Part shown: positions 1 to 64,000 of the stretch, piece by piece | Layout of the letters: each line of letters starts with the position of its first letter | How positions within the stretch are numbered: position 1 is the stretch's first letter | Assembly: GCF_023716925.1 (NCBI RefSeq) | Contig: NZ_JAMQQG010000006.1 | Coordinates: forward strand, 1-64,000 | Origin: Frankia sp. R82 | Lineage (GTDB): Bacteria; Actinomycetota; Actinomycetes; Frankiales; Frankiaceae | Length of the DNA stretch: 64,000 nt | Reading direction: 5' to 3' | Position numbers and translations under genes: made by a program | Notes under the pieces: generated by a model | Database searches by the model: none | What the model was told of the DNA's origin: nothing | What the model saw: the letters and a program-made list of their open reading frames with translations, nothing else

Positions 1-1287
1 GCCACAGGCGGCGTCGCTGTGGCCGGTGCCGCGGCGATCCAGCTGACCTGGGGGGTGCTGGCACTGTCGGCGTTGGCCGCCGCCGGGCGGGCGTTCCTGC
101 TGGCAGCGGGGGCCGTCGGGGTCTCGGCACAGTACGCCGGTGGGACGTCGGGCGCGGGCTACCCCGGGCTGCTGGCCGCCGTGGGCCCGATGCTCGCCGG
201 CGCCGCCCTGTTGTCGGTCCACGACCACCGAACCTCCGGCCCGGGACGGCCGTCCTCGATCGGGCTGCGCACCACGGCCTGGGTGATGTTCGCCGTACAG
301 GCGGCGTTGCTGGTGCTGACCGGGTTCCGCGGAGCGGCGCCGCAGCTGTGCCTGGCCACCCTGCTCGCCGGCGCCGGCGTTGGTGCCGGCCGCGGCGTCC
401 TCGCCCGCACCGGCTCCGGACGGCGTCCCGACCCGTGGGCGGTGTGGTTGTCCCGGGTGGGTCGCGCGGCCCTCGCCGCGTGGGTGATCGGTGGACTGTT
501 CGTCGTCGGCAACGTTGTGCGCTCGGGTCTTGCGGACGAGTCGGGGTACCGGTCCCGTGCGTCCGATCCGGCGTCCGGGTCGCTCGTGACGGTGGTCGTC
601 CGCCGACTCGACTACCGTCCGTACCTGCTGCGGGGGCTGGAACTGCGCGACGATCCCGGGGCCCGCGCCGCGGTGCGACTGGGCGACCAGGTGAGCGTCC
701 TCGTCCCCCGGTTCCTGTATGCGGACAAGCCGACCGCGGACCAGGGACGACGCATCAGTCATGCCGTGTTCGACCTACCAGCGGACCTGCCCACCTCCTC
801 GACGATCACCGCCTTCGGCGATGCCGTGATCAACCTCGGTCTGGTCGGGGCGATGCTGATCACCGGCGTCTGGGTGCTGGTTCTCGACGGCGTGTTCCGC
901 ACGGCCGGGCAGGGGCGGTCGGTGACGGCGTGCGCCGTGCGCATCGCCCTGCTGCAGGCAGCGTTCGACACCGCCACCCCACCGATCATGCAGCTCGCCA
1001 CCTCGCTGCGCGTCCTGGCCACCCTGGGCCTGCTGCTGGCGGCCCTGACCGTGTTCACCCGCCGGGTCCGCCCAGCCACCGAGCCCGCCTCTCGACCTGG
1101 CATGGTGGCTGTTCACCCACTTCCCCGCCCCGTTGCACCGCCGGTTCCGCGTGGACTGCCTGGTCCGCGTGGACTGCCTGGTCCGCGTGGACTGCCTGGT
1201 CCGGCTACGCTGCCGGTTCCGGCCGTCCGGGCCGATGCACCAGCGGTGCTTGCGCGCGGACGAGGATCGGCGTCGGCAACCCGATGA
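1..1287 (+). CDS. Polytopic membrane protein, O-antigen/oligosaccharide polymerase-like (5' end outside window)
   Basis: The frame is open to the first base of the window, so the N-terminus is missing; a GTG at 19 is available but has no clear ribosome site. About 8 hydrophobic segments are visible, with a large loop containing VPRFLYADKPTADQG, a pattern like the periplasmic loop of Wzy-type polymerases and O-antigen ligases that build cell-surface polysaccharide at the membrane. The C-terminal tail is not membrane-like: it is rich in Pro/Arg and carries GLPGPR repeated three times, encoded by an 18-bp DNA repeat (1150-1203). Polymerase function is a family-level inference; a generic multi-pass protein of unknown role is the alternative. 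Confidence 0.6.
   Translation, partial: ATGGVAVAGAAAIQLTWGVLALSALAAAGRAFLLAAGAVGVSAQYAGGTSGAGYPGLLAAVGPMLAGAALLSVHDHRTSGPGRPSSIGLRTTAWVMFAVQAALLVLTGFRGAAPQLCLATLLAGAGVGAGRGVLARTGSGRRPDPWAVWLSRVGRAALAAWVIGGLFVVGNVVRSGLADESGYRSRASDPASGSLVTVVVRRLDYRPYLLRGLELRDDPGARAAVRLGDQVSVLVPRFLYADKPTADQGRRISHAVFDLPADLPTSSTITAFGDAVINLGLVGAMLITGVWVLVLDGVFRTAGQGRSVTACAVRIALLQAAFDTATPPIMQLATSLRVLATLGLLLAALTVFTRRVRPATEPASRPGMVAVHPLPRPVAPPVPRGLPGPRGLPGPRGLPGPATLPVPAVRADAPAVLARGRGSASATR
1150..1203 (+). repeat. Three tandem 18-bp units inside the polymerase-like gene
   Basis: Three identical units of CGTGGACTGCCTGGTCCG, in frame, give a collagen-like GLPGPR tail. It is a slippage-type minisatellite in a C-terminal extension. 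Confidence 0.9.
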
Positions 1288-1434
1288 GCTGTCCTGCCGC
1301 TGGCGCAGCCTGCTGTGCGGTACGACCCCGGCATCCACTCGCTCCGTTCCTGGACCACGGCAGGCAGTGAGCGCGCGCGAAATGGTAAGACCGTGTCCGG
1401 GAACGGTGGTGGCCGCGGGGCAACGGGAGGTGCA

Positions 1435-1935
1435 GTGCCGAATTCGGCGCCTGCCGAGATTCTTCTGGTGGAGGACGATCCGGGCGACGCCCTGATGGTC
1501 GAGATCGTGCTGGCGGACCAGGGCGTGGCGGCCCGCCTACGGGTGGTTGCCGACGGCGTCTCCGCGCTGGCCTACCTGCGCGGCCAGACCAGCGCCGCCC
1601 GGGTGTCGCGACCGAACCTGATTCTGCTGGATCTCCAGCTGCCCAGGCAGGACGGCCGGGCGCTGCTCGCCGAGCTCAAGGCGGACGTCGAGCTGCGCTC
1701 CATTCCGGTTGTCGTGCTGACCGGATCCGCGTCGAGGGCCGACATCGACACCTGCTACGATCTGCACGCCTGTGCTTTCGTGACAAAGCCCGTCGATCTT
1801 CATCAGTTTGCGCATGTGATTCGGAAGATCGAACGATTCTTTCTTACCGAGGTCCGACTTCCGGTGCCCGGCCGGAGCGGACCATCCTCGACTGCCGATC
1901 ACACCCCCGAACCCTTTGGCCGCCACGGTCGTTGA
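1435..1935 (+). CDS. Single-domain response regulator, Rcp1/CheY-like
   Basis: A 166-aa receiver domain with no output domain. Visible key residues are the acidic pair D14-D15 (VEDDPGD), the phospho-acceptor D66 (LILLDLQLP), T96 (VVLTGS) and K118 (VTKPVD). The VEDDPGDALM start and the long insert before the acceptor strand resemble Rcp1-type regulators, the partners of phytochrome-like histidine kinases. The GTG at 1435 is chosen because CGGGAGGTGCA precedes it at good spacing; the frame runs upstream to 1315 but has no better site there. No kinase gene adjoins it. The bphP-like gene at 30489-33038 has a phosphatase output, not a kinase, so partnership is unproven. Confidence 0.85.
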   Translation: MPNSAPAEILLVEDDPGDALMVEIVLADQGVAARLRVVADGVSALAYLRGQTSAARVSRPNLILLDLQLPRQDGRALLAELKADVELRSIPVVVLTGSASRADIDTCYDLHACAFVTKPVDLHQFAHVIRKIERFFLTEVRLPVPGRSGPSSTADHTPEPFGRHGR

Positions 1936-2247
1936 AGAGGCGACCGGGAGCTCGAAGTCCGCACCCCGGCCGAGGCGAATCACCCGCCCACTGCTTTCGG
2001 TCGACACCAACATATCAACGTTTCTCGCCGGGGCCGTTCACAGCGCAGCGTGTGCACTGGATTGGCAACTCGACCGAACGTGTACGGGCGACAGCGCAGT
2101 CACCTGCGCCCAAAGGTGGGGATCCAGGTAGCCTACCCGCACCCCAGGAATTATCGTCGGGAATCCTCCGAGTCAATCCAGGAACAGTGGTTCTGAACGC
2201 TGGCGCGATCGGAGACGAGACCGTTCGACGAACAGCAGGGAGTTTTC
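1936..2247. other. Intergenic region before the secreted Asp-box gene
   Basis: No convincing coding potential; short frames here lack ribosome sites and family signatures. It must hold the promoter of the gene at 2248, but I see no clear -35/-10 pair. Confidence 0.5.
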
Positions 2248-3714
2248 ATGCGCAGAAGTGCGTGGCTATCCGCGCTGGCGCTGCTTTTAACGTCGCTGGT
2301 GCTGGGGGTTTCCGCTGCGGCGGCCAGCGGCGCGACACCGGCAGGCCCTTCCGGTGCCAGCGGTACCGCAGGTCCGGCGGCACCGAGTTCCAGCCCGCCG
2401 GCCGGAGTCCAGTGCACCCCGGCCCAGAGCCACGGCCCGAACCGGACGGATGTGCGGGCCTCGCCGTCCCAGGGCTGCCTGTATCCGACCGGGTACAAGA
2501 ACATGTCGCCCTCGATTCAGGTGTCGCGTACGGGTGTGCTTTTCATCGCCCGTGCGACGGGCGGCGTGCTGCGGTCGATCGACGGCGGCCGGCACTGGTC
2601 GGCGGTGAACGTGCCAAAGATTGCCAACGGCGACGACCACACCTCGGGCGTGCACGGCTACGTGCACATCGATCCGCGCACGGACCGGGTCTACTACCTG
2701 ACCAGCCTGGCTGCCAGGTCCTGCGGCGGGAAGTCCGGGTCGGTGATCTCCTGGAGTGACAACCTCGGGTTGACCTGGTCCGGCAGGACCGTGGGCTGTG
2801 ACACCTACGACTGGGGCAAACTCGTCACCGGGCCCGCGCCCAAGGGCAACGCGTACCCGAGCGCGATCTACTTCATGGGCGTGGGGCTGCACCTGGTGGG
2901 CGGACAGCGGTTCGTCTACCGTTCGCTGAACGCCGGCGTGACCTGGCAGCGAATGGACAGGATCGCCTCAGCCACCACTGAGGCCGGCGTCGGGGCCACG
3001 GCGCCGGACGGCACCATCTACTTCGACTATCCCGAGTTCACCGGCTTCGATCCCAGCCGCCTGCAGAACACCACCTATCCCTATGTTCCCGAGAACAAGT
3101 GCCGCGAGATGATCGCTGTCTCCGAGGACTACGGCGTGACCTGGCGCCAGCAGCCGATCCCGGGCAGCCTGGCCTGCGGTGAGCTGTACGGCCAGCAGCG
3201 GGTGGCCGTCGACAGGGCCGGGACGGTCTACGCGGTCTGGGTTGACGACACCGACACCCAGCTGTACCTGTCCTACTCCCGTGACCGTGCGCGCACCTGG
3301 TCGACGCCGGTCAACGTCATGGCCCCGGGCACGACGTTCTCCCTGATCCACGGCGACATCGTGGCCGATGCCGCGGGCCACGTCGTGATCGCCGGGCTGC
3401 AGACCACCGTGCCGACGCGGCCGACGAGCCCGGCCGGTTTCCCAGGGCTCTACGCCGGTCCCGCTCATGCGATCATCACCGAATCCCTGAACGCCGACTC
3501 GGCCCAGCCTCGCTTCACCACCGCCGACCTCGACACCCCCGCCGCCAGCAGCAACGGCAGCATCACCCTCAGCAACGGGCAGTACGGTGACGAGGCGAAC
3601 GCCTACCTCGCCTTCTCCCGCAACGGCGTGGGCTGGGCGGTGTTCAGCCGCAAGACCGCCGGCAGCAACGACCAGGGTGTTCTCACCGCGGCTCGGCTGT
3701 TCCCCACACGCTAG
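2248..3714 (+). CDS. Secreted sialidase-fold (Asp-box/BNR repeat) protein
   Basis: A 488-aa exported protein. Residues 1-27 are a Sec signal peptide (basic start, LALLLTSLVLGVSAAAA core), followed by a Ser/Pro/Ala linker. Five Asp-box-type motifs, S-x-D/N-x-G-x-T-W, are spaced along the chain: SIDGGRHW (about 110), SDNLGLTW (170), SLNAGVTW (227), SEDYGVTW (292) and a weak SRDRARTW (345). These motifs mark beta-propeller turns of sialidases and related exo-glycosidases. I do not see the arginine triad well enough to claim sialidase activity; a non-catalytic propeller is possible. AGGGAG precedes the ATG, and a perfect hairpin at 3807-3849 lies downstream. Confidence 0.75.
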   Translation: MRRSAWLSALALLLTSLVLGVSAAAASGATPAGPSGASGTAGPAAPSSSPPAGVQCTPAQSHGPNRTDVRASPSQGCLYPTGYKNMSPSIQVSRTGVLFIARATGGVLRSIDGGRHWSAVNVPKIANGDDHTSGVHGYVHIDPRTDRVYYLTSLAARSCGGKSGSVISWSDNLGLTWSGRTVGCDTYDWGKLVTGPAPKGNAYPSAIYFMGVGLHLVGGQRFVYRSLNAGVTWQRMDRIASATTEAGVGATAPDGTIYFDYPEFTGFDPSRLQNTTYPYVPENKCREMIAVSEDYGVTWRQQPIPGSLACGELYGQQRVAVDRAGTVYAVWVDDTDTQLYLSYSRDRARTWSTPVNVMAPGTTFSLIHGDIVADAAGHVVIAGLQTTVPTRPTSPAGFPGLYAGPAHAIITESLNADSAQPRFTTADLDTPAASSNGSITLSNGQYGDEANAYLAFSRNGVGWAVFSRKTAGSNDQGVLTAARLFPTR

Positions 3715-4185
3715 AGCGAGCCAACGCCGACCTGACCCAGGGCGACACAACCGCCGGCGGGAGGAATCGGATCTGACGCCGACCTCGTAGGGCTGGTGTT
3801 CACGGGTGCACCGCTCCGGCTCGTTCGCTTCGCGGACCGGAGCGGTGCATCCATGCCAGCCAGGGCAACCGCGCCCGGTGGCCGGGCGCAGGTATCAGGT
3901 GTCAGGTGTTCGGGCCGAGGTTCGGGCCGTCGAGGTGGGTGCCGGTCGTGACCACAACATGGTCGGGTACCTCGTCGTGCCGGTCGGCTCGATCAGCAGG
4001 ATCTCGGTCTCCCCCGCGGCGACCGGCCGGTGCTCGACGCCGCAAGGAGTCCAGCACCTGGCGGACAACGACCGGCTCGGCGGTGTTCTTCATACCGACC
4101 ACGATGCGCCAGAGTTCGGGGTCCGGGCAGCAACCGGTACCGCGGCCGGGGCGGTGACCGAAGCAGTGGCCGAGGTGCCGTTCGG
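3715..4185. other. Intergenic region with terminator and possible gene remnant
   Basis: It contains the hairpin at 3807-3849. On the minus strand, 3902-4190 shows short, frame-shifted stretches of weakly coding character (for example PVVVRQVLDSLRRR and GETEILLIEPTG in different frames) that may be a decayed gene; I cannot assign a family. Confidence 0.4.
3807..3849 (+). terminator. Perfect 13-bp inverted repeat, probable terminator
   Basis: TGCACCGCTCCGG (3807-3819) and its exact complement CCGGAGCGGTGCA (3837-3849) enclose a 17-nt loop about 90 bp after the stop of the Asp-box gene. There is no U-tract, as is common in high-GC actinomycetes. Confidence 0.6.
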
Positions 4186-5013
4186 TCAGGCGTCACGGCG
4201 GGCGAACCGCAGACCGCCGACGGCGAGGAACGCCGCCAACCAGGCCGCGATCACCAGAATCGCGGCAAGGATGCCCACCTCGGTCGACGGATCGGGTGAC
4301 GAGGTGAACGACAGGGCGTCGCTGGCCGCCCCCGGAGTGAACCGCAGCACCCGACGCCAGGACTCCGGTACGAACGCGGCCAGAACACTCGGCGCGAAGA
4401 TCAGAACCAGGACCGCGGTCAGTGGGGCCACCGCGGACCGGGCAACGCCGGCCAGGGCCGCGCCGATCAGCGGATACACCGGCGTCACCACCGCCTGAAC
4501 CAGCACGGCGCGCAGCACGGTGCTCTCGGTGAGGCTGACCGAGGGCACGTCGTAGGCGCCGAAGACCAGCTGGCCGATTCCGAACAGGATGACGCTGGTG
4601 ACAAGACCCGCCGCCCCGGTGACAAGTGCCACCACAGCCATCTTGGCAGCGAACACGCGGGAACGGTTCGGGGTGGCCGTCAGCGTCCACCGGATCATTC
4701 CGGTGTTGTATTCCGAGGACACCACCCGGATGCCCAGCACAACCGCGAAGATGCCACTGAGAATCAGGCCCAGAAAACTGTAGACGATCGGGTCGAAGCC
4801 AGCCCGATCGGTGGCACTCCAGTGGTCCCAGCTGGCGCCGACGGCGACCGCCGCACCGGTGGTGGCCACGACCGCCAGCACGAATCCGATCCCGAGCGTC
4901 GTGTAGGTGCCCCGCCGGGCGACGACCTTCGACCATTCGGACCGAACGGTGTCGGCCAGGCCAGGCCAGGCCGGACCGCTGCCGACATGACAGCAGCATG
5001 GCCCGCGCCACAC
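4186..5013 (-). CDS. ABC-2 type transporter permease, orphan
   Basis: About 275 aa with six hydrophobic segments. The start TVRSEWSKVVARRGTYTTL and the segment VVSSEYNTGMIRWTL are typical of ABC-2 permeases that work with a separate ATPase to export drugs or lipids. No ATPase gene adjoins it on either side. The start is uncertain: the GTG at 5013 gives an unusual Cys-rich extension (MWRGPCCCHV) before the conserved N-terminus, and no good ATG or GTG lies nearer. The 5' end borders a dispersed repeat copy (5108-5155), so the gene may have lost its original start and its ATPase partner by rearrangement. It could be a pseudogene. Confidence 0.7.
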   Translation of the reverse strand: MWRGPCCCHVGSGPAWPGLADTVRSEWSKVVARRGTYTTLGIGFVLAVVATTGAAVAVGASWDHWSATDRAGFDPIVYSFLGLILSGIFAVVLGIRVVSSEYNTGMIRWTLTATPNRSRVFAAKMAVVALVTGAAGLVTSVILFGIGQLVFGAYDVPSVSLTESTVLRAVLVQAVVTPVYPLIGAALAGVARSAVAPLTAVLVLIFAPSVLAAFVPESWRRVLRFTPGAASDALSFTSSPDPSTEVGILAAILVIAAWLAAFLAVGGLRFARRDA

Positions 5014-5403
5014 CCATCATCGCCGCCGCCGCGCACCGAAGGAGCAGCAGGCAATCCCTGCGCTGATGGGCCCGCGTCTTCTCATCTGGGCCACGTCCGG
5101 AGTCACCCCTCGATGTGCGGTCGCTGATCCCGACTGTCACCGGGCCCATCGACCAGGCATCGGGGCATGACCCGCGACGACCTGCGTGATCCACAAGAAG
5201 CCACCCGGCGGCCCGTGCCCGTGCCCGCGGCCGTCCCTGCGCCTACTCCGGTGCCGGTGCAGGCACCGGCCGGATCATGGCGGTTCTCCCCGGGATCCCG
5301 CTCTGACAGCACTTCTCACTGTCCTGGGTTGCTGGCGTTCCCGGGACCTCCGGGAGGCTCCGGCCCGGCGGAGAATGTCAGTGGCGAAACCTACGATGCG
5401 GGC
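5014..5403. other. Intergenic region with a dispersed repeat copy and Pro-codon-rich low complexity
   Basis: It holds repeat family B copy 1 (5108-5155) and a CCGTGCCCGTGCCC-like low-complexity run near 5210-5270. The frame of the downstream WYL gene is open upstream to 5167, but that stretch lacks domain signature and is probably untranslated. Confidence 0.5.
5108..5155 (+). repeat. Dispersed repeat family B, partial copy
   Basis: About 48 bp matching 37137-37184 with roughly 85% identity by eye (shared cores GGTCGCT, CCCGACTG and CACCG-GCCCA-CGACCA). The second half of the longer copies is missing here. Confidence 0.7.
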
Positions 5404-6126
5404 GTGAACCGGACCGAACGGCTGTACGCGCTGGTGGAGGAGCTGCGGGCCAGTGCTCCCCGCCGGCGCTCCGCCCGGGAGCTCGCCGCGCACTACGAGG
5501 TCAGTGTCCGCACGATCGAGCGTGACATCGGCGCACTGCAGCAGGCGGGCGTGCCCATCTTCGCCGATGTGGGCCGACTGGGTGGTTACACGATCGACCC
5601 GGCGATGACTCTCCCGCCGCTGAACCTGACGCCGTCGGAGGCGGTGGCGATCGCCGTCGCCCTGCGCCAGGCCGACCTCGGGCCGTTCGGCCGGGCCGGC
5701 CAGGAGGCGATCCGCAAGATCTTCGCCGTGATGGCTCCGAGCGACGCGGCACCCACCCAGCAGCTCGCCGCAAGGGTGCGGTTCCTCGGGCCGGCCAGCG
5801 CGGGTGATACCGGTCAGCCTCCCGCGGCCACGGCGATACCGGTGGTGATCGAACGCGCGCTGCGCGGGCGTCAGGTGCTCGAGCTGTCCTATCTGGACAA
5901 GACCGGGGAGGCGACGACGCGTGAGGTCGAGCCCGTGACGTTCACGGTGCTCGAGCAGCGCTGGTATCTCATCGCCTGGTGCCGGCTGCGGGCGGACCTG
6001 CGCGTCTTCCGGCTGGACCGCATCGCGGCCGTCCGGGAGACCGGGGTACCCGCCCCCGAGCGGATCCCCGCCGACGAGGTGTCCCGCCGCTACGGGATCC
6101 CGCAGTCCACGCCGCTGCTGGCCTGA
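5404..6126 (+). CDS. WYL-domain transcriptional regulator (YafY type)
   Basis: A 240-aa cytoplasmic regulator. It has an N-terminal DeoR-like helix-turn-helix (SARELAAHYEVSVRTIERDI, about residues 19-38), the linker GGYTIDPAMTLPPLNL, and a C-terminal WYL domain (RQVLELSYLDKTG then VLEQRWYLIAWC). WYL domains bind small ligands or nucleic acid and switch the HTH. The GTG at 5404 is used because VNRTERLYALVEELR is the conserved family start; upstream codons have no signature. A VOC-fold gene follows 181 bp downstream, a frequent pairing of YafY regulators with glyoxalase-like proteins, so that gene is the likely target. Confidence 0.85.
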   Translation: MNRTERLYALVEELRASAPRRRSARELAAHYEVSVRTIERDIGALQQAGVPIFADVGRLGGYTIDPAMTLPPLNLTPSEAVAIAVALRQADLGPFGRAGQEAIRKIFAVMAPSDAAPTQQLAARVRFLGPASAGDTGQPPAATAIPVVIERALRGRQVLELSYLDKTGEATTREVEPVTFTVLEQRWYLIAWCRLRADLRVFRLDRIAAVRETGVPAPERIPADEVSRRYGIPQSTPLLA

Positions 6127-6307
6127 CGTCCACCAGGCAGGCCGCCACCGGTCAGACCCCTGCGGCTCGGAACGCCGCCAGCCAGGTCGCGGCCGGTCGG
6201 GCCGCTGTCGAACGCGCCGAAAAAGTGCCTCGGAAACACCGACACAGGGTTGTCGCCAGCCGCTGCGAACGTGGGGTCATCGCGTTCCTCGACCGGCAGG
6301 AGACCCC

Positions 6308-6688
6308 ATGTCCGACGCAGCACCGCCCTTCAACACGGTGGCCTGGTTCCAGATCAGCACCGATACTCCGGACGTCGCGAAGTCCTTCTACGGCGACCTG
6401 TTCGGTTGGCGGTTCGCCCCCGACGACGCCATCGGCGGCTACGAAATGATCACGTACGCCGGGGCCGACAAGCCCAGCGGTGGGCTGACCACGCCCGACG
6501 GCGGGCACCCGAAGGGGGCGATCTTCAACGTTCTCGTCCGGAATGTCCCGGCGGTGTGCGCCGAAGCCGAGCAGCAGGGCGGGAAGGTCCACGTCCCCCC
6601 GACCACCACCCCGGACGGTCTCGTCTTCGCCGAACTCACCGACCCCACCGGCAACACCTTCGGCGTCTTCACCCCACCGGCCGGCTGA
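6308..6688 (+). CDS. VOC-superfamily (glyoxalase/bleomycin-resistance fold) protein
   Basis: A 126-aa single-module VOC protein: NTVAWFQISTDTPDVAKSFYGDLFGW at the start and DPTGNTFGVF at the end, with the paired beta-alpha-beta units expected of the fold. Such proteins are metal-dependent isomerases, dioxygenases or drug-binding proteins. The metal ligands are not clear here and no substrate can be named. CAGGAG precedes the ATG. It lies just after the WYL regulator and is probably controlled by it. Confidence 0.8.
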   Translation: MSDAAPPFNTVAWFQISTDTPDVAKSFYGDLFGWRFAPDDAIGGYEMITYAGADKPSGGLTTPDGGHPKGAIFNVLVRNVPAVCAEAEQQGGKVHVPPTTTPDGLVFAELTDPTGNTFGVFTPPAG

Positions 6689-7158
6689 CCAGCCCACGCC
6701 CATTGACTGTGGCCCGGGCGGCCGACACCCGGGCCACAGCAGACACGTTCCCAACACTCAACATTTACCACAATCTCGTTTAATGATTATTTGGTTCCAG
6801 CCAGCCGAGGAAAATCGGTGGCTCGTTGAAACCCACCGCCAACCAGACGAAAAGGCCAGCGATGTCATCCGGCGGGCTCTGTGGCCGCCGGATCGCGAAG
6901 CATGGGGGAATCGCACCCAGGCCGACCTGCATCGTCGTCGGGATGAGGACCTCTCCCCCTCGCCGGCGCCCACCAGATGGCGGGACGCCTCGACCAGGCC
7001 ATCCCCGTTCGAGCAGCACAGCACAGCACAGCGCAGCACAGCACCGATTGCCAGCGCGTTCTCGGCTTCAACCATCCGTTTTCTCGAACCGTCGCCGCGA
7101 ATCCTGCCCGTTCCATCAGCGCGGACGGAACCACCGCGGATGTATAGATGATCTCTTC
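6689..7158. other. Intergenic region between convergent genes
   Basis: There is no gene I can support. An unusually AT-rich patch (about 6755-6790) and a short CAGCA-type tandem run (7013-7045, AGCACAGCACAGCACAGC) stand out. The genes on both sides end here, so a terminator is expected, but no strong hairpin was seen. Confidence 0.5.
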
Positions 7159-7863
7159 TTATGGCTGGTAGCGGTAGCCCATGCCGGGTTCGGTGGTGAG
7201 GTGGCGGGGGCGGGATGGGTCGGGTTCGAGTTTCCGGCGTAGGCGGTTGACGTAAAGGCGCAGGCTGGAGGTGTCGTCACCATGGCCGGGGCCCCAGACC
7301 TGGTCGAGCAGTGCCCGTGTGGAGATCAGCTTGCCGGGCTCACGGACCAGGGCCTCCAGCAGCCGCCATTCCGTCGGGGTCAGCCGCAGCGAGGCGGAGG
7401 GCTCCGCTCCCCCTCGCCCCTCGGCTGGGAGAACGGTGACGGTTTTGGTGGTGAAGTCGACGCGGTGGTGGCCGAGGGTGATGACAGGGGTGGTCTCGGT
7501 GGGGGTGGCGCGGCGGGTGACGGCGCGGATGCGGGCTAGCAGTTCCTCGATGGAGAACGGTTTCGTCACGTAGTCGTCGGCGCCGGCGTCCAGAGCCGCG
7601 ATCTTGTCGGGGCCGGAGGTGCGCCCGGACAGGACGATGATGGGGACGCGGGTCCAGCCGCGCAGGCCGCGAATAACGTCGATGCCGTCCAGGTCGGGCA
7701 GGCCGAGGTCGAGCACGACCAGGTCGGGCGGGTGGCCGGCGGCCTCGGCGAGCGCCTGGGCTCCCCCGACGGCGGCGCGGACCTCGTGGCCGCGGCTGCG
7801 TAGGTTGATCCGCAGGGCCCGCAGCAGCTGCGGCTCGTCCTCGACAAGCAGAATCCGCGTCAC
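7159..7863 (-). CDS. kdpE: OmpR-family response regulator KdpE
   Basis: A 234-aa two-domain regulator: receiver (acidic D9, acceptor D52 in VVLDLGLP, K101 in VTKPFS) and C-terminal winged helix (LTPTEWRLLEALVREPGKLI, then SLRLYVNRLRRKLEPD and GMGYRYQP). The order and motifs match KdpE, which activates the high-affinity K+ ATPase operon when phosphorylated by KdpD. Start GTG at 7863 follows GGAGGGGAC. The remnant of kdpC lies directly upstream on the same strand, which supports the name, but kdpD, kdpF, kdpA and an intact kdpB are absent from the window. The regulator may therefore be an orphan or may serve another locus. Confidence 0.85.
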   Translation of the reverse strand: MTRILLVEDEPQLLRALRINLRSRGHEVRAAVGGAQALAEAAGHPPDLVVLDLGLPDLDGIDVIRGLRGWTRVPIIVLSGRTSGPDKIAALDAGADDYVTKPFSIEELLARIRAVTRRATPTETTPVITLGHHRVDFTTKTVTVLPAEGRGGAEPSASLRLTPTEWRLLEALVREPGKLISTRALLDQVWGPGHGDDTSSLRLYVNRLRRKLEPDPSRPRHLTTEPGMGYRYQP

Positions 7864-7884
7864 CCGCGTCCCCTCCGTCCCGGT

Positions 7885-8215
7885 TTCTACCGCCGTTTCT
7901 CCTGCTGTGCCGGGTGAGCGCGTCGAGCGCTCGGTTGAGGTTCAGCACGTCCGCGGCGGTTCGCCGAGAAAGCCGAGGCCCCGGCCGGTGGTGTGCACGT
8001 CCGCCCGGAACCGGGCCTGCGCCGCGGGCAGCCCACAGGTGCGGGCGACCCGAGCGGCCCGCAGGTCAGCGTAGGCGGTGTTGATCTGTGGGTCGAGGCC
8101 GCTGCCGGAAGCGGTCACCACGTCGGCGGGCACGGCAGGATGCGCCGGGACTCCGTCGACCTGTCCCTCGACATCCTCGACCATCTGATCATCGTGGTCC
8201 GGCTTCGGCTGTCAC
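7885..8215 (-). pseudogene. kdpC: kdpC remnant (C-terminal half, frameshifted)
   Basis: Minus-strand translation from about 8215 gives a stretch ending PADVVTASGSGLDPQINTAY, then RVARTCGLPAAQ and GRGLGFLGEPP, the conserved second half of KdpC, the subunit that assembles the K+-importing Kdp ATPase. Near 7945 the frame breaks: the expected end VLNLNRALDALTRHSRR continues in another frame after an indel. There is no N-terminal membrane helix and no kdpB upstream. It lies next to kdpE in the usual gene order, so this is what is left of a kdpFABC operon. Confidence 0.85.
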
Positions 8216-8786
8216 GTCGCCCTGCCGGGCTGGCCTCGACGGCCGACGTCCCCGCTGTCACGGGCCGTTGTCGCCGGCGGGCGGGCGGCGGGGCGGGGCG
8301 GGGCGGATGGGTCCTTCTGCCGGCACGAAACGGACAGAGTTTCACGTCGAACCCCGCGGAAGAACCACATTGATCGACACGCCCGAGATTGTCGCAACCT
8401 GCGGGCCCGCTTTGGTCATGGTGTGTCATGCCGCTCGGTGGGCGGCCTCACCACGGTCATCAACGTCCCGGCTGCCACACCGCCACACCTGTTCGTCAAT
8501 CCGGACTGACCTCGACACACGATCCCGGCGGATTGTCCGGCCGGGCTGTCCCTGCAGGGTGAGCAGTGCGTGCACGACCCGATCACCCAGCCGTCATCCC
8601 GTGCGTCTCCCCCACCGACCGATCCGTCGGGCGGATCGACCCCCGGTAGCGGCGCGAACCCGGGAACCCGGGCCGGCCTGGCGCAGCCGCTCTGGCCAGC
8701 GGTGGCGGCGGCGGTGGTCCCGCCGGCTGCCAACCGACCTGTCCGGACGGGCCGAGGTCGGTCTCCGGCTGCTCCAGCACGACGGC
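8216..8786. other. Non-coding region upstream of the kdpC remnant
   Basis: Very GC-rich with frame-shifted fragments only. It contains repeat family A copy 1 (8306-8387). If a kdp operon once lay here, its upstream genes have been lost rather than merely frameshifted; I see no KdpB or KdpA motif. Confidence 0.5.
8306..8387 (+). repeat. Dispersed palindromic repeat family A, copy 1
   Basis: About 82 bp that match the complement of 23549-23630: shared blocks are GATGGGTCCTTCTGC, ACGAAACGGACA, GCGGAAG and TTGATCGACACGCC. The arms GGGTCCTTCTGCCGG and CCCCGCGGAAGAACC form an imperfect hairpin. Confidence 0.8.
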
Positions 8787-10523
8787 CTACTCGACCGCGA
8801 CCGGCGCGGCATGTGGAGTCACCGGCTCGGCCGCACCGTCCCCGCCGGCACCACCCGAGGCGTCGGCGCTGTCCGAAGCGTCGAGGGCAGCCGGGCCGCC
8901 GAGCAGGGCGGCGGAGGCGGGGCGGCCGGGGAGGAAGAGACTGGCGACGAAGCCGACGGCGGTCAGCGCGACGATCCACCAGAAGGTGACGCCGAACGCC
9001 TCGCCGACCTGGTCCGCGATCGGCCCGGGCAGTTTCACCCCCGCCGACTCGGCGAGCGCCGACCCACCGGTGACGCCCGGCAGCCGGTGGGTGATGGCGT
9101 GCTGCAGCTCGACGGCGACGAGCGCGGTGGCCAACGACCCACCGACCCGCTGCAGGATGTTCAGCGTGGTGGTCGCCCGCGGCACCGCGGACGGTTCGAG
9201 GGTGGCGTAGGCGGCGGCCATCGCGGGCATCATCGCCGCACCGAACCCGAGGCCGCGTGCGAACAGCGCGCCGGTCAACAGGGCGATGTTGGTGTGCCCG
9301 TCCACCTGGGTGAACGCCAGCGTGCCGAGCAGCGACAGGGCCATGCCGACCGGGACGACCGCCCGTGGGCCGCGCCGGTCGGCGACCCGCCCCGCGATCG
9401 CCATGGAGATCATGGCGCCCAGGCCCTGCGGGGCCAGCAGCAGGCCGGCGTCGCTGGCGCTCTCCCCTCGGGCGACCTGCCAGTACAGCGGGAGCAGGAA
9501 CAACGCGCCGAACAGCATGGCGCCGATGACGAACGTGGCGACGCTCGCGACGGTGAACGTGCGGTTGCGGAACAGCCGCAGGTCGAGCAGGGCGTTGTCG
9601 TGGCGCAGCGCGTGCACGACGAAGCCGACCAGCAGCACCAGCCCCACGGCGATGCTGACCTGCACCTTGGCCGCGCCGAAGCCGCCGCCGTTACCCGCCT
9701 CGGACAGACCGTAGACGAGCGCGGCCAGCCCCGGTGAGATGAGCGCGAGGCCCGGCACGTCCAGCCGGTGGCTCGCGGAACCGCGGTCGCCGCGGGGCAG
9801 CACCCGCCAGGCCAGGAACAACGCGACCGCACCGATCGGCACGTTCACGTAGAAGATCCAGCGCCAGCTCAGGTGATCGACGATCAGGCCGCCGATGACC
9901 GGCCCGAGCACGGGTGCGATCAGCGTCGGCACACCGACGATGCTCATCACCCGGTTCATCCGCTTCGGGCCGGCCGCCTGGGCGAGCAGCGTCATACAGA
10001 TCGGCATGATCATGCCGCCGCCGATGCCCTGCAGGATCCGGAACGCGATCAGCGCCTGCGCCGACCAGGCCACCCCGCACAGCACGCTGCCGAGCACGAA
10101 CAGCGACAGCGAGATGTTCCACATCCGCACCGCGCCGAAGCGCTGCACCGACCAGCCGGCCAGCGGGATCACGACGGCCAGGGCCAGCAGGTAGCCGGTG
10201 GTGACCCAGGAGATGGTGGACAGTGAGGTGTCGAACTCGTTGCCGAGCGCGTGGATGGCCACCGACACGATCGTCGTGTCGAGAATGACCATGATCGCAC
10301 CGAGCATGACGGTGGCGGCCAGGCGGATCAGCGCCGGGTCGAGTTTGGCGTCATCGATGGCACCAGGGTCGGACGGCGCAGTGGACCGCGGTGTGACGGT
10401 CTGCGGTTGCGCGGCCTGCGGTTGCGCGGCCTGCGGTTGCGCGGCCTGCGGTGCTGCGGCTCGCGGCTCGGCTGCCGGCGGTTCGCTGGCCGGTGGCGAG
10501 GCCGTGTTCGGCTGGTCTGACAC
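8787..10523 (-). CDS. DHA2-family (EmrB/QacA) multidrug efflux transporter, 14 TM
   Basis: A 578-aa inner-membrane drug:proton antiporter. Family features: LDTTIVSVAIHALG in the first helix (motif D1), RILQGIGGGMIMP (motif B), VPTLIAPVLGPVIGGLIVD (antiporter motif C), and RVADRRGPR mid-chain. The GTG at 10523 follows AGGGAGATCTCCC; the longer open frame would add an unlikely Pro/Ser stretch. The cytoplasmic N-terminus is an Ala/Gln/Pro tail built from 15-bp repeats (10401-10460). It is divergent from the MarR gene at 10735, with a palindrome between them, so it is likely repressed by that regulator and induced by substrate. Confidence 0.88.
   Translation of the reverse strand: MSDQPNTASPPASEPPAAEPRAAAPQAAQPQAAQPQAAQPQTVTPRSTAPSDPGAIDDAKLDPALIRLAATVMLGAIMVILDTTIVSVAIHALGNEFDTSLSTISWVTTGYLLALAVVIPLAGWSVQRFGAVRMWNISLSLFVLGSVLCGVAWSAQALIAFRILQGIGGGMIMPICMTLLAQAAGPKRMNRVMSIVGVPTLIAPVLGPVIGGLIVDHLSWRWIFYVNVPIGAVALFLAWRVLPRGDRGSASHRLDVPGLALISPGLAALVYGLSEAGNGGGFGAAKVQVSIAVGLVLLVGFVVHALRHDNALLDLRLFRNRTFTVASVATFVIGAMLFGALFLLPLYWQVARGESASDAGLLLAPQGLGAMISMAIAGRVADRRGPRAVVPVGMALSLLGTLAFTQVDGHTNIALLTGALFARGLGFGAAMMPAMAAAYATLEPSAVPRATTTLNILQRVGGSLATALVAVELQHAITHRLPGVTGGSALAESAGVKLPGPIADQVGEAFGVTFWWIVALTAVGFVASLFLPGRPASAALLGGPAALDASDSADASGGAGGDGAAEPVTPHAAPVAVE
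10401..10460 (-). repeat. Four 15-bp tandem units in the transporter N-terminus
   Basis: Units of CTGCGGTTGCGCGGC (three exact, one variant) encode the AAQPQ repeat in the cytoplasmic tail of the DHA2 transporter. Confidence 0.9.
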
Positions 10524-10622
10524 GGGAGATCTCCCTGGCGAGAGGGGTGGCTGCCGGCTGGGACAGGCAGGGCAGCTGGGACGACTGGGGCACCTGGGCG
10601 CCACCGTCAGCATCCGGCATTC

Positions 10623-10640
10623 ATTTGAATTGAGTCAAAT
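10623..10640. promoter_or_regulatory. Probable MarR operator in the divergent promoter
   Basis: ATTTGA-ATTGAG-TCAAAT: perfect 6-bp arms in an AT-rich island between a DHA2 transporter and a MarR gene. The TTGA/TCAA half-sites at this spacing are typical of MarR-family operators. Confidence 0.65.
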
Positions 10641-10734
10641 ATATTGTGGCCTCAATAGTATGAGCAGGCGATTTACCGTACGATCAGGTCCTGAGCCAGG
10701 CGTACCCGGGGTCGCCTACGAGGGGGTCCGCACC

Positions 10735-11280
10735 GTGACGAGCCAGCACGCCACCACCGAGGCCACTGCTGCCACCGCGGCCAGCTCGGCCGCCCCGGCC
10801 GGTGCCCAGATGGCTCGCGAGGCGTGGCGGGCGATGCTGGCACTGACCTTCAGCGGTGAGGCGCCCAGCCGGATGACCCTGGTCTGCCAGGAACTCGATC
10901 TCACGCCGGCGGCCCTGAAACTCCTGCTGGTGCTCTCGAACGGCGCGCGCCCGATGCGCGCGCTGGTCGAGACCTTCCGCCACGACCCGAGCTACCTGAC
11001 CAGCGTCGTCGACCTGCTCGAGCGCCGCGGCATCGCCCGCCGCGAGCCGCACCCCACCGACCGGCGCGCAAAGACGGTCACCCTCACCGACGAGGGCCAG
11101 CACGTGCTCGCCCGGGCCCAGGAGCTCCTGTCCGTCCCGCCCGCCTCCCTACAGCGGCTCTCCCCCGACGAGCAGTCCCAGCTCCTGCACCTGCTGCTGC
11201 GCGTGGTCGATGGCGAGCCCACCATCCTGTCCGCCCTGCGCCCGCACCCTGTCGACGTCCACGTCGACACCCAGCGCTGA
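10735..11280 (+). CDS. MarR-family transcriptional regulator
   Basis: A 181-aa winged-helix repressor: LTPAALKLLLVLSNGARPMRA (helix-turn-helix entry), SYLTSVVDLLERRGIARREPHPTDRRAKTV (recognition helix and wing, with the signature D-R-R), then dimerisation helices. The GTG at 10735 has GAGGGGGT upstream; an in-frame ATG at 10660 lies inside the promoter island and is less likely. It is divergent from the DHA2 transporter and probably represses it and itself through the palindrome at 10623-10640. The ligand is unknown. Confidence 0.85.
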   Translation: MTSQHATTEATAATAASSAAPAGAQMAREAWRAMLALTFSGEAPSRMTLVCQELDLTPAALKLLLVLSNGARPMRALVETFRHDPSYLTSVVDLLERRGIARREPHPTDRRAKTVTLTDEGQHVLARAQELLSVPPASLQRLSPDEQSQLLHLLLRVVDGEPTILSALRPHPVDVHVDTQR

Positions 11281-11807
11281 CCACCCGCACCCGCCCGGCC
11301 ACCCGCACCGACCCGGCGAGGTCGACACCGATCTGACACAAAGCGTCACGGGCCAGTGCAGGCCGCCCGGGAGCGGTCACGCCGGTCCGCTCGCCGACCG
11401 GTGCGACAACCGCGCAAAGTCGGACGGATACGTCACGTCGGGGGTCGGGGTGGGAAGACGGGCGCGGATCAGGCCGACCCGGGCGCGGTGGCGGAGATGG
11501 GCGCGGTGGCGGAGATGGGCGGAAGGAGAAACGGGAGACGGGAAGCCGGAGCGAGCAGCCTGCGCAGGAGCTCCGGAGCGGGGAAGGGACAGCGGGAACA
11601 GAGTGGATCAAGGTGGCACGCTCGTCTTGAGCGAGATGAGACAAACATGCAATAGTGTTCCGCTGTAAGCCAGGGGCACCGATGCGGCCGATATCCGCTG
11701 CGGTCAAGGGCCGATCAGGGGCTGGTCGGGCAGCGGTGTCCCCTGTGCCGAGGTGGTGGTGGGTCGCCCGCCGGCGCCTCCTCGCGATGATGAGGGGACA
11801 GGTTCAG
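11281..11807. other. Intergenic region upstream of the P450 operon
   Basis: It holds two direct copies of an 18-bp unit (GCGCGGTGGCGGAGATGG, about 11487-11522) and a promoter-like pair at 11627-11655. The open frame of the next gene extends upstream to 11655 but lacks coding signature there. Confidence 0.5.
11627..11655 (+). promoter_or_regulatory. Candidate promoter of the P450 operon
   Basis: TTGAGC (11627-11632), 17-bp spacer, CAATAG (11650-11655), in a locally AT-richer stretch about 150 bp before the first gene of the operon. Confidence 0.35.
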
Positions 11808-12989
11808 ATGGCACCGAGGGACATCGGGGCGCTCACCGGCGCGGACGAGACGCTCAACCACCAGCTCGTGGACACCTTCGCCACCGTTGCCGAGTCCGAT
11901 CTCGCCTGGACGGAGAAGATCTGGGGGTCGCTGGCGAGCAAGGACGGTTCCCTGCAGGTCGACTTCGGGCTGGGCAAGTACCGCAACCGGGGGATCATCG
12001 ACGGGTTCGCCGGGGTGTCCCGGGGGCGTGAGCAGTGGACGGTCCGGGGCAGCCGGGAACTGAGCTCCGCGCCGGATCGGACCGGGGTCGGGCCGATCGA
12101 GTACGAGGTCCTCGACCCGCTGAAGCAGGTGCGGTTCCAGCTGGCGCCGAACGATATCCAGCCGATTTCCTTCGATCTGGTCCTGACCGGGGTGACCCCG
12201 CCGTTCTTCGAGGACCGCAACCTGGTCCGCAACAAGAACACCGGGCGAATCGACGTCAACGTCGTCCGTTACCACCAGGGCGGCCACGTCCGGGGCACGG
12301 TGACGGTCGACGGTGAGACCGTGGAGGTCAGCGAGGACTCGTGGTTCGGGTACCGGGACCATTCGTGGGGCATCCGCCAGTCCGTCGGCGCACCGCCGCC
12401 CGACCTGATCAAAGGCGGGGCCGGCGCCGGTGGCACGACCGCGCACAGTGCGGACCGCAGCGGCATGAAGTGGACCGTCTCCTTCGTGCGCCGTCCGGAC
12501 GGCAGCTACTACGAGATGTCGATCTTCATTGCGCAGGGGCTGTGGGGCTACACCTCCGCCCACATCAACAACCCGGACGGCACCCAGACCAAGATTCGCG
12601 ATGCCGAGGTACACGTCACCTACGACCCGCGGACCAGGTTCGTGCGCGGCGGCGAGCTGCATCTGATCACCGAGGCCGGTGACAAGCGGGTCGTCGAGTT
12701 CGAGGCGCTGGGCGAAACGGGCTTCTTCCTGAAGACCGGCGGCTACGGCTCGTGGAACGGCCATATTCATGGCTCCTGGGCGGGCCCGCTGCACCTTGAG
12801 GGCGAGCACATCGAAGACTGCTGGTTCGGCGAGAAGGCGCGTGAGCTCGGGCAGCTGCGCGACACACCCATGCGGGTCCGCGAGGGAGATGCGGTGGGGT
12901 ACGGAATTATGGAAAGCATCCTGTACGGTGTCTGGCCGGAACTCGGCCTCACCGAGGAGACCGACTACCGCGCGTCCTACTCCAAGTGA
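11808..12989 (+). CDS. Lipocalin-like uncharacterised protein (DUF7064/DUF7065 type) of a P450 operon
   Basis: A 393-aa soluble protein with no signal peptide. It is rich in beta-strand pattern, with VSEDSWFGYRDHSWGIR near the centre and GHIHGSWAGPLH near the end, a W-G-x-R-D-H-S-W-G motif typical of AttH/CrtC-like lipocalin-fold proteins in catabolic clusters. Those proteins act on or carry hydrophobic substrates; no specific activity can be stated. The ATG at 11808 follows GAGGGGACA. Its stop overlaps the P450 start (GTGA, 12986-12989), so the two are translationally coupled. It probably acts in the same pathway as the P450. Confidence 0.7.
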   Translation: MAPRDIGALTGADETLNHQLVDTFATVAESDLAWTEKIWGSLASKDGSLQVDFGLGKYRNRGIIDGFAGVSRGREQWTVRGSRELSSAPDRTGVGPIEYEVLDPLKQVRFQLAPNDIQPISFDLVLTGVTPPFFEDRNLVRNKNTGRIDVNVVRYHQGGHVRGTVTVDGETVEVSEDSWFGYRDHSWGIRQSVGAPPPDLIKGGAGAGGTTAHSADRSGMKWTVSFVRRPDGSYYEMSIFIAQGLWGYTSAHINNPDGTQTKIRDAEVHVTYDPRTRFVRGGELHLITEAGDKRVVEFEALGETGFFLKTGGYGSWNGHIHGSWAGPLHLEGEHIEDCWFGEKARELGQLRDTPMRVREGDAVGYGIMESILYGVWPELGLTEETDYRASYSK

Positions 12990-14182
12990 CGACGGTTGCC
13001 GCCGACCGGCGGATCAACGTGCTGGATCCCGCGTTCTACGTGGATCCGTGGGAGTCCTACCGCTGGCTGCGTGACGAGGCCCCGGTCTTCTGGGATCCGG
13101 TACAGCGGGTGTGGGTGTTCTCCCGGTTCGCCGATGTGATGGCCGCGGAGAAGAACGACGTTCTGTACTCGTCGTTCAACGGTTCCCGGCCGCACATCGA
13201 CCAGCGCCTCGACGAGTCGATGATCAACCTGGACGAGCCGGATCACCACGCCGCACGGGTGATCGTCGCCCCACAGTTCACGCCGCGGGCGATGCGCAAC
13301 CACGAGCAGCAGGTCCGCAACGTCGTCACCGAGATCCTCGATGCCGTCACGCCACTCGGTGAGTGCGAGGCGATCGAGGCGATCGCCTCGCGACTGCCCG
13401 CCATCATGATCGGTGACCTGCTGGGCTACCCGCGTTCCGACTGGGAGAAGGTCCGCATCTGGTCGGAGCAGATCATGCTGCTGGCCGGCCAGACCTCTCC
13501 GAGCGGTCCCCCGCACACCGCCCACCCGGAAATCCCGGGGCTGATCCGGGACTTCTCGGAGGCGACCACCGAGCTGATCAACGCGCGGCGCGTCGAGCCA
13601 CGCGACGACCTGCTCTCGTTGTGGGCCCACCGGCAGGGCTGGACGACGAAGCGGGTGCTCGAGGAGGCGCTGCTGCTGCTCGACGGCGGGGCGGAGACGA
13701 CCCGGACCGTCATCGGCTCGATGATCCGCGAGCTGGCGCTGAACCCCGCCCAGCGCGACCTGCTGCGCGAGAAGCCCGAACTGCTGTCGTCCAAGGCGAC
13801 CGAGGAGTTCATCCGCTGGGTGTCCCCGGTGCTGAACATGAGCCGGACCGCCACCGCGGACCACGAGCTGCACGGCCAGCAGATCAAGGCCGGCGACGAG
13901 ATCCTGCTGCTCTACCCGGCGGCGAACCGCGACCCGCGGGCGTTCACCGACCCCGACACGCTCGACGTCGGCCGCACCTCGCTGCGTCACCTGGCCTTCG
14001 GGTTCGGCACCCACGTGTGCCTGGGCGCGAACCTCGCCCGGCTGGAGATCCGGGTGATGTTCGAGGAGCTGCTGCGTCGCATCCCGGACTGGGAGCTCGT
14101 CGACCCGGACGAGCCGAAGATCCTGCCGGCGACGTTCACCCGCGCCTACGACCGCATCCGCATCCGTTTCACCCCGAGCTGA
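12986..14182 (+). CDS. Cytochrome P450 monooxygenase
   Basis: A 398-aa soluble bacterial P450. Motifs: oxygen-binding I-helix LLLDGGAETTR (from about 230; A/G-G-x-E-T instead of the commoner A-G-x-D-T), ExxR at E274-R277 (EEFIR), and the haem loop FGFGTHVCLG with the thiolate ligand C345. It hydroxylates an unknown, probably lipophilic substrate using electrons from a separate ferredoxin and reductase; none is adjacent, although the window has a 3Fe-4S ferredoxin and reductase at 49.8-51.6 kb. GTG start in a 4-nt overlap with the upstream gene. The operon continues with a kinase-like protein and an SDR. Confidence 0.93.
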   Translation: MTTVAADRRINVLDPAFYVDPWESYRWLRDEAPVFWDPVQRVWVFSRFADVMAAEKNDVLYSSFNGSRPHIDQRLDESMINLDEPDHHAARVIVAPQFTPRAMRNHEQQVRNVVTEILDAVTPLGECEAIEAIASRLPAIMIGDLLGYPRSDWEKVRIWSEQIMLLAGQTSPSGPPHTAHPEIPGLIRDFSEATTELINARRVEPRDDLLSLWAHRQGWTTKRVLEEALLLLDGGAETTRTVIGSMIRELALNPAQRDLLREKPELLSSKATEEFIRWVSPVLNMSRTATADHELHGQQIKAGDEILLLYPAANRDPRAFTDPDTLDVGRTSLRHLAFGFGTHVCLGANLARLEIRVMFEELLRRIPDWELVDPDEPKILPATFTRAYDRIRIRFTPS

Positions 14183-14237
14183 CCGGCTGTGACCACAGCA
14201 CGCCACGAGCACAGCGAACGACGAGGTGAGTAGGCCA

Positions 14238-15359
14238 GTGACAGACACCGGCGTTCCGCAGGCCCTGCTGTCCTGGCTCCAGGAGCAGATGCCATCCGCG
14301 TCCGGGGTGCGCGTCGAGCACACCGGACCGGCCGCCCTCGTGGGCTACTCCGCCGAACTGCTGATGCTGACGGTGGCCTGGGACGTCGACGGCACCCACC
14401 ACCGCCAGGAGGTGGTCGGTCGGCTCTGCCCACCCTCCCCGGGCCTGCTCGAGCCGTATGACATGGCCCGGCAGGTCGCCGTTCTGCGCGGGTTGGAGAA
14501 GACCGAGGTCCGCAGCCCGCGGGTGCTGTGGTTCGAGGAGTCCGGGACGGTGCTGGGCCGGCCGTTCTACCTGATGGAGCGGCTCGGCGGCAGTGCCTAC
14601 GAGGGGAACATCCCCGACCGGATCGCACAGGATCCGGTGCTGGTCCGCCGGATGTCCAAAAGTCTCATCGAGCAGCTCGCCACGATCCACCAGGTGGACA
14701 TCGCCGCGACCGGGCTCGACGCGCTGGGCGACGGTCGGACGTATCTGCGCGACGACCTCGAGCACTGGGCCGCCGAGATGCACCGGGTCCAGCGGGATAC
14801 CCTGCCCGGGCTGGAACGGCTGCTCGGCGAGCTGCGGGCCCGGCTGCCCGTTCCCTCCGAGCGGATCTCGCTGCTGCACGGGGACGCGAAGCCCGGCAAC
14901 TTCGCCTACCAGAGCGGCGAGGTGAGTGCCGTCTTCGACTGGGAGATCTCGGCCATCGGCGATCCCCTTGCCGACCTCGGCTACCTGGGCACCCTGTGGA
15001 ACTCCCGGGTCTACGTCACCAGTCAGCCCGGGGCGCTGACCCTGGACGAGGCGATCTCCTACTACAGGTCGATCACCGGGTACCCCGTGGACGACCTCAG
15101 CTGGTACAAGGCGCTCGCGTGCTACAAGACCTGCGTGATCGTTCTCATCGGGGCCATGCTCTTCGACGCCGGTCACACCGACGATCTCCGCTTCGCCGTG
15201 ATCGCGAACAACCTGCCCATCTTCCTGCGCCGCGGCCTGGGGCTGCTCGGTGTGGACGACGACGTCGACGCCGGCCCCGTGACACCCCGGCCGGAACGCG
15301 TCGAGGCAGTGCGCGCCAGGCTCGCCGCAGCCGCTGCCGCTCCTGCCGCTGCTCAGTAA
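14238..15359 (+). CDS. Phosphotransferase-family (APH/choline-kinase fold) protein
   Basis: A 373-aa protein with the aminoglycoside-phosphotransferase fold. The catalytic loop is LLHGDAKPGNF (H214, D216, N221) and the metal-binding segment is AVFDWEISAIGDPLADLGYL. Actinobacterial members next to P450, SDR and acyl-CoA genes resemble the kinase part of ACAD10/11 and are thought to phosphorylate hydroxy-acyl or hydroxylated substrates; in this operon the P450 product is a reasonable substrate (inference). The GTG at 14238 is preferred to 14226 because GAGGTGAG precedes it. It ends in an Ala-rich tail. Confidence 0.8.
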   Translation: MTDTGVPQALLSWLQEQMPSASGVRVEHTGPAALVGYSAELLMLTVAWDVDGTHHRQEVVGRLCPPSPGLLEPYDMARQVAVLRGLEKTEVRSPRVLWFEESGTVLGRPFYLMERLGGSAYEGNIPDRIAQDPVLVRRMSKSLIEQLATIHQVDIAATGLDALGDGRTYLRDDLEHWAAEMHRVQRDTLPGLERLLGELRARLPVPSERISLLHGDAKPGNFAYQSGEVSAVFDWEISAIGDPLADLGYLGTLWNSRVYVTSQPGALTLDEAISYYRSITGYPVDDLSWYKALACYKTCVIVLIGAMLFDAGHTDDLRFAVIANNLPIFLRRGLGLLGVDDDVDAGPVTPRPERVEAVRARLAAAAAAPAAAQ

Positions 15360-15488
15360 GCCCCCTCCCGGGAACTCCACGCTCCGCAGAGATCCCGGGC
15401 ACCCCGGAACCACGGCAACAGTGGGAACCGTGGGAATCGCGGACCTGCCGATGGCTGCCCAAGGCGACCGAAAGACGAGGCGACAGCA

Positions 15489-16343
15489 ATGACTGACGAG
15501 GTAGCAAAGCTCTCGGTGCTGGTCACTGGCGGCGGCACGGGAATCGGCGCCGCCATCACCCGCCGGCTCGCCCACGAGGGCGCCTGGGTGACCATCTGCG
15601 GCCGTACCGAGAAGACCCTGCTGGCCACCGTCGAGGCGGTCAACGCCGAGGTCGGACGGGAGGCCGTCGCCCACCACATCGCCGACGTGACCAGTGAGGC
15701 GGACGTGGCCCGGGTCGTCGCCGCCGCGGCCGCCTGGCAGGGCCACCTGGACGGGGTCGTCTCCAACGCCGGTGGCGGCGGTGGCCTCGCCCCCCTGCAC
15801 GAGCAGGACGTGAACCAGTTCGAGGCGATCATCCGGCTCAACGTGACCAGCACCCTGCTGCTGGCCAAGCACGCCGTCCCGCTGTTCGCCCGGGGCGGGT
15901 CAGGCTCTTTCGTCGGGATCTCCTCGATCGCCGGTCACGTGACCCATCCGTACTTCGGCGCCTACCCCGTGGCGAAGGCCGCGCTGGAGGAGCTCATCCG
16001 CAACGCCGCCGACGAGTACGGCGTGGCCGGCATCCGGTTCAACGCGGTCCGACCGGGCCTGACCTCGACCGAGCTGCTCAGCTTCATCAAGCCCGGCACC
16101 GACGTCTACGAAAGCTACGACACGAACACCCCCCTGGGCGGCGCGTCCGACCCCGACGACATCGCCCAGCTCGTCACCTTCCTGCTGTCCTCTCGGGCCA
16201 GCCGCATCACGGGCCAGGTCGTGAACGTGGACGGTGGGCTGTCCCTGCGCCGCGGCCCCGACTTCAGTACCCGGGTCCCGTCCCACCCGATCACCCAGGA
16301 GAAGCTCGCCGCCCTTGCGGCGGGACCGGCCACGACCGGCTGA
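15489..16343 (+). CDS. Short-chain dehydrogenase/reductase (classical SDR)
   Basis: A 284-aa NAD(P)-dependent oxidoreductase. Cofactor motif TGGGTGIG (about 14-21), NAG in VVSNAGGGG, catalytic Ser in VGISSIAGH, and Y159-x3-K163 (YPVAK). The C-terminal VNVDGGLSLRRGP is typical. It probably oxidises the alcohol formed by the upstream P450, completing a lipocalin-like/P450/kinase/SDR operon; the 129-bp gap may hold an extra promoter. ATG start with GACGAGG upstream. Confidence 0.9.
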   Translation: MTDEVAKLSVLVTGGGTGIGAAITRRLAHEGAWVTICGRTEKTLLATVEAVNAEVGREAVAHHIADVTSEADVARVVAAAAAWQGHLDGVVSNAGGGGGLAPLHEQDVNQFEAIIRLNVTSTLLLAKHAVPLFARGGSGSFVGISSIAGHVTHPYFGAYPVAKAALEELIRNAADEYGVAGIRFNAVRPGLTSTELLSFIKPGTDVYESYDTNTPLGGASDPDDIAQLVTFLLSSRASRITGQVVNVDGGLSLRRGPDFSTRVPSHPITQEKLAALAAGPATTG

Positions 16344-16414
16344 GTCGACTTCCTCGCTCCCCCGGCGCGCTCGGCCCGAGGATCTCGCCTGCCCTGCCGG
16401 GGTTCCGATCCGGC

Positions 16415-17080
16415 TCACGGGCCCGGCCGGCGGTGCCCGGCCGGTAGCCGGACGGGGCCGAGCAGGGTGGTGCGCAGGGCCGGGCCGAGGGCGCGGACTA
16501 TTTCATCGGGGCGCATGGATGCCAGGGGTTCGGCGGCGATCAGGTAGCGGGTGAACAGCAGGCCGCCGATCTGGGCGACGAAGGTGCCGGCCCGCGTCCG
16601 GGCGTCGGCACCGCCCAGACGGTCGGCCAGCCGGTCGACGAGCTGGCGATGGATGCCGCCACGGAGCAGTTCGGCGAGTTCGGGATCGACCACCGCCGCG
16701 CGGATCGCCGCGATCAGCGGGACGCCGGTCCGCGGGTTGTCGTAGGCGGCGATGAGGGTCGGCAGCAGGCGCTGCGGCAACGTCTCGAGATCGCCGCGGA
16801 GCAGGCCGGCGAGGGTGTCTGCGGGGCTGAGGGTGAGTTCGAGGACGGCGGCGAACAGGCCGCTCTTCGAGCCGAAGTAGTAGCTGATCAGCGCCGCGTC
16901 GACGCCGGCCCCGGCCGCGATCGAGCGCATGGTCACCGCCTCGTAGCCCTCCCGGTGAAACTTCTCCCGGGCGACTTCGAGGATCTGGCTGCGGACGTCC
17001 GGACGCCCCCGCCGTCGGCCCCGCGGGGTCGCCGACGGCACCGAGGGCTCCGGCGGCGGGGCTGGCGAAGAATTCATCAT
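16415..17080 (-). CDS. TetR-family regulator
   Basis: A 221-aa repressor. After a Pro/Arg-rich tail, the HTH runs from RSQILEVAREKFHREGYEAVTMR to ALISYYFGSKSGLFAAVLE (about residues 29-73). The C-terminal ligand domain is variable. It is divergent from the DHA2 transporter at 17156 with 75 bp between; a small palindrome GTTGAACAAC (17082-17091) touches its own start and may be part of an operator. Likely role: drug-responsive repression of that transporter. Confidence 0.85.
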   Translation of the reverse strand: MMNSSPAPPPEPSVPSATPRGRRRGRPDVRSQILEVAREKFHREGYEAVTMRSIAAGAGVDAALISYYFGSKSGLFAAVLELTLSPADTLAGLLRGDLETLPQRLLPTLIAAYDNPRTGVPLIAAIRAAVVDPELAELLRGGIHRQLVDRLADRLGGADARTRAGTFVAQIGGLLFTRYLIAAEPLASMRPDEIVRALGPALRTTLLGPVRLPAGHRRPGP

Positions 17081-17155
17081 GGTTGAACAACGCTAGCCGT
17101 GGGGTCCACGGTCGGTCCAGACCCACCGCCCAGTAGCGTCGGAAGGACCCCGACC

Positions 17156-18739
17156 ATGACGACCCCACCGGCCGTCCCCACCGCGGCCACCCCCACAGTC
17201 CCGGCCTCGCCCACAGTCCCGGCCACCCCCACAGTCCCGGCGTCGCCGGACACCCGGGCAGCGGCACCGGACATCCCGACCAGTCGGCACGGGCCGGTAC
17301 TGGCGGTGACGTGTCTGGGGCTCGCGACCGTCGTGTCGGCGATGTCATCGCTGAACGTGGCGCTGCCCTCGATCGCCACCGGCACCCACGCCTCGCAGAC
17401 CCGGCTGTCCTGGATCATCGATGCGTACAGCCTGGTCTTTGCATCCCTGCTGCTGCCGGCAGGGGCGCTCGGGGACCGGTTCGGCCGGCGCCGGGCGCTG
17501 CTCGCGGGACTTGCGATCTTCGGTGCCGGGTCGGCGGCAGCGCCGTTCACGTCCAGTGCCGGGGCGCTGATCGGGCTGCGCTGTGTGCTCGGGCTCGGGG
17601 CAGCGCTGGTGATGCCGGCGACACTGTCGACGATCACCGGGACGTTCCCGCGGGAGCGACGGGCGGCGGCGGTCAGCGTGTGGGCGGCGGTGGCCGGGTC
17701 CAGCGCCATCCTCGGCGTGCTCGCGTCCGGGCTGCTGTTGCAGGTGTGGTCGTGGCGGGCGGTGTTCGTGCTCGGCGTCGTACTCGCCGCCCTCGCCGTG
17801 CTCGGGACCTGGCGGTTCGTGCCGGACACCGCAGACCCCGCGCATCCGCCGATCGACGTCGCGGGCGCGGGGCTGGCAGTGGCCGGGCTCGGCGCACTGG
17901 TCTACTCGATCATCGAGGCCCCGGAGCACGGCTGGCTGTCGGACGTCACCCTCGGCGGGCTCGGTGCGGGTCTGGCGCTGCTGGTCGCCTTCGTGCTGTG
18001 GGAGCTGCGCGCGTCCGCGCCCCTGCTGGACCCGCGGCTGTTCACCCGGCCGGCGTTCGCGGCGGGCTCACTGTCGATCATGCTGCAGTTCTTCGCGTTC
18101 TTCGGGCTGATCTTCGTCCTGATGCAGTACCTGCAGCTCGTGCGCGGCGACAGTGCACTCATGGCAGCGGTGAGCGTGCTGCCGATGACCGCGGGCCTGA
18201 TTCCCGCGTCCCGGCTCGCCCCGAGGCTCGCCGCCCGGATCGGCGCCCGCGCCTGCTGCGTGGGTGGCCTGCTGCTGCTCACGGCCGGGATGATCGTGCT
18301 GGCCCAGGTGGACGCCGCCAGCTCCTACTGGCTGGTCGCCGGCGGGCTGTACCCGCTGGGCCTGGGCATGGGCTTCGCGATGACGCCGGCGACGACCGCG
18401 ATCACCGACAGTCTGCCGCCGGCGCTGCAGGGCGTCGGGTCGGCCGTCAACGACCTGTCCCGCGAGCTCGGCGGTGCGCTCGGCATCGCCGTACTCGGCA
18501 GCCTGCTCGGCTCGGCCTACCGCTCGCGCCTGGCGCTGCCCGCCGCCGTGTCGACCGACCTCGCCGAGCGGGCCCGCGCCTCCTTCGGCCTGGCCGTTCA
18601 TCTCGGCGAACCGGTGCGCAGCCAGGCGCGGTCCGCCTTCGTCGACGCCATGAGCATCGCCCTGCTCGGCGGCGCCGCCGCGACGGCCCTGGCCGCCGTC
18701 GCCGTCGCCGTCCTGCTGCGGGGTCCAGGTCGACGATGA
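17156..18739 (+). CDS. DHA2-family drug efflux transporter, 14 TM
   Basis: A 527-aa membrane antiporter: SSLNVALPSIATGTHASQTR in helix 1, GDRFGRRRALL (motif A), GLGAALVMPATLS (motif B) and VAGSSAILGVLASGLLL (motif C region). ATG 17156 follows GGAAGGA; upstream in-frame codons have no site. The cytoplasmic N-terminus carries three PTVPA-type repeats from an 18-bp DNA repeat (17192-17245), like the repeat tail of the other DHA2 protein in this window but with a different sequence. It is flanked by TetR (divergent) and MarR (convergent) genes; the TetR protein is the likelier regulator. Confidence 0.88.
   Translation: MTTPPAVPTAATPTVPASPTVPATPTVPASPDTRAAAPDIPTSRHGPVLAVTCLGLATVVSAMSSLNVALPSIATGTHASQTRLSWIIDAYSLVFASLLLPAGALGDRFGRRRALLAGLAIFGAGSAAAPFTSSAGALIGLRCVLGLGAALVMPATLSTITGTFPRERRAAAVSVWAAVAGSSAILGVLASGLLLQVWSWRAVFVLGVVLAALAVLGTWRFVPDTADPAHPPIDVAGAGLAVAGLGALVYSIIEAPEHGWLSDVTLGGLGAGLALLVAFVLWELRASAPLLDPRLFTRPAFAAGSLSIMLQFFAFFGLIFVLMQYLQLVRGDSALMAAVSVLPMTAGLIPASRLAPRLAARIGARACCVGGLLLLTAGMIVLAQVDAASSYWLVAGGLYPLGLGMGFAMTPATTAITDSLPPALQGVGSAVNDLSRELGGALGIAVLGSLLGSAYRSRLALPAAVSTDLAERARASFGLAVHLGEPVRSQARSAFVDAMSIALLGGAAATALAAVAVAVLLRGPGRR
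17192..17245 (+). repeat. Three 18-bp units in the transporter N-terminus
   Basis: CCCACAGTCCCGGC recurs at 17192, 17210 and 17228 with an 18-bp period, encoding PTVPAS/PTVPAT/PTVPAS. Confidence 0.9.
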
Positions 18740-18841
18740 GCTCGTCGAGGGCCAGGTGCAGGACGGCCGTCCGCTGCGGATCGCGTCCTGGCGGCGGCGC
18801 TGGCCAGCCTTCGCCCGGAGCGGTCCGCGGCATCCCTGGAC

Positions 18842-19315
18842 TCAGCGCAGCCAGCCGGGAACATCGACGAGCGAGCCGCCTCCGCCGGCGTCATGGACGA
18901 TGGCCTCCAGGTCGGCTTCCAGAGCGCGGACCCGTTCGGCGCCGAGTCGCTGGACCCAGTGCTGCCGCAGGTTCTCGAAGATGTCGGCGCTCAGTGCGAG
19001 CATCTCGACTCCGCGTGCGGTGCGCTCGAGGACCCGGGATCGTCGATCGTCCGGATGCGCGCGGCGCACCGCATAGCCGAGCTCCTCCAGGCTGGCGGCG
19101 GTCTTCGCCGCGGCTTGCTTGCTCACGCCGAGCCTGCGCCCGAGCTCGCTGATCGAGGCTCCCTCGACCCCGAGTGCCTGCAGCGCGAAGCCATGGACCG
19201 GTCGCGCCTGGTCATGTCCGTGCCGGGACAGCTCGACGTGCAGCCCGTCCACGAGGGACCTGAACGCGCCCACCAGCAGAACGGGCAACTCAAAACCCGG
19301 ACGTTCGCTCGTCAC
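18842..19315 (-). CDS. MarR-family regulator
   Basis: A 157-aa winged-helix protein: ASISELGRRLGVSKQAAAKTAASLEELGYAVRRAHPDDRRSRVL contains the HTH and the wing with its D-D-R-R turn. The GTG at 19315 has CAGGA at good spacing; a TTG at 19351 would add 12 residues. It is divergent from the cupin gene at 19400, and a palindrome (19368-19382) lies between them, so it most likely represses the cupin gene and itself. Confidence 0.85.
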   Translation of the reverse strand: MTSERPGFELPVLLVGAFRSLVDGLHVELSRHGHDQARPVHGFALQALGVEGASISELGRRLGVSKQAAAKTAASLEELGYAVRRAHPDDRRSRVLERTARGVEMLALSADIFENLRQHWVQRLGAERVRALEADLEAIVHDAGGGGSLVDVPGWLR

Positions 19316-19367
19316 GTGCCGATCCTGCTCGCCCCTTGCCCCATTGGACAACCCGGTTTACGGTATC

Positions 19368-19382
19368 GACAACCTAGTTGTC
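19368..19382. promoter_or_regulatory. Probable MarR operator
   Basis: GACAAC-CTA-GTTGTC: perfect 6-bp arms with a 3-bp centre, 17 bp before the cupin ATG and in the intergenic space shared with the MarR gene. Spacing and symmetry suit a MarR dimer. Confidence 0.65.
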
Positions 19383-19399
19383 TATCGGAGGTCCGATCA

Positions 19400-19780
19400 A
19401 TGCCTGTGGTTGTGCGTGCCAGCGGAATGCGCCGTACCGAGACCCCGAACGCGGTGATGACGACCGTGGCGTCACCGACCCAAGGACCGAGTAGCAGGCT
19501 CAGCATGTGGCGGGTCGAGATGAGGCCTGGGCAGCGCGGCCCGCGCCACATCTTCGATTCCGAACAGGTCTGGCACGTACTCGATGGCCAGGTGGAGATC
19601 TCCGCGGGCGGCGACCTGCTCACGCTCGGCCCGGGAGACGCCATCGTCCTTGCCGCCGGCCTGGAACGGCAGATATCCGCGGTGACGGCGGCCCACCTCA
19701 TCGTGTCCGGCCACGCCACGGCCACGGCCACGGCCTCCGGCGAGGCTATGGCGGGCGTCGTGCCAGCCTGGATCAGCTGA
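19400..19780 (+). CDS. Small cupin-domain protein
   Basis: A 126-aa single-domain cupin: EMRPGQRGPRHIFDSEQVWHVLDGQVEI corresponds to cupin motif 1, with H/E ligands partly altered, and LLTLGPGDAIVLAAGLERQI to motif 2, with the usual P-G-D. The ligand set looks incomplete (the motif-2 His is replaced), so it may sense or sequester a ligand rather than catalyse. CGGAGGT lies before the ATG. It is controlled by the divergent MarR gene to judge from the operator position. Two more ATG codons lie inside the frame, but the site fits 19400. Confidence 0.75.
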   Translation: MPVVVRASGMRRTETPNAVMTTVASPTQGPSSRLSMWRVEMRPGQRGPRHIFDSEQVWHVLDGQVEISAGGDLLTLGPGDAIVLAAGLERQISAVTAAHLIVSGHATATATASGEAMAGVVPAWIS

Positions 19781-20203
19781 GACCTCCGCCTGGCACCGCA
19801 GTGTGGACATGACGGCGCGATCGCGACGGGTAGCACTGTGAGAAGCGCCGCGTCCCGGCCGGTCCTGGCCAGGACCGGCCGCCGGATGCCAGGGGCAGAG
19901 CCGCGGGTCGCCCGGCTCGACCGTCTGGATCACCCGACGCGGCCACGGCAACGGCGCGTGACGAGCATGTGGGCCGACAGACACCGCCTGCCCGCACCAG
20001 GCAGGCGCCGGGGTAACGTACGCCGATCCGGGACGACGGCGCGATCCTGTCCCGGGGCCCCGCGGGTTTCGCCAGCGGCGGCAGCGAGCCGAGGCCGAAC
20101 AGTGCCTGGGCCGAAGCCGTCCGGGTCACCGAGACCGTCCGGGCCACGATCGCCACGACCGCGCCACCCCTGCTCCCGGTCCGCGGATGGATGTGGTTCC
20201 CAC
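19781..20203. other. Region upstream of the MprF-like gene, probably untranslated
   Basis: The long frame of the following gene is open from 19838, but the residues encoded up to 20204 are Arg/Pro-rich with no domain signature. No other gene is evident. Confidence 0.45.
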
Positions 20204-22357
20204 GTGACGTCTCGCCACGACGCGACGGTGCCGCCTACCCGATCGCCGTCGGCTCGATCGCCGAAGCCCAACCCGCCGAACTGCAGGCAGCCGAACTCCA
20301 GGCAGCCGACGACGGCCGACCCGACGACGGCCGACCCGACGACGGCCGACCCGGCGAGGGCCGAGGCGCCGGCAGCCGAGGCGCCGAAGGCGGGTGCGCG
20401 GTGGCGGCGGTTGCCGACGCCGGCGCTGATCGCCGCGCTGACGGCGCTCGTCGGCCTGGTGGATGTCGTCATCGCCATCAGTCACCGGCCGACCCGATGG
20501 ACCTGGATCGGCCGGATGATCCCGGGGCTGGTGACCGACGCGGCGACCGGCACCAGTGTCGGTGCGGGACTGCTGCTCATCGGGCTCGCCCACGGCCTGC
20601 GCCGGCGCAAGCGACGGGCGTGGCGGGCGGCGGTCATCCTGTCCGGCGCGGCCATGCTGCTCGATCTCGCCCGCGGGTTCGTCGTGGCCGCGGCGGTCCT
20701 CGATGCCATCCCGTTCGCGGTCCTGCTCGCCACCCGGCGACGTTTCCACGCCGCCGGGGACCCGCGCACCCGTCGGCGGGCCCTGGGCGCACTGGCCGCG
20801 CTTGCCGTGGCCGACCTGACCATCGGCCTGTCCCTGATCCGCTTCCGGCACGGCCGTGGCGATCTACGCGCCCAGTTGGCACATGTGCTCGCCGGACTGG
20901 TCGGCGTGAGCGGCCCGGTGCACTTCGGCCCGCGGGACGGCGACCTCGTCGGCTCGGTGCTGCTCGCGCTGGGCGCGGTCACCGTCGGCGTCACCGGCTA
21001 CCTGGCGTTACGGCCGGCCCGTCCGGTCAACGTGTTGACCGAGGACGACGGCACCCGCCTGCGGGCCCTGCTGGCCCGCCATGGCCGGCGTGATCCACTC
21101 GGCTATGCGGCCCTGCGCCAGGACAACAGCGTGCTCTGGTCGCCCTCTGGAAAGGCCGCGATCACCTACCGGGTGGTGGGCGGGGTGGCGCTGGCCTGCG
21201 GTGACCCGCTGGGCGATCCCGAGGCCTGGCCCGGGGCGATCGGCCCGTTCCTGGAGCTTGCCGCCGCCCACGCCTGGGTGCCGGCCGCCGTCGGCTGCGG
21301 GCCGGAGGGTGGACGGGTCTGGCAGCGCGCCGGCCTGCGGGTGCTGGAACTCGGTGATCAGGCGGTCGTACACACGGCCCAGTTCCGTCTCGACGATCCG
21401 TGCGCACGCGACCTGCGGCAGACCGTCACACGCTTCGAGCACGCCGGCCACACCGCCCGGATCGACCGGGTCGGCGAGCTGAGCGACGACGAACGCACCG
21501 CACTGGCCGAGCGGGCCACCGGGCGACGCACCCGCGCCGGTGCCGGTGGCCACCCCGCAGCCCTCGGCCGGGTCGTCGCGCTGGCCGACCCCGACTGTGT
21601 GGTTGTGCGGGCCTTCCATCACGACCAGCTCTGCGGGCTGCTGACCCTCGTGCCGTGGGGCCGCGACGGGCTCTCGCTCGACATGATCCACCGCGAGCGG
21701 ACCGTGGCCGGCGGGTTGACCGAGTTCATGCTCGTCGCCCTGCTGCGCGACGCGCGACGCCTGGGCATCGCCCGGGTGTCTCTCACCTTCACTGCCTTCC
21801 GCACCGCCCTGGCCCGCGGCGAACGCCTCGGTGCCAGCCCCGCGCTGCGGCTGTGGCGGCGGGTTCTGCTCGGGGCGTCCCGCTGGTTCCAGATCGAGTC
21901 GCTGTACCGGTTCAACGCCCGGTTCGCGCCCGACTGGCAGCCCCGCTACGTCTGCTGGCCGGACGCCCGCGACCTGCCCCGGGTCCTGGTCGCCGCGATG
22001 CGCGCCGAGGTCCTGGTCCCCCGCCCCACCCTGCTGCCCTGCCGTCCCCGGTGGCGGGCGGACAGCCCTGCCACCGCCGGCCACGCCACGGACGAGACCG
22101 AGCCGGCAGCCGACCCGGACGAGACCGAGAAGACGGCCGAGGACATGTCCAGCAGTGGGGACTCGGCCGAGGCGGGCCGCCGTGAGCGCGCGCCCGGCTC
22201 CAGTGGTGGTTCCGCGGACGGCCACCGGGAGCCGAGCTCCGGCCGCGACTCCCGGGCCAGGTCACGTGGTGCCCGGGGTGCTCAGTCCCGGGAGAGACCA
22301 CCGAGGAACTCGGCGGTGCGCAGCAGGGTCTCGTCGTCGCCGAAGCAGACACCGTAG
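20204..22357 (+). CDS. Phosphatidylglycerol lysyltransferase-like (MprF/LysX C-terminal DUF2156) membrane protein
   Basis: About 717 aa. After a repeat-containing N-terminal tail come about six TM segments (PALIAALTALVGLVDVVIA onward) and a soluble domain with LARHGRRDPLGYAALRQD, GGVALACGDPLGD and GLSLDMIHRERTVAGGLTEFM, the signatures of the DUF2156 GNAT-like aminoacyl-transfer domain. Members transfer lysine or alanine from charged tRNA to phosphatidylglycerol, reducing surface charge and protecting against cationic peptides. The start is uncertain: GTG 20204 is chosen because the TTADP repeats and TM domain follow, but its ribosome site is weak. The last 76 bp overlap the 3' end of the convergent LLM gene, and the tail is a low-complexity Glu/Ser/Arg region. 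Confidence 0.8.
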   Translation: MTSRHDATVPPTRSPSARSPKPNPPNCRQPNSRQPTTADPTTADPTTADPARAEAPAAEAPKAGARWRRLPTPALIAALTALVGLVDVVIAISHRPTRWTWIGRMIPGLVTDAATGTSVGAGLLLIGLAHGLRRRKRRAWRAAVILSGAAMLLDLARGFVVAAAVLDAIPFAVLLATRRRFHAAGDPRTRRRALGALAALAVADLTIGLSLIRFRHGRGDLRAQLAHVLAGLVGVSGPVHFGPRDGDLVGSVLLALGAVTVGVTGYLALRPARPVNVLTEDDGTRLRALLARHGRRDPLGYAALRQDNSVLWSPSGKAAITYRVVGGVALACGDPLGDPEAWPGAIGPFLELAAAHAWVPAAVGCGPEGGRVWQRAGLRVLELGDQAVVHTAQFRLDDPCARDLRQTVTRFEHAGHTARIDRVGELSDDERTALAERATGRRTRAGAGGHPAALGRVVALADPDCVVVRAFHHDQLCGLLTLVPWGRDGLSLDMIHRERTVAGGLTEFMLVALLRDARRLGIARVSLTFTAFRTALARGERLGASPALRLWRRVLLGASRWFQIESLYRFNARFAPDWQPRYVCWPDARDLPRVLVAAMRAEVLVPRPTLLPCRPRWRADSPATAGHATDETEPAADPDETEKTAEDMSSSGDSAEAGRRERAPGSSGGSADGHREPSSGRDSRARSRGARGAQSRERPPRNSAVRSRVSSSPKQTP
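20308..20352 (+). repeat. Three 15-bp tandem units
   Basis: GACGACGGCCGACCC three times in a row, encoding the TTADP repeat ahead of the first TM segment of the MprF-like protein. Confidence 0.9.
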
Positions 22358-23208
22358 ACCTCGTCCACACCGGCGTCGGCGAACAGCTTCAGCCGGGCTG
22401 CCATCGTCTCCTCGTCGCCGATGGCGGCGAGGTCGGCGGGCCCGGTGGCGTTCTCCCGGGCGAGCACCCGTTCGTAGACGGGCAGCGCGACGAACCTGCG
22501 CAGGAACGTGTTCACCCGCGCCGTGTGCTGTTCGACGTCGGCGGCGGCGCACACGGCCATCGGGATGCCGGCGACGATCCGCGGTCGAGGTCGTCCCACC
22601 TCGGCAGCGGCGGTGCGCGCGATGGGGATCACCTCGTCCACGAGGGTGTTCGGGCCGACGAGCCAGGTGATGACGCCATCGGCAAGCTGCCCGGCAACCT
22701 TCAGGGACAGCGGGAACATGGTGCCGACATAGACCGGCGGCGCGTCGGCACCCGCGACATGAGCCCGGCCGAACACCCCGGTGGTGTCGACCCGGAGCAG
22801 CTCGCCGGCGTGGGCGAATCGTTCGCCACGCAGCAGCCGCGGCAGGACGGTGAGGTACTCCCGCAGGTAGGCGGCAGGGCGCTGGTAGCTGACTCCGAGC
22901 ACATCCTCGACGAGGGCCCGGTGCGACGAGCCGACCCCGACGATCAGGCGGCCGTCGGTCGCGGCCTGTGTGGTCAGGGCCTGGGAGGCGAGCAGCAACG
23001 GATGCCGGGAGTAGGTGGGCAGGATGCTCGTCCCGAACGAGATCCGGGTCGTGCTCGCGCCGGCGAGCGCGTAGACGGTGAGCGCGTCCGTGCCGAAGAG
23101 CTGGCCGCACCACACGGTGTCCAGACCTGCTTCCTCGAAGCGGGCGATCTGGTCGAGGTAGTCGGACAGCGTCCGCTCGCCTCCGCCCAGCGACATGCCG
23201 AATCTCAT
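22282..23208 (-). CDS. LLM-class F420-dependent oxidoreductase
   Basis: A 308-aa luciferase-like TIM-barrel enzyme: MRFGMSLGGGERTLSDYLDQ, EEAGLDTVWCGQLFGTDAL, TDGRLIVGVGSSHR and YVGTMFPLSLKVAGQLADGV are the conserved barrel segments. Members use reduced F420 or FMN for hydride transfer to varied substrates; the substrate is unknown. The ATG at 23208 follows GGGAGAGGGG; upstream in-frame sequence is a degenerate repeat of the CGTCCACCCACGT kind and is unlikely to be coding. The 3' end overlaps the convergent MprF-like gene. Confidence 0.87.
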   Translation of the reverse strand: MRFGMSLGGGERTLSDYLDQIARFEEAGLDTVWCGQLFGTDALTVYALAGASTTRISFGTSILPTYSRHPLLLASQALTTQAATDGRLIVGVGSSHRALVEDVLGVSYQRPAAYLREYLTVLPRLLRGERFAHAGELLRVDTTGVFGRAHVAGADAPPVYVGTMFPLSLKVAGQLADGVITWLVGPNTLVDEVIPIARTAAAEVGRPRPRIVAGIPMAVCAAADVEQHTARVNTFLRRFVALPVYERVLARENATGPADLAAIGDEETMAARLKLFADAGVDEVYGVCFGDDETLLRTAEFLGGLSRD

Positions 23209-23548
23209 GCACACCCCTCTCCCACCGGGCCCCGTCCACCCACGTTCTCTGCCGGACGTCATCCACCCACGTCCGTTTCCCGGCCTCGTCCACCCAGGAC
23301 GGCCGCGTCTGCCTGCGGACGTCGTCCGCCCAGGACGTGGGACACGAGGACCGCCGGGCGCCGGGCATCCGGCACCGAGCCAGCCGATCACGAGCTACTT
23401 AACGACGTTAACCTTACCTGCCGCGGGCGGCAACCGACCCCACCAGCCCACCCGGTGCGACGCACCTCCCTTGTGTCACATCTCGACCACCACCTTCGCC
23501 CCCATCACGCTCTGTCACGATTTCTGGCCGTCCGATGCCGGATTCATG

Positions 23549-23630
23549 TCAGGCGTGTCGATCAAGGGGGTCCTTCCGCAGGGTTCCGATCGGATTTTTG
23601 TCCGTTTCGTCCCTGCAGAAGGACCCATCG
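23549..23630 (-). repeat. Dispersed palindromic repeat family A, copy 2
   Basis: Complement of the element at 8306-8387. Its arms GGGTCCTTCCGCAGGG (23568-23583) and CCCTGCAGAAGGACCC (23611-23626) pair with one mismatch around a 27-nt loop that itself contains the palindrome TCCGATCGGA. Confidence 0.8.
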
Positions 23631-23777
23631 GCTCTCGTGACCCCGCTCGTCGGACCGCGATCGTCGACAGGCCCGATGTCCCGAAAGGCCAAATAGTCAC
23701 TAACCGTAGACATTGTCACCCCGGGTCGATCTGCGAACGCAGAGCGTTGACGTACCGCGGATCCACAGCCGGGGACC

Positions 23778-23833
23778 GCAGACGGCAGACGGCAGACGGC
23801 AGACGGCAGACGGCAGACGGCAGACGGCAGACG
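23778..23833 (+). repeat. Heptanucleotide tandem array, 8 units
   Basis: GCAGACG repeated eight times without error (56 bp), 9 bp beyond the stop codon of the membrane-protein gene on the minus strand. A 7-bp unit keeps all three frames open, which explains the long spurious frames across it. Confidence 0.95.
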
Positions 23834-23841
23834 GGGGACCT

Positions 23842-24357
23842 CTACCGCAGGCGGGAGGGGAGTGGACGCGCGTCCCGCAGGCGGGGGACCATGGCGATCA
23901 GACTCGCCACGGCAAGCACCGCGACCAGCGGATGGATCACCCGATCCCGCATGTCCACCGGGATGACGCCGATCAGGATCGTCCCGTTCACGGCCAGTTC
24001 GAGCAGCGTGGCCACGGCGTACACCGCACCGATCGCGATCACGCACAGCGCCCGCCGGGCCGGGAACGCCAGGCCACCACCGGCGAGGGCCACCATCGCC
24101 AACTGCCACACCGAGCGCCACCCGGTCCCGGGTGCGGCCCAACTGGCACCACCGCCGAGGGTGACCAGCGCCCGGATACCGAACACCACGACGACCAACA
24201 GGCAGAACCATCCCGCGGGCGAACGCAGCGCCACGCCGACCCGACCGCCCCGACCGCCCCGACCGGCATTGCTGTCTCGGTCCACGCCGCCGGTGCCGCT
24301 ACCTGCCTCGTCCGGCGCCACGGACGGCCGGGTGTCGTCCCCCGTGTACTCGATCAT
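23842..24357 (-). CDS. Small four-helix membrane protein of unknown function
   Basis: 171 aa. A hydrophilic, Gly/Arg-rich N-terminus (1-45) is followed by four hydrophobic segments (WFCLLVVVVFGIRALVTLG; a second around WQLAMVALAGGGLAF; ALCVIAIGAVYAVATLLEL; VIHPLVAVLAVASLIAMV). No family is recognised. The ATG at 24357 is preceded by GGAAAGGAAC. It is divergent from a TetR gene, with two operator-like palindromes between them, so it is probably the regulator's target and induced by the TetR ligand. Confidence 0.7.
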   Translation of the reverse strand: MIEYTGDDTRPSVAPDEAGSGTGGVDRDSNAGRGGRGGRVGVALRSPAGWFCLLVVVVFGIRALVTLGGGASWAAPGTGWRSVWQLAMVALAGGGLAFPARRALCVIAIGAVYAVATLLELAVNGTILIGVIPVDMRDRVIHPLVAVLAVASLIAMVPRLRDARPLPSRLR

Positions 24358-24410
24358 TCGTTGCCGTTCCTTTCCCGGGTCCGTCTGGGCACCTCGGCTC
24401 CACACGCTAA

Positions 24411-24454
24411 TGCCACAGTGGCACTAGCATCAGGAATATAATGCCATGGTGGCA
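24411..24454. promoter_or_regulatory. Paired TetR operators, 31 bp apart
   Basis: TGCCACAGTGGCA (24411-24423) and TGCCATGGTGGCA (24442-24454) are palindromes within two near-identical 20-bp direct copies that begin TAATGCCA and end TAGCA. The 31-bp step is three helical turns. The second site contains the ATG of the TetR gene. Confidence 0.75.
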
Positions 24455-25063
24455 GTAGCAGGGGTAGGTCCGCCGGCCCGGCGCATGCGTCGGACGCCGG
24501 ACGCGGCTCGGCGGGAGATCCTCGCGGCGGCGCGCGAGGTGCTTGAGGGTGGCCGCCCGGCCGACTTCACCGTCGCCGCGGTGATGAGTCGCACCGCCAT
24601 GACGCGCAAGACCTTCTACGTCCACTTCGCCGACCGCGGCGAGCTGATCCGGGCGTTGGTGGGTCCGCTGCGCGCCGAGCTGGACGCGATGATCGAGCGC
24701 TGGTCCGACGCGGCGGACCCGGTCGAGGCCGGAACGGACGCGCTCGGCGCCGCGGCTCGGATGTACGTCCGGCATGCGACGTTGCTGCGGGCCGTGTGGT
24801 GGTCCGCGGCGGATGACGCCGAGGTCGACCAGGCCCGGGCCGCTCTGCTGGAACCGCTGACGGCGGTGGGTACGAAGCTGCTGCGCCAGCAGCGGGGGCT
24901 CGGCGACGAGCGGGCGCGCGGCATCGCCTGGGCACTCGCGACGATGAACGTGCACGTCCTGCTGTCGCTTGGCCCGTCGCCCACCCGCGGACAGCTCGAG
25001 GCCGCAACCGAGGCCCTGCGCGAGGTCTGGACCAGTGTCGTCCTGGCGCCGGGCACGCCCTGA
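24446..25063 (+). CDS. TetR-family regulator
   Basis: A 205-aa repressor with HTH region DAARREILAAAREVLEGGRPADFTVAAVMSRTAMTRKTFYVHF (about residues 18-60) and a C-terminal ligand domain of all-helical character. Its own ATG sits inside an operator-like palindrome, which suggests tight autorepression at both transcription and initiation. The divergent membrane protein is the obvious target. No strong ribosome site is visible upstream of the ATG; the transcript could be leaderless. Confidence 0.85.
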   Translation: MVAVAGVGPPARRMRRTPDAARREILAAAREVLEGGRPADFTVAAVMSRTAMTRKTFYVHFADRGELIRALVGPLRAELDAMIERWSDAADPVEAGTDALGAAARMYVRHATLLRAVWWSAADDAEVDQARAALLEPLTAVGTKLLRQQRGLGDERARGIAWALATMNVHVLLSLGPSPTRGQLEAATEALREVWTSVVLAPGTP

Positions 25064-25143
25064 CAACCGTCGGGATCAGGATTGGCCTCACCCGGACCAG
25101 GTCCGACGTTGACAGCGCCGGCCAGGGTTGATTCCCTCGCGCG

Positions 25144-25869
25144 GTGACCACGCGGCGCACCCTTCGCCTCGCCCTAGTCAGCGCCGCACCGACACCGGCA
25201 CTGCGGGCCGCACGCTTCCCCGACGACGAGGGGCTCGACGCGGACGGTCTGCGCCGGACCGCCACCGCTGCCCGCACTCTCGCGACGGGCGCACTGCCCG
25301 GGCGCGCGCGGGTGCTGGTCGACGATTCGGCCCGAGCCCGGCAGACCGCCCGCCTGCTCGGCCTCGCCGCGCGGGCCGGCGAGGCCGGAGTGCAGATCGA
25401 CGCGGCCCTGCGCGACCTTGACGTCGGTAGCTGGCGCGGTCGGAATCTCGGCGAGATTCCGACCGCCGAGCTGCAGCGTTGGCACGCCGAGCCGGCGATG
25501 GCCCCGCCGGGTGGGGAGTCCCGCGAGGACCTGCTCGCCCGGGTCGGTGCCTGGCTGGCCGGGCTCGCGGCGCAGTCGGAGCACGTCATCGCGGTGAGCC
25601 ATCCCGCGGTGGTGCGGGCCGTGCTGCTCACCGTGCTGCGCTGCCCGCCGGAGATCTTCTGGCGGATCGACGTCGCCCCGCTGACCGCCACCCTGCTGCA
25701 CCGCCACGCCCTCGAGCCCGAGCTCGCACCTGCGCCGAACCCCGACTCGGCCTCCGTGCCGGCGCCGGCTCTGGCGCTGAACTCCGACTCGACCTCCGCC
25801 GTCGGTTCCCATCCCGGCTCCCGCCCAGAGCCCGCCTGGACGCTCACCCACGCCTGCCGTCCGCTGTAG
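25144..25869 (+). CDS. Histidine-phosphatase-fold protein lacking the catalytic RHG motif
   Basis: 241 aa, phosphoglycerate-mutase fold. Conserved parts: LRLALVSAAPTPALRAARFPDDEGLD at the start, DSARARQTARLLG, ALRDLDVGSWRGRNL, PPGGES and AVSHPAVVRAVLL. In active members the first motif is L-V-R-H-G-x-T (or S-H-A in an actinobacterial branch); here it reads LVSAAPT, so the phosphate-accepting His is replaced by Ala, while the second His (AVSHP) and Glu/Ser motif remain. It is therefore probably a pseudo-phosphatase, or an enzyme that has lost activity. GTG start without a strong site; the C-terminus is a Pro/Ala/Ser tail. Confidence 0.75.
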   Translation: MTTRRTLRLALVSAAPTPALRAARFPDDEGLDADGLRRTATAARTLATGALPGRARVLVDDSARARQTARLLGLAARAGEAGVQIDAALRDLDVGSWRGRNLGEIPTAELQRWHAEPAMAPPGGESREDLLARVGAWLAGLAAQSEHVIAVSHPAVVRAVLLTVLRCPPEIFWRIDVAPLTATLLHRHALEPELAPAPNPDSASVPAPALALNSDSTSAVGSHPGSRPEPAWTLTHACRPL

Positions 25870-26077
25870 CCACCCGCAGATCCTGCGGATTGCTCCCAGT
25901 GGGCTACACATGGCTACCCATCCTCGGGATCGCCACGGGCTGTGGCCGTGCAACCGGGGTCGCAGAGAGATGGACGTCACCCGGGTCGCCGTGGGGGTCC
26001 AGTCGCCGACTACCGCGAGCGCCGCTCCCACGATCCCGGTTGAGCTCCGGGTGCCGCGCCGGGATCCGAGCATCGGC

Positions 26078-26548
26078 TCAGGCTGACCTGCCAACGCCGC
26101 GTCCGATCGAGCTTTTCCTGGGGATGCCTTTTCCGCGACGGCGGCGAGGACGGGGGAAGGGCGGGGCGACGAGGCGGGCGCCGACGCGTTCCATGGCGTA
26201 GACGAACTCCATCGGTGAGCTCCCGGGTAGCGCGATCTCGCGGATGAGACCGTCGGGGGCGGTCCTGAGTTGCTGGGTCGCGGTGAGCGGACGGCCGGCG
26301 ATGTGGACCTGGTAGCGCAGGGTCCATCCGCCGATGTTGCTGATCATGTTCGTGTAGTGGAGATCGTCGATGAAGCCGAAGGCGGCGGTGAGCATCAGGC
26401 GCATCGATGCCCGTCCCTCGAAGCGGTACCAGCCGATGTTCGACGGCACAACCACTACCTGGGGTGCCAGGCAGGCCGCGGCGGCGATCGCGTTGCGCTC
26501 CGCAGTCGCGGCCTGCCAGGCAACGATGACGTCGCGGTCGGGCCGCAT
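26078..26548 (-). CDS. NTF2/SnoaL-like fold protein
   Basis: About 156 aa: DVIVAWQAATAERNAIAAAACLAP, FEGRASMRLMLTAAFGFI and MEFVYAMERVGARL fit the cone-shaped SnoaL/NTF2 fold used by small hydrolases, isomerases and binding proteins. No catalytic residues can be named. The C-terminus is a basic tail (PRPRRRRGKG). The ATG at 26548 lies 10 bp after the stop of the M24 peptidase, suggesting co-translation; the open frame upstream overlaps that gene and is a shadow. Confidence 0.6.
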   Translation of the reverse strand: MRPDRDVIVAWQAATAERNAIAAAACLAPQVVVVPSNIGWYRFEGRASMRLMLTAAFGFIDDLHYTNMISNIGGWTLRYQVHIAGRPLTATQQLRTAPDGLIREIALPGSSPMEFVYAMERVGARLVAPPFPRPRRRRGKGIPRKSSIGRGVGRSA

Positions 26549-26558
26549 CGCGCCGGTC

Positions 26559-27305
26559 TCAGGCGCCGGCGCTGCGGGTGCCGGTGCTGCGGGTGCCGGC
26601 GGTGGTGGCCGCGCTGGGGCCGAGGTCGAGGAGCTGCTCGAAGAAGCCGCCGAAGGCACGGGCCGGGTCGACGAGGTGGATCTCGAGGATCCAGTGGCAG
26701 CGGCGGCCGTCGTGGTCGAGGCGGCGCATCGGCTGGTCGCTGCCCGGCGCGACGTAGTATTCGATCTTGTCGCCGGGGATGCGGGCGTGCGGGAACTCGC
26801 CGACGAGATGGCCGGCGATCGGGCCGCCGAACGTCCAGCCGGCGGCGGTCGCCAGCCGTCCGGCCTCGGCGAACAGGTCGGCGCCGGTGATGTCGGGGTG
26901 AGCGTCGAAGTGGGCGCGTCCGGCGTCGAAGATGCGGGGCAGGTCGGCGAGCAGCCGGTGCTTGGCGGGATCCTCGCCGAGGACGAAGGTGCGGCCGAAG
27001 TCGGCCTCCCAGCCCTCGAAGACGGGGCCGAGGTCGACGAAGACGACGTCGTCGGCGGCGATCAGGCGGTCGGGCGGATTGTCCGCGTAGGGGCGCAGGG
27101 TGTTCGGACCAGCCCGCACCACCCGCTTGTGCCAGTGCCGCTCGACGCCGAACATCTCGTGGGCCAGATCGCGGATCTGGTTGCCGACCTGCCGCTCGGA
27201 GCGTCCGGGGGCGATCAGCGCGCGAGCGCCGATCTCCCCGAACAGCGCCAGCGCCTGTTCCTGTGCCGCCAGCAGGCGGGTAACCCGGTCGGCTTCGGAC
27301 TCCAC
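26559..27305 (-). CDS. M24-family metallopeptidase (Xaa-Pro/creatinase fold)
   Basis: A 248-aa pita-bread-fold enzyme without the N-terminal creatinase domain. All five metal ligands are visible: the two Asp in VFVDLGPVFEGWEADFGRTF, the His in GPIAGHLVGEFPH, the Glu in WILEIHLVD and the last Glu in FGGFFEQLLD. Family members hydrolyse peptides or C-N bonds with two metal ions; the substrate here is unknown. The C-terminus ends in a short repeat (TAGTRSTGTRSAGA). It is followed by the SnoaL-like gene and is divergent from the ECF sigma gene, 71 bp away. Confidence 0.85.
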   Translation of the reverse strand: MESEADRVTRLLAAQEQALALFGEIGARALIAPGRSERQVGNQIRDLAHEMFGVERHWHKRVVRAGPNTLRPYADNPPDRLIAADDVVFVDLGPVFEGWEADFGRTFVLGEDPAKHRLLADLPRIFDAGRAHFDAHPDITGADLFAEAGRLATAAGWTFGGPIAGHLVGEFPHARIPGDKIEYYVAPGSDQPMRRLDHDGRRCHWILEIHLVDPARAFGGFFEQLLDLGPSAATTAGTRSTGTRSAGA

Positions 27306-27376
27306 AGTGGCTCATCGTAGGTTCTGACCCAGCCACACGTTCCATGTGCCGCCAGGGAGCCGGGGAGCCAGGTCAG

Positions 27377-28588
27377 ATGGACGCAGCGCAGCGCAGCACT
27401 CCGACGAACGTCCACCCCGCCGGACCCGAGCCCGAGGCCGAGCCCGAGGCTGAACGCGATGGGGACGAGCAACGGCTGGTCGCCGCCGCGCGGGCGGGGG
27501 ACGCGGAGGCGTTCCGGCGCCTCGTCACGCCGCTGCAGCCGCGGCTGCGGGCACACTGCTACCGGATGCTCGGCTCGCTGTTCGACGCCGAGGACGCGCT
27601 CCAGGACACCCTTGTCAAGGCCTGGCAGGGCCTCGACGGGTTCGACGGCCGGGCCCGGTTCGGCACCTGGCTGCATCGGATCGCGACGACGACCTGCCTC
27701 AACGCGATCCGCAGCCGGTCGCGGCGGGCTCTGCCGATCGACACCGGATTCCGCGCGGCAGGGCCGTCGGACGCGGCGGGCCCGCCGATCGCCGAGTCGG
27801 CCTGGCTCGAGCCGTTCCCCGACGCGGTCCTGGGCCTCGGCGGCAGCGGCGGCCTCGGCGGCAGCGGCGGCCTCGGCGGCCTCGGCACCGCCGCACCGGA
27901 TCCGCAGGAGTCCTACGAGCTGCGCGAAAGCGTCGAGCTGGCGCTGGTCGCGGCCTGGCAGCATCTGCCGGCCAACCAGCGGGCGGCGCTCATCCTCACC
28001 GACGTCCTCGGTTATCCGGCGCGGGATGCCGCGAGCCTGCTCGACACGACGACCGGCGCGCTCAACAGCGCGCTGCAACGGGCCCGGGCGATCGTCGCGG
28101 AGAAGGTGCCGGCACAGTCCCAGCAGGCCACCCGGCGCCAGGTCGGCGACGCCAGGATCGACGCGGCCGTCGAACGGTTTCGCACCGCGATGGACAGCGC
28201 CGACGTCGACGCGGTCATCGGCCTGCTGCGCGCGGACGCCACCTGGTCGATGCCGCCGCAACCGGCGTGGTTCCGCGGGCACGAGGCGATCGCCGCGTTC
28301 CTCGTCGCCAACCCGTTCCACTACTTTCGTTGGCGCAGCGTGCCGACGTCGGCGAACGGGCAACCGGCCTTGGCCGCCTATTCGGTGCCGGCCACCGAAC
28401 CGCCGGGCACGCCCTTGCGGCCGCACGCGATCAACGTGCTCACCTTCGCCGGGGACGGCGACCAGATCGCCGAGGTCACGACCTTCCTTGACGTCACCCG
28501 GCGCGGCGTTGCCGGCCCGGACTTCCGCGCCTTCACCGATACCGGCCTGTTCACCCGCTTCGGTCTGCCCTCGGCTCTACCGGACTGA
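27377..28588 (+). CDS. ECF sigma factor with C-terminal SnoaL-like domain (SigG/SigJ type)
   Basis: 403 aa. Sigma region 2: EAFRRLVTPLQPRLRAHCYRMLGSLFDAEDALQDTLVKAW; region 4: HLPANQRAALILTDVLGYPARDAASLLDTTTGALNSALQRAR. The C-terminal third (DARIDAAVERFRTAMDSADVDAVIGLLR onward) is a SnoaL/NTF2-like domain, which in this ECF group replaces a membrane anti-sigma factor and regulates activity. A Gly/Ser/Leu insert from an 18-bp repeat (27839-27886) separates regions 2 and 4. The ATG at 27377 is preceded by GGGGAGCC. No anti-sigma gene is adjacent, as expected for this type. Confidence 0.88.
   Translation: MDAAQRSTPTNVHPAGPEPEAEPEAERDGDEQRLVAAARAGDAEAFRRLVTPLQPRLRAHCYRMLGSLFDAEDALQDTLVKAWQGLDGFDGRARFGTWLHRIATTTCLNAIRSRSRRALPIDTGFRAAGPSDAAGPPIAESAWLEPFPDAVLGLGGSGGLGGSGGLGGLGTAAPDPQESYELRESVELALVAAWQHLPANQRAALILTDVLGYPARDAASLLDTTTGALNSALQRARAIVAEKVPAQSQQATRRQVGDARIDAAVERFRTAMDSADVDAVIGLLRADATWSMPPQPAWFRGHEAIAAFLVANPFHYFRWRSVPTSANGQPALAAYSVPATEPPGTPLRPHAINVLTFAGDGDQIAEVTTFLDVTRRGVAGPDFRAFTDTGLFTRFGLPSALPD
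27839..27886 (+). repeat. 18-bp repeat encoding the Gly-rich sigma linker
   Basis: GGCGGCAGCGGCGGCCTC twice and a partial third copy, giving the GGSGGLGGSGGLGGLG linker between sigma regions 2 and 4. Confidence 0.85.
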
Positions 28589-28745
28589 CCCCGTCGGCGC
28601 CGTCGCCGGCCACCTGGTTCCGCGGAACCGGCTCGGCCTCGGCCGGCGAGAGAACCACCTGCCGACCGTCCTCGGGCGCACGATGTCGCGTGACGAAACC
28701 GCGAGCCGCCAGGCTGCCCGGGGTTGTCCCATCGCCTGCGGGCTC

Positions 28746-30056
28746 TCAGTGCTGGTCAGGAGCTCGATAGGGATGCCTGGCCAGGTGCGGGGGACGGGGC
28801 TCGTCCGGGTCCCGGGTTTCGGCGAGAACACGGGTGAGCAGGTCGGCGGAATATCGGTCCATCGGCGGGACCCGATCGGGTGGCAGCAGACCGTGCTCGC
28901 GGATGAGACGGGTCACCCGCGCGGCGAGCAGGGTGTGGCGCACCGAGGCGAACAGCAGGTAGGGGCCGAGGTCGTCCAGCGGCCGACCGAGCAGCTCGGC
29001 GTAACGGCGGACGGTCGCCACCCGCCCCGGCAGCCCGGGCAGGTGGGGCACCCCCACGCCCTCACCCAGATAGCGGTCCATGTGCAGGTACCAGGCCAGG
29101 TCGGACTCGGGCTGCCCGATCGACATCATCTCCCAGTCGAGCAACGCGGCGACACGCTCCCCCTGGAAGATCAGGTTGCCGAGCCGCGCATCGCCCCACA
29201 GCAACGTCGGCGGATGGTGTTCGGCCGGCGGATGTGCCCGCAGCCACGCGCCGGCCGCCTGGATCGTCTCGGCCGTGTCGTCCGCCGGAGCGAAGAAGTC
29301 CAGGTGGTGCTCGTAGCTGGCCAGCTGCCCCAGCATGCTCTCCGGCTGCGCCGCCTGGCCCGGTACCGCCGGTTCCTGCTCGCGTTCTCGCTGCTGCGGC
29401 AGCCGCGGTGACCCCGACGGCTGGGATCCGCCCGGCAGGCGGGCGGCGAACTCCACGCCGAGCGCGCCCGGGTCCAGCCGGTGCACCCGGGCCATCGCGA
29501 CGAGCCCCGCATCCCACACCCGGGCCTGGGCGTCCGGCGGGAGCTCCGACGGAAAGCCACCCATGTGGTAGGGCGGGATGTCCGGTGGCACCTGCCCGTC
29601 GACCAGGCCCATCACGAGGAACGGTGCGCCCAGCACCGCCGGGTCAAGCTCATGGCCATACACCGGTGGCACCGGGACGTCACTGTGGCGATCCAGGATC
29701 TCGACCAGCCGGCATTCCTCGGCGAACCGGTCCCACGGATAGAGCCGGTAGCGCCGCGGCGCGAACCGCACCACCAGCGGCCACGTGACCCGCGCGCCGT
29801 CCACCGCGATGCGGTGCGCCTCGACCCTGATCAGCTCACCGGAAAGCCCCTGGTCTCCCGTCGTCCGCGGCGTTCCCAGCTCCCAGCGCGCCGCCGCCGC
29901 GGTGGACGGGTTCGGGCCAGCCGATCCGCCGCTCGGGTCCGGGCCATCCCCGGCGCCGGGCGGAGATGACGCACCGAGCCGGGGTGGATGGTCGCCGAGC
30001 CAGGCGGCGAGGCGGACGCGCAGCCACTCCGGGTCGGTCTGCACCGGGACGGCCAC
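28746..30056 (-). CDS. Phosphotransferase-family (ACAD10-like kinase fold) protein
   Basis: 436 aa with the aminoglycoside-phosphotransferase fold. The catalytic loop reads TLLWGDARLGNLIFQG, with W replacing the usual first His but the catalytic Asp and the Asn kept, followed by ALLDWEMMSIGQPESDLAWYL for metal binding. This W-G-D-x-R variant is normal for the actinobacterial branch related to ACAD10. GTG 30056 is chosen because GGGAGG lies just upstream. The physiological substrate is unknown. It stands alone, upstream of a small antitoxin-like gene on the same strand. Confidence 0.78.
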   Translation of the reverse strand: MAVPVQTDPEWLRVRLAAWLGDHPPRLGASSPPGAGDGPDPSGGSAGPNPSTAAAARWELGTPRTTGDQGLSGELIRVEAHRIAVDGARVTWPLVVRFAPRRYRLYPWDRFAEECRLVEILDRHSDVPVPPVYGHELDPAVLGAPFLVMGLVDGQVPPDIPPYHMGGFPSELPPDAQARVWDAGLVAMARVHRLDPGALGVEFAARLPGGSQPSGSPRLPQQREREQEPAVPGQAAQPESMLGQLASYEHHLDFFAPADDTAETIQAAGAWLRAHPPAEHHPPTLLWGDARLGNLIFQGERVAALLDWEMMSIGQPESDLAWYLHMDRYLGEGVGVPHLPGLPGRVATVRRYAELLGRPLDDLGPYLLFASVRHTLLAARVTRLIREHGLLPPDRVPPMDRYSADLLTRVLAETRDPDEPRPPHLARHPYRAPDQH

Positions 30057-30137
30057 TGCCGCCTCCCCCTCACCCGCGGGCCCTACCTCCGCCCGCGATC
30101 GCCACACCGATCGTCGTCGATCAGGTGCGGTCGTCGA

Positions 30138-30308
30138 TCAGGTGCGGTCCTGGATCTCGCGAACGGCGCGGTCGATGTGCTCGGTGTGCTTGTGGTCGGT
30201 TTTGTTGTCCACCATGTCGCCGAGCTTCTCGGCCGCACTGTCGATCTTGTCGTCGTGCTTCTCGGCCAGATCGCCGAGCTTGTCGAACGCACCCCTGAAG
30301 TCGACCAT
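30138..30308 (-). CDS. Small antitoxin-like protein (MT0933/Rv0909 family)
   Basis: 56 aa, highly charged: FDKLGDLAEKHDDKIDSAAE followed by KLGDMVDNKTDHKHTEHID. The pattern of K-L-G-D-x-x-D-K-I-D and a D-x-V-D-x-K-T motif matches the MT0933-like antitoxin family (Rv0909 type). GGAGGGAG before the ATG is strong. In mycobacteria the partner toxin gene follows; none is visible here, so the protein may be a solitary antitoxin or have another role. It lies 81 bp before the kinase-like gene on the same strand. Confidence 0.6.
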   Translation of the reverse strand: MVDFRGAFDKLGDLAEKHDDKIDSAAEKLGDMVDNKTDHKHTEHIDRAVREIQDRT

Positions 30309-30488
30309 CGAACGCTCCCTCCGTCGCGACACCCTCCCTGCCGCCCGGCATCTGCCCCTATCTGCGGGCACGCACCGGCACCGGGTGGGCGCCTCATCAG
30401 CGCTGCCGTCCAGCACCATACCCAGCCCGCCGCCCCGAGACCGGGCAAAACGCACAGTCGCCCGAGCCGGTGGGATGGACGGGACGGG

Positions 30489-33038
30489 TCAGCCGGACGT
30501 CGTGGCGGCGGACTGTCTGCGCAGCAGGAGCAGGGTGGCGTCGTCGTCGCTGTCGGGATCACGGCAGGTGTCGAACAGGTCGTCGCCGAGGGCCCGCAGG
30601 TTCTCGGCGTCCGGCGCGACCCGCTCGGCCCCGGCGCGCAGCCGTTCGATACCGACGTCCGGCGCCTCGCCGCGTCGTTCGGTCACACCATCGCTGAACA
30701 GCACCAGCGTGTCGCCCGGCCCGAGCTGCACGACCGTCTCGACGCCCACTGGCGGCCCAGTCGGCACTGTCCCCGCCGGCACCGTCCCGGCTGGCTCCGT
30801 CTCTACCGGCGCCGTCCCGGCTGGCGTCAGGCTCAGGAGGTCGACGGCGCCGACCGGCGGCGCCACGTCCAGATCGACGACGGAAGCCGCACCGGCCGCG
30901 GCGAGACGCAGGGGCGGAGGGTGACCGGAGGACGCGATCTCCACGGTGCCGGTGGCCGGGTCGACGACGGCGACGATCACGGTCGCGATCGCCTCGGGGA
31001 GCAGGACGTCGACCAGGCGGCCAAGCTGGTCAAGAACCAGCCGCGCGGGCGCCGGCGACCCGGGCACCGGCGTCCTCGGTGCCGACAGTCCGGTCACCGA
31101 GGAGGCGCGGGCCGGCGCGGGGTCGAGGGCGACGACGTAGGCGCGCAGGGCACCACGCAGCTGGGCCATGGTGCCGGCGGCGGCGATGCCGTGCCCGGCG
31201 ACGTCGCCGACGACGACGGCGACCCGGCCGTCGGCCATCGGGATGGCGTCGTACCAGTCGCCGCCGACCCGGTCGGTCGCGGCCGGCTTGTACCAGGATT
31301 CGAGCTCGAACCCGCGGATCGACGCCAGGCGCTGCGGCAGCAGGCTCTCCTGCATGAGGCGGGCGAGCGCGGCGGTCTGGCGGGCCCGGGCGTAGGCGAC
31401 GCGGGTGAGGGCCTGGCGCAGCTCGTCGGCCAGGGCCAGCTCGGGCGAGGTCCAGGTACGGGCCCGGTCGCGCACGACCTGGCGCCAGCGCTCGAACGAG
31501 CGACGCGGGCTGAGCCGGACCTCGTCCCCCTCCGCGGCGATAATCTTGGAGTTCTCCGGGTCGCCGCCCCAGTCGACGGTGCGCACGGTCTCCGGACGGA
31601 ACCAGGCGACGCCCTCGTCGCGGGACAGCCGGAAGGCGAGCATGCCGCAGGCGATGTCGCGGTACCCGGCGAACTGCGGCAGCTCGACGGGCACCGCGTC
31701 GCAGGCGAGGATCTCGCTCTGGGCGCCGAGGGTGTCGAAGACCGCGCGGGCGACCGCACGCGGCGGCACCTCGCCGACGGTGCGGTACTCACCGTCGACG
31801 GCGACCACGGCACCGGAGCAGTCGATCAGATGGCTGAGGTTCACGGTCTCGGCGGCCAGCTGGTCGGCGAGGGACGCCCCCTCCCGCTGCGCGGCGGCGA
31901 CGAGCTGGTCGAGCACTCGACGGCTGGCCAACGACGCGGCGAGATGCTGTTCCTCCTCCCGGGCGACCAGGCGCAGCGAGAACAGATGACCGAGAAACTC
32001 CGCAGCCGCGCACACTTCGTAGCCGGGCTCATGCGCACCGGAGTAATGGTGACAGGCAATGAGCCCCCACAGCCGGCCGTCACGCAGCAGCGAGATGGAC
32101 ATCGACGCGGTGACGCCCATGTTGCGCAGATATTCGAGGTGGATCGGCGAGACGCTGCGCAGCCATGCGTCACTGAGATCCAGCGCCGCCCCGGTGGACG
32201 GATCCAGGCCGGGCACGACCGGCACCGGCCGATAGTCGACGTCGGGAATCAGCCGCAGCCAGGAACGTTCGTACAACGCCCGCGCCTGGACGGGAATATC
32301 GGTGGCCGGGTAGTGCAGGCCGAGAAAGCTGTTGAGTCGCTCGAGGCGGGCCTCGGCAACGACCTCGCCGTTCCACTCCGGGTCGAACCGGTAGACCATC
32401 ACCCGGTCGAAGCCGGTGAGCCGCCGGACCTCCTCGACCACGACGTCGTAGAGCTCCGCGAGCGAGCTGGACCCGTCGAGCCGCAACACCGACTGACGAG
32501 TGCGGGCATAGGTCCCGACATAGGTCAGCGGACGCACGCCCTGGGCCGCCTGCAGTTCACAGACGACCAGCTCGCCCACCCGGTGCAGCAGCGCATCGTA
32601 GTGACGCCGGTCGTCTCCGTCGCCGAGCAGGAGGTCCACCGGGCTCGCCTCGCGCAGGTCGAACGCGGTGCGCACCACATCCAGGATGGTCTTGGCCGCA
32701 TCCCGCCCGGCGACCTCGCGCAGTGGACGGCCGAGCACCTGGCCAGGCTCACGCCCGAGCGCCTCCGCCACGTTCGCCGACACCCGCGCGACCGTGAGAT
32801 CAGCGTCGGTGCGCACGGCGAGCAGCACGCCGTGCGGCTGCACGCTGCCCGGGATGTGGATCGGTTCCCGGTCGCAGTTCGTCAGGTCGACAGGCCCGTC
32901 CAACGGTGACGTCAGGGGCCCTTCCAGCGGCCCGGCGACCGCCCCGGACGGATCGGCCTCGCGCGCGGGGCCGGGAATCTCAGCAGGGCCAGGACTGCCA
33001 GCGGACCCGCGGAGGGCGCCGGGGATGCCGGCGCTCAT
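30489..33038 (-). CDS. bphP: Bacteriophytochrome with PP2C/SpoIIE phosphatase output
   Basis: 849 aa. Domains in order: PAS with the biliverdin-attachment Cys (C55 in DLTNCDREPIHIPGSVQPHG), GAF (FDRVMVYRFDPEWNGEVVAE and the PATDIPVQARALY signature, then LWGLIACHHYSG), PHY (RLSRDEGVAWFRPETVRTVDW) and a C-terminal SpoIIE/PP2C phosphatase domain (VGGDWYDAIPMADGRVAVVVGDVAGHG, then LVLFSDGVTERRG). It senses red/far-red light and should dephosphorylate a protein target, probably an anti-anti-sigma (STAS) protein; no STAS or anti-sigma gene is nearby. Its ATG overlaps the stop of the haem oxygenase gene (ATGA), which supplies its chromophore. Confidence 0.92.
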   Translation of the reverse strand: MSAGIPGALRGSAGSPGPAEIPGPAREADPSGAVAGPLEGPLTSPLDGPVDLTNCDREPIHIPGSVQPHGVLLAVRTDADLTVARVSANVAEALGREPGQVLGRPLREVAGRDAAKTILDVVRTAFDLREASPVDLLLGDGDDRRHYDALLHRVGELVVCELQAAQGVRPLTYVGTYARTRQSVLRLDGSSSLAELYDVVVEEVRRLTGFDRVMVYRFDPEWNGEVVAEARLERLNSFLGLHYPATDIPVQARALYERSWLRLIPDVDYRPVPVVPGLDPSTGAALDLSDAWLRSVSPIHLEYLRNMGVTASMSISLLRDGRLWGLIACHHYSGAHEPGYEVCAAAEFLGHLFSLRLVAREEEQHLAASLASRRVLDQLVAAAQREGASLADQLAAETVNLSHLIDCSGAVVAVDGEYRTVGEVPPRAVARAVFDTLGAQSEILACDAVPVELPQFAGYRDIACGMLAFRLSRDEGVAWFRPETVRTVDWGGDPENSKIIAAEGDEVRLSPRRSFERWRQVVRDRARTWTSPELALADELRQALTRVAYARARQTAALARLMQESLLPQRLASIRGFELESWYKPAATDRVGGDWYDAIPMADGRVAVVVGDVAGHGIAAAGTMAQLRGALRAYVVALDPAPARASSVTGLSAPRTPVPGSPAPARLVLDQLGRLVDVLLPEAIATVIVAVVDPATGTVEIASSGHPPPLRLAAAGAASVVDLDVAPPVGAVDLLSLTPAGTAPVETEPAGTVPAGTVPTGPPVGVETVVQLGPGDTLVLFSDGVTERRGEAPDVGIERLRAGAERVAPDAENLRALGDDLFDTCRDPDSDDDATLLLLRRQSAATTSG

Positions 33039-33637
33039 CGGGAAAACTCCGCCTCAAGGGCGCCGAAAAGCGCCTCGGCCGTAGCCGCGCAGGCCGCGAC
33101 GCGCGCGTCGTCCGCACCCGACCAGGCGCGCAGGGCGTGGCGGACCTGGCTCCAGCGCCGGCCGACCTCCTCGCCGTAGGAACCGAAGAACGCGGTGGCC
33201 GCAGCCGGCACCTCGGTGGACGCGACATGCTCGACGATGAACCGCCCACCCAGCGTCGCCCCCTCGAGGACGTACAGAACACCCATGGCCGCCGCAACAT
33301 CGGAGACCGCGGGCACCCTCGGCCGCGGCAATGCCGCGAGGGCGGCTTCGGCCACCCCAAGCACGGCGAGGTCATGGCGCAGCATCGGCGTCTTACGCCG
33401 CGAAGGCCAGTCCGGCAACGGTGAACCGGACCCGCCGAACATCGCGTCGAGCCGTGGCTCGAGAAGATCGTAGAAACCGTGCATCCGCATAAGAACATCA
33501 CGATAACGGCTGACCGAAAGGTCATGGTCGGTCAGCCGCAACGCGCTTTCCAGCCGGGTGTGGGCGGCGGCTGTACGCCGGCGCAGGACGAACATCACAT
33601 CAGCAATATCAGAAACCGGGCCAGCACCGTCGTCCAT
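33035..33637 (-). CDS. bphO: Biliverdin-producing haem oxygenase
   Basis: A 200-aa all-helical enzyme. The proximal haem ligand is H26 (RTAAAHTRLES), and the distal helix reads MGVLYVLEGATLGGRFI, with the typical G-x-x-x-G. It opens haem to biliverdin, CO and iron, using electrons from a ferredoxin or other donor, and so makes the chromophore for the phytochrome encoded next (4-nt overlap). The ATG at 33637 has GGGGA at good spacing; an ATG 15 bp upstream is possible. Confidence 0.9.
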   Translation of the reverse strand: MDDGAGPVSDIADVMFVLRRRTAAAHTRLESALRLTDHDLSVSRYRDVLMRMHGFYDLLEPRLDAMFGGSGSPLPDWPSRRKTPMLRHDLAVLGVAEAALAALPRPRVPAVSDVAAAMGVLYVLEGATLGGRFIVEHVASTEVPAAATAFFGSYGEEVGRRWSQVRHALRAWSGADDARVAACAATAEALFGALEAEFSR

Positions 33638-33914
33638 GCCTGTTCCCCACATCCGATTACCGTCGTACTCAACCTGCCGCGCTCAACCACCAGCCGTCCC
33701 CGGGGACTACCAGCCGCACCCGGGCAGCCGCGCCTTGTCGACATCCCGACCGCTAATCAGCATACCGAAGTGGGAACGGGACGACTGCGGCCCGAAACCA
33801 TTCGGCCACATTGCCGACCAGGCATTCCTGGCCGGATCCGCGATCACCGCCCGTTCCGGCCATCCCCGCCTCCTGCCACCACCGCCGTCAGCCGTCAGCC
33901 GTCAGCGCAGTGGA

Positions 33915-34655
33915 TCAGCGCAGGTCGTCGGCGCCGGCCCGGGCGGCCTCGGTGTCGGAGGTGGTGCCGGCGGACTCACGGGCGAACACATCGGCTGCCT
34001 GCCGGTCCCCGCTCGTCTGCCCGGCGACCTGGCGGGCCAGCTCATCGTCGCCCAGCCCCGCACCGGCCGGACGGGTCGTGCCGGCGGCGGTGACATCCCG
34101 GGCCGGGCGGACGTGACGGACGATGGCGGCGCAGAAGGCACCGAGGTCGCCCGGGCGGCGACTGCTGATCAGGGTGTTCGGCCCGGATTCGTCGACGACG
34201 ACCTCCTCGTCGACCCATTCGGCACCGGCGTTGCGCAGGTCGGTGCGCACACTCGGCCAGCTGGTGATCCGCCGACCACGGACCGCATCGGCCTCGACGA
34301 GCGTCCACGGACCGTGACAGATCACCGCAACCGGACGGCCCGCGTCGAAGAACGCCCGGCTGAAGCGGACGGCGTCGGGCTGGGTCCGCAGCTGGTCGGG
34401 GTTGGCGACCCCGCCGGGCAGGATCAGAGCGTCGAAGTCGGCGGGATCGGCCACCTCGACGGTGATGTCGACACCGAACTGATCGGCCCGGTCCAGGTGG
34501 TCGTAGGCCTGGATCCGGCCGAGCTGGGTGGACACGAGTACCGGCTCGCCACCGGCCCTGCGCACCGCCTCCCAGGGCTGGGTGAGTTCGGCCTGCTCGA
34601 CGCCTTCCGGCGCGACCAGAAAGGCGACCCGGGTGCCGGCGAGATCATTGCTCAT
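33915..34655 (-). CDS. DJ-1/PfpI-family protein
   Basis: 246 aa. The DJ-1/PfpI core spans residues 8-190: VAFLVAPEGVEQAEL (E17), FDALILPGGVANPDQLR, and the nucleophile elbow VAVICHGPWTL with C113 and H114. Members include glyoxalase III, protease-like and general stress proteins; the E/C/H arrangement of PfpI-type proteins is retained. The last 50 residues form an Ala/Asp/Thr-rich extension not usual in the family. ATG 34655 follows GGAGGGAG. Confidence 0.85.
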   Translation of the reverse strand: MSNDLAGTRVAFLVAPEGVEQAELTQPWEAVRRAGGEPVLVSTQLGRIQAYDHLDRADQFGVDITVEVADPADFDALILPGGVANPDQLRTQPDAVRFSRAFFDAGRPVAVICHGPWTLVEADAVRGRRITSWPSVRTDLRNAGAEWVDEEVVVDESGPNTLISSRRPGDLGAFCAAIVRHVRPARDVTAAGTTRPAGAGLGDDELARQVAGQTSGDRQAADVFARESAGTTSDTEAARAGADDLR

Positions 34656-35142
34656 CGATCCGCTCTCCCTCCACTTCGAAGACGGCGGCGCATGCGTCGG
34701 ATTCGTCACATGAACACGGCATATCTCCGTACCCACTCCGGGGACCCTCACCCGAACCACTGCGGACCCTCGGTGCGAGCCGCCCGCGACCGCTGTCGGC
34801 TTCACGTCCGCCTCGCGGCGCCGCTCTGACAGCAGGACCCCTGCCCGACACCAGACCCGTTACGCGCGTCGTCGCCAAAACGCCCGGAATCACCCTCGAA
34901 CCACACCGACCCGTCACCCTGCGCACCCCGATCACGACACAAAGGTGCCACCAGCATGGGGGTGAGGTGGCGCATGGTACGCAACGCGACGCTTCCCCGC
35001 CTGTCAGAACAAGGACTTATCCCGGGGCGAGAGTGACTTATGCGGGCCACATACTATTTCGTTTCAACCCGGGCATTACGATCTTGCGTCGCCGTCGTTG
35101 TCGCGCCCCCCGCCATGTCCGGCATACCCGAGGAGGCCTCCG
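34656..35142. other. Divergent intergenic region upstream of the Rieske gene
   Basis: No gene is supported. It must contain promoters for both the DJ-1 gene and the Rieske gene. An AT-richer stretch (35030-35080) precedes the Rieske gene, and GAGGAGG lies at 35129-35136. Confidence 0.5.
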
Positions 35143-36309
35143 ATAGACCGCTACGAGCTCATCGATCTGACTCGACGGGCACTCAAAATCTCCACTGACC
35201 GGACAACGGACATGACGGCCGCCGAACGCCGCCAGCCAGCCAGTGCGTACACGGACAGCGAACGTGCCGAACGAGAGCGGGAACTGGTTCGGCGCGCTCC
35301 GCAGCTTGTTGGTTATCGATCCGAACTTCCCGAGCCGGGCAGCTACTGCACGAAGACCGTCATGAACGTTCCTGTCCTGATGACCCGGGATGCGGACGGA
35401 CAGGTCCGGGCTTTCCAGAACATCTGCGCGCACCGCGGTGCCCCGGTCGCCCAGGGCTGCGGTACGGCGGAGCGGTTCGTCTGCCCGTTCCACGCGTGGA
35501 CCTACGACAACCACGGCCGCTTCGTCGGCGGCCCCGGCAAGGAGGGCTTCCCGACCGCACTGGCCCCCGGTGCCGGGCTCACCGAACTGCCCGCCGCCGA
35601 GTACGCCGGCTTCCTGTGGATGAGCCTCACCCCGCAGGGCGGCCCGCTGGACATCGCGACGCATCTCGGTGACCTTGGTCCGGAGCTTGCCTCCTGGAAC
35701 ATCGGAACCTGGTCGCCGGTCGGCGAGAAGGTACTCGACGCGCCGGTCAACTGGAAGCTCGCGCTGGACACGTTCGCGGAGAACTACCACTTCGCGACCG
35801 TCCACCGGGACTCGTTCGGCACGTTCGCCCGCAGCAACTGTGCCCTGTTCGACTCCTATGGGCCCCACCACCGGCTGGTGTTCCCCCTGCGGAACATCAC
35901 CGACATCGCCGACCAGCCCGAGGACACCTGGGAGCCGCTGAACCACCTGGTGGTCATCTACGCGCTGTACCCGAACATCGTGCTGTCGTGCACGGTCGCC
36001 AACGGCGAGGTGTTCCGGGTCTACCCCGGACAGACGCCGGGCCAGTCGGTCACCTATCACCAGAACGCCACTCCGATGGACATCTCCGACGAGGTGATGC
36101 GCATCGGCGCCGGCGAGATCTTCGACTACGCGCACAGCTCCGTCCGCGACGAGGACTACCTGCTCGCCGCCGACATCCAGCGCGCCCTGGCCTCCGGTGC
36201 CCGGTCCGAGCTGGTCTTCGGCCGTAACGAGCCCGGCCTGCACCACCGGCACGCAGCCGTCGACGCGGCGCTGGCCAACACGGTGCTGGCTGACACGCCG
36301 GGCGCCTGA
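35143..36309 (+). CDS. Rieske non-haem iron oxygenase, large (alpha) subunit; apparent AUA start
   Basis: About 388 aa. Rieske cluster ligands: CAHRGAPVAQGC... to CPFHAW (C-x-H and C-x2-H). Mononuclear iron site: LDTFAENYHFATVHRDSF, with the two His ligands. Such enzymes dihydroxylate or demethylate aromatic, steroid or amine substrates using an external ferredoxin/reductase. The N-terminal coding signature begins IDRYELIDLTRRALKI, directly after a perfect GAGGAGG and 6-nt spacer, but the codon there is ATA (35143). In-frame alternatives are TTG 35098, with no good site, and ATG 35212, which would cut the conserved start. No beta subunit or reductase adjoins it. Confidence 0.85.
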   Translation: MDRYELIDLTRRALKISTDRTTDMTAAERRQPASAYTDSERAERERELVRRAPQLVGYRSELPEPGSYCTKTVMNVPVLMTRDADGQVRAFQNICAHRGAPVAQGCGTAERFVCPFHAWTYDNHGRFVGGPGKEGFPTALAPGAGLTELPAAEYAGFLWMSLTPQGGPLDIATHLGDLGPELASWNIGTWSPVGEKVLDAPVNWKLALDTFAENYHFATVHRDSFGTFARSNCALFDSYGPHHRLVFPLRNITDIADQPEDTWEPLNHLVVIYALYPNIVLSCTVANGEVFRVYPGQTPGQSVTYHQNATPMDISDEVMRIGAGEIFDYAHSSVRDEDYLLAADIQRALASGARSELVFGRNEPGLHHRHAAVDAALANTVLADTPGA

Positions 36310-36629
36310 CCGCCCCGCACGGACGGTCCCAGCGCACCGGCACCACCATCGCGGCGGGCGGGCGGCTCCTCGCCACCGCCCCGCCCGTCCGCACCGCACC
36401 GCCCGCACCGCCCGCACCGCCCGCACTGCACCGTCCGCACGGTCCGCGCCGCACCGTCCGTCCCCGCACCGTCCGTCCGCGCCCCGCTCATCCGTCCTGC
36501 CGGCCCCGCTCGCGTCGCCGCCGCGCTGCGCCCGCACCAGCGCCAAGGGTGCGTCTGCCCCCCGCTCCGCGGGTGGATCGTGCGTCACGCTGGGGCATCC
36601 GTCCATCGCGCGGGCGTAGCGTGCGAGGC
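36310..36629. other. Low-complexity intergenic region
   Basis: Mostly degenerate CCGCACCG/CCGTCCGC repeats (36380-36490). No gene supported. Confidence 0.6.
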
Positions 36630-36956
36630 ATGGCTTCTGTACCCACAGCCCCCGTTGTCGCGGCCGGACTCGTCGGCGGCTACTCGACCGCCCGGCTCAG
36701 TGGACGTCGCCCCCTCGGCGGGGTCGTGCTCGCCGCGGCCGGCGCGGTCTGCGGCCGATCCTGGCTGCGTACCCGTGGACCAGCCCTGACGGGTGTCCTG
36801 GTCGGCACCTACCTGACCGCCTTCGGCGCCTCCCATCCGCTGGCCAAGAAGCTCGGCGCCTGGCCGTCGGTGCTGACCGTCACCGCCATCGCCTCGGCCA
36901 CGTCCTACCTGCTCGCCGACCGCCCCGAAGCCCGCAGCACTCCCACCCCCCGCTGA
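36630..36956 (+). CDS. Small conserved membrane protein, unknown function
   Basis: 108 aa with three or four hydrophobic segments (PVVAAGLVGGYSTARL; GGVVLAAAGAVCG; ALTGVLVGTYLTAFGAS; WPSVLTVTAIASATSYLLA). The motif GGYSTARLSGRRPLGG and the short length match small actinobacterial membrane proteins of no known function. The ATG at 36630 has GCGAGG close upstream. It stands alone between two low-complexity regions. Confidence 0.65.
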   Translation: MASVPTAPVVAAGLVGGYSTARLSGRRPLGGVVLAAAGAVCGRSWLRTRGPALTGVLVGTYLTAFGASHPLAKKLGAWPSVLTVTAIASATSYLLADRPEARSTPTPR

Positions 36957-37077
36957 TCACCACCTGCTGACCGCCGGCCGCCGCCTGCCGCGCTGCGACC
37001 ACAACCGCGAGGACACGACCCGCTCCCCTCATGTGGAGGGCGCTTCCGGATCACCCCAGGCGGTTCCGTCCACCCTG

Positions 37078-37131
37078 ACTCCTGGGCCTGTCGCCCGCCC
37101 GGCGACTCCTGGGCCTGTCGGCCGCCCGGCG
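37078..37131 (+). repeat. Two tandem 27-bp units
   Basis: Copies at 37078-37104 and 37105-37131, each starting ACTCCTGGGCCTGTCG and ending CCGCCCGGCG, differ at one base. Confidence 0.9.
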
Positions 37132-37136
37132 GTGCC

Positions 37137-37237
37137 CCTCGAAGTGTGGTCGCTCAGCCCGACTGACACCGTGCCCAGCGACCACACTTCGAGCCCGGAC
37201 CGCACCAAACTCCCCGATCCACGAAAACCGCCCGGGG
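37137..37237 (-). repeat. Dispersed repeat family B, full copy with perfect hairpin
   Basis: CTCGAAGTGTGGTCGCT (37138-37154) pairs perfectly with 37177-37193 around a 22-nt loop. The wider 100 bp aligns in the opposite orientation with 55887-55985. Confidence 0.85.
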
Positions 37238-37322
37238 CGCGGCCTGCGGACCGCCGCCTGACCGCGCAGCGGCCCATCTCAGACGACCACAACGCCGAGG
37301 AGTTCGACCCCATCACCGATCC

Positions 37323-37375
37323 TGCCGAGGCTTGGTGAAGGATCCAGGGCCCCAGATCTTCACTAACCCTCGGCA
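37323..37375. repeat. Imperfect palindrome of about 26-bp arms
   Basis: TGCCGAGGCTTGGTGAAGGA and its near-complement ending TTCACTAACCCTCGGCA fold into a long hairpin with few mismatches. Confidence 0.7.
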
Positions 37376-37381
37376 AGACCC

Positions 37382-37460
37382 GATCACGGTCTCGACGCGG
37401 GGCGATCACGGTCTCGACGCGAGGCGAGGCGATCACGGTCTCGACGCGAGGCGATCACGG
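37382..37460 (+). repeat. Three units of a 22-bp direct repeat
   Basis: GATCACGGTCTCGACGCG begins units at 37382, 37404 and 37431; the middle unit has an extra GAGGC. Confidence 0.9.
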
Positions 37461-37849
37461 GTGGCTCCGACCGCCCGCCGAGGTGGCAGCGCGGCCGGGC
37501 GCGACGCCCGGAGGCAGTGCGGCACCAGGTTCGGCACAAACCTCAAGGAACTTCGTGCCGCCCCAGCAGCCACTGTTACCCCGTCAACATGGCACTCCTC
37601 GGCTCGAGCCACCCCGACCCGACCGTCACACAGCGTTGCTTTGCCAGCGGGTGGCCACCGAAGCGGGTGGGCGGCCGGAGCTGGCGAGCGCAGGCACGGG
37701 TGGACGGTCGGGCCGGGGCGAGCCCGGCAGGACGGCGGGACGGTCGCGTGTCAACGGCAGGTGGCGATCCGCCGGTCGGGTGGTGGTCCGTAGAGAGCAC
37801 CCCGGTCAGGGTGGTGCCATCGCCTGTCCGGACCACCTGCGTATGACCG

Positions 37850-38269
37850 TCAGGTGCCAGTGCCGACGGTGGATGTGACCGCCCGCAGGAGGGCGCCGAG
37901 ACGGTCCCAGGCATGGCGCGCCTCGGCGGCGTACTGCTGCTCGTGCGGCGGTGCGGAGGCCAGTAGCTGCACCGTCTTCACCGCCGCGTACAGGTACAGC
38001 GGGCGTCCCCGCCAGATGGTCAGCAGCGGATACGTCTCGCTGAGTGCCCGGTGCACGGTTCGTCGCAGCGGGATGTCAGGGCTGCGCTGACCCACGTCCA
38101 TCCGGTGCAGGATGGTGACGGCGGCGTCTATCTCGTCCATGTCCGGGATCCAGATCCCGGTCACCAGGGCCCGCGCGGCCTCGTCGTACGCATCCGCGGC
38201 GGCCACCACCGGGTATCCGCCGCCGTGGTGCACGGGGGGCGGCGCCCAGTCGTCGTCATCATCGGTCAC
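37850..38269 (-). CDS. Hypothetical cytoplasmic protein
   Basis: 139 aa. It starts with an acidic run (VTDDDDDW), then a largely helical body (DAYDEAARALVTGIWIPDMDEIDAAVTILHRM; YPLLTIWRGRPLYLYAAVKTVQLLAS). No family is recognised and there are no TM segments or signal. Codon use is typical of neighbours. The GTG at 38269 is chosen from the acidic start and a GGACGG upstream; a longer reading to 38332 is open. It is divergent from the esterase gene. Confidence 0.5.
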   Translation of the reverse strand: MTDDDDDWAPPPVHHGGGYPVVAAADAYDEAARALVTGIWIPDMDEIDAAVTILHRMDVGQRSPDIPLRRTVHRALSETYPLLTIWRGRPLYLYAAVKTVQLLASAPPHEQQYAAEARHAWDRLGALLRAVTSTVGTGT

Positions 38270-38422
38270 CCGACCACCGTCCCTGACGCAGCCGGCTCTG
38301 GACCGGACAGTGGCCAGGCCCATAGTGGCCAACCACCCGGGTGGGCGCTGCTGCCCCCCGTCCGGACCAGGTACGCCGTGGACGCACCACCAGCCCGATC
38401 GGGCGGGTCACCCGACGCCCGG

Positions 38423-38486
38423 CACCACCGACGTCCAGCACCACCGACGTCCAGCACCACCGACGCCCGGCACCACCGACGCCCGG
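38423..38486 (+). repeat. Four tandem 16-bp units upstream of the esterase gene
   Basis: CACCACCGACGTCCAG twice, then CACCACCGACGCCCGG twice, followed by two 17-bp GGCTCATCCCCCGGCTG units to about 38520. All lie before the esterase start and are probably untranslated. Confidence 0.9.
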
Positions 38487-38552
38487 GCTCATCCCCCGGC
38501 TGGGCTCATCCCCCGGCTGGGGATGTGCTCGGCGGCTGGGACCATCGTCGGC

Positions 38553-39488
38553 ATGCGACCGAGCCGGCGAACCCTGCTGATCACCGTGCCGGCGGTTACC
38601 GCCGGTGCGGCCCTCGCGAACGTCGGCGGCACCGGCTGCGCGGCCTCGACCTCGACCACACCGGGGATATCCAGCGCGGCTGGCCCGGGCCCCACGGCCT
38701 CCGCCGGCGCGGCCGCGCCGGCCTCGGCCTCCGGATCCGCGTCACCCCAGCAGCGACGTGCGGCGCAGGCGGCGTCCGGGCCGGCGGTCGTGACGGCGAC
38801 GTCGTTTCGCAGTGCGGCGCGGGGCCGGCAGGTGTCGATGGTGGTCGTCGCACCGGCCGGCGGGGCCCGTGACCTGCCGGTCTGCCTCGTGCTGCATGGA
38901 CGGGGGGACGATGCCCGCGGCTCGGTCGGACTGCTCGGCCTCGACGCGCTGCTCCCGGGCGTGATCCGCGCGGGCGTCCCGCCCTTTGCGCTGGTCACCC
39001 TGGACGGCGGCACCACCTACTGGCACCGGCGGGCCTCCGGCGACGACCCGGAGACCATGATCCTGGAGGAGGTGCGGCCCCGGCTCGCCGCGGCCGGGAT
39101 ACGCACCACACGCCTGGCCGCGTGGGGATGGTCGATGGGTGGCTACGGCGCGCTGCTACTCGCTCGGCGCCATCCCGACCTGGTCGTCGCCGCGGCGGCC
39201 AGCAGCCCGGCGATGTGGCACACCTACGGTGCGAGCGCCCCGGGCGCCTTCGACTCGGCCGCCGACTTCGCCGCCCACCGCGTCCTGGGCACCGGGCCCG
39301 CGCCGGGCGTCGCCTACCGTGTCGACTGCGGCAGTTCCGACCCGTTCGCCGCCGTCTCCCGCGAGGCCGTCACGCAGCTACAGCCCGCCGAGCACAGCCT
39401 CGGCGCCGGCAGCCACAACCCCACCTACTGGCGCTCGGTCGCCCCCGCCCAGCTCGCCTTCGTCGGCACCGTCCTGGCCCGCACCTGA
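38553..39488 (+). CDS. Exported alpha/beta-hydrolase (esterase family)
   Basis: 311 aa. The N-terminus MRPSRRTLLITVPAVTAGAA has a twin-arginine-like S-R-R-x-L-L motif and hydrophobic core, ending near TGC, which could be a lipid-modified Cys with a poor lipobox. A Ser/Ala/Pro linker follows. The hydrolase domain (about 85-311) has LPVCLVLHGRGDD (oxyanion), the nucleophile elbow AAWGWSMGGYGA and a late Asp and His (DPF; GSHNPTYW), as in esterase-D/antigen-85-like enzymes. It acts outside the membrane on an unknown ester. ATG 38553 is chosen because the signal peptide starts there. Confidence 0.8.
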   Translation: MRPSRRTLLITVPAVTAGAALANVGGTGCAASTSTTPGISSAAGPGPTASAGAAAPASASGSASPQQRRAAQAASGPAVVTATSFRSAARGRQVSMVVVAPAGGARDLPVCLVLHGRGDDARGSVGLLGLDALLPGVIRAGVPPFALVTLDGGTTYWHRRASGDDPETMILEEVRPRLAAAGIRTTRLAAWGWSMGGYGALLLARRHPDLVVAAAASSPAMWHTYGASAPGAFDSAADFAAHRVLGTGPAPGVAYRVDCGSSDPFAAVSREAVTQLQPAEHSLGAGSHNPTYWRSVAPAQLAFVGTVLART

Positions 39489-39532
39489 CGGCCGACCTTG
39501 ATACCGACGGCTACCCCTGGTGTTCGGCGATC

Positions 39533-40375
39533 TCACACACCGTTCGGGTCGTCACCGCCCCGTGTCGGCAGAAGGCGGGTCCGGAGCAGGTCGAGGACCT
39601 GGTCGAGCGCTGCCCGGGTGGGCTGGCCCGGCTCGTCGATGAGGTGCTCGGTGAGGACCGAGTGCGGCGGCCCCGCCGCCTCGGGGTTGGCTGTGTCGCC
39701 GTCGAGCTCGACGGCGACGAAGGCATCGCCGAGCCGCTCACGCAGGAACTGGAAGCGCTCGGACGGGACGAACCGGTCGCCCCGGAAACGCAGGCCGAGC
39801 ACCTCAAGGCCCTCATCGGCGCAGCGGCGCCGGACGACGTCGAGATCCGCCGCCGAGCAGTCGATGGTCCGCCGGGTGGCCGGGCGGACCGCGAACGGCA
39901 ACGACGGCTCGGCCAGCACAGGCGCCACAAGGCTCGGATGGGTCGCCATGGCCAGGGCGAAACCGCCGGTGAAGCACATCCCGACGGCACCGACACCGCG
40001 ACCGCCCAGGCGCGCATGTTCGGCCGCGGCCAGGGCGCGCAGCCACGAGACGACCGGGGAGGTGCGATCCGTCGCCAACAGGGTGAACTCCCGGCTGATG
40101 CAGGCCGAGGCGAACGACGACACCGTGTAGCGGACCAGGCTGAGACGGCCCGCCGCGTACGGGTCCTTGCCCGGGACGCCGAACAGGTGGGGCAGCACCG
40201 CCGTGCAGCCGACGCCGACCACCCGGCGGGCAAAGGCGGCGACCTTCGGCGTGATGCCCGGCAGCTCGGTAATGATGATCACAGCTGGTCCGGCGCCGGC
40301 CCGGTACACGGTCCGGGTGCTGCCATCGTGGGAGAACGGGGTCGCGTCGAAGTCGGCAAGACTGTCATCGGACAC
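39533..40375 (-). CDS. Dienelactone-hydrolase-family protein
   Basis: 280 aa. Alpha/beta-hydrolase fold with the dienelactone hydrolase triad: Cys nucleophile in GAVGMCFTGGFALAM, and a late His in GPPHSVLT; the ELPG motif near residue 38 supplies the conserved Glu. Family members hydrolyse dienelactones in chloroaromatic breakdown or other carboxylic esters; no catechol genes are adjacent, so the substrate is open. ATG start at 40375. It is convergent with the esterase gene. Confidence 0.83.
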   Translation of the reverse strand: MSDDSLADFDATPFSHDGSTRTVYRAGAGPAVIIITELPGITPKVAAFARRVVGVGCTAVLPHLFGVPGKDPYAAGRLSLVRYTVSSFASACISREFTLLATDRTSPVVSWLRALAAAEHARLGGRGVGAVGMCFTGGFALAMATHPSLVAPVLAEPSLPFAVRPATRRTIDCSAADLDVVRRRCADEGLEVLGLRFRGDRFVPSERFQFLRERLGDAFVAVELDGDTANPEAAGPPHSVLTEHLIDEPGQPTRAALDQVLDLLRTRLLPTRGGDDPNGV

Positions 40376-40517
40376 GACCGCCAGCCAACCAGAACGCCCA
40401 AGTGGCAGCGAGCAGCACGCCTGATGGTGGAACTCGGCAGGCGTCGCGGGCGCGGGGCGCTTTGCCGATCATCTCCGCGACCCTGCCGTGCCGCACCGGG
40501 TGGGGCGGCGAGTGCGG

Positions 40518-40805
40518 TCAGCTGGTGATCTCGCTGATCTGGACCTGGCCGGGAACGGTGCTGTAGTTGGGCAGGTCGTTGACGAGGAACGTGAAGTCGA
40601 GCTTGCCTAGGGCGGCCTTCAGCTCGTCGAGGGACTCGAAGGTGACGGTGGCGGTGGCCTCGTGTGGGCCGTCGATGCCGCGGGTGACCTCGACGTCGGA
40701 GCGGCCGAGGGCGGCGGCGAAGACGGGAATGTGCTTGTCGCGGTAGTAGTCGTGGTCGAACGTCGCGCCTTCGGTCTTCGGGTAGAAGACGGTCCACCGA
40801 ATCAC
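40518..40805 (-). CDS. EthD-family small protein
   Basis: 95 aa. MIRWTVFYPKTEGATFDHDYYRDKHIP is the typical EthD start (F-x-x-Y-x-x-x-H), and the ferredoxin-like alpha/beta barrel pattern continues to the end. EthD was named for its need in ethyl tert-butyl ether degradation; members are dimeric small-molecule-binding proteins. The ATG at 40805 follows GGGAGATCGCAGTG. It stands alone, 142 bp upstream (by direction of transcription) of the dienelactone hydrolase gene on the same strand, so the two may form a unit. Confidence 0.8.
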   Translation of the reverse strand: MIRWTVFYPKTEGATFDHDYYRDKHIPVFAAALGRSDVEVTRGIDGPHEATATVTFESLDELKAALGKLDFTFLVNDLPNYSTVPGQVQISEITS

Positions 40806-41136
40806 TGCGATCTCCCTGCGGCTCGAGACGCGCGGAATGTGTCGTGTGCCTCATCCCAGTCTGACCAGCTCATCCCAGGGATTCAACAAATGCCTGGTCT
40901 TGGGCGCGCGGCAGACCCGATCTCCGCCAGCTGGCGAGCCGGCCGGGAGCACGCCACCCACCCCAGGACACAATGTGTCTCACGTCACAGATCGAGGGAA
41001 CCGGAATCCTGGGCACTCCCCGGGGTGCTGACCGTGCACAACACGGACGGCTACGCACGCGGCACGAACGATCCGCGGAGCACAGGCGGTTCGCGGAGCA
41101 CAGGCGGTTCACGGAGCACGAAGCGGAGGCAGGCCC
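40806..41136. other. Divergent intergenic region with 18-bp direct repeats
   Basis: CGCGGAGCACAGGCGGTT is repeated exactly at 41074-41091 and 41092-41109, with a third, degenerate copy from 41110 that runs into the ribosome site of the LLM gene. No other feature was found. Confidence 0.6.
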
Positions 41137-41982
41137 ATGGAACTCGGTGTGCACGGAGTGAACATCATGGTGGCGGCAACCGGGAAGGACACCGCGCACC
41201 TGGCCCGCCGGGCCGAACAGCTCGGCTATCAGTCGTGGTGGACGGGCGATCATGTGGTGATGCCGGCATCGCTGCCGCCGGGTGGGCCGAACGGCCCGGC
41301 CGATCCCATCGTGGACGCGCTCGTCCACCTGTCCTATGTGGCGGCGGTGACCGAACGGATCGAACTCGGTACGGGCATTCTGATTCTGCCGCAGCGTAAT
41401 CCGCTGGTGCTGGCCAAGCAGGCCGCAAGCCTGGACGCGCTCAGCGGCGGGCGGTTGCTGCTCGGGGTCGGCCCGGGCTGGCAGGAGGCCGAGATGCGGG
41501 CGGTCGGCGTGCCCCCGCAGCAGCGTGGGGCGCGCACCGACGAGTACCTCGACGCCATGACCTCACTGTGGACGGACGAGTCGCCCGAATTCCACGGCCG
41601 CTACGTCGACTTCGCCGATGTCCTGTCCCATCCGCGGCCGGTGACGCCCGGCGGGCCAAGGATCATCATCGGCGGGCACAGCCCGGCGGCGTACCGGCGG
41701 GCGGTCGCCCGCGGGCATGGCTGGTTCGGCACCGGCACCGTCACCGGCCTGGAGGAGAGCCTGCGCGGACTGGAGAAGGCCGCCGCCGAGGTCGACCGTC
41801 CGGCCCGCCTCGGCCGCCTCGAGCTCACGTTCATGCACGCCGACCCCACCGAGATCAGCGCCGATGCCGTCCGGCAGGTGGCCGACCTCGGGGTGGACCG
41901 GTACCTCGTGTTCGCGACGCCGAGCCGCACGGTCGCCGCCGCCAAGGTCTTCCTCGAGCGCCACGCCGACCTCCCCCGCTGA
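41137..41982 (+). CDS. LLM-class F420-dependent oxidoreductase
   Basis: 281 aa. Luciferase-like barrel with VMPASLPPGGPNG, RIELGTGILILPQRNPLVLAKQAASLDALSGGRLLLGVGPGW and PRIIIGGHSPAAYRRA; the last two segments are the strongest family signatures and hold F420-contact regions. GGAGG precedes the ATG. It opens a long catabolic region (CaiB, amidohydrolase, FadD). The substrate is unknown. Confidence 0.88.
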   Translation: MELGVHGVNIMVAATGKDTAHLARRAEQLGYQSWWTGDHVVMPASLPPGGPNGPADPIVDALVHLSYVAAVTERIELGTGILILPQRNPLVLAKQAASLDALSGGRLLLGVGPGWQEAEMRAVGVPPQQRGARTDEYLDAMTSLWTDESPEFHGRYVDFADVLSHPRPVTPGGPRIIIGGHSPAAYRRAVARGHGWFGTGTVTGLEESLRGLEKAAAEVDRPARLGRLELTFMHADPTEISADAVRQVADLGVDRYLVFATPSRTVAAAKVFLERHADLPR

Positions 41983-42149
41983 TCTCCCCGCCGAGGCGAT
42001 CGCGTAGGTCCACACCTCGATCGCGCCAGCGGCGAGACGCAGATGGTCATCGCCGGCGCCCGTCGCCGGACGCTGGCGTCGCGCTGGACGGGCCACGGGC
42101 AGGCGCCGCGCCGGCTCCGGTCGGGATGATCCGAGGCCGGCGCGGGTGG

Positions 42150-43481
42150 TCAGCTCTCGATCGGGGTGACGCCGACGGCCTTGTAGGGGGTGGGCTGGCC
42201 CTTGCCGTCCAGGACCGTCACCAGGGTGCCACGGACGCAGGCCGCCGGCTGGCTGGGAACCGCCTTGCCGTTGCAGCGGAACTTCAGGCCGGACGCGCCC
42301 GGCAGGTCCTTCGCCGGCATGGCCTTGATCGCGGCGGTGATGGCGGCCGGGGTGACGTCGCCGGTGAGGCCCTCGGTGGCCGCCTGCAGCGCGGCGACGG
42401 TGATGAACATCGTGAACGTGCCGGAGCGGTTGAGATCGATGTCGTGGCCGTAGGTGTCCACGACCGCCCTGATCAGCCGGCTCGACGGGTTGTCGGTGCC
42501 GACGGGTGAGGGGGCCGAGACGGCCAGGCCCCTGAGGGTGGAGCCGGGCACGGCCTTACGGGTCGAGTCCGTGATGCAGACGATGCTCGCGGTCACCGTG
42601 CCGGTGAAGCCGACCGCCTTGAGGCCGTTCAGCGCGCTGATGCAGAACGAGTCGCTGCCCAGCAGCGTCACCAGGCCCGGGTCGCTCTTGGTGAACTTCT
42701 GCAGCTGCGGCGTCATGTCGGCGGTGCCGGCCGGAATCGACACCAGGTCGAAGTCGAGGCCTGCCCTGTGGTAGGCGGGCCCGACGGCGCTTGTGAAGTA
42801 GGCGGTCACCGTGGGCACGTCGATCGCCACCGTGGTGATCTTCTTCAGGCCCTTTTGCCTGGCCTGTTCGATCGGGAGGTTGATCGAGGCGTAGGTGGGA
42901 TCGGTCAGGGCGAACGTGGTGTCCCGGTCGGCGAGCGGTCCCGGCGCCGAGGTGTTGCCGAACATCACCGGGATCTTCGCCGCGTGCACCGGCTGCCAGA
43001 TGCTCTCCCCCACCGACGACGAGCCGACGATGACGGCGGCGACCTTCTCCTCGACCATCCGGTTCCCGCAGTCGGTGCCCTTCGCCGGGTCCGCCAGCGC
43101 CTCACACGTGACCAGTCGGATCGGCCGGCCGGCGATTCCACCGCGGTGCGCGTTGAGCCAGGACACGGCCGCGTCGGCCACTCGGCTCTCATACGCCAGG
43201 TCGGAGACCGGACCCTTGCCGTCGGAGACCATCCCGATCCGCACCGGCGCGCCCTTGGCCTGGTCGGCCGGGCCGAGCTCGGCCGCGTCGCCGCTGGTCG
43301 ACGTCGTTGCGGCGCCGCCGGCGGAGCCGACGCCGGCCGACCCGGATCCGCTGGAGCCGCAGGCGGCCACCACCAGCAGGCCGGCGGATAACGCGGCGAC
43401 GGCGGCTAACGATCGCCGGGGCGAGCGCGCAGCGGTCCTTCGCCGCCGGCTACGCAGACCAGGAGTGACGGGGTATCTCAT
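42150..43481 (-). CDS. Lipoprotein binding protein of a Liv-type ABC importer
   Basis: 443 aa. Signal peptide with lipobox LLVVAACGSSG (Cys about 43), a Gly/Ser linker, then a type I periplasmic-binding fold: VRIGMVSDGKGPVSDLAYE, HRGGIAGRPIRLVTCEA and VAAVIVGSSSVGESIW. Such proteins bind branched amino acids or, in actinomycete catabolic clusters, aromatic and steroid-like acids. No LivHMGF permease or ATPase genes adjoin it, so it must borrow a transporter or act as a sensor. ATG 43481 chosen at the start of the Arg-rich signal; its ribosome site is weak. Confidence 0.85.
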   Translation of the reverse strand: MRYPVTPGLRSRRRRTAARSPRRSLAAVAALSAGLLVVAACGSSGSGSAGVGSAGGAATTSTSGDAAELGPADQAKGAPVRIGMVSDGKGPVSDLAYESRVADAAVSWLNAHRGGIAGRPIRLVTCEALADPAKGTDCGNRMVEEKVAAVIVGSSSVGESIWQPVHAAKIPVMFGNTSAPGPLADRDTTFALTDPTYASINLPIEQARQKGLKKITTVAIDVPTVTAYFTSAVGPAYHRAGLDFDLVSIPAGTADMTPQLQKFTKSDPGLVTLLGSDSFCISALNGLKAVGFTGTVTASIVCITDSTRKAVPGSTLRGLAVSAPSPVGTDNPSSRLIRAVVDTYGHDIDLNRSGTFTMFITVAALQAATEGLTGDVTPAAITAAIKAMPAKDLPGASGLKFRCNGKAVPSQPAACVRGTLVTVLDGKGQPTPYKAVGVTPIES

Positions 43482-43592
43482 GGTGATCCCATCTGTGCAG
43501 GTGCGATCCGGGCAGCGCGGGTGTGCGTTGCCCGGGCTGAGTTGCCGCGGGTGTGCGCTGGCAGACACGGGCGGCACTACCGGAAACGCGCA

Positions 43593-44951
43593 CTACCGAG
43601 GACGAGCGCTACCGGGGACGGGCGCCACCGCCGCGATCGTCGCGGGCTGGTCGCCGGCCGCCGGCCCAGGCGGCGTCCCCGGCGTCCCTCCGTCGTGCTC
43701 GCCGTCGGTCCAGCCGGTGGCCAGCACGGCGGCAGTGTGTTCGCCCAGGTGGGGAGCGGGGCGGGAGATCCGCCAGGGGGTGCGGGAGAACCGGTAGGGG
43801 GCACCGGGATGCAGCTCGGTGCGGCCGGTGTGCGGGTCGGGTACCTCGACGGCGAACGCGCGGGCCACCAGATGCGGGTCGCGGACCGCCGCCTCCGGCG
43901 AGACCACCATCCCGGCGACGAGGGCCCGACGCTGGCAGCCCAGAAAGAACTCGGCGGCGGGCAGGCGGCTGGCCAGCAGCATCATCGCGGCGCGGGAGGC
44001 GTCCCAGATCGGCTGGGCCAGCGGATCGGTCGCCAGGCTGACGATGCTGACACCGCCGCGTTCGACGCCGAGTTCGAGCAGCACCACGTCCGGGAAATCG
44101 TCGCGCAGCCCCGCCGCGTCGATCCACTCGACGAGCGCCGCGTACTGTGCGGCGGCCCGCGGGGGGAAGCCGAGCACCACGTACTGCCCGTCGGCGGCGC
44201 GGACCTGCGTCTCGTTGGTCGGCGACACCGTCGCGTGCCGTCCGGTCTGGCGGGAGACGATCTGCCCGTCGGCCAGGTACTGGATGGTCCCCAGTTCGCA
44301 GGACACGTTCAGGGCCGCGTCCACGCTGACATCGATGTGCTGGCCCCGGCCGGACCTCGTGCGGTGCAGCAGCGCGGTGAGCGTCGCCGCGACGGCGAAC
44401 GACCCGGCGACGTGCGTCGCCTGCCCGCCGGGCCCACGCACCGGCGGCAGGTCGTGGTCGTCGTAGCCGCAGGACAACACCGGTCCGGCGCCGGCGAGCA
44501 GGGTGAGGTCGGTGACCGGCTGATCCGGGTCCGAGGCGGTGCGACCGTACGGCGTCACCGTGGTCCACACCAGGGTCGGGTACTGCCCGGTGAACCGCGC
44601 CGGGTCGAGATCGAGGGCGCCGACGGTGCGGTCGGCCGCCGACCGTCCTTCCAGGAGAACGTCGCAGTCGGCCAGCAGCCGCGCGAACCGGCCCCGGTCC
44701 TCAGCACTGCCGACCAGGTCAAGGACGATGCCACGTTTGGAGGTGTTGTAGTGGCGCCAGCCGAGGGCACCCTCCGGGTCCGGCGTGGCAGCCACGAACG
44801 GGGCGCGCCCGCGGGCCGGCGCGCCACCGGGCGGTTCGACGACGACGACGTTCGCGCCGAGGTCCGCCAGCAGTTTCCCGGGATAGGCGGTGAACTCGCC
44901 GGCCAGTTCCAGCACCCGCAACCCGAACAGCGGCCCGGACGGGACGCTCAC
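43593..44951 (-). CDS. CaiB/BaiF-family CoA-transferase (second of a pair)
   Basis: 452 aa, class III CoA-transferase fold: GLRVLELAGEFTAYPGKLLADLGANVVVVEPPGG is the N-terminal Rossmann signature; NTSKRGIVLDL and LLHRTRSGRGQHIDVSVDAAL follow. These enzymes move CoA between carboxylic acids. The canonical catalytic Asp (N-x-x-K-x-x-x-x-D-L; then the Asp of G-R-P-D) is partly shifted here, so this protein may be the non-catalytic partner of a heterodimer. GTG start overlaps the upstream CoA-transferase stop by 4 nt (44948-44951), which supports co-translation as a pair. Confidence 0.85.
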   Translation of the reverse strand: MSVPSGPLFGLRVLELAGEFTAYPGKLLADLGANVVVVEPPGGAPARGRAPFVAATPDPEGALGWRHYNTSKRGIVLDLVGSAEDRGRFARLLADCDVLLEGRSAADRTVGALDLDPARFTGQYPTLVWTTVTPYGRTASDPDQPVTDLTLLAGAGPVLSCGYDDHDLPPVRGPGGQATHVAGSFAVAATLTALLHRTRSGRGQHIDVSVDAALNVSCELGTIQYLADGQIVSRQTGRHATVSPTNETQVRAADGQYVVLGFPPRAAAQYAALVEWIDAAGLRDDFPDVVLLELGVERGGVSIVSLATDPLAQPIWDASRAAMMLLASRLPAAEFFLGCQRRALVAGMVVSPEAAVRDPHLVARAFAVEVPDPHTGRTELHPGAPYRFSRTPWRISRPAPHLGEHTAAVLATGWTDGEHDGGTPGTPPGPAAGDQPATIAAVAPVPGSARPR

Positions 44952-46255
44952 AGCACACCGCTCGCGGCGAGATCGGCGAGCTCGGCGTCGTCGACCCCGA
45001 GCAGTTCCCCGAACACGAACTGGTTGTGCTCGCCCAGGCACGGCGCGCCGCGGCGCAGCGACCAGTCCGTTTCGGACAGGTGCACCGGCAGGCCCTCGAC
45101 CCGGGCCGGTCCGATCTGGGGATGGTCGACCGTCGGCCACAGGCCCCAGTCGGGGGTGGCGGGATGCGGACCGTCGATGCGCCCGGCGGCCGAGCGCACC
45201 GGACTCGCCGGGACGCCGGCGGCGACGAGCCGGGCGGCGAGCTGCTCGGCGTCGAACCCGACGGTCCACGCGCCGAGGTGGTCGTCGAGGGCGTCCTGGC
45301 CGGCGAGGCGGGCCGCCACCGGCGCGAGCGTCGCCTCGACCGCCCAGGGTTCGCCGATCTCGGCGGCGAGGCGGCGCCAGTCGTCGTCATCGCGGCAGGC
45401 CAGGGCGATCCAGCGGTCCTCGCCACGGGCCGGGTAGATGCCGTGCGGTGCCATGGCGGGATCACGGTTGGCATGCACCGTGCCCGGCTCGCGCGGCGGG
45501 AGGCCGGCGAGGTGCCGTTCGAGGATGTCGGTACCGGTCAGGCTGATGCCAACCTCGACAGCGCAGACGTCCACCGCCTGGCCCGCACCGGTGCGGTCGC
45601 GGTGCCAGAGCGCGGCGAGCACGGCGATCGCCATCGCGTAGGCACCCATGTGGTCCATGTAGGAGTAGCCCCAGCCGGCGGGCGGCTGACCGGGCAGTCC
45701 CGAGGCGAACGTCAGGCCGCTCATCGCCTGGACGATCGGCCCCCAGGTGCGGAAGTCGCGGTACGGGCCGCTGGCGCCGAAGCCGCTGTTCGAGACGTAC
45801 ACGATCGACGGGTTGAGCTCGCGTAGCCGTGCGTACGGAAAGCCCATCCGGGCGAACACGCCACCGGCGAAGTTCTCGGTCACCACGTCGGAGACCGCGA
45901 TCAGCCGTTCCAGCAGCTCCCGGCCGCGTTCGGTGCGCAGGTTGAGGGTGACGCCGAGTTTTTCGGGGTTGTGGTTGTTGAAGCCGGCGCCGAGTTCGAT
46001 GCCGCGCCGCTCGTCGAGATACGGCGGAGCACCGCGCAGGATGTCCCAGCCGCCCTGGTTCGTCGGATCCTCGACCCGGATGACCTGGGCACCGAAGGCG
46101 GCGAGCAGTCGGGTGGCCCCGGCGCCGGCGAGCTGGCCGGACAGGTCGCACACCCGGATATGACGCAGGGCGTCGGAGTGGACATCGCGTTCGGGTGGGC
46201 CGGCGGCCCACCGGTCGGCCGGTGCGCCGAGCTCCTCCCAGGGCGATGTGGTCAC
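44948..46255 (-). CDS. CaiB/BaiF-family CoA-transferase (first of a pair)
   Basis: 435 aa. IRVCDLSGQLAGAGATRLLAAFGAQVIRVEDP, NNHNPEKLGVTLNLRTERGR and GGVFARMGFPYARLRELNP, then WHRDRTGAGQAVDVCAVEVG, are the family blocks. Together with the overlapping downstream gene it probably forms a heterodimer that activates a carboxylic acid as its CoA ester. Start GTG 46255 is the first codon giving the conserved N-terminus; the frame is open to 46489. The adjacent FadD, amidohydrolase and binding protein suggest uptake and activation of one hydrophobic acid. Confidence 0.85.
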   Translation of the reverse strand: MTTSPWEELGAPADRWAAGPPERDVHSDALRHIRVCDLSGQLAGAGATRLLAAFGAQVIRVEDPTNQGGWDILRGAPPYLDERRGIELGAGFNNHNPEKLGVTLNLRTERGRELLERLIAVSDVVTENFAGGVFARMGFPYARLRELNPSIVYVSNSGFGASGPYRDFRTWGPIVQAMSGLTFASGLPGQPPAGWGYSYMDHMGAYAMAIAVLAALWHRDRTGAGQAVDVCAVEVGISLTGTDILERHLAGLPPREPGTVHANRDPAMAPHGIYPARGEDRWIALACRDDDDWRRLAAEIGEPWAVEATLAPVAARLAGQDALDDHLGAWTVGFDAEQLAARLVAAGVPASPVRSAAGRIDGPHPATPDWGLWPTVDHPQIGPARVEGLPVHLSETDWSLRRGAPCLGEHNQFVFGELLGVDDAELADLAASGVL

Positions 46256-46517
46256 CGGGCGCCCACGTCCCGCAGTCGGCCCGGAGAAGATGTTTCGTCC
46301 GTTGTGCGCAACCCGTCCACCTGTCGCCTCCCGATGCTCGGCGCAGTGCCTGCGGAGCACGGGTGTATCAAGCGTGTGGGCGGAGAGTCCAGAACTGGGA
46401 CTTCTATGTGTGCAATGTCGGATATGACGGGTCAGGGATCGGTGGTTTCGCCCACGGGGTGACCGGCCGGCACCGAGCCGCCCAGCCACCCCGAGACCGT
46501 CGCGCTACACCGTCGCA

Positions 46518-47777
46518 CTACACCGTGGAGTGACGCTCCGCGTACAGACGGGCCCATTCCTTGCGGGAGCGGATGGCGGTGTCGACGTCGGTCGCCGTCG
46601 CCCGCAGCCCGCCGACGGTCGCCCGCTCGCGCGGCAGCTCGGCGAACGGGTCCCAGTTGAAGAACCGGCAGGCGTTCTGCCAGGTGATCTTGTCGATCTC
46701 CGGGTCGGTCGCGCCCGCGTTGTTCAGCTCGTTCAGCACGAACTCCGGTGCGTTCGGCCAGATCGAGTCGGAATGCGGGTAGTCGCACTCCCACGCGATG
46801 TTCTCGATACCGATCTCGTTGCGCAGCCGCAGCGAGGTCGGGTCGGTGACATAGCAGGCCAGCGAGTGGTCGCGGAAGACCTCACTCGGCAGCCTGTCGC
46901 CGAAGTCCCGCCGCAGCCAGCGCTGGTTGGTGTAGTGCCGGTCGCAGCGGTCCAGGTAGAACGGGATCCAGCCGATCCCGCCCTCGGAGAAGGCGACCTT
47001 GAGGTCCGGGTACTGGCGGAACGCCGGGCCCCACAGCAGGTCCTGGACGCACAGCACGGTGACCTGCGTCGCCAGGATGATCAGGTTGTCGATCGGGCCG
47101 TCCGGCGCCATCTTCAGCGCGGCGAAACCGGAGCCGATGTGCAGGCACATGACCACGCCGGTGTCGCTGAACGTCTGGAAGACCGGCCCCCAGAAGTCCA
47201 GGTCGTGGTAACTGGGCAGGCCCTCCAGGTGCGGGAGCTCCGGCATCGTGATCGCCCGGGCGCCCTTGGCCGCCACCCGGCGGATCTCGTTGATGATGAG
47301 CTGGTTGTCCCACGTCGGCACCAGGGCCAGCGGGATGAACCGGCCCGGGTAGGTGGCCGCCCACTCGTCGATGTGCCAGTTGTTGTAGGCCTCGACCATG
47401 CGCACGGTGACGTCGGACTTGTAGTGGTTCAGGTGGCCGGCACTGAAACCGGTGAACGTCGGGAAGCACATCGACGCGACGATGCCGTTGCGGTCCATGT
47501 CGCGGACGCGATCATGGATGTCGTACACCCCCGGGCGCATCTCGTCGAACTTGGCCGGCTCGAAGCCCCACTCCTCCGCCGGCCAGGACACGACCGCGTT
47601 CAGGCCGCTGACCCCGGTCACCCGACCCTGGTAGATCCACTCGTCGACGCCCTGCTCGTTGCGGACCACCTTCGGTGCCTGGTCGGCGAGCTTCGCGGGC
47701 ACGTGGTTGCGAAACATGTCCGGTGGCTCGACCACATGGTCGTCGATGCTCACCAGAACCATGTCGTTGATGTCCAT
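46518..47777 (-). CDS. Amidohydrolase-family metal-dependent hydrolase (amidohydrolase-2 type)
   Basis: 419 aa. The TIM-barrel start VLVSIDDHVVEPPDMF carries the first metal-ligand motif; later LHIGSGF, VAFSEGGIGWIPFYLDRCDRHY and ENIAWECDYPHSDSIWP bear His and Asp ligands of the ACMSD/amidohydrolase-2 group. Members decarboxylate or hydrolyse ring-cleavage products and amides. GGAGGGGACT precedes the ATG. It is divergent from an AraC regulator 94 bp away, which probably activates it. Confidence 0.85.
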   Translation of the reverse strand: MDINDMVLVSIDDHVVEPPDMFRNHVPAKLADQAPKVVRNEQGVDEWIYQGRVTGVSGLNAVVSWPAEEWGFEPAKFDEMRPGVYDIHDRVRDMDRNGIVASMCFPTFTGFSAGHLNHYKSDVTVRMVEAYNNWHIDEWAATYPGRFIPLALVPTWDNQLIINEIRRVAAKGARAITMPELPHLEGLPSYHDLDFWGPVFQTFSDTGVVMCLHIGSGFAALKMAPDGPIDNLIILATQVTVLCVQDLLWGPAFRQYPDLKVAFSEGGIGWIPFYLDRCDRHYTNQRWLRRDFGDRLPSEVFRDHSLACYVTDPTSLRLRNEIGIENIAWECDYPHSDSIWPNAPEFVLNELNNAGATDPEIDKITWQNACRFFNWDPFAELPRERATVGGLRATATDVDTAIRSRKEWARLYAERHSTV

Positions 47778-47795
47778 ACCAGTCCCCTCCGGGTT

Positions 47796-47855
47796 TGACC
47801 AGATATTCCGTGCGACCGAGCCTTCGATGTGACCAGGCATACCTACCCATCTGGT
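47796..47855. promoter_or_regulatory. Candidate AraC-type binding sites in a divergent promoter
   Basis: TGACCAG occurs at 47796 and 47830 (34 bp apart) and the complementary ATCTGGT at 47849-47855, so ACCAGAT (47798-47804) has an inverted partner. They lie between the amidohydrolase and AraC genes. Confidence 0.4.
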
Positions 47856-47871
47856 TGTACGCTGTCGAGCC

Positions 47872-48771
47872 GTGACCGTCTCCGCGCCGTCGGCCAGAAG
47901 CCATGCGATAACGGCCAGGTCCGTTCGGGCCCGCCAGGCCGACGGGCCACTGGCAGCGACCCATCACGGCCTGCACAGCTTCGTCCGCGACGGCGTGATC
48001 GACCTGCGCCAGGGCGGGAAGGGGCTCGGCGGGGCCTTCACCTACAACGGCCCTCCCCTGGTCACCGGCTGGCACCGGCACGACCTGCACCAGATCGAGT
48101 ATGCGGTCAGCGGCGTCATCGAGGTGGAGACCGCCGCCGCGCACTACCTGCTACCCCCACAACAGGCCGCGTGGATTCCGGCCGGGCTCGAGCACTCGGC
48201 GACGATGAACTCCTCGGTGCGGTCGGTGGCCGTGCTGTTCGACCCGTCGCTCATCTCCCGGCCCGGTGACCGCACCCGCATCATCGCCGTCCCGCCGCTG
48301 ATCCGGGAGATGGTGATCTATGCGCAGCGCTGGCCGATCGGCGGCGCCCAGCCCGACCCGGTGGCCGACGGCTTCTTCCGCACGCTCGGTCACCTCGTCA
48401 CCGAGGCGCTCGACCAGGAGGCACCGCTCGACCTGCCCACCCCGGCCGACCCGCTGCTGGCCGCGGCGGCCGCGCACACCCGGCGCCACCTCGCGGCCAT
48501 CACCGTCGAACAGGTGAGCCGGGCCGTCGGGGTCTCCGAACGCACGCTGCGTCGCCAGTTCCGAGCCGAACTCGGCTTATCCTGGCGGGACTATCTGACC
48601 CGCGCACGACTGCTGCGCGCGATGGCCCTGCTCGCCGAAACCGGACCGTCAGTACTGGAGGTATCGACCGCGGTCGGCTTCGACAGTCCCAGTTCCTTCG
48701 CTCGCGCCTTCACCCGGCACTGCGGCGAAAGTCCGTCAGACTATCGGCGCCGCGTGGCCAGCCGAACCTGA
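47872..48771 (+). CDS. AraC-family transcriptional regulator with cupin sensor domain
   Basis: 299 aa. An N-terminal cupin (GWHRHDLHQIEYAVSGVIEVET ... LLPPQQAAWIPAGLEHSATM) senses a ligand; the C-terminal double HTH has ITVEQVSRAVGVSERTLRRQF and SVLEVSTAVGFDSPSSFARAF, the usual AraC pair. The GTG at 47872 has a weak site. It is divergent from the amidohydrolase gene and likely controls it and the CaiB pair downstream. Confidence 0.88.
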   Translation: MTVSAPSARSHAITARSVRARQADGPLAATHHGLHSFVRDGVIDLRQGGKGLGGAFTYNGPPLVTGWHRHDLHQIEYAVSGVIEVETAAAHYLLPPQQAAWIPAGLEHSATMNSSVRSVAVLFDPSLISRPGDRTRIIAVPPLIREMVIYAQRWPIGGAQPDPVADGFFRTLGHLVTEALDQEAPLDLPTPADPLLAAAAAHTRRHLAAITVEQVSRAVGVSERTLRRQFRAELGLSWRDYLTRARLLRAMALLAETGPSVLEVSTAVGFDSPSSFARAFTRHCGESPSDYRRRVASRT

Positions 48772-48862
48772 CCCGCCCGTCGGTCCGACGACCCGACCAG
48801 GACCACTCGTCCTGGCAGCACCGGATTTACTCTGCTATATTGCGACATACCGCCCGGGGGGG

Positions 48863-49789
48863 ATGGATCCCGGAGAGGTACTGTTGGCGCACATCTCGGC
48901 GCACACCACCGTCACACCCCACGACACTGTCGCATCACACAACGTTGTCGCACCGCACAACGTTGTCGCATCACACAACCTTGTCGCACCGCACGGCCGG
49001 GCACCCGGTATTCCGACGCACCCACCTCCAGTGCGCAGTTCATCGTCGCGCCGGCTCTCCATGCGCGGATTACCGGCGTTGGATCCGTCGGCGTTGGAAC
49101 TGTCGGCGTATGGTTCCTCGGCTCAGGTTGTCGCGGCGCTGGGGGCACCGATCATCGTCGGTGTCGCCACGTACACGCCGGCGCGAAGACCGGGGGTCAC
49201 CACCGACGCCACCCTCGGCCACATCGCCGGAATCGTTGGTTACACTGCCTTTTTCCTCATGACAGCGACGGTCATCTGGGGCGTGCTTCTGGCCACCCGC
49301 GCCCTGGACCGGCATGTTCGCCGGCCCACCCTGTACGGCGGGCACATGACGCTTGCGATCCTGGCGCTCGCGGCGTCCGTAGTCCACGCCCAGGTGCACT
49401 TCTTTCGCCATGATGCCTACTACGATGAGACGAAGATCTGGCTTCCCTGGCTCGGTGGCGCCAAGTGGGCGGTCGCCGTGGGCATTCTGGGGCTGGACCT
49501 GGTGATTGCGGTCGCGGTGTCGATCTGGTTTCAGCACCGCGTCAGCTACCGGCGATGGCACCGGTTCCACTGGCTCGCCTATCCGGGATTCATCCTCATT
49601 GCCGTACACAGCACGGTGGCCTCCCGGGAGACGTCGTTCGGCGTTATCTGGGCAGCGATGGCAGCCGTCCTTTTCATCGCCCTGGCCCTGGGCGCCATGC
49701 GGGTTCTCTCACCTGCGGTGCGCCGCGAGGGCTATGACCCCTGGTTCGACCTCGCGGAGGAGTTTGAGAATGGTATCCATCGGCGATGA
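48863..49789 (+). CDS. Membrane b-type cytochrome, ferric-reductase-like TM domain
   Basis: 308 aa. An unusual N-terminus has four 6-aa repeats (VASHNV, VAPHNV, VASHNL, VAPHGR) from an 18-bp DNA repeat. Six hydrophobic segments follow. Two helices carry spaced His pairs: GGHMTLAILALAASVVHAQVH (H-x13-H) and RWHRFHWLAYPGFILIAVH (H-x12-H), the pattern of the two-haem ferric reductase/NADPH-oxidase domain. It has no FAD or NAD domain of its own. The next two genes encode a ferredoxin and a reductase and overlap or abut, so they probably feed it electrons. The true start could be downstream of the repeats (ATG near 49060). Confidence 0.75.
   Translation: MDPGEVLLAHISAHTTVTPHDTVASHNVVAPHNVVASHNLVAPHGRAPGIPTHPPPVRSSSSRRLSMRGLPALDPSALELSAYGSSAQVVAALGAPIIVGVATYTPARRPGVTTDATLGHIAGIVGYTAFFLMTATVIWGVLLATRALDRHVRRPTLYGGHMTLAILALAASVVHAQVHFFRHDAYYDETKIWLPWLGGAKWAVAVGILGLDLVIAVAVSIWFQHRVSYRRWHRFHWLAYPGFILIAVHSTVASRETSFGVIWAAMAAVLFIALALGAMRVLSPAVRREGYDPWFDLAEEFENGIHRR
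48933..49000 (+). repeat. 18-bp repeats with palindromic ACAACGTTGT cores
   Basis: ACAACGTTGT at 48939 and 48957 and ACAACCTTGT at 48975, exactly 18 bp apart, within GTCGCA(T/C)C(A/G)CAC context. They encode the His-containing repeats if translated, or could be an operator array. Confidence 0.85.
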
Positions 49790-50225
49790 AACCGGTGTGA
49801 CGGTCACCTTTCCGAAAGGATTCCATCCGGCCGAACAGCCGATTCCGGCAGCCGTTCCGGCCGTGTTTCCGACGTCGCCGAATCCGATGCGGACCACCGG
49901 GCCTCTCGACGTCGCACCGCTGGTGGATCTCGGCGGATACGGCGGTGTGGCGCGCGCCGGTAGACCGCCCGCGTTCACGCCGAACGCCCGGCGCCGCCGC
50001 GGCCGGCTCCTGCGCCGTCCGGGCCGGCCGCAGGTGAGCGTCGACAACAACCGGTGCCGGCTGTATGCGATCTGCCAGATGGAGGCCCCAGCCAGTTTTC
50101 TGGTGGCCCGCGACGGCCGGCTCTACTACGACACCGCACCTGCGACCACGGAGCTCACCCGCGTGCGCCAGGCGGCGCGGCTGTGTCCCATGCAGGCCAT
50201 CGCGCTACGGGCCGAGCCCCGATGA
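49770..50225 (+). CDS. 3Fe-4S single-cluster ferredoxin with N-terminal extension
   Basis: 151 aa. The C-terminal 65 residues form a P450-type ferredoxin: C96-x5-C102 (NRCRLYAICQMEAP) and C139-P (ARLCPMQAI), three Cys only, which fits a 3Fe-4S cluster. The first 85 residues are a Pro/Arg-rich extension not usual for such ferredoxins; they may dock on the membrane partner. GGAGGAG precedes the ATG, which lies 20 bp inside the end of the cytochrome gene; its own stop overlaps the reductase ATG. It carries electrons from the reductase to the membrane cytochrome, or to a P450 or Rieske oxygenase. Confidence 0.85.
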   Translation: MVSIGDETGVTVTFPKGFHPAEQPIPAAVPAVFPTSPNPMRTTGPLDVAPLVDLGGYGGVARAGRPPAFTPNARRRRGRLLRRPGRPQVSVDNNRCRLYAICQMEAPASFLVARDGRLYYDTAPATTELTRVRQAARLCPMQAIALRAEPR

Positions 50226-51574
50226 GGCCCTACCGCACGGAGTTCACCCGGGCGCTGGTGGATGTGGGTCGCGCCCGGCGGCAGCACCAGCCGCCGCGCC
50301 GGCAGGTGGTGATCGTCGGCGCCGGTATCGCGGGGTTGCGAGCGGCCGAACGCCTGCGGGAACGTGGCTTCGACGGGTCGATCGTGTTCGTCGGTGACGA
50401 GCCGCACAAGCCGTACAACCGCACCCCGCTGTCCAAGCAGCTGCTCGCGCAGACCGGCCGGCTGACCGACCTGCGGCTGCCCGTCTACCGTGAGCTGGAC
50501 GCGCTCTGGCGGCTGGGTACCCGCGCCCTCGGGCTCGACCTCGCCCGCCAGCGCCTGCTGCTGCCCCGGGGCGAGGAACTCGCCTACGACGGGCTGGTCA
50601 TCGCCACCGGCGTGGAGGCCCGGCATCTGCCGGGGGCGCCGCTGTGGTCGGAACACGTGTGGTCGCTGCGGGACCTCGCCGATGCGCGGGGTCTGTCCCG
50701 CCGCCTCGCCCTCGGCGTCCGGCATGTCGCCATCGTCGGAACCGGGTTCATCGGCTGTGAAGTAGCCTCCAGCCTGCGTAAACGAGGTATCGAGGTATCG
50801 CTGATCGGCCGTGGGAAGGCGCTGATGGCCTCGGCGATCGGCGGGAAGGTCGGCACCCTGATGACCCGGGTCCACCGCCGCAACCACGTCAACCTGCTCC
50901 TCGGCCGCAACCCGGTGCGCTGGGGCACCGCCGACTCCCCCGCCTCCGACCGGACCCCGGCGGGTGTCGGCGTGCGGATCTGGCTCGACGACGGCAGTCG
51001 TCTCGACGCCGACGCGGCCGTCATCGCCGTCGGTGCCCTGCCGGCGGTGCGCTGGCTGCTGGGGTCCGGGCTGGACATCAGCGACGGGGTGCTCACCACC
51101 GCTTCCTGTCATGGCGTTGTCCGTGAGGGGACCGCGACCGGGGTCGTCCCGTCGGTGGTCGCCGCCGGGGACGTCGCCCGGTGGCCGAACCTGATGATCG
51201 ATGCAACGCCCCGACGGGTCGAGCACTGGATCACCGCGTCCGAGCATGGGCAGGCGGCAGCCGACGCGCTGCTGCTCGGCCCGGGGCAGGCACCCCCCTT
51301 CACCCCGCTGCCCCGGTTCTGGACCGAGCAGTTCGGAGTGCGGTTGCAGGGTGTGGGCCGCCCCGGACTCGCCGACACCTGCCGGCTCGCCGAGGGCTCC
51401 CCACGCGCCCTCGAGTTCGTCGCCTGCTACCTGCGGGCGGGTACGGTCGTCGGCGCCGTCGGCTGCAATGCCGGTGCCCGGCTGCTCGAGTACGCCGACC
51501 TGATCGGTCTGCCGCTGCACCCCAGGCCCGAGCTCATCGGGTCCCTGCCCGGGCCGGTACCCGCTGCGGCGTGA
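50222..51574 (+). CDS. Ferredoxin reductase, FAD/NAD(P)-binding
   Basis: 450 aa. FAD site VVIVGAGIAGLRAAERLRERG (from about 29), KPYNRTPLSKQLL, NAD site HVAIVGTGFIGCEVASSLRKRG, and the second FAD motif VVAAGDVARWPN; the C-terminal domain EHWITASEHGQAAADALL matches putidaredoxin-reductase-type enzymes. It transfers electrons from NAD(P)H to the ferredoxin encoded immediately upstream; ATGA overlap (50222-50225) couples their translation. Confidence 0.9.
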   Translation: MRPYRTEFTRALVDVGRARRQHQPPRRQVVIVGAGIAGLRAAERLRERGFDGSIVFVGDEPHKPYNRTPLSKQLLAQTGRLTDLRLPVYRELDALWRLGTRALGLDLARQRLLLPRGEELAYDGLVIATGVEARHLPGAPLWSEHVWSLRDLADARGLSRRLALGVRHVAIVGTGFIGCEVASSLRKRGIEVSLIGRGKALMASAIGGKVGTLMTRVHRRNHVNLLLGRNPVRWGTADSPASDRTPAGVGVRIWLDDGSRLDADAAVIAVGALPAVRWLLGSGLDISDGVLTTASCHGVVREGTATGVVPSVVAAGDVARWPNLMIDATPRRVEHWITASEHGQAAADALLLGPGQAPPFTPLPRFWTEQFGVRLQGVGRPGLADTCRLAEGSPRALEFVACYLRAGTVVGAVGCNAGARLLEYADLIGLPLHPRPELIGSLPGPVPAAA

Positions 51575-51590
51575 CCGGGCCTAGCCGGGC

Positions 51591-53288
51591 CTAGCCGGGC
51601 CGACCGGCCTGCTCGGGCTGACCGGCCTTCGCGGCGAGGTCGGCGGCCCAGCGCAGGTCGGGTTTGCCGGCGGGCGAGCGCTTCACCTCGTCAACGATGA
51701 TGTATGCCTTGGGCAGCTTGTAGCGGGCGATGTGCGCGGCCGCCGCCGTAGCGAGGTCGTCGTCGGTCACCGACACGCCGTCGTGCGGGCGCACGAGCGC
51801 GACGACCTCCTGCCCCCACCGTGGTGACGGTCGGCCCGTCACCACGACATCGCGCACTCCGGGGTGGCTGGTGAGGGCCTGCTCGACCTCTTCGGCGAAG
51901 ATCTTCTCTCCGCCGGAGTTGATCGTCGCCGAGTCGCGGCCGAGCAGCTGGATCGTGCCGTCCGTGAGCAGGCGGGCCCGGTCGCCCGGCACGGTCATGC
52001 GCTGGCCGGCCACCGTCGGGAACGTCCGGGCGGTCTTGTCCGGATCGCCGAGGTAACCCAGCGGCAGCGCGCCGGTCTTGCCCAGCCAGCCCGTGCCGTC
52101 ATGGCCGGGGGGGAGCAGGCTGTGCCGCTTCTCGTCGAGCACCACGCTGCCCTCGGTCGGGCTGAACACACCAGCCGGCAGTTTCTTGCCACGGGTGGTG
52201 ATCTGCAGGCCCTGACTGCCACCCTCGGATGATCCGATCGAGTCCATGATGGTGGCTTCCGGCATCAGATCGAGCAGACGTTCCTTCGCCCCCGCCGACA
52301 GCGCCGACCCGCCGGACAGGATCGTGCGCACCGAGGAGACGTCGTAGCGGCCGGACTCGATCGCCTCGATGATCGGCAGGGCGAACGCCTCCCCGACGAT
52401 CTGCAGCAGCCGCACGTGTTCCCGGTCGACCAGGGCGGCGATGTCGTGGCCGTCGAGCCGGTCGACCCGGTTCTGGATGACGACGAGGCCGCCCTTGTTC
52501 ATCGTCATGAACGCCGTCCAGTGCCCGGCGCCGTGCATGAACGGCGGTGCCGGCAGCGCGACCGTCGGGTCGGTCTCCGCGGCCGCACGCGCGATCTCCG
52601 CCAGCGATGCGAACGGCGTGCGGTCGGGGCGACGACCGCCCATCGCGGTGACGTGGATGTCCCCCTGGCGCCACAGCACGCCCTTGGGCAGTCCGGTCGT
52701 GCCACCGGTGTAGAGCAGATACAGATCGTCGGGCGACCACTCGTGCGACCAGGGCGGCAGCTGCCCGGATGCCCCGGCGAGCGCGTCGGAGTACCAGCTG
52801 GCACCGGGCAGCAGCGCCTGGCCCGAGTCGTCCTCGATCTGGATGAGCACCTGCAGGTCGGGCAGGTCGGCGAGCACCTCGGCGAGCCGCGGCGCGAACT
52901 CCGACTGGTAGACGATCGCCCGACTGCGACTGTCCCGCAGGACGTACCGCAGTTCCTCGGTGACGTACCGATAGTTGATGTTCAGCGGGGCGACCCGTGC
53001 CTTGAAGGCGCCGAGCATCGCCTCGAGGTACTCGTTGCCGTTGTGGGCGTACACAGCGAGATGATCATGCTGGGATTCGTGCGGCCCGAGCCCCGCCCGG
53101 CCGCCGGGACGGGCGCCCAGCCCCCGGTCGTGCAGCACATGAGCGAACCGGCGGGTGCGGTCAGCGACCTCGGCGTAGGTCAGCCGACGGTCCCGGAACA
53201 CGATGCACTCACGATCCGGCACCGCTGCGGCGACAGCCTCATGAACAGCGGCGAGATTGTATCCGGACCCCACTCCATGATCGCCCAT
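51591..53288 (-). CDS. Acyl-CoA synthetase, FadD19-like AMP-forming ligase
   Basis: 565 aa. Adenylate-forming motifs: P-loop LLYTGGTTGLPKGVLW, IMDSIGSSEGG, GRDSATINSGGEKIFAEEVE and the catalytic Lys in SPAGKPDLRWA. The segment APLNINYRYVTEELRYVLRDS is shared with the steroid side-chain ligases of the FadD19 group. It activates a carboxylic acid to its CoA ester in the cytoplasm. ATG 53288 gives the conserved start (YNLAAVHEAVAAAVPDRECIVF); no strong ribosome site is seen. It is convergent with the reductase gene. Confidence 0.88.
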   Translation of the reverse strand: MGDHGVGSGYNLAAVHEAVAAAVPDRECIVFRDRRLTYAEVADRTRRFAHVLHDRGLGARPGGRAGLGPHESQHDHLAVYAHNGNEYLEAMLGAFKARVAPLNINYRYVTEELRYVLRDSRSRAIVYQSEFAPRLAEVLADLPDLQVLIQIEDDSGQALLPGASWYSDALAGASGQLPPWSHEWSPDDLYLLYTGGTTGLPKGVLWRQGDIHVTAMGGRRPDRTPFASLAEIARAAAETDPTVALPAPPFMHGAGHWTAFMTMNKGGLVVIQNRVDRLDGHDIAALVDREHVRLLQIVGEAFALPIIEAIESGRYDVSSVRTILSGGSALSAGAKERLLDLMPEATIMDSIGSSEGGSQGLQITTRGKKLPAGVFSPTEGSVVLDEKRHSLLPPGHDGTGWLGKTGALPLGYLGDPDKTARTFPTVAGQRMTVPGDRARLLTDGTIQLLGRDSATINSGGEKIFAEEVEQALTSHPGVRDVVVTGRPSPRWGQEVVALVRPHDGVSVTDDDLATAAAAHIARYKLPKAYIIVDEVKRSPAGKPDLRWAADLAAKAGQPEQAGRPG

Positions 53289-53364
53289 TCGGGCGAGGCT
53301 ATCTCAGTACCGCGCGCCCGGTCGACCGGTAAACAACGTTCAGTACAACCGGGGAGTTACCTGG

Positions 53365-54273
53365 TCAGGCCGGGGCGCGCAGGGTCTTCCATCGCTCGGC
53401 GACATCCGCGTAGACCTCGGCGTGGGCACGCGGCCAGGCCAGGTCGGCTTCCAGAGTGTTGACGGTGATGTGACTGGCGCCCACCTCGAGCCAGCGCGCG
53501 AGCCGCGCCGTCGTCTCGGCCGGCGTGCCGCCGCGCACCGCCACGTGCCCCTGCAGACCGAGGGCGTCCGGGTCACGCCCGGCCCGCTGCGCCGCCGCCC
53601 GCACCTGCTCCCAGGCGGTGGCCAGGCGCTGCCCGTCACCGAGCGCGGGATGCGGGATCCATCCGTCGGCCAGGCGTCCCACCCGGTCCAGCGCGGCAGG
53701 GGCGTCGCCACAACCGATCCAGATCGGGATCGTCCCCGCCGCCGGGCGCGGCTCGATGCCGGCCCGGTCGATCTCGTCGAACTCGCCGGCATGCGCCACC
53801 ACCGGCTGCGACCACAGGGCGCGCAGCAGCGGGATCTGTTCGTCGAGCCGGCGGGCCCGGCTCCGAAACGCCACGCCGAGCGCGTCGTACTCCACCTCGT
53901 TCCAGCCGATCCCGACGCCCAGGCGCAGCCGCCCGCCACCGAGCAGCACGTCGAGGGTCGCCGCCTGCTTGGCGACCAACGCGGTCTGGCGCTGCGGCAG
54001 CACGAGGATGTCGGTCACGAACGACAGTGACGTGAGCGCCCCGAGATGCGCGAACAGCACCAGCGGCTCGAGAAAGGGCGTGGTGTGGTCGTAGTGGCCG
54101 GTCCACTCCGGCCGGCTGGTGGAGTCAGCGCCGAGCACGTGCTCGAACGCGAGCAGATCCGCGTAGCCGACGTCCTCGAGCCCGCGGGCGAAGTCGGCGA
54201 TGGCGCCCGGGTCGCCCGGTCGGATCTCCGCCTGCGGAAGCACCGCCCCCAGTCGCACCGCCCGGTCCGTCAC
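53365..54273 (-). CDS. LLM-class F420-dependent oxidoreductase
   Basis: 302 aa. Barrel segments EDVGYADLLAFEHVLGADS, GALTSLSFVTDILVLPQRQTALVAKQAATLDVLLGG, LRLGVGIGWNEVEYDALG and IPIWIGCGDAPAALDRVGRLADGWIP. GTG start overlaps the stop of the SnoaL-like gene by 4 nt. A fragment resembling residues 75-105 of this protein lies at 56180-56290, suggesting past duplication. Confidence 0.88.
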   Translation of the reverse strand: MTDRAVRLGAVLPQAEIRPGDPGAIADFARGLEDVGYADLLAFEHVLGADSTSRPEWTGHYDHTTPFLEPLVLFAHLGALTSLSFVTDILVLPQRQTALVAKQAATLDVLLGGGRLRLGVGIGWNEVEYDALGVAFRSRARRLDEQIPLLRALWSQPVVAHAGEFDEIDRAGIEPRPAAGTIPIWIGCGDAPAALDRVGRLADGWIPHPALGDGQRLATAWEQVRAAAQRAGRDPDALGLQGHVAVRGGTPAETTARLARWLEVGASHITVNTLEADLAWPRAHAEVYADVAERWKTLRAPA

Positions 54274-54875
54274 TGCGTCTCCCGCTCGCTCGTCGCGTTC
54301 CCGGCGGCTGCGGCGCCGGTGGTACCGGTTGCGGTGGTGACGTTACGCCAGATCGGGTGAAACTCCCGCCGCCGAATCACCCAGCGACCGGCCAGGTGGA
54401 CGACCTCGTCGTCGTACCGGCCGAACACCGCCTGGCAGGAGGCAAGGTCGGCACTCACCAACAGGGCGTGCAGATAACAGGACGCCTCGGCGACGGCCGG
54501 CCTGCCCGCATCCCTGCCACGGCCCGCGGCTCCGGCTCCGGCCAGCGGACGGTTCGGCGGAACACCGTCGTCCGACTCCGCGCCGCCCTCCCGCGCGCCG
54601 TCGCGCCGCGGGTGCGCATGGTGGGTGGTCATCTGGTGCAGGGTCGGGCCGAGCGCGTCATGAAACGGCGGCGCCCAGGCCAGGAACTCCTCGAGCGTGC
54701 CCAGGCGGGCGGGTCGACCGAAGCCCACCCGCGCGTCCGGTGCGAAGCAGCCGCGCAGGGCTGACCAGTCCCGCCGGTCGATCGCCACGGCATAGGCGTT
54801 CTGCACACCGATGATGGCCTGCACGTCATCCGTGGCGAGACCACCGTCTGAGCTGAGTCCGTCGTCCGTCGTCAC
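54270..54875 (-). CDS. SnoaL-like (NTF2-fold) protein
   Basis: 201 aa. DVQAIIGVQNAYAVAIDRRDWSALRGCFAPDARVGF is the typical N-terminal helix-strand block, and VVHLAGRWVIRRREFHPIW the last strand pair; an Arg/Gly/Pro insert separates them (about 90-130). Fold members act as dehydratases, isomerases or hydroxylase beta subunits. GTG 54875 is preceded by GGAGG. Its stop overlaps the LLM start, so the two form an operon. Confidence 0.78.
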   Translation of the reverse strand: MTTDDGLSSDGGLATDDVQAIIGVQNAYAVAIDRRDWSALRGCFAPDARVGFGRPARLGTLEEFLAWAPPFHDALGPTLHQMTTHHAHPRRDGAREGGAESDDGVPPNRPLAGAGAAGRGRDAGRPAVAEASCYLHALLVSADLASCQAVFGRYDDEVVHLAGRWVIRRREFHPIWRNVTTATGTTGAAAAGNATSERETQ

Positions 54876-54906
54876 CGGCGCCTCCGTCCACCGTGCCGGC
54901 GTGCGG

Positions 54907-55758
54907 TCACGGCTTGCGAGCGATACCCCCGTACATGTGCACGTGCGCGTCATCGGTGGCGGCGGCGATCTCGTCGGGGTGCCAGCGGTTGACGAGTACG
55001 ACGCCCGGGTCGATCAGCTCCAGACCGTCGAACAGGCGCTCGACGCGGGCCTTGTCCCTGGCCACCAGCGGAATGCCGCTGGCGTTGTAGGCGGCGACGC
55101 CCCGGTGGACCTCCTCGGGCGCACTGTCCGCCGTGCAGGTCGACAGCGCGAGAATACTTCCGGACACCAGCGGGCGCATGATCTGCCCGATCAGGTCGCG
55201 CACCACGTCGTCATCGACGATGAAGTGCACGATCGCGATCAGGCTGACCGCCACCGGCTGGCCGAGGTCCAGCGTCTCGAGCAGCTGCGGCGCCTCGATG
55301 ATCGACTTCGGGTTGGCGAAGTCCGCGTCCAGATAGGAGGTGCGGCCCTCGGCCGAGCTGGAGAGCAGGGCTCGGGCATGGACGAGCACGATGGGATCGT
55401 TGTCCACGTAGACGACCCGCGCCTGCGGCGCGACCTCCTGGACGACCTCGTGCAGGTTCGGCGGCGTCGGCAGACCGGTGCCGATGTCGAGGAACTGACG
55501 GAACCCGTACTCGGTGGCCAGCACGCGGGCCTGGCGGGCCATGAAGCGCCGGTTGGTCCGCATGGACGTCGGCAGGTTGGGCCAGTCGGCGATGGTTGCG
55601 TCGGCAGCCGCACGGTCGGCCGGGAAGTTCTCCTTGCCGCCGATGATGTAGTCGTAGACCCGCGCCGAATGCGGAATGTCGGTCCGCAGATCCGCCCCGG
55701 ACACCGCCCGCCCGGCGACGCTCGTATCCTCCGCAGCCCGCACGCCACTGTCAGCCAC
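54907..55758 (-). CDS. SAM-dependent methyltransferase, PF04672 (DUF574) type
   Basis: 283 aa. The N-terminal signature IPHSARVYDYIIGGKENFPADR is diagnostic of the actinobacterial DUF574 methyltransferases; FLDIGTGLPTPPNLHEV is the SAM-binding loop, and VVYVDNDPIVLVHARALL follows. The methylated substrate of this group is unknown. GTG 55758 follows GGGGGAG; the long upstream frame runs into repeat DNA and an LLM fragment. It lies 31 bp upstream of the SnoaL-like gene on the same strand. Confidence 0.88.
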   Translation of the reverse strand: MADSGVRAAEDTSVAGRAVSGADLRTDIPHSARVYDYIIGGKENFPADRAAADATIADWPNLPTSMRTNRRFMARQARVLATEYGFRQFLDIGTGLPTPPNLHEVVQEVAPQARVVYVDNDPIVLVHARALLSSSAEGRTSYLDADFANPKSIIEAPQLLETLDLGQPVAVSLIAIVHFIVDDDVVRDLIGQIMRPLVSGSILALSTCTADSAPEEVHRGVAAYNASGIPLVARDKARVERLFDGLELIDPGVVLVNRWHPDEIAAATDDAHVHMYGGIARKP

Positions 55759-55886
55759 GACTCCCCCTTCGCCCGGGATGCCCACCGCCGAATGCACTGC
55801 GCCATACCGTACCGGGCCGGTTTCCATCCGCATCCAAATTGGTCTCATCCGTGGCAGCAATCGACCATGAAAACGGCCGGACGTAG

Positions 55887-55985
55887 CCCCGGGCGATCCT
55901 TCGTGGATCAAGGGGCTGTCGCGGTCGGGGCGTGAAGCGTGGTCGCTGGGCACGGTTGCAGTCGGGCTGAACGAGCGCGGTTCGT
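55887..55985 (+). repeat. Dispersed repeat family B, copy 3
   Basis: Shares CCCCGGGCG, TTCGTGGATC, GAAGCGTGGTCGCTGGGCAC and CAGTCGGGCTGA blocks with the complement of 37137-37237. The right hairpin arm is degraded. Confidence 0.8.
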
Positions 55986-56179
55986 GAGGTGGCGATGGGC
56001 ATGGACGCGCAAGGGTCGCCCTGTCCACGCAGGGCGGTGGAGCGGTTTCCTCCCGCGCCGGCACGGTGGTGAGGACGGCCCGGATGCGGCGATGGATGAC
56101 CTCGGTGCGACCTTTCCGTGGCCGAATCCAGTAACTACTTTGCGTGGACAGCAGGGCAGTCGGAGATCCACGAAAGCCT

Positions 56180-56290
56180 CTGGCGGCCAACCAGGCCTGG
56201 CGCCGTGGCGGGACGAGAACGTCCACCATGATCGACAGCGACGTCAGCGCCCCGAGGCGCGCAACCGGCATCAGCGGCTGCGGACGACTC
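56180..56290 (-). pseudogene. Remnant of an LLM oxidoreductase gene
   Basis: Minus-strand residues QPLMPVARLGALTSLSIMVD then VLVPPRRQAWLAA resemble EPLVLFAHLGALTSLSFVTD then ILVLPQRQTALVAKQ of the LLM protein at 53365-54273 at more than half the positions by eye. The flanks do not continue the fold. It is a decayed copy lying just downstream of the TauD gene. Confidence 0.7.
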
Positions 56291-56359
56291 GCCCACCCGC
56301 CGGGCTGCCCGCCGACGTCCCACCAGGGTCGTCTGCAGGCAGGCCCGGCGTAGGCGGGC

Positions 56360-57223
56360 CTACAGGTCGGCGTACTGGGGGTCGTCGGCGATGAGGATGC
56401 GCTCCAGCAGGCGCGGGGTCGACCCGTAGTTGCGCACGGCGTAGTGGACCGTCGCCCGGTTGTCCCAGAAGGCCACCGAGCCCGGCCGCCAGGAGAACCG
56501 CACCTGGTTCTCCGGCCGGCGGTACTGGTCGATCACGGCCGCGAGCAGTTCGTGGCTCTCGGCGCGGTCGAGGCCGACGATCGTGGGACGCTGGGTGAAG
56601 TTCACCCACACGATCTTCTCGCCGGTCTCGCGGTGGGTGCGCACAACCGGGTGCGCGACGATCGGGTAGTCGTGTCCGGAGACCTGCAGCGCGGACCGGT
56701 AGTCGTGCGTGACGTGGTGTCCCTCGATCCGCTCCTTGATCTCGTCGGAGAGACTCTCGTAGGCGAGCGCGGCATCGACCCACACGGTGTCCCCGCCGAC
56801 CTCGGGCAGGACCACGGCCCGTAGCACCGCGCCCCAGGTCGGGACGAGTCGCCAGCTGGTGTCGGTGTGGTAGGCGTCCCAGCTGTCGTCGCCGGGCTGT
56901 GGGCGGAAGGTCTTCTCGTACTTCTTCAGGTCGTCGGCGGAGATCCGGTGAATGGCGTTCGAGGTGGCGTCGGCCTTCGCCGCGCCGGGGTGGGTGTAGA
57001 GCGGGCCGAACTCGCGGGCGAACGCCTCGTGCGTCTGCTGGGTGAGCTCCTGGTCGCGGAAGAACACGACCTTGTGCCGCAGCAGGGCGGCCCGGATCTC
57101 GTCGCGCACGGCGGGGGTCAGTGGCTCGGCGATGTTCACGCCGCCGATCTCCGCGCCGATGGTGGGCTGCAGCGGACGGATGTCCAGCGACGACGAGACC
57201 GGGGTCTCCACGATGGTGGTCAT
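56360..57223 (-). CDS. TauD/TfdA-family Fe(II)/2-oxoglutarate dioxygenase
   Basis: 287 aa. Iron ligands: H-x-D in DAYHTDTSWRLVP and the distal His in NRATVHYAVRNY; the 2-oxoglutarate Arg is in GSTPRLLERILI. The N-terminus LDIRPLQPTIGAEIGGVNI is typical of the group that includes taurine dioxygenase, alkylsulfatase (AtsK) and herbicide dioxygenases, which release sulfite/sulfate or cleave ethers. It follows the SDR gene on the same strand by 72 bp, and both lie behind a Cys-rich leader peptide, which favours a sulfur substrate (inference). Confidence 0.88.
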   Translation of the reverse strand: MTTIVETPVSSSLDIRPLQPTIGAEIGGVNIAEPLTPAVRDEIRAALLRHKVVFFRDQELTQQTHEAFAREFGPLYTHPGAAKADATSNAIHRISADDLKKYEKTFRPQPGDDSWDAYHTDTSWRLVPTWGAVLRAVVLPEVGGDTVWVDAALAYESLSDEIKERIEGHHVTHDYRSALQVSGHDYPIVAHPVVRTHRETGEKIVWVNFTQRPTIVGLDRAESHELLAAVIDQYRRPENQVRFSWRPGSVAFWDNRATVHYAVRNYGSTPRLLERILIADDPQYADL

Positions 57224-57295
57224 TGATGCGGTTCCCTTCGATGAACGGGGCGGCGGGCCAGCCGGGGTGGCAGGTCGAGCAGGGTCAGTGGCGGG

Positions 57296-58078
57296 TCAGT
57301 AGTGGATCGGGCCGAGGGTGCCGCCGCCGGCGGCGATCGACTCGCCGGTGACGGCGACCGACAGCGGTGAGGCGAGGAAGGCGACGACCGCGGCGACCTC
57401 GTCGCCGGTGACGGCCCGGCCCAGGGCGATGCGGGCGGAGGCGGCCTGGATCCGCTCGTCGGACAGGACGACGCTGCCGCCGTCGTCCGCGGTGAGCGTC
57501 AGGCCGGGGTGCACCACGTTGACGGTGACGCCGTGCGGGCCCAGCTCGTCCGCGAGGGTCTTGGTGAGCGCGGCGACGCCCACGTTGCGGATCGATCCGG
57601 AGGCGAGGCCGACCTGGCGGGCCGCGAGCCCCCCGATGTTGATGATCCGGCCCCAGCCCTGCGCGGTGAAGTGCGGCGTGACGGCCTGGGCGGTGCGCAG
57701 ATAGCCGAGCACCTTGACGTTGAAGTCGGCGGCGGCGTCGGCGGTCGACAGCGCCACGGTTCCCCCGCCGCCCGCCCCGGCGCCACCGGGCTTCGCGGCG
57801 TTGTTGACCAGAATGTCGACTCCGCCGAAGGCGGCGACGGTCTGCTCGACGAGCTCACGGACCGACGCGTCATCGCCGGTGTCGGCAACCACCGGCAGGA
57901 CCGTGCGCCCGATGCCGTCTTCGGCAAGCTCCGCGGCCGTCGCTTTCAGCACCTCGGCATTTCTCGCGGCGATGACGACCTGAACTCCCTCGGCGAGCAG
58001 CGCCCGGGCGATCGCCCGCCCGATGCCACGGCTACCTCCGGTCACAATCGCCCGACGACCAGCAAGTTGAAGATCCAC
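57296..58078 (-). CDS. SDR-family protein lacking the classical Y-x3-K
   Basis: 260 aa. The cofactor loop TGGSRGIG and NNAA (VDILVNNAAK) are intact, and the fold continues to GESIAAGGGTLG. The active-site region reads INIGGLAARQVGLASGSIRN followed by VGVAALTKTLAD: the usual Tyr and Lys positions are Gly/Ser and Asn, and the Ser is Gly. This SGSIRNV-type variant recurs in actinobacterial SDRs as far as I recall, so it is probably a genuine subfamily with different chemistry rather than a decayed gene. GTG 58078 follows ACGGAGAA. It is the first full gene after the leader peptide and precedes the TauD gene. Confidence 0.82.
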   Translation of the reverse strand: MDLQLAGRRAIVTGGSRGIGRAIARALLAEGVQVVIAARNAEVLKATAAELAEDGIGRTVLPVVADTGDDASVRELVEQTVAAFGGVDILVNNAAKPGGAGAGGGGTVALSTADAAADFNVKVLGYLRTAQAVTPHFTAQGWGRIINIGGLAARQVGLASGSIRNVGVAALTKTLADELGPHGVTVNVVHPGLTLTADDGGSVVLSDERIQAASARIALGRAVTGDEVAAVVAFLASPLSVAVTGESIAAGGGTLGPIHY

Positions 58079-58115
58079 AAATTCTCCGTACGACAGGGGG
58101 AAGACGCGCATTCCA

Positions 58116-58161
58116 CCATCGCGACACAGGACCATCGCGACACAGGACCATCGCGACACAG
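58116..58161 (+). repeat. Three 16-bp tandem units between leader and SDR gene
   Basis: CCATCGCGACACAGGA at 58116 and 58132, and a shortened third copy from 58148, in the untranslated leader of the SDR mRNA. Confidence 0.9.
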
Positions 58162-58386
58162 CCGGATCCCGAAAACACCGGAATACCGGAGGCAGGCACA
58201 CCGGTGAGAACATCCGGATGCGCAAACCAGTTGCCGGCAGCAGGCCGGTAAAGATCCGCGAGATCGACGAAAAAACCCGAGCCCTCGCCACGGCACGGGG
58301 GTCGGCTCGCGGCTGGACAGGTGGACGGGCTGGCAGTCGGGGTACTGGCCGCAGGCCGGCCGCCCGGCGGGCCAGGGATCAGGAGA

Positions 58387-58467
58387 TCAGTGGCCGCAAC
58401 AGCTCGCGGAGATGACGCGCAGCAGGTCGATGTGCTGGCGGGTGACCAGGTAGGCGGTCCTCAACAC
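58387..58467 (-). CDS. Cysteine leader peptide (attenuator uORF) of the SDR-TauD operon
   Basis: 26 codons plus stop, GTG 58467 to TGA 58387. The peptide contains LVTRQHIDLLRVISASCCGH. The H-[IV]-D-L-L-R-V-x-S-A-x-C pattern is the hallmark of short actinobacterial leader peptides that precede sulfur-metabolism operons; ribosome stalling on the Cys codons (two adjacent, TGT TGC) when cysteine is short should allow read-through into the operon. It lies 309 bp upstream of the SDR start. TTGACC (58497-58502), a 17-bp spacer and CAACTT (58474-58479) place the likely transcription start within a base or two of the GTG, so the peptide would be translated from a leaderless mRNA. Confidence 0.75.
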   Translation of the reverse strand: MLRTAYLVTRQHIDLLRVISASCCGH

Positions 58468-58517
58468 ACGTCAAAGTTGACCACAGTTTCCCGATCGGTC
58501 AAGTACACATGACGTGT
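58466..58517. promoter_or_regulatory. Nested inverted repeats in the leader promoter
   Basis: Outer arms ACACGTCA (58466-58473) and TGACGTGT (58510-58517); inner arms TTGACC (58477-58482) and GGTCAA (58497-58502). The inner right arm is also the -35 box of the minus-strand leader promoter, so a bound regulator would block it. Confidence 0.6.
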
Positions 58518-58960
58518 GACCAGGATCACATTAAGAATTGATTCGCTTCAATCACGGAACGTGGCCGCAGTGCTCGCGGAAGCGCATATCGAAGGCCGTT
58601 TATTCCCGCGGCAAAAGCTTGACAGCAGATTCGTTCGTGCCGCAGAGTCCCGCTAACGGCACGTCGGGCGGTGGTGTGCCCGGGCCTTCCGGGTTGCCGT
58701 CCGCGCCACCGGCATGTCCACTGGCCACCGCCAGGCTGCCATACGACGGTAACAATTCCCGCGGCGGCGCGGCGCACCACTGACGCACGTCGCAGGTACG
58801 CCGGACACCTGCGAAAAGAACCCCGCGGGCTCGCCAGAAACACTCCAAACTGGACTTTTCGCACCCCCCCGAGATTCATGTTTTCTCATCCCCTCCCGCC
58901 GGCGGCACCTCCCGTCACCGGCAGCTGAGAACGTCGGCGGCACCGAAGGAGAACAGTTTC

Positions 58961-59671
58961 GTGAACCAGACCCGGACCGCGCCGCGGACCCTGGCGGAAT
59001 TCATGGCCGAGCTGCAGGCCAGCCGGGATGCCGAATGGCCGGCCGAACAGCTGCGCACCCATGCCGAGCTCCGCGGGCGCTTGGTCGCACAGGCGGATCC
59101 GTCCCGGTTCGTCGCACCCGGTGACGTCGTCGCGCCGTTCGCACTGCCCACGGCGGGAGGCGGCACGACCAGGCTCGACGATCTGGTCGCTCACGGGCCG
59201 GCGGTCCTGCTGTTCTTCCGGTTCGAGGCCTGCCCCGCCTGCAACACCGCCCTGCGCGGCTACCAGCTGACCCTGGTACCCGCCCTGCGAGAACTGGGGG
59301 TGGAACTCGTGGCGATCAGCCCGCAGGTCCCCGAACGACTGGTGCGGATCCGGGAGCGTCACGGGTTCGACTTCACCGTGGCCAGCGACCCTGACCACAC
59401 GCTGATCGACCGCTTCGGCATCGGCTTCGCGCCGACGGACGCCGAACGCGACGCCTCCCGGGCCCGCGGCGTCGACCTCGGCGAGATCCTCGGCACCGGC
59501 TCCTGGGTCCTGCCCTATCCGAGCGCCGTCGTGGTCGACCAGGCGCAGGTCGTGCGGTTCGCCGACGTGCAACCGAACTGGATGGTTCGCGCGGAGCCGA
59601 CGCGCATCCTCGCGGCGGTCCGTGGGTCCGCCGCAGCACACGCATCGATCACCGAACAGAAAGGATCCTGA
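58961..59671 (+). CDS. Peroxiredoxin-like (AhpC/TSA fold) protein with C-x2-C
   Basis: 236 aa. A thioredoxin-fold redoxin core: DVVAPFALPTAGG, VLLFFRFEACPACNTALRGY with Cys-Pro-Ala-Cys in place of the W-C-P-Y-C of its relatives, and LVAISPQVPERLVRIRERHGFDFTVASDPDHTLIDRFGI. It may reduce peroxides or disulfides. The GTG at 58961 follows AAGGAG. It begins a plus-strand pair with the class II aldolase, divergent from the SDR-TauD operon. Confidence 0.8.
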   Translation: MNQTRTAPRTLAEFMAELQASRDAEWPAEQLRTHAELRGRLVAQADPSRFVAPGDVVAPFALPTAGGGTTRLDDLVAHGPAVLLFFRFEACPACNTALRGYQLTLVPALRELGVELVAISPQVPERLVRIRERHGFDFTVASDPDHTLIDRFGIGFAPTDAERDASRARGVDLGEILGTGSWVLPYPSAVVVDQAQVVRFADVQPNWMVRAEPTRILAAVRGSAAAHASITEQKGS

Positions 59672-59676
59672 TCGAG

Positions 59677-60585
59677 ATGACACTGGCATCCGACCTCAAG
59701 CCCCAGCACAGCGAGCCAGCTCCCATCGTGGCGACGGCGGGTAGCCGGTCGGCCGGGCAGCCCAACGAGGGCGGGGCGGGCACCGAGGTCAGCAGCAGCT
59801 GGTCCGGGCTGGTCTCCCCCGCCGCGGGTGGGCAGTGGCCGCGACCGGTACCGGAGCGTTCGCTCGACGAGGAGCGGCTGCACCGCAAGCGCAAGCTCGC
59901 CGCGGCGTACCGGCTGTTCGCAAAGCTCGGCCTGGCCGAGGGCCTGTCCGGCCACATCACCGCGCGCGACCCGGAGCTCACCGACCACTTCTGGGTGAAC
60001 CGGTTCGGCCTGGACTTCAGCCGCATCACGGTCTCGAACCTGCTGCTGGTGAACTCGCACGGCGAGATCGTCGAGGGTCAGCCGCCGCTGAACACCTCCG
60101 CGTTCGCCATCCACTCCCGCATCCACGCGGCCCGTCCGGACGTGATCGGCGCAGCGCACACCCACTCGCCGTACGGGCGTGCCCTGTCCGCGCTCGGCGA
60201 GCCGCTGCACCCGATCTCCCAGGACGTCTGCAGCTTCTACCAGCATCAGGCGCTGTTCGACGAGTACAACGGCGCCGTGCTCAGCGAGGACGAGGGGCAG
60301 AAGATCGCCGATGCGCTCGGCCCGCACAAGCTGGTGATCCTGCGTAACCACGGGCTGCTCACCGTCGGCTCCAGCGTCGAGGCGGCGGCCTACCGGTTCA
60401 TCGCGGCCGAGCGCGCCGCCCACACCCAGCTGGTGGCGGCCGCGGCCGGCCCGCTGCGTCTGCTGGACCACGAGACCGCCAGCCACACGGCTGGCCAGGG
60501 CGGACGCGACAACGACGGCGCACGCTGGGCCTTCGATGCCCTCTACGAGATCATCGTCGAGGAGCAGCCCGACCTGCTCGACTGA
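59677..60585 (+). CDS. Class II aldolase/adducin-family protein
   Basis: 302 aa. The zinc-binding motif is IGAAHTHSPYGRALSALG (H-x-H) with the distal His in LVILRNHGLLTVG; GLAEGLSGHITARDP is the N-terminal family block. Class II aldolases cleave or decarboxylate phosphorylated or hydroxy substrates with a metal ion. The first 60 residues are a Pro/Ser/Gly-rich extension. It starts 5 bp after the peroxiredoxin stop, with AAAGGA before the ATG, so the two are an operon. A role in carbon handling after desulfonation is possible but unproven. Confidence 0.85.
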   Translation: MTLASDLKPQHSEPAPIVATAGSRSAGQPNEGGAGTEVSSSWSGLVSPAAGGQWPRPVPERSLDEERLHRKRKLAAAYRLFAKLGLAEGLSGHITARDPELTDHFWVNRFGLDFSRITVSNLLLVNSHGEIVEGQPPLNTSAFAIHSRIHAARPDVIGAAHTHSPYGRALSALGEPLHPISQDVCSFYQHQALFDEYNGAVLSEDEGQKIADALGPHKLVILRNHGLLTVGSSVEAAAYRFIAAERAAHTQLVAAAAGPLRLLDHETASHTAGQGGRDNDGARWAFDALYEIIVEEQPDLLD

Positions 60586-60723
60586 GCAGATCGGGGGGCG
60601 GCTCGGCCGGGCATGTAGTGATGTTCGCCACTGCCGGGGGCCGTGAATCAGTCACGCATGGCAGCGACCCTCGGCCGTGGCAGTCACCAGCACCTACCCT
60701 GCCAACGCTCAACGCACCCCCAA

Positions 60724-60751
60724 ATGCCTACCCATCATGGTGAATAGGCAT
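60724..60751. promoter_or_regulatory. Inverted repeat upstream of the ABC operon leader
   Basis: ATGCCTA (60724-60730) and TAGGCAT (60745-60751), perfect 7-bp arms around 14 bp, in an AT-rich stretch about 70 bp before the candidate -35 box. Probable regulator site. Confidence 0.5.
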
Positions 60752-60818
60752 ATTTTGATCATTAGCCGCAGATCGGACGCCGGTGGCCGTGGTGACCAGC
60801 ACCGATCCAGCCTGCATG

Positions 60819-60848
60819 TTGACGGACTTGTCGGGTGTCGGGCATTGT
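60819..60848 (+). promoter_or_regulatory. Candidate promoter for a leaderless leader-peptide mRNA
   Basis: TTGACG (60819-60824), 18-bp spacer, CATTGT (60843-60848). Transcription would start about 7 bp later, at the ATG of the leader peptide (60855). Confidence 0.5.
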
Positions 60849-60854
60849 CCACAC

Positions 60855-60929
60855 ATGCGGTCGAGATTCCTTCCCGTGGCATGCCGCTACGTGGACTACC
60901 GGCGGACGTCCAGCGCTCTCTGTCGCTGA
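60855..60929 (+). CDS. Cysteine leader peptide (attenuator uORF) of the ABC importer operon
   Basis: 24 codons plus stop. The peptide ends CRYVDYRRTSSALCR, matching the R-[HY]-V-D-x-x-R-x-S-S-A-L-C pattern of actinobacterial sulfur leader peptides, with Cys codons at position 10 and at the penultimate position (TGT CGC TGA). No ribosome site lies before the ATG, which fits initiation on a leaderless mRNA from the boxes at 60819-60848. It precedes the ABC binding-protein gene by about 390 bp, with two hairpins between. It probably lets the importer be expressed when Cys-tRNA is scarce. Confidence 0.7.
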   Translation: MRSRFLPVACRYVDYRRTSSALCR

Positions 60930-61052
60930 CCCTTCGATCTTTCAGGCTTCGCGGGTTCCCCGGCTTCACGCTCTCCTTTTTGGCTGCGCTCCTGCCTGCC
61001 ACGAGTGCGCCCGCTTTCTCTGCCCATGACACGAGCCCTGTCCGTTTTGTGA

Positions 61053-61078
61053 TGCGGGCACGTCGAATCCTGCCCGCA
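61053..61078 (+). terminator. Hairpin between leader peptide and ABC operon
   Basis: TGCGGGCA (61053-61060) pairs perfectly with TGCCCGCA (61071-61078), loop 10 nt. Possible attenuator element. Confidence 0.45.
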
Positions 61079-61093
61079 GTGCCGTCCCGGTAA

Positions 61094-61120
61094 CTGTGGG
61101 CGGGCGAAGCATGCCCACAG
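61094..61120 (+). terminator. Second hairpin before the ABC operon
   Basis: CTGTGGGC (61094-61101) pairs perfectly with GCCCACAG (61113-61120), loop 11 nt. With the previous hairpin it could form alternative structures for attenuation. Confidence 0.45.
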
Positions 61121-61316
61121 CAACGCACGCAGGCTCCACGCGAGCTACAGATTCTCCGCGTGTTCGCGCGGAATGCGCACGGCGAATATCCACACAGTCA
61201 CCTTGTGACCCCGGAAACCATCCCGGAATCCGTTTCCCCAGAGAGGAACCACGGCCCCCGTGAACGCAGCACACCTACGAGCCGACTCGACTTCCCAGGA
61301 TCGCCGTAGTGAGGCG

Positions 61317-62852
61317 ATGGTGCTGGGCCGTCGAGGCTTTCTCGGCCTCGGCGCAGTTGCCGGCTCGTCCCTGTTGCTCGCCGCCTGCGGTGGCGGCAGC
61401 GACTCCGGGGTCGCGGCCGGTGGCGGCAACGGCGGAACACTGCGGTGGGGCTGGTCGGAAGTCACCTCCTGGGACCCGGTGACGTCGTCCGCCGGCTGGG
61501 ACGTGCACGCCCTGTCACTGACCTATGCCGCGCTGACCAAGCTGGACGAGAAGGCCAACCCGGTCCCGGCACTGGCCGAATCGTGGAAGTACGACGCCAC
61601 GGGCAAGCAGATCACCTTCGTGCTGCGCTCCGGCCTCACCTTCAGCGACGGCACCCCGCTGAACGCCACCGCGGTGCGCAAGAGCCTCGAGCGCGGTCGG
61701 GACTTCGCCGGCTCGCTGGTCGCAGCGCAGCTGGTCGACGTCCAGACCATCACGGCCAACGACAGCGCCCGCACCGTCACCCTCAACCTGTCGAACGTCA
61801 ACTACCAGATCCCGAGCCTGCTCGCCGGCAAGACCGGCATGATCGTGAGCCCCACGGCCTTCGAGAAGGACGCCAAGGGCCTCGCCACGAAGCCGGTCGG
61901 CGCCGGCCCGTTCCGCCTCACCGCCTACGTGCCGAACCAGTCGGCGAACCTGGTGCGCTTCCCCGGCTACTGGGACAAGGCGAACATCCACCTGGACGCC
62001 TTCGAGCTCTACCCGGCGCCCGAGGCCGCCACGGCGATCGCCTCGCTGCAGTCGGGACGCCTCGACGTCGCCCAGATTCCGGCCAGTCAGGTGTCCGCGG
62101 CGAAGTCGGCCGGCCTTGCGGTACAGATCATCCCGTCGCTGGTCACCACGGTGCTCGACGTGAACGTCACCAAGGCGCCGTTCGACAACCCGAAGGTCGT
62201 CGAGGCGTTCAAGTACGGCATCGATCGCGCCGCACTCGCGAAGACCCAGACCTTCGGCTATGGCGTGGTGAACTACCAGCCCTTCCCGCCGGGATATGTC
62301 GGCCACGTCCCGAGCCTGGACAACGCCTTTCCCTACGACCCGGAAAAGGCGAAGAAGCTGCTCGCCGAGGCCGGCCACGCCACCGGCCTGGAAGTCCCGA
62401 TCACCACCACCGGCGCGTCCACCGCAATCGCCGAACAGGTCCAGGCGCAGCTGGCGAAAATCGGGGTGAAGCTCACCATTGACACGATCCCGGCGGCCCA
62501 GGCCACCCAGATCATGTACATCCAGCATTCCAAGGCCCTCGCGGTGGACGGCTTCGCCGGGCGGGACTCGGCCGTCCAGGCCTTCCAGGTGCTCTTCGGT
62601 GAGCAGGGTCTGATGAACCCCGGCCGCAAGACCCCGCCGGAGCTCACGGCCGCGCTCGCCACGGTGCGCAAGACGCCGCTGGACGACCCGGAGTATCCCA
62701 AGGTGCTGCAGGCCGCCACGAAGATCGCGGTGGAGACGATGCCGAACATCTTCCTGTTCACCACGCCGCGCATTCTCGCCCGCAAGAAGAACGTCTCCGC
62801 GCTCGGCAGCTTCCTCGCCGTGCAGCGCTTCGAAGGGGTCCGGGTGAGCTGA
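61317..62852 (+). CDS. Lipoprotein binding protein of a dipeptide-type (SBP5) ABC importer
   Basis: 511 aa. The Tat-like signal LGRRGFLGLGAVAGSS ends in lipobox LLLAACGGG. The SBP family 5 body follows: TLRWGWSEVTSWDPVTS, VPALAESWKYDATGKQITFVLRSGLTFSDGTPLNA and KPVGAGPFRLTAYVPN, then FDNPKVVEAFKYGIDRAALA. Family members bind peptides, nickel complexes, glutathione or opines; the cysteine leader suggests an organosulfur ligand. ATG 61317 follows GTGAGGCG; a GTG at 61260 is also in frame. Its stop overlaps the permease ATG (TGATG). Confidence 0.87.
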   Translation: MVLGRRGFLGLGAVAGSSLLLAACGGGSDSGVAAGGGNGGTLRWGWSEVTSWDPVTSSAGWDVHALSLTYAALTKLDEKANPVPALAESWKYDATGKQITFVLRSGLTFSDGTPLNATAVRKSLERGRDFAGSLVAAQLVDVQTITANDSARTVTLNLSNVNYQIPSLLAGKTGMIVSPTAFEKDAKGLATKPVGAGPFRLTAYVPNQSANLVRFPGYWDKANIHLDAFELYPAPEAATAIASLQSGRLDVAQIPASQVSAAKSAGLAVQIIPSLVTTVLDVNVTKAPFDNPKVVEAFKYGIDRAALAKTQTFGYGVVNYQPFPPGYVGHVPSLDNAFPYDPEKAKKLLAEAGHATGLEVPITTTGASTAIAEQVQAQLAKIGVKLTIDTIPAAQATQIMYIQHSKALAVDGFAGRDSAVQAFQVLFGEQGLMNPGRKTPPELTAALATVRKTPLDDPEYPKVLQAATKIAVETMPNIFLFTTPRILARKKNVSALGSFLAVQRFEGVRVS

Positions 62853-63907
62853 TGACAACGCTGGAGATCGGCCGGCCCACGGCGCCGGCACCGACGTCGA
62901 CCCAGTCGTCGGCGGGACGCGGCGGCGCGCTGCGGTGGGGTGCGCTGGGGCGACCCGTGCTGCGGGTGCTGCGCTCCGCCGTGGTGGTCTGGATACCGGT
63001 GGTGCTGCTCTCGACGTTCATCACCTTCGGGCTCGGGGCCCTCACCGACACCAACCCCGCGGCCCAGGTGCTCGGGGAGACCGCGACGCCCGCGGACATC
63101 GACCGGATGAACCACTACTTCGGTCTGGACCGGCCGTTCCTCGTCCAGTACTTCAGTTGGCTCGGCCATGCAGTGACCGGGGACCTCGGCCGGTCGTACT
63201 ACACCACCCTGCCGGTCACCGACAGCATCACCCAGGCGCTGCCGGTGAACGTCTCGATCACGATCGTCGCCCTGCTGATCGCGATCCTGGCCGGTGGGGC
63301 GCTGGGCATCGGAGCGGCGCTGTCGGGCGGCGGCTGGTTCGACCGCGGGGTCACCATGCTGTGCTCGGCGGCGTCGACCGTCCCACCGTTCGTCATCGGC
63401 ATCGGGCTGATCGTGCTGTTCTCGGTGACGCTGCCGATCCTGCCCTCGGGCGGCTACGTGCCGATCAGCCAGGACTTCGGCCAGTGGCTGCGCTTCGCCA
63501 TCCTGCCGGCGCTGGCGCTGGCGGTGGAAGCCGCGGTGGCCATCGCCCGCCAGCTGCGCACCTCCCTGGTCGGGGAGCTGCGGGAGAACTACGTCGTCGG
63601 GGCCGAGGTGCGCGGGCTGACCCGGCGGCGGGTGGTGTTCGGCCATGCGCTGCGCAACGCGTCCGGGCCGGCGGTCACCGTGCTCGGCTACTACGTCCCG
63701 CAGGTCATCGGGGCGATGGTGGTCGCCGAGGCGGTGTTCAACCTGCCCGGTCTCGGCAAGCTCAGCCTGGATGCGGCGGCCAAGGGTGACATCCCGGTGA
63801 TCCAGGGTGTCCTGGTCACCATGATCGCGCTGGTCGTGCTGTCCAACCTGTTGGTGAACGCCGCCCTGCTGCGGCTCACCCCGCACGCGAAGAGGCGGGA
63901 ACAATGA
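62852..63907 (+). CDS. DppB-type ABC permease
   Basis: 351 aa with six TM segments. It has the DppB/OppB extracellular motif AQVLGETATPADIDRMNHYFGLDRPFLVQYFSWL and the cytoplasmic EAA loop LRENYVVGAEVRGLTRRRVVFGHALRNA that contacts the ATPase. It forms the channel with the DppC-like protein that follows. Start overlaps the upstream stop (TGATG), end overlaps the next start (ATGA). Confidence 0.92.
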   Translation: MTTLEIGRPTAPAPTSTQSSAGRGGALRWGALGRPVLRVLRSAVVVWIPVVLLSTFITFGLGALTDTNPAAQVLGETATPADIDRMNHYFGLDRPFLVQYFSWLGHAVTGDLGRSYYTTLPVTDSITQALPVNVSITIVALLIAILAGGALGIGAALSGGGWFDRGVTMLCSAASTVPPFVIGIGLIVLFSVTLPILPSGGYVPISQDFGQWLRFAILPALALAVEAAVAIARQLRTSLVGELRENYVVGAEVRGLTRRRVVFGHALRNASGPAVTVLGYYVPQVIGAMVVAEAVFNLPGLGKLSLDAAAKGDIPVIQGVLVTMIALVVLSNLLVNAALLRLTPHAKRREQ

Positions 63908-64000
63908 GCGACACGGGCGGTCAGCTACGCCAGGCCCTGCGGCTGCGGTCCGCGCGGATCTCCCTGGGGATCCTCGCCGTCGTCATCTTCCTCGGCTTCG
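63904..64000 (+). CDS. DppC-type ABC permease, N-terminal part only
   Basis: The window ends after 32 codons. MSDTGGQLRQALRLRSARIS then LGILAVVIFLGF is a hydrophilic start followed by the first TM helix, as expected for the second permease of a dipeptide-type importer. ATGA overlap with the DppB gene. ATPase genes should follow outside the window. Confidence 0.75.
   Translation, partial: MSDTGGQLRQALRLRSARISLGILAVVIFLGF

Follow-up and report, generated by a model that had tools for sequence, protein, structure and literature searches.

A probably leaderless cysteine leader peptide with a fixed UGU codon ahead of an SDR-TauD gene pair in Frankia

Does the short open reading frame that precedes the genes for an SDR-like protein and a TauD-type dioxygenase on the minus strand of Frankia sp. 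R82 encode a regulatory leader peptide and, if so, what would such a peptide sense? We addressed this in a window of 64,000 nucleotides, the whole stretch of DNA that was analysed, in which positions 58467-58387 (minus strand) translate to VLRTAYLVTRQHIDLLRVISASCCGH, followed by a stop, and in which the frame ends on TGT, TGC and then Gly-His-stop (Table 1). The initial annotation had placed a short leader ahead of this gene pair, and the frame indeed exists: the same GTG-started peptide is kept ahead of the orthologous SDR gene in eight further genomes of the genus (in G007, ahead of an SDR remnant) and in the sister-genus genomes G017 and G019; in G006 the two halves of the locus lie on separate contigs and the link is inferred across the contig break. 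Given this recurrence in related genomes, the R82 frame is, on comparative grounds, more than a chance occurrence. Averaged over all pairs of the nine loci compared, the leader DNA was 89% identical, the opening 300 nt of the SDR gene 82% and the promoter-like element 76%, as against 53% in the leader-SDR spacer and 57% in more distant upstream DNA; the leader is thus better kept than the SDR coding start, unlike the spacer. Within the genus the GTG start and the amino acids H12-V18 and S20-C23 are invariant. The expectation that the peptide would be conserved through synonymous changes held only in its first part: the peptide is conserved, but variation outside the invariant core is not mainly synonymous, and pairwise dN/dS was uninformative because of the few sites. 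The adjacent Cys-Cys pair, which the initial annotation had stressed, did not survive the comparison as a conserved feature, since the orthologs read Cys-Pro and a single Cys is kept, as TGT in every one of them.

Table 1. Features of the leader and SDR-TauD region in the R82 window
Feature	Positions	Strand	Basis or remark
Promoter-like element: TTGACC (58502-58497), 17 nt, CAACTT (58479-58474)	58474..58502	-	Read from sequence; ends 6 nt before GTG
Leader peptide ORF, 26 codons, GTG start, TGA stop	58387..58467	-	Translation; family match; ortholog conservation
Conserved putative sensor Cys codon TGT, residue 23	58399..58401	-	TGT in 9/9 genus orthologs
Second Cys codon TGC, R82 only	58396..58398	-	Orthologs have Pro at that residue
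Candidate terminator-like hairpin followed by U6	58270..58322	-	Fold -24.2 kcal/mol, z -0.9, not significant against shuffles
SDR-like protein, 260 aa, GTG start, without classical catalytic Ser and YxxxK	57296..58078	-	Pfam PF13561/PF00106; alignment
TauD-family Fe(II)/2-oxoglutarate dioxygenase, 287 aa	56360..57223	-	PF02668, E 2e-66

The R82 peptide matched the leader families NF042936 (E 8e-6; 25.3 bits, curated cut-off 45) and NF042934 (E 9e-4; 18.8 bits, curated cut-off 27), and the ortholog from G006 reached 27.8 bits, above the NF042934 cut-off. As the R82 frame is short and carries the core H-[VI]-D-L-x-R ... S/A-x-C, its sequence points to a diverged member of NF042934/NF042936, a widespread family of actinobacterial cysteine leaders. 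NF042934 matches (class-wide count at E up to 0.001) were present in 13/13 genomes of the genus, in 199/297 sampled Actinomycetes and in 0/14 control genomes. Among the genes behind family leaders are members of the sulfite/nitrite-reductase family and genes for 3-mercaptopyruvate-type sulfurtransferases and for SsuA-like, TauB-like, sulfatase-like and alkanesulfonate-monooxygenase-like proteins, named from scores mostly under the equivalog cut-offs. In the R82 genome itself, other leaders stand ahead of genes for a sulfite/nitrite-reductase-family protein, an SsuA-like protein, an LLM oxidoreductase and an ABC substrate-binding protein. Behind most Streptomyces leaders a small protein gene comes next; this protein reads as a CysO-type sulfur carrier, and NCBIfam gave it no name at the threshold used. 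Among the leaders before a small MAIEVRIPTILR... gene (L174-L253, Streptomyces and others), many have a conserved GCCGTACGGC just past the leader stop; CGTACGG was found in 26 of 54 such leaders and is possibly part of an attenuator. A scan of the R82 window against Rfam gave no match.

We next consider the genes behind the R82 leader. The TauD-type protein scored 210 bits against the taurine dioxygenase equivalog model (cut-off 313), and its nearest solved relatives are named taurine dioxygenases, followed by the alkyl sulfatases AtsK and Rv3406. The SDR-like protein is atypical, in that the catalytic Ser and YxxxK of classical SDRs were not found in the copies aligned; the active-site places instead read INIGG and GSIRN in the orthologs and INISG and (S/T)(I/V)RN in the paralogs. 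The paralogs at 50-59% identity adjoin SfnB-like, rhodanese, SsuC/SsuB-like and TauD proteins, and a number of these paralogs have a leader of their own; those in sulfur operons also carry the RN signature, possibly marking a non-classical, sulfur-associated SDR subfamily. The SDR-TauD pair is probably a set of sulfur-scavenging genes. Among SDR orthologs of at least 63% identity, the leader was present in 11/11 copies with an adjacent TauD gene and in 0/11 without, a split that follows one clade and may reflect few events rather than 22 independent ones. The co-occurrence of the leader with an adjacent TauD gene supports its link to the SDR-TauD pair, and a tie to sulfur supply is well supported. 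This co-occurrence, the family matches and the sulfur genes behind related leaders bear out the initial reading of the frame as a sulfur leader peptide, and with it two Frankia genes, for an atypical SDR and for a TauD-type dioxygenase, are tied to sulfur supply in a way that gene annotation alone would miss. In genome G007 (L094, G007:C198:55300-60300) about half of the SDR coding sequence is lost and what is left is not in frame, whereas both the leader and the TauD gene are intact; this breakage, which in a draft assembly may be an assembly fault, hints at TauD as the output that matters.

The layout upstream of the leader bears on how its translation would begin. The promoter-like element TTGACC-17-CATGTT/CAACTT recurs with the same spacing in eight further loci, and since exactly 6 nt separate this conserved element from the GTG, the mRNA of the SDR-TauD leader is probably leaderless. 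A generic promoter/terminator consensus scan of the R82 region returned no entry, the TTGACC-17-CAACTT element included. Among the other leaders, TANNNT lies six nucleotides before the ATG in 55 of 76. Between the leader promoter and a class II aldolase gene, R82 and G008 carry a divergent AhpC/TSA-family gene (58961-59671, plus strand in R82); no Prx match was found in the remaining genus genomes, where the aldolase gene itself is divergent to the leader.

The part of these leaders most surprising to a specialist is the codon of the last motif Cys. This was TGT in 172 of 173 distinct leader cores, pooled from a DNA-pattern scan, the Frankia leaders and class-wide members, as compared to 45 of 213 for the remaining Cys codons of these leaders (Fisher p 2e-65); the leaders are related by kinship and are not independent, and composition is controlled for by the other Cys codons of the same leaders. 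In the 76 usable leaders of the DNA-pattern scan, which accepted either Cys codon at each of the two Cys positions, the internal Cys was TGC in 73 and the last motif Cys was TGT in 76/76; in leaders whose scored part has just one Cys, this was TGT in 55/56. UGU is the rarer Cys codon, with TGT at 14-20% of the coding background. Upstream of it, core residues are kept with free synonymous codons (Asp3 in 173/173, Arg6 in 172/173), as are, less strictly, Leu4 (159/173) and Ala/Cys10 (165/173). Because residues are fixed with free codons while the last Cys is fixed as TGT, selection appears to act on the upstream peptide and on one Cys codon, which suggests a single UGU sensor codon combined with a functional nascent peptide. 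An RNA-level motif was considered as the cause of the fixed TGT and set aside as not the simplest account, the bases beside the codon being variable. A tRNA-Cys pattern in which anticodon ACA was also allowed had as its sole match in the genome a tRNA-Cys with anticodon GCA, and UGU is therefore presumably read by wobble. A literature search that left out the key mycobacterial-leader paper found no prior report of a UGU constraint, which is weak evidence of absence.

Overall, we consider it likely, with a probability of about 0.78, that the R82 frame, a probably leaderless cysteine leader, governs the SDR-TauD operon through a pause at UGU. Judging from the promoter spacing, the transcript would begin on the GTG or right beside it, and ribosomes would load onto it directly. 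Under scarcity of Cys-tRNA the conserved UGU codon (58401-58399) would occupy the A site of a paused ribosome whose exit tunnel holds the conserved H-I-D-L-x-R segment; by mycobacterial precedent, expression would then run on into the SDR and TauD genes, raising organosulfur scavenging when cysteine is short, whereas with plentiful cysteine the peptide would be completed and the operon attenuated. What speaks against a cysteine leader is that the single Cys of the orthologs makes a weaker sensor than mycobacterial polycysteine tracts. The step between pause and operon would have to act across a spacer that varies from 290 to 494 nt and is unconserved in sequence (53% identical, near the level of unrelated DNA), and no conserved RNA structure was found between leader and SDR in the nine loci. 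In this spacer the C/G ratio, of the kind expected for Rho, exceeds 1 in 8/9 loci (1.07 in R82), a figure that comes with no control set. Three head-to-tail copies of the 16-nt unit CTGTGTCGCGATGGTC lie in the R82 spacer upstream of the SDR gene (58161-58114, minus strand) and were not seen in the orthologous spacers compared.

Other ways in which the leader might act were weighed against this reading. Were the pause at the Cys codon to decide termination at the hairpin 58322-58270, the position would be right and the hairpin does adjoin a U6 run; its fold, however, is not significant against shuffles, and as the U6 run is missing from all eight other spacers, one of which has U5, this hairpin cannot be the conserved mechanism. 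A trp-type attenuator, with a conserved terminator and an alternative antiterminator, was not found, the U-run hairpin being confined to R82, and we regard intrinsic termination as distinctly unlikely. Translation attenuation through sequestration of the Shine-Dalgarno sequence, as proposed for mycobacterial leaders, has a precedent in the M. smegmatis cysteine genes (PMC13236596), but modelling a stalled ribosome on 7 Frankia orthologs and 55 Streptomyces-type leaders did not raise the accessibility of the Shine-Dalgarno sequence, and the long spacer is unconserved; this we hold to be rather improbable here. The length and divergence of the spacer would also suit a conserved small frame with no regulatory role towards SDR-TauD, such as a trans-acting peptide or a translated remnant. 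Against this stand the recurrence of the motif ahead of many unrelated sulfur operons, the co-occurrence of leader and adjacent TauD gene and the fixed Cys codon, which together render it very unlikely.

The nascent chain could also be the sensor itself, stalling in the ribosome tunnel in response to cysteine or a sulfur metabolite, with the Cys codon marking the stall site and not reporting tRNA charging. In favour of such an arrest peptide, plain codon counting would not require Asp3, Arg6, Leu4 and Ala/Cys10 to be kept with free synonymous codons. An arrest peptide leaves the fixation of UGU over UGC unexplained, and we see it as a rather improbable alternative to the cysteine-codon pause preferred above. 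Tentatively, actinobacterial cysteine leaders might be two-part sensors that pair a conserved nascent peptide in the exit tunnel with a single fixed UGU, wobble-read by tRNA-Cys(GCA); the codon, not cysteine alone, would then be under selection, and such leaders may give a readout of decoding that is sensitive to wobble, such as the charging of Cys-tRNA taken together with sulfur-dependent modification of tRNA. From the fixed UGU it is predicted that a silent change of UGU to UGC should impair sensing, which makes what the leaders measure directly testable.

The R82 leader shares with NF042934 (cis_reg_atten, putative leader peptide) and NF042936 (leader_Ms4527A, Cys-rich leader peptide) the core H-[VI]-D-L-x-R-V-x-S-A-x-C in a short frame and a place upstream of a sulfur-related gene, here of the TauD family, in Actinomycetes; it differs in having Leu, not Cys, after D-L, in scoring under both cut-offs and in preceding an SDR-TauD pair. 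In mycobacteria, leaderless short ORFs with polycysteine tracts were reportedly described by Canestrari in 2020 (cited in PMC9031893). Common to these and to R82 are a leaderless layout (probable in R82, from promoter spacing), Cys near the stop, sulfur genes downstream and a related peptide, whereas the Frankiaceae leaders have no contiguous Cys run (two Cys in R82, one in the orthologs) and are set apart from the SDR gene by their spacer of several hundred nucleotides. Conserved Cys-rich leaderless ORFs lie ahead of cysA2, Rv0485 and nirA in mycobacteria (PMC4633059), and related M. smegmatis leaders have been described as cysteine-responsive attenuators (PMC9031893, PMC13236596). The Frankia TauD-type protein resembles TauD, AtsK and Rv3406 in its PF02668 fold family and its HxD...H motif, and differs in scoring under the curated cut-off of the taurine dioxygenase equivalog. 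TnaC is a nascent-chain arrest peptide that senses tryptophan. Like arrest peptides of this type, the actinobacterial leaders are short and keep the residues ahead of the presumed stall site at the amino-acid level; unlike them, and with no sequence relation to them, they have a fixed codon at that site, where arrest is putative.
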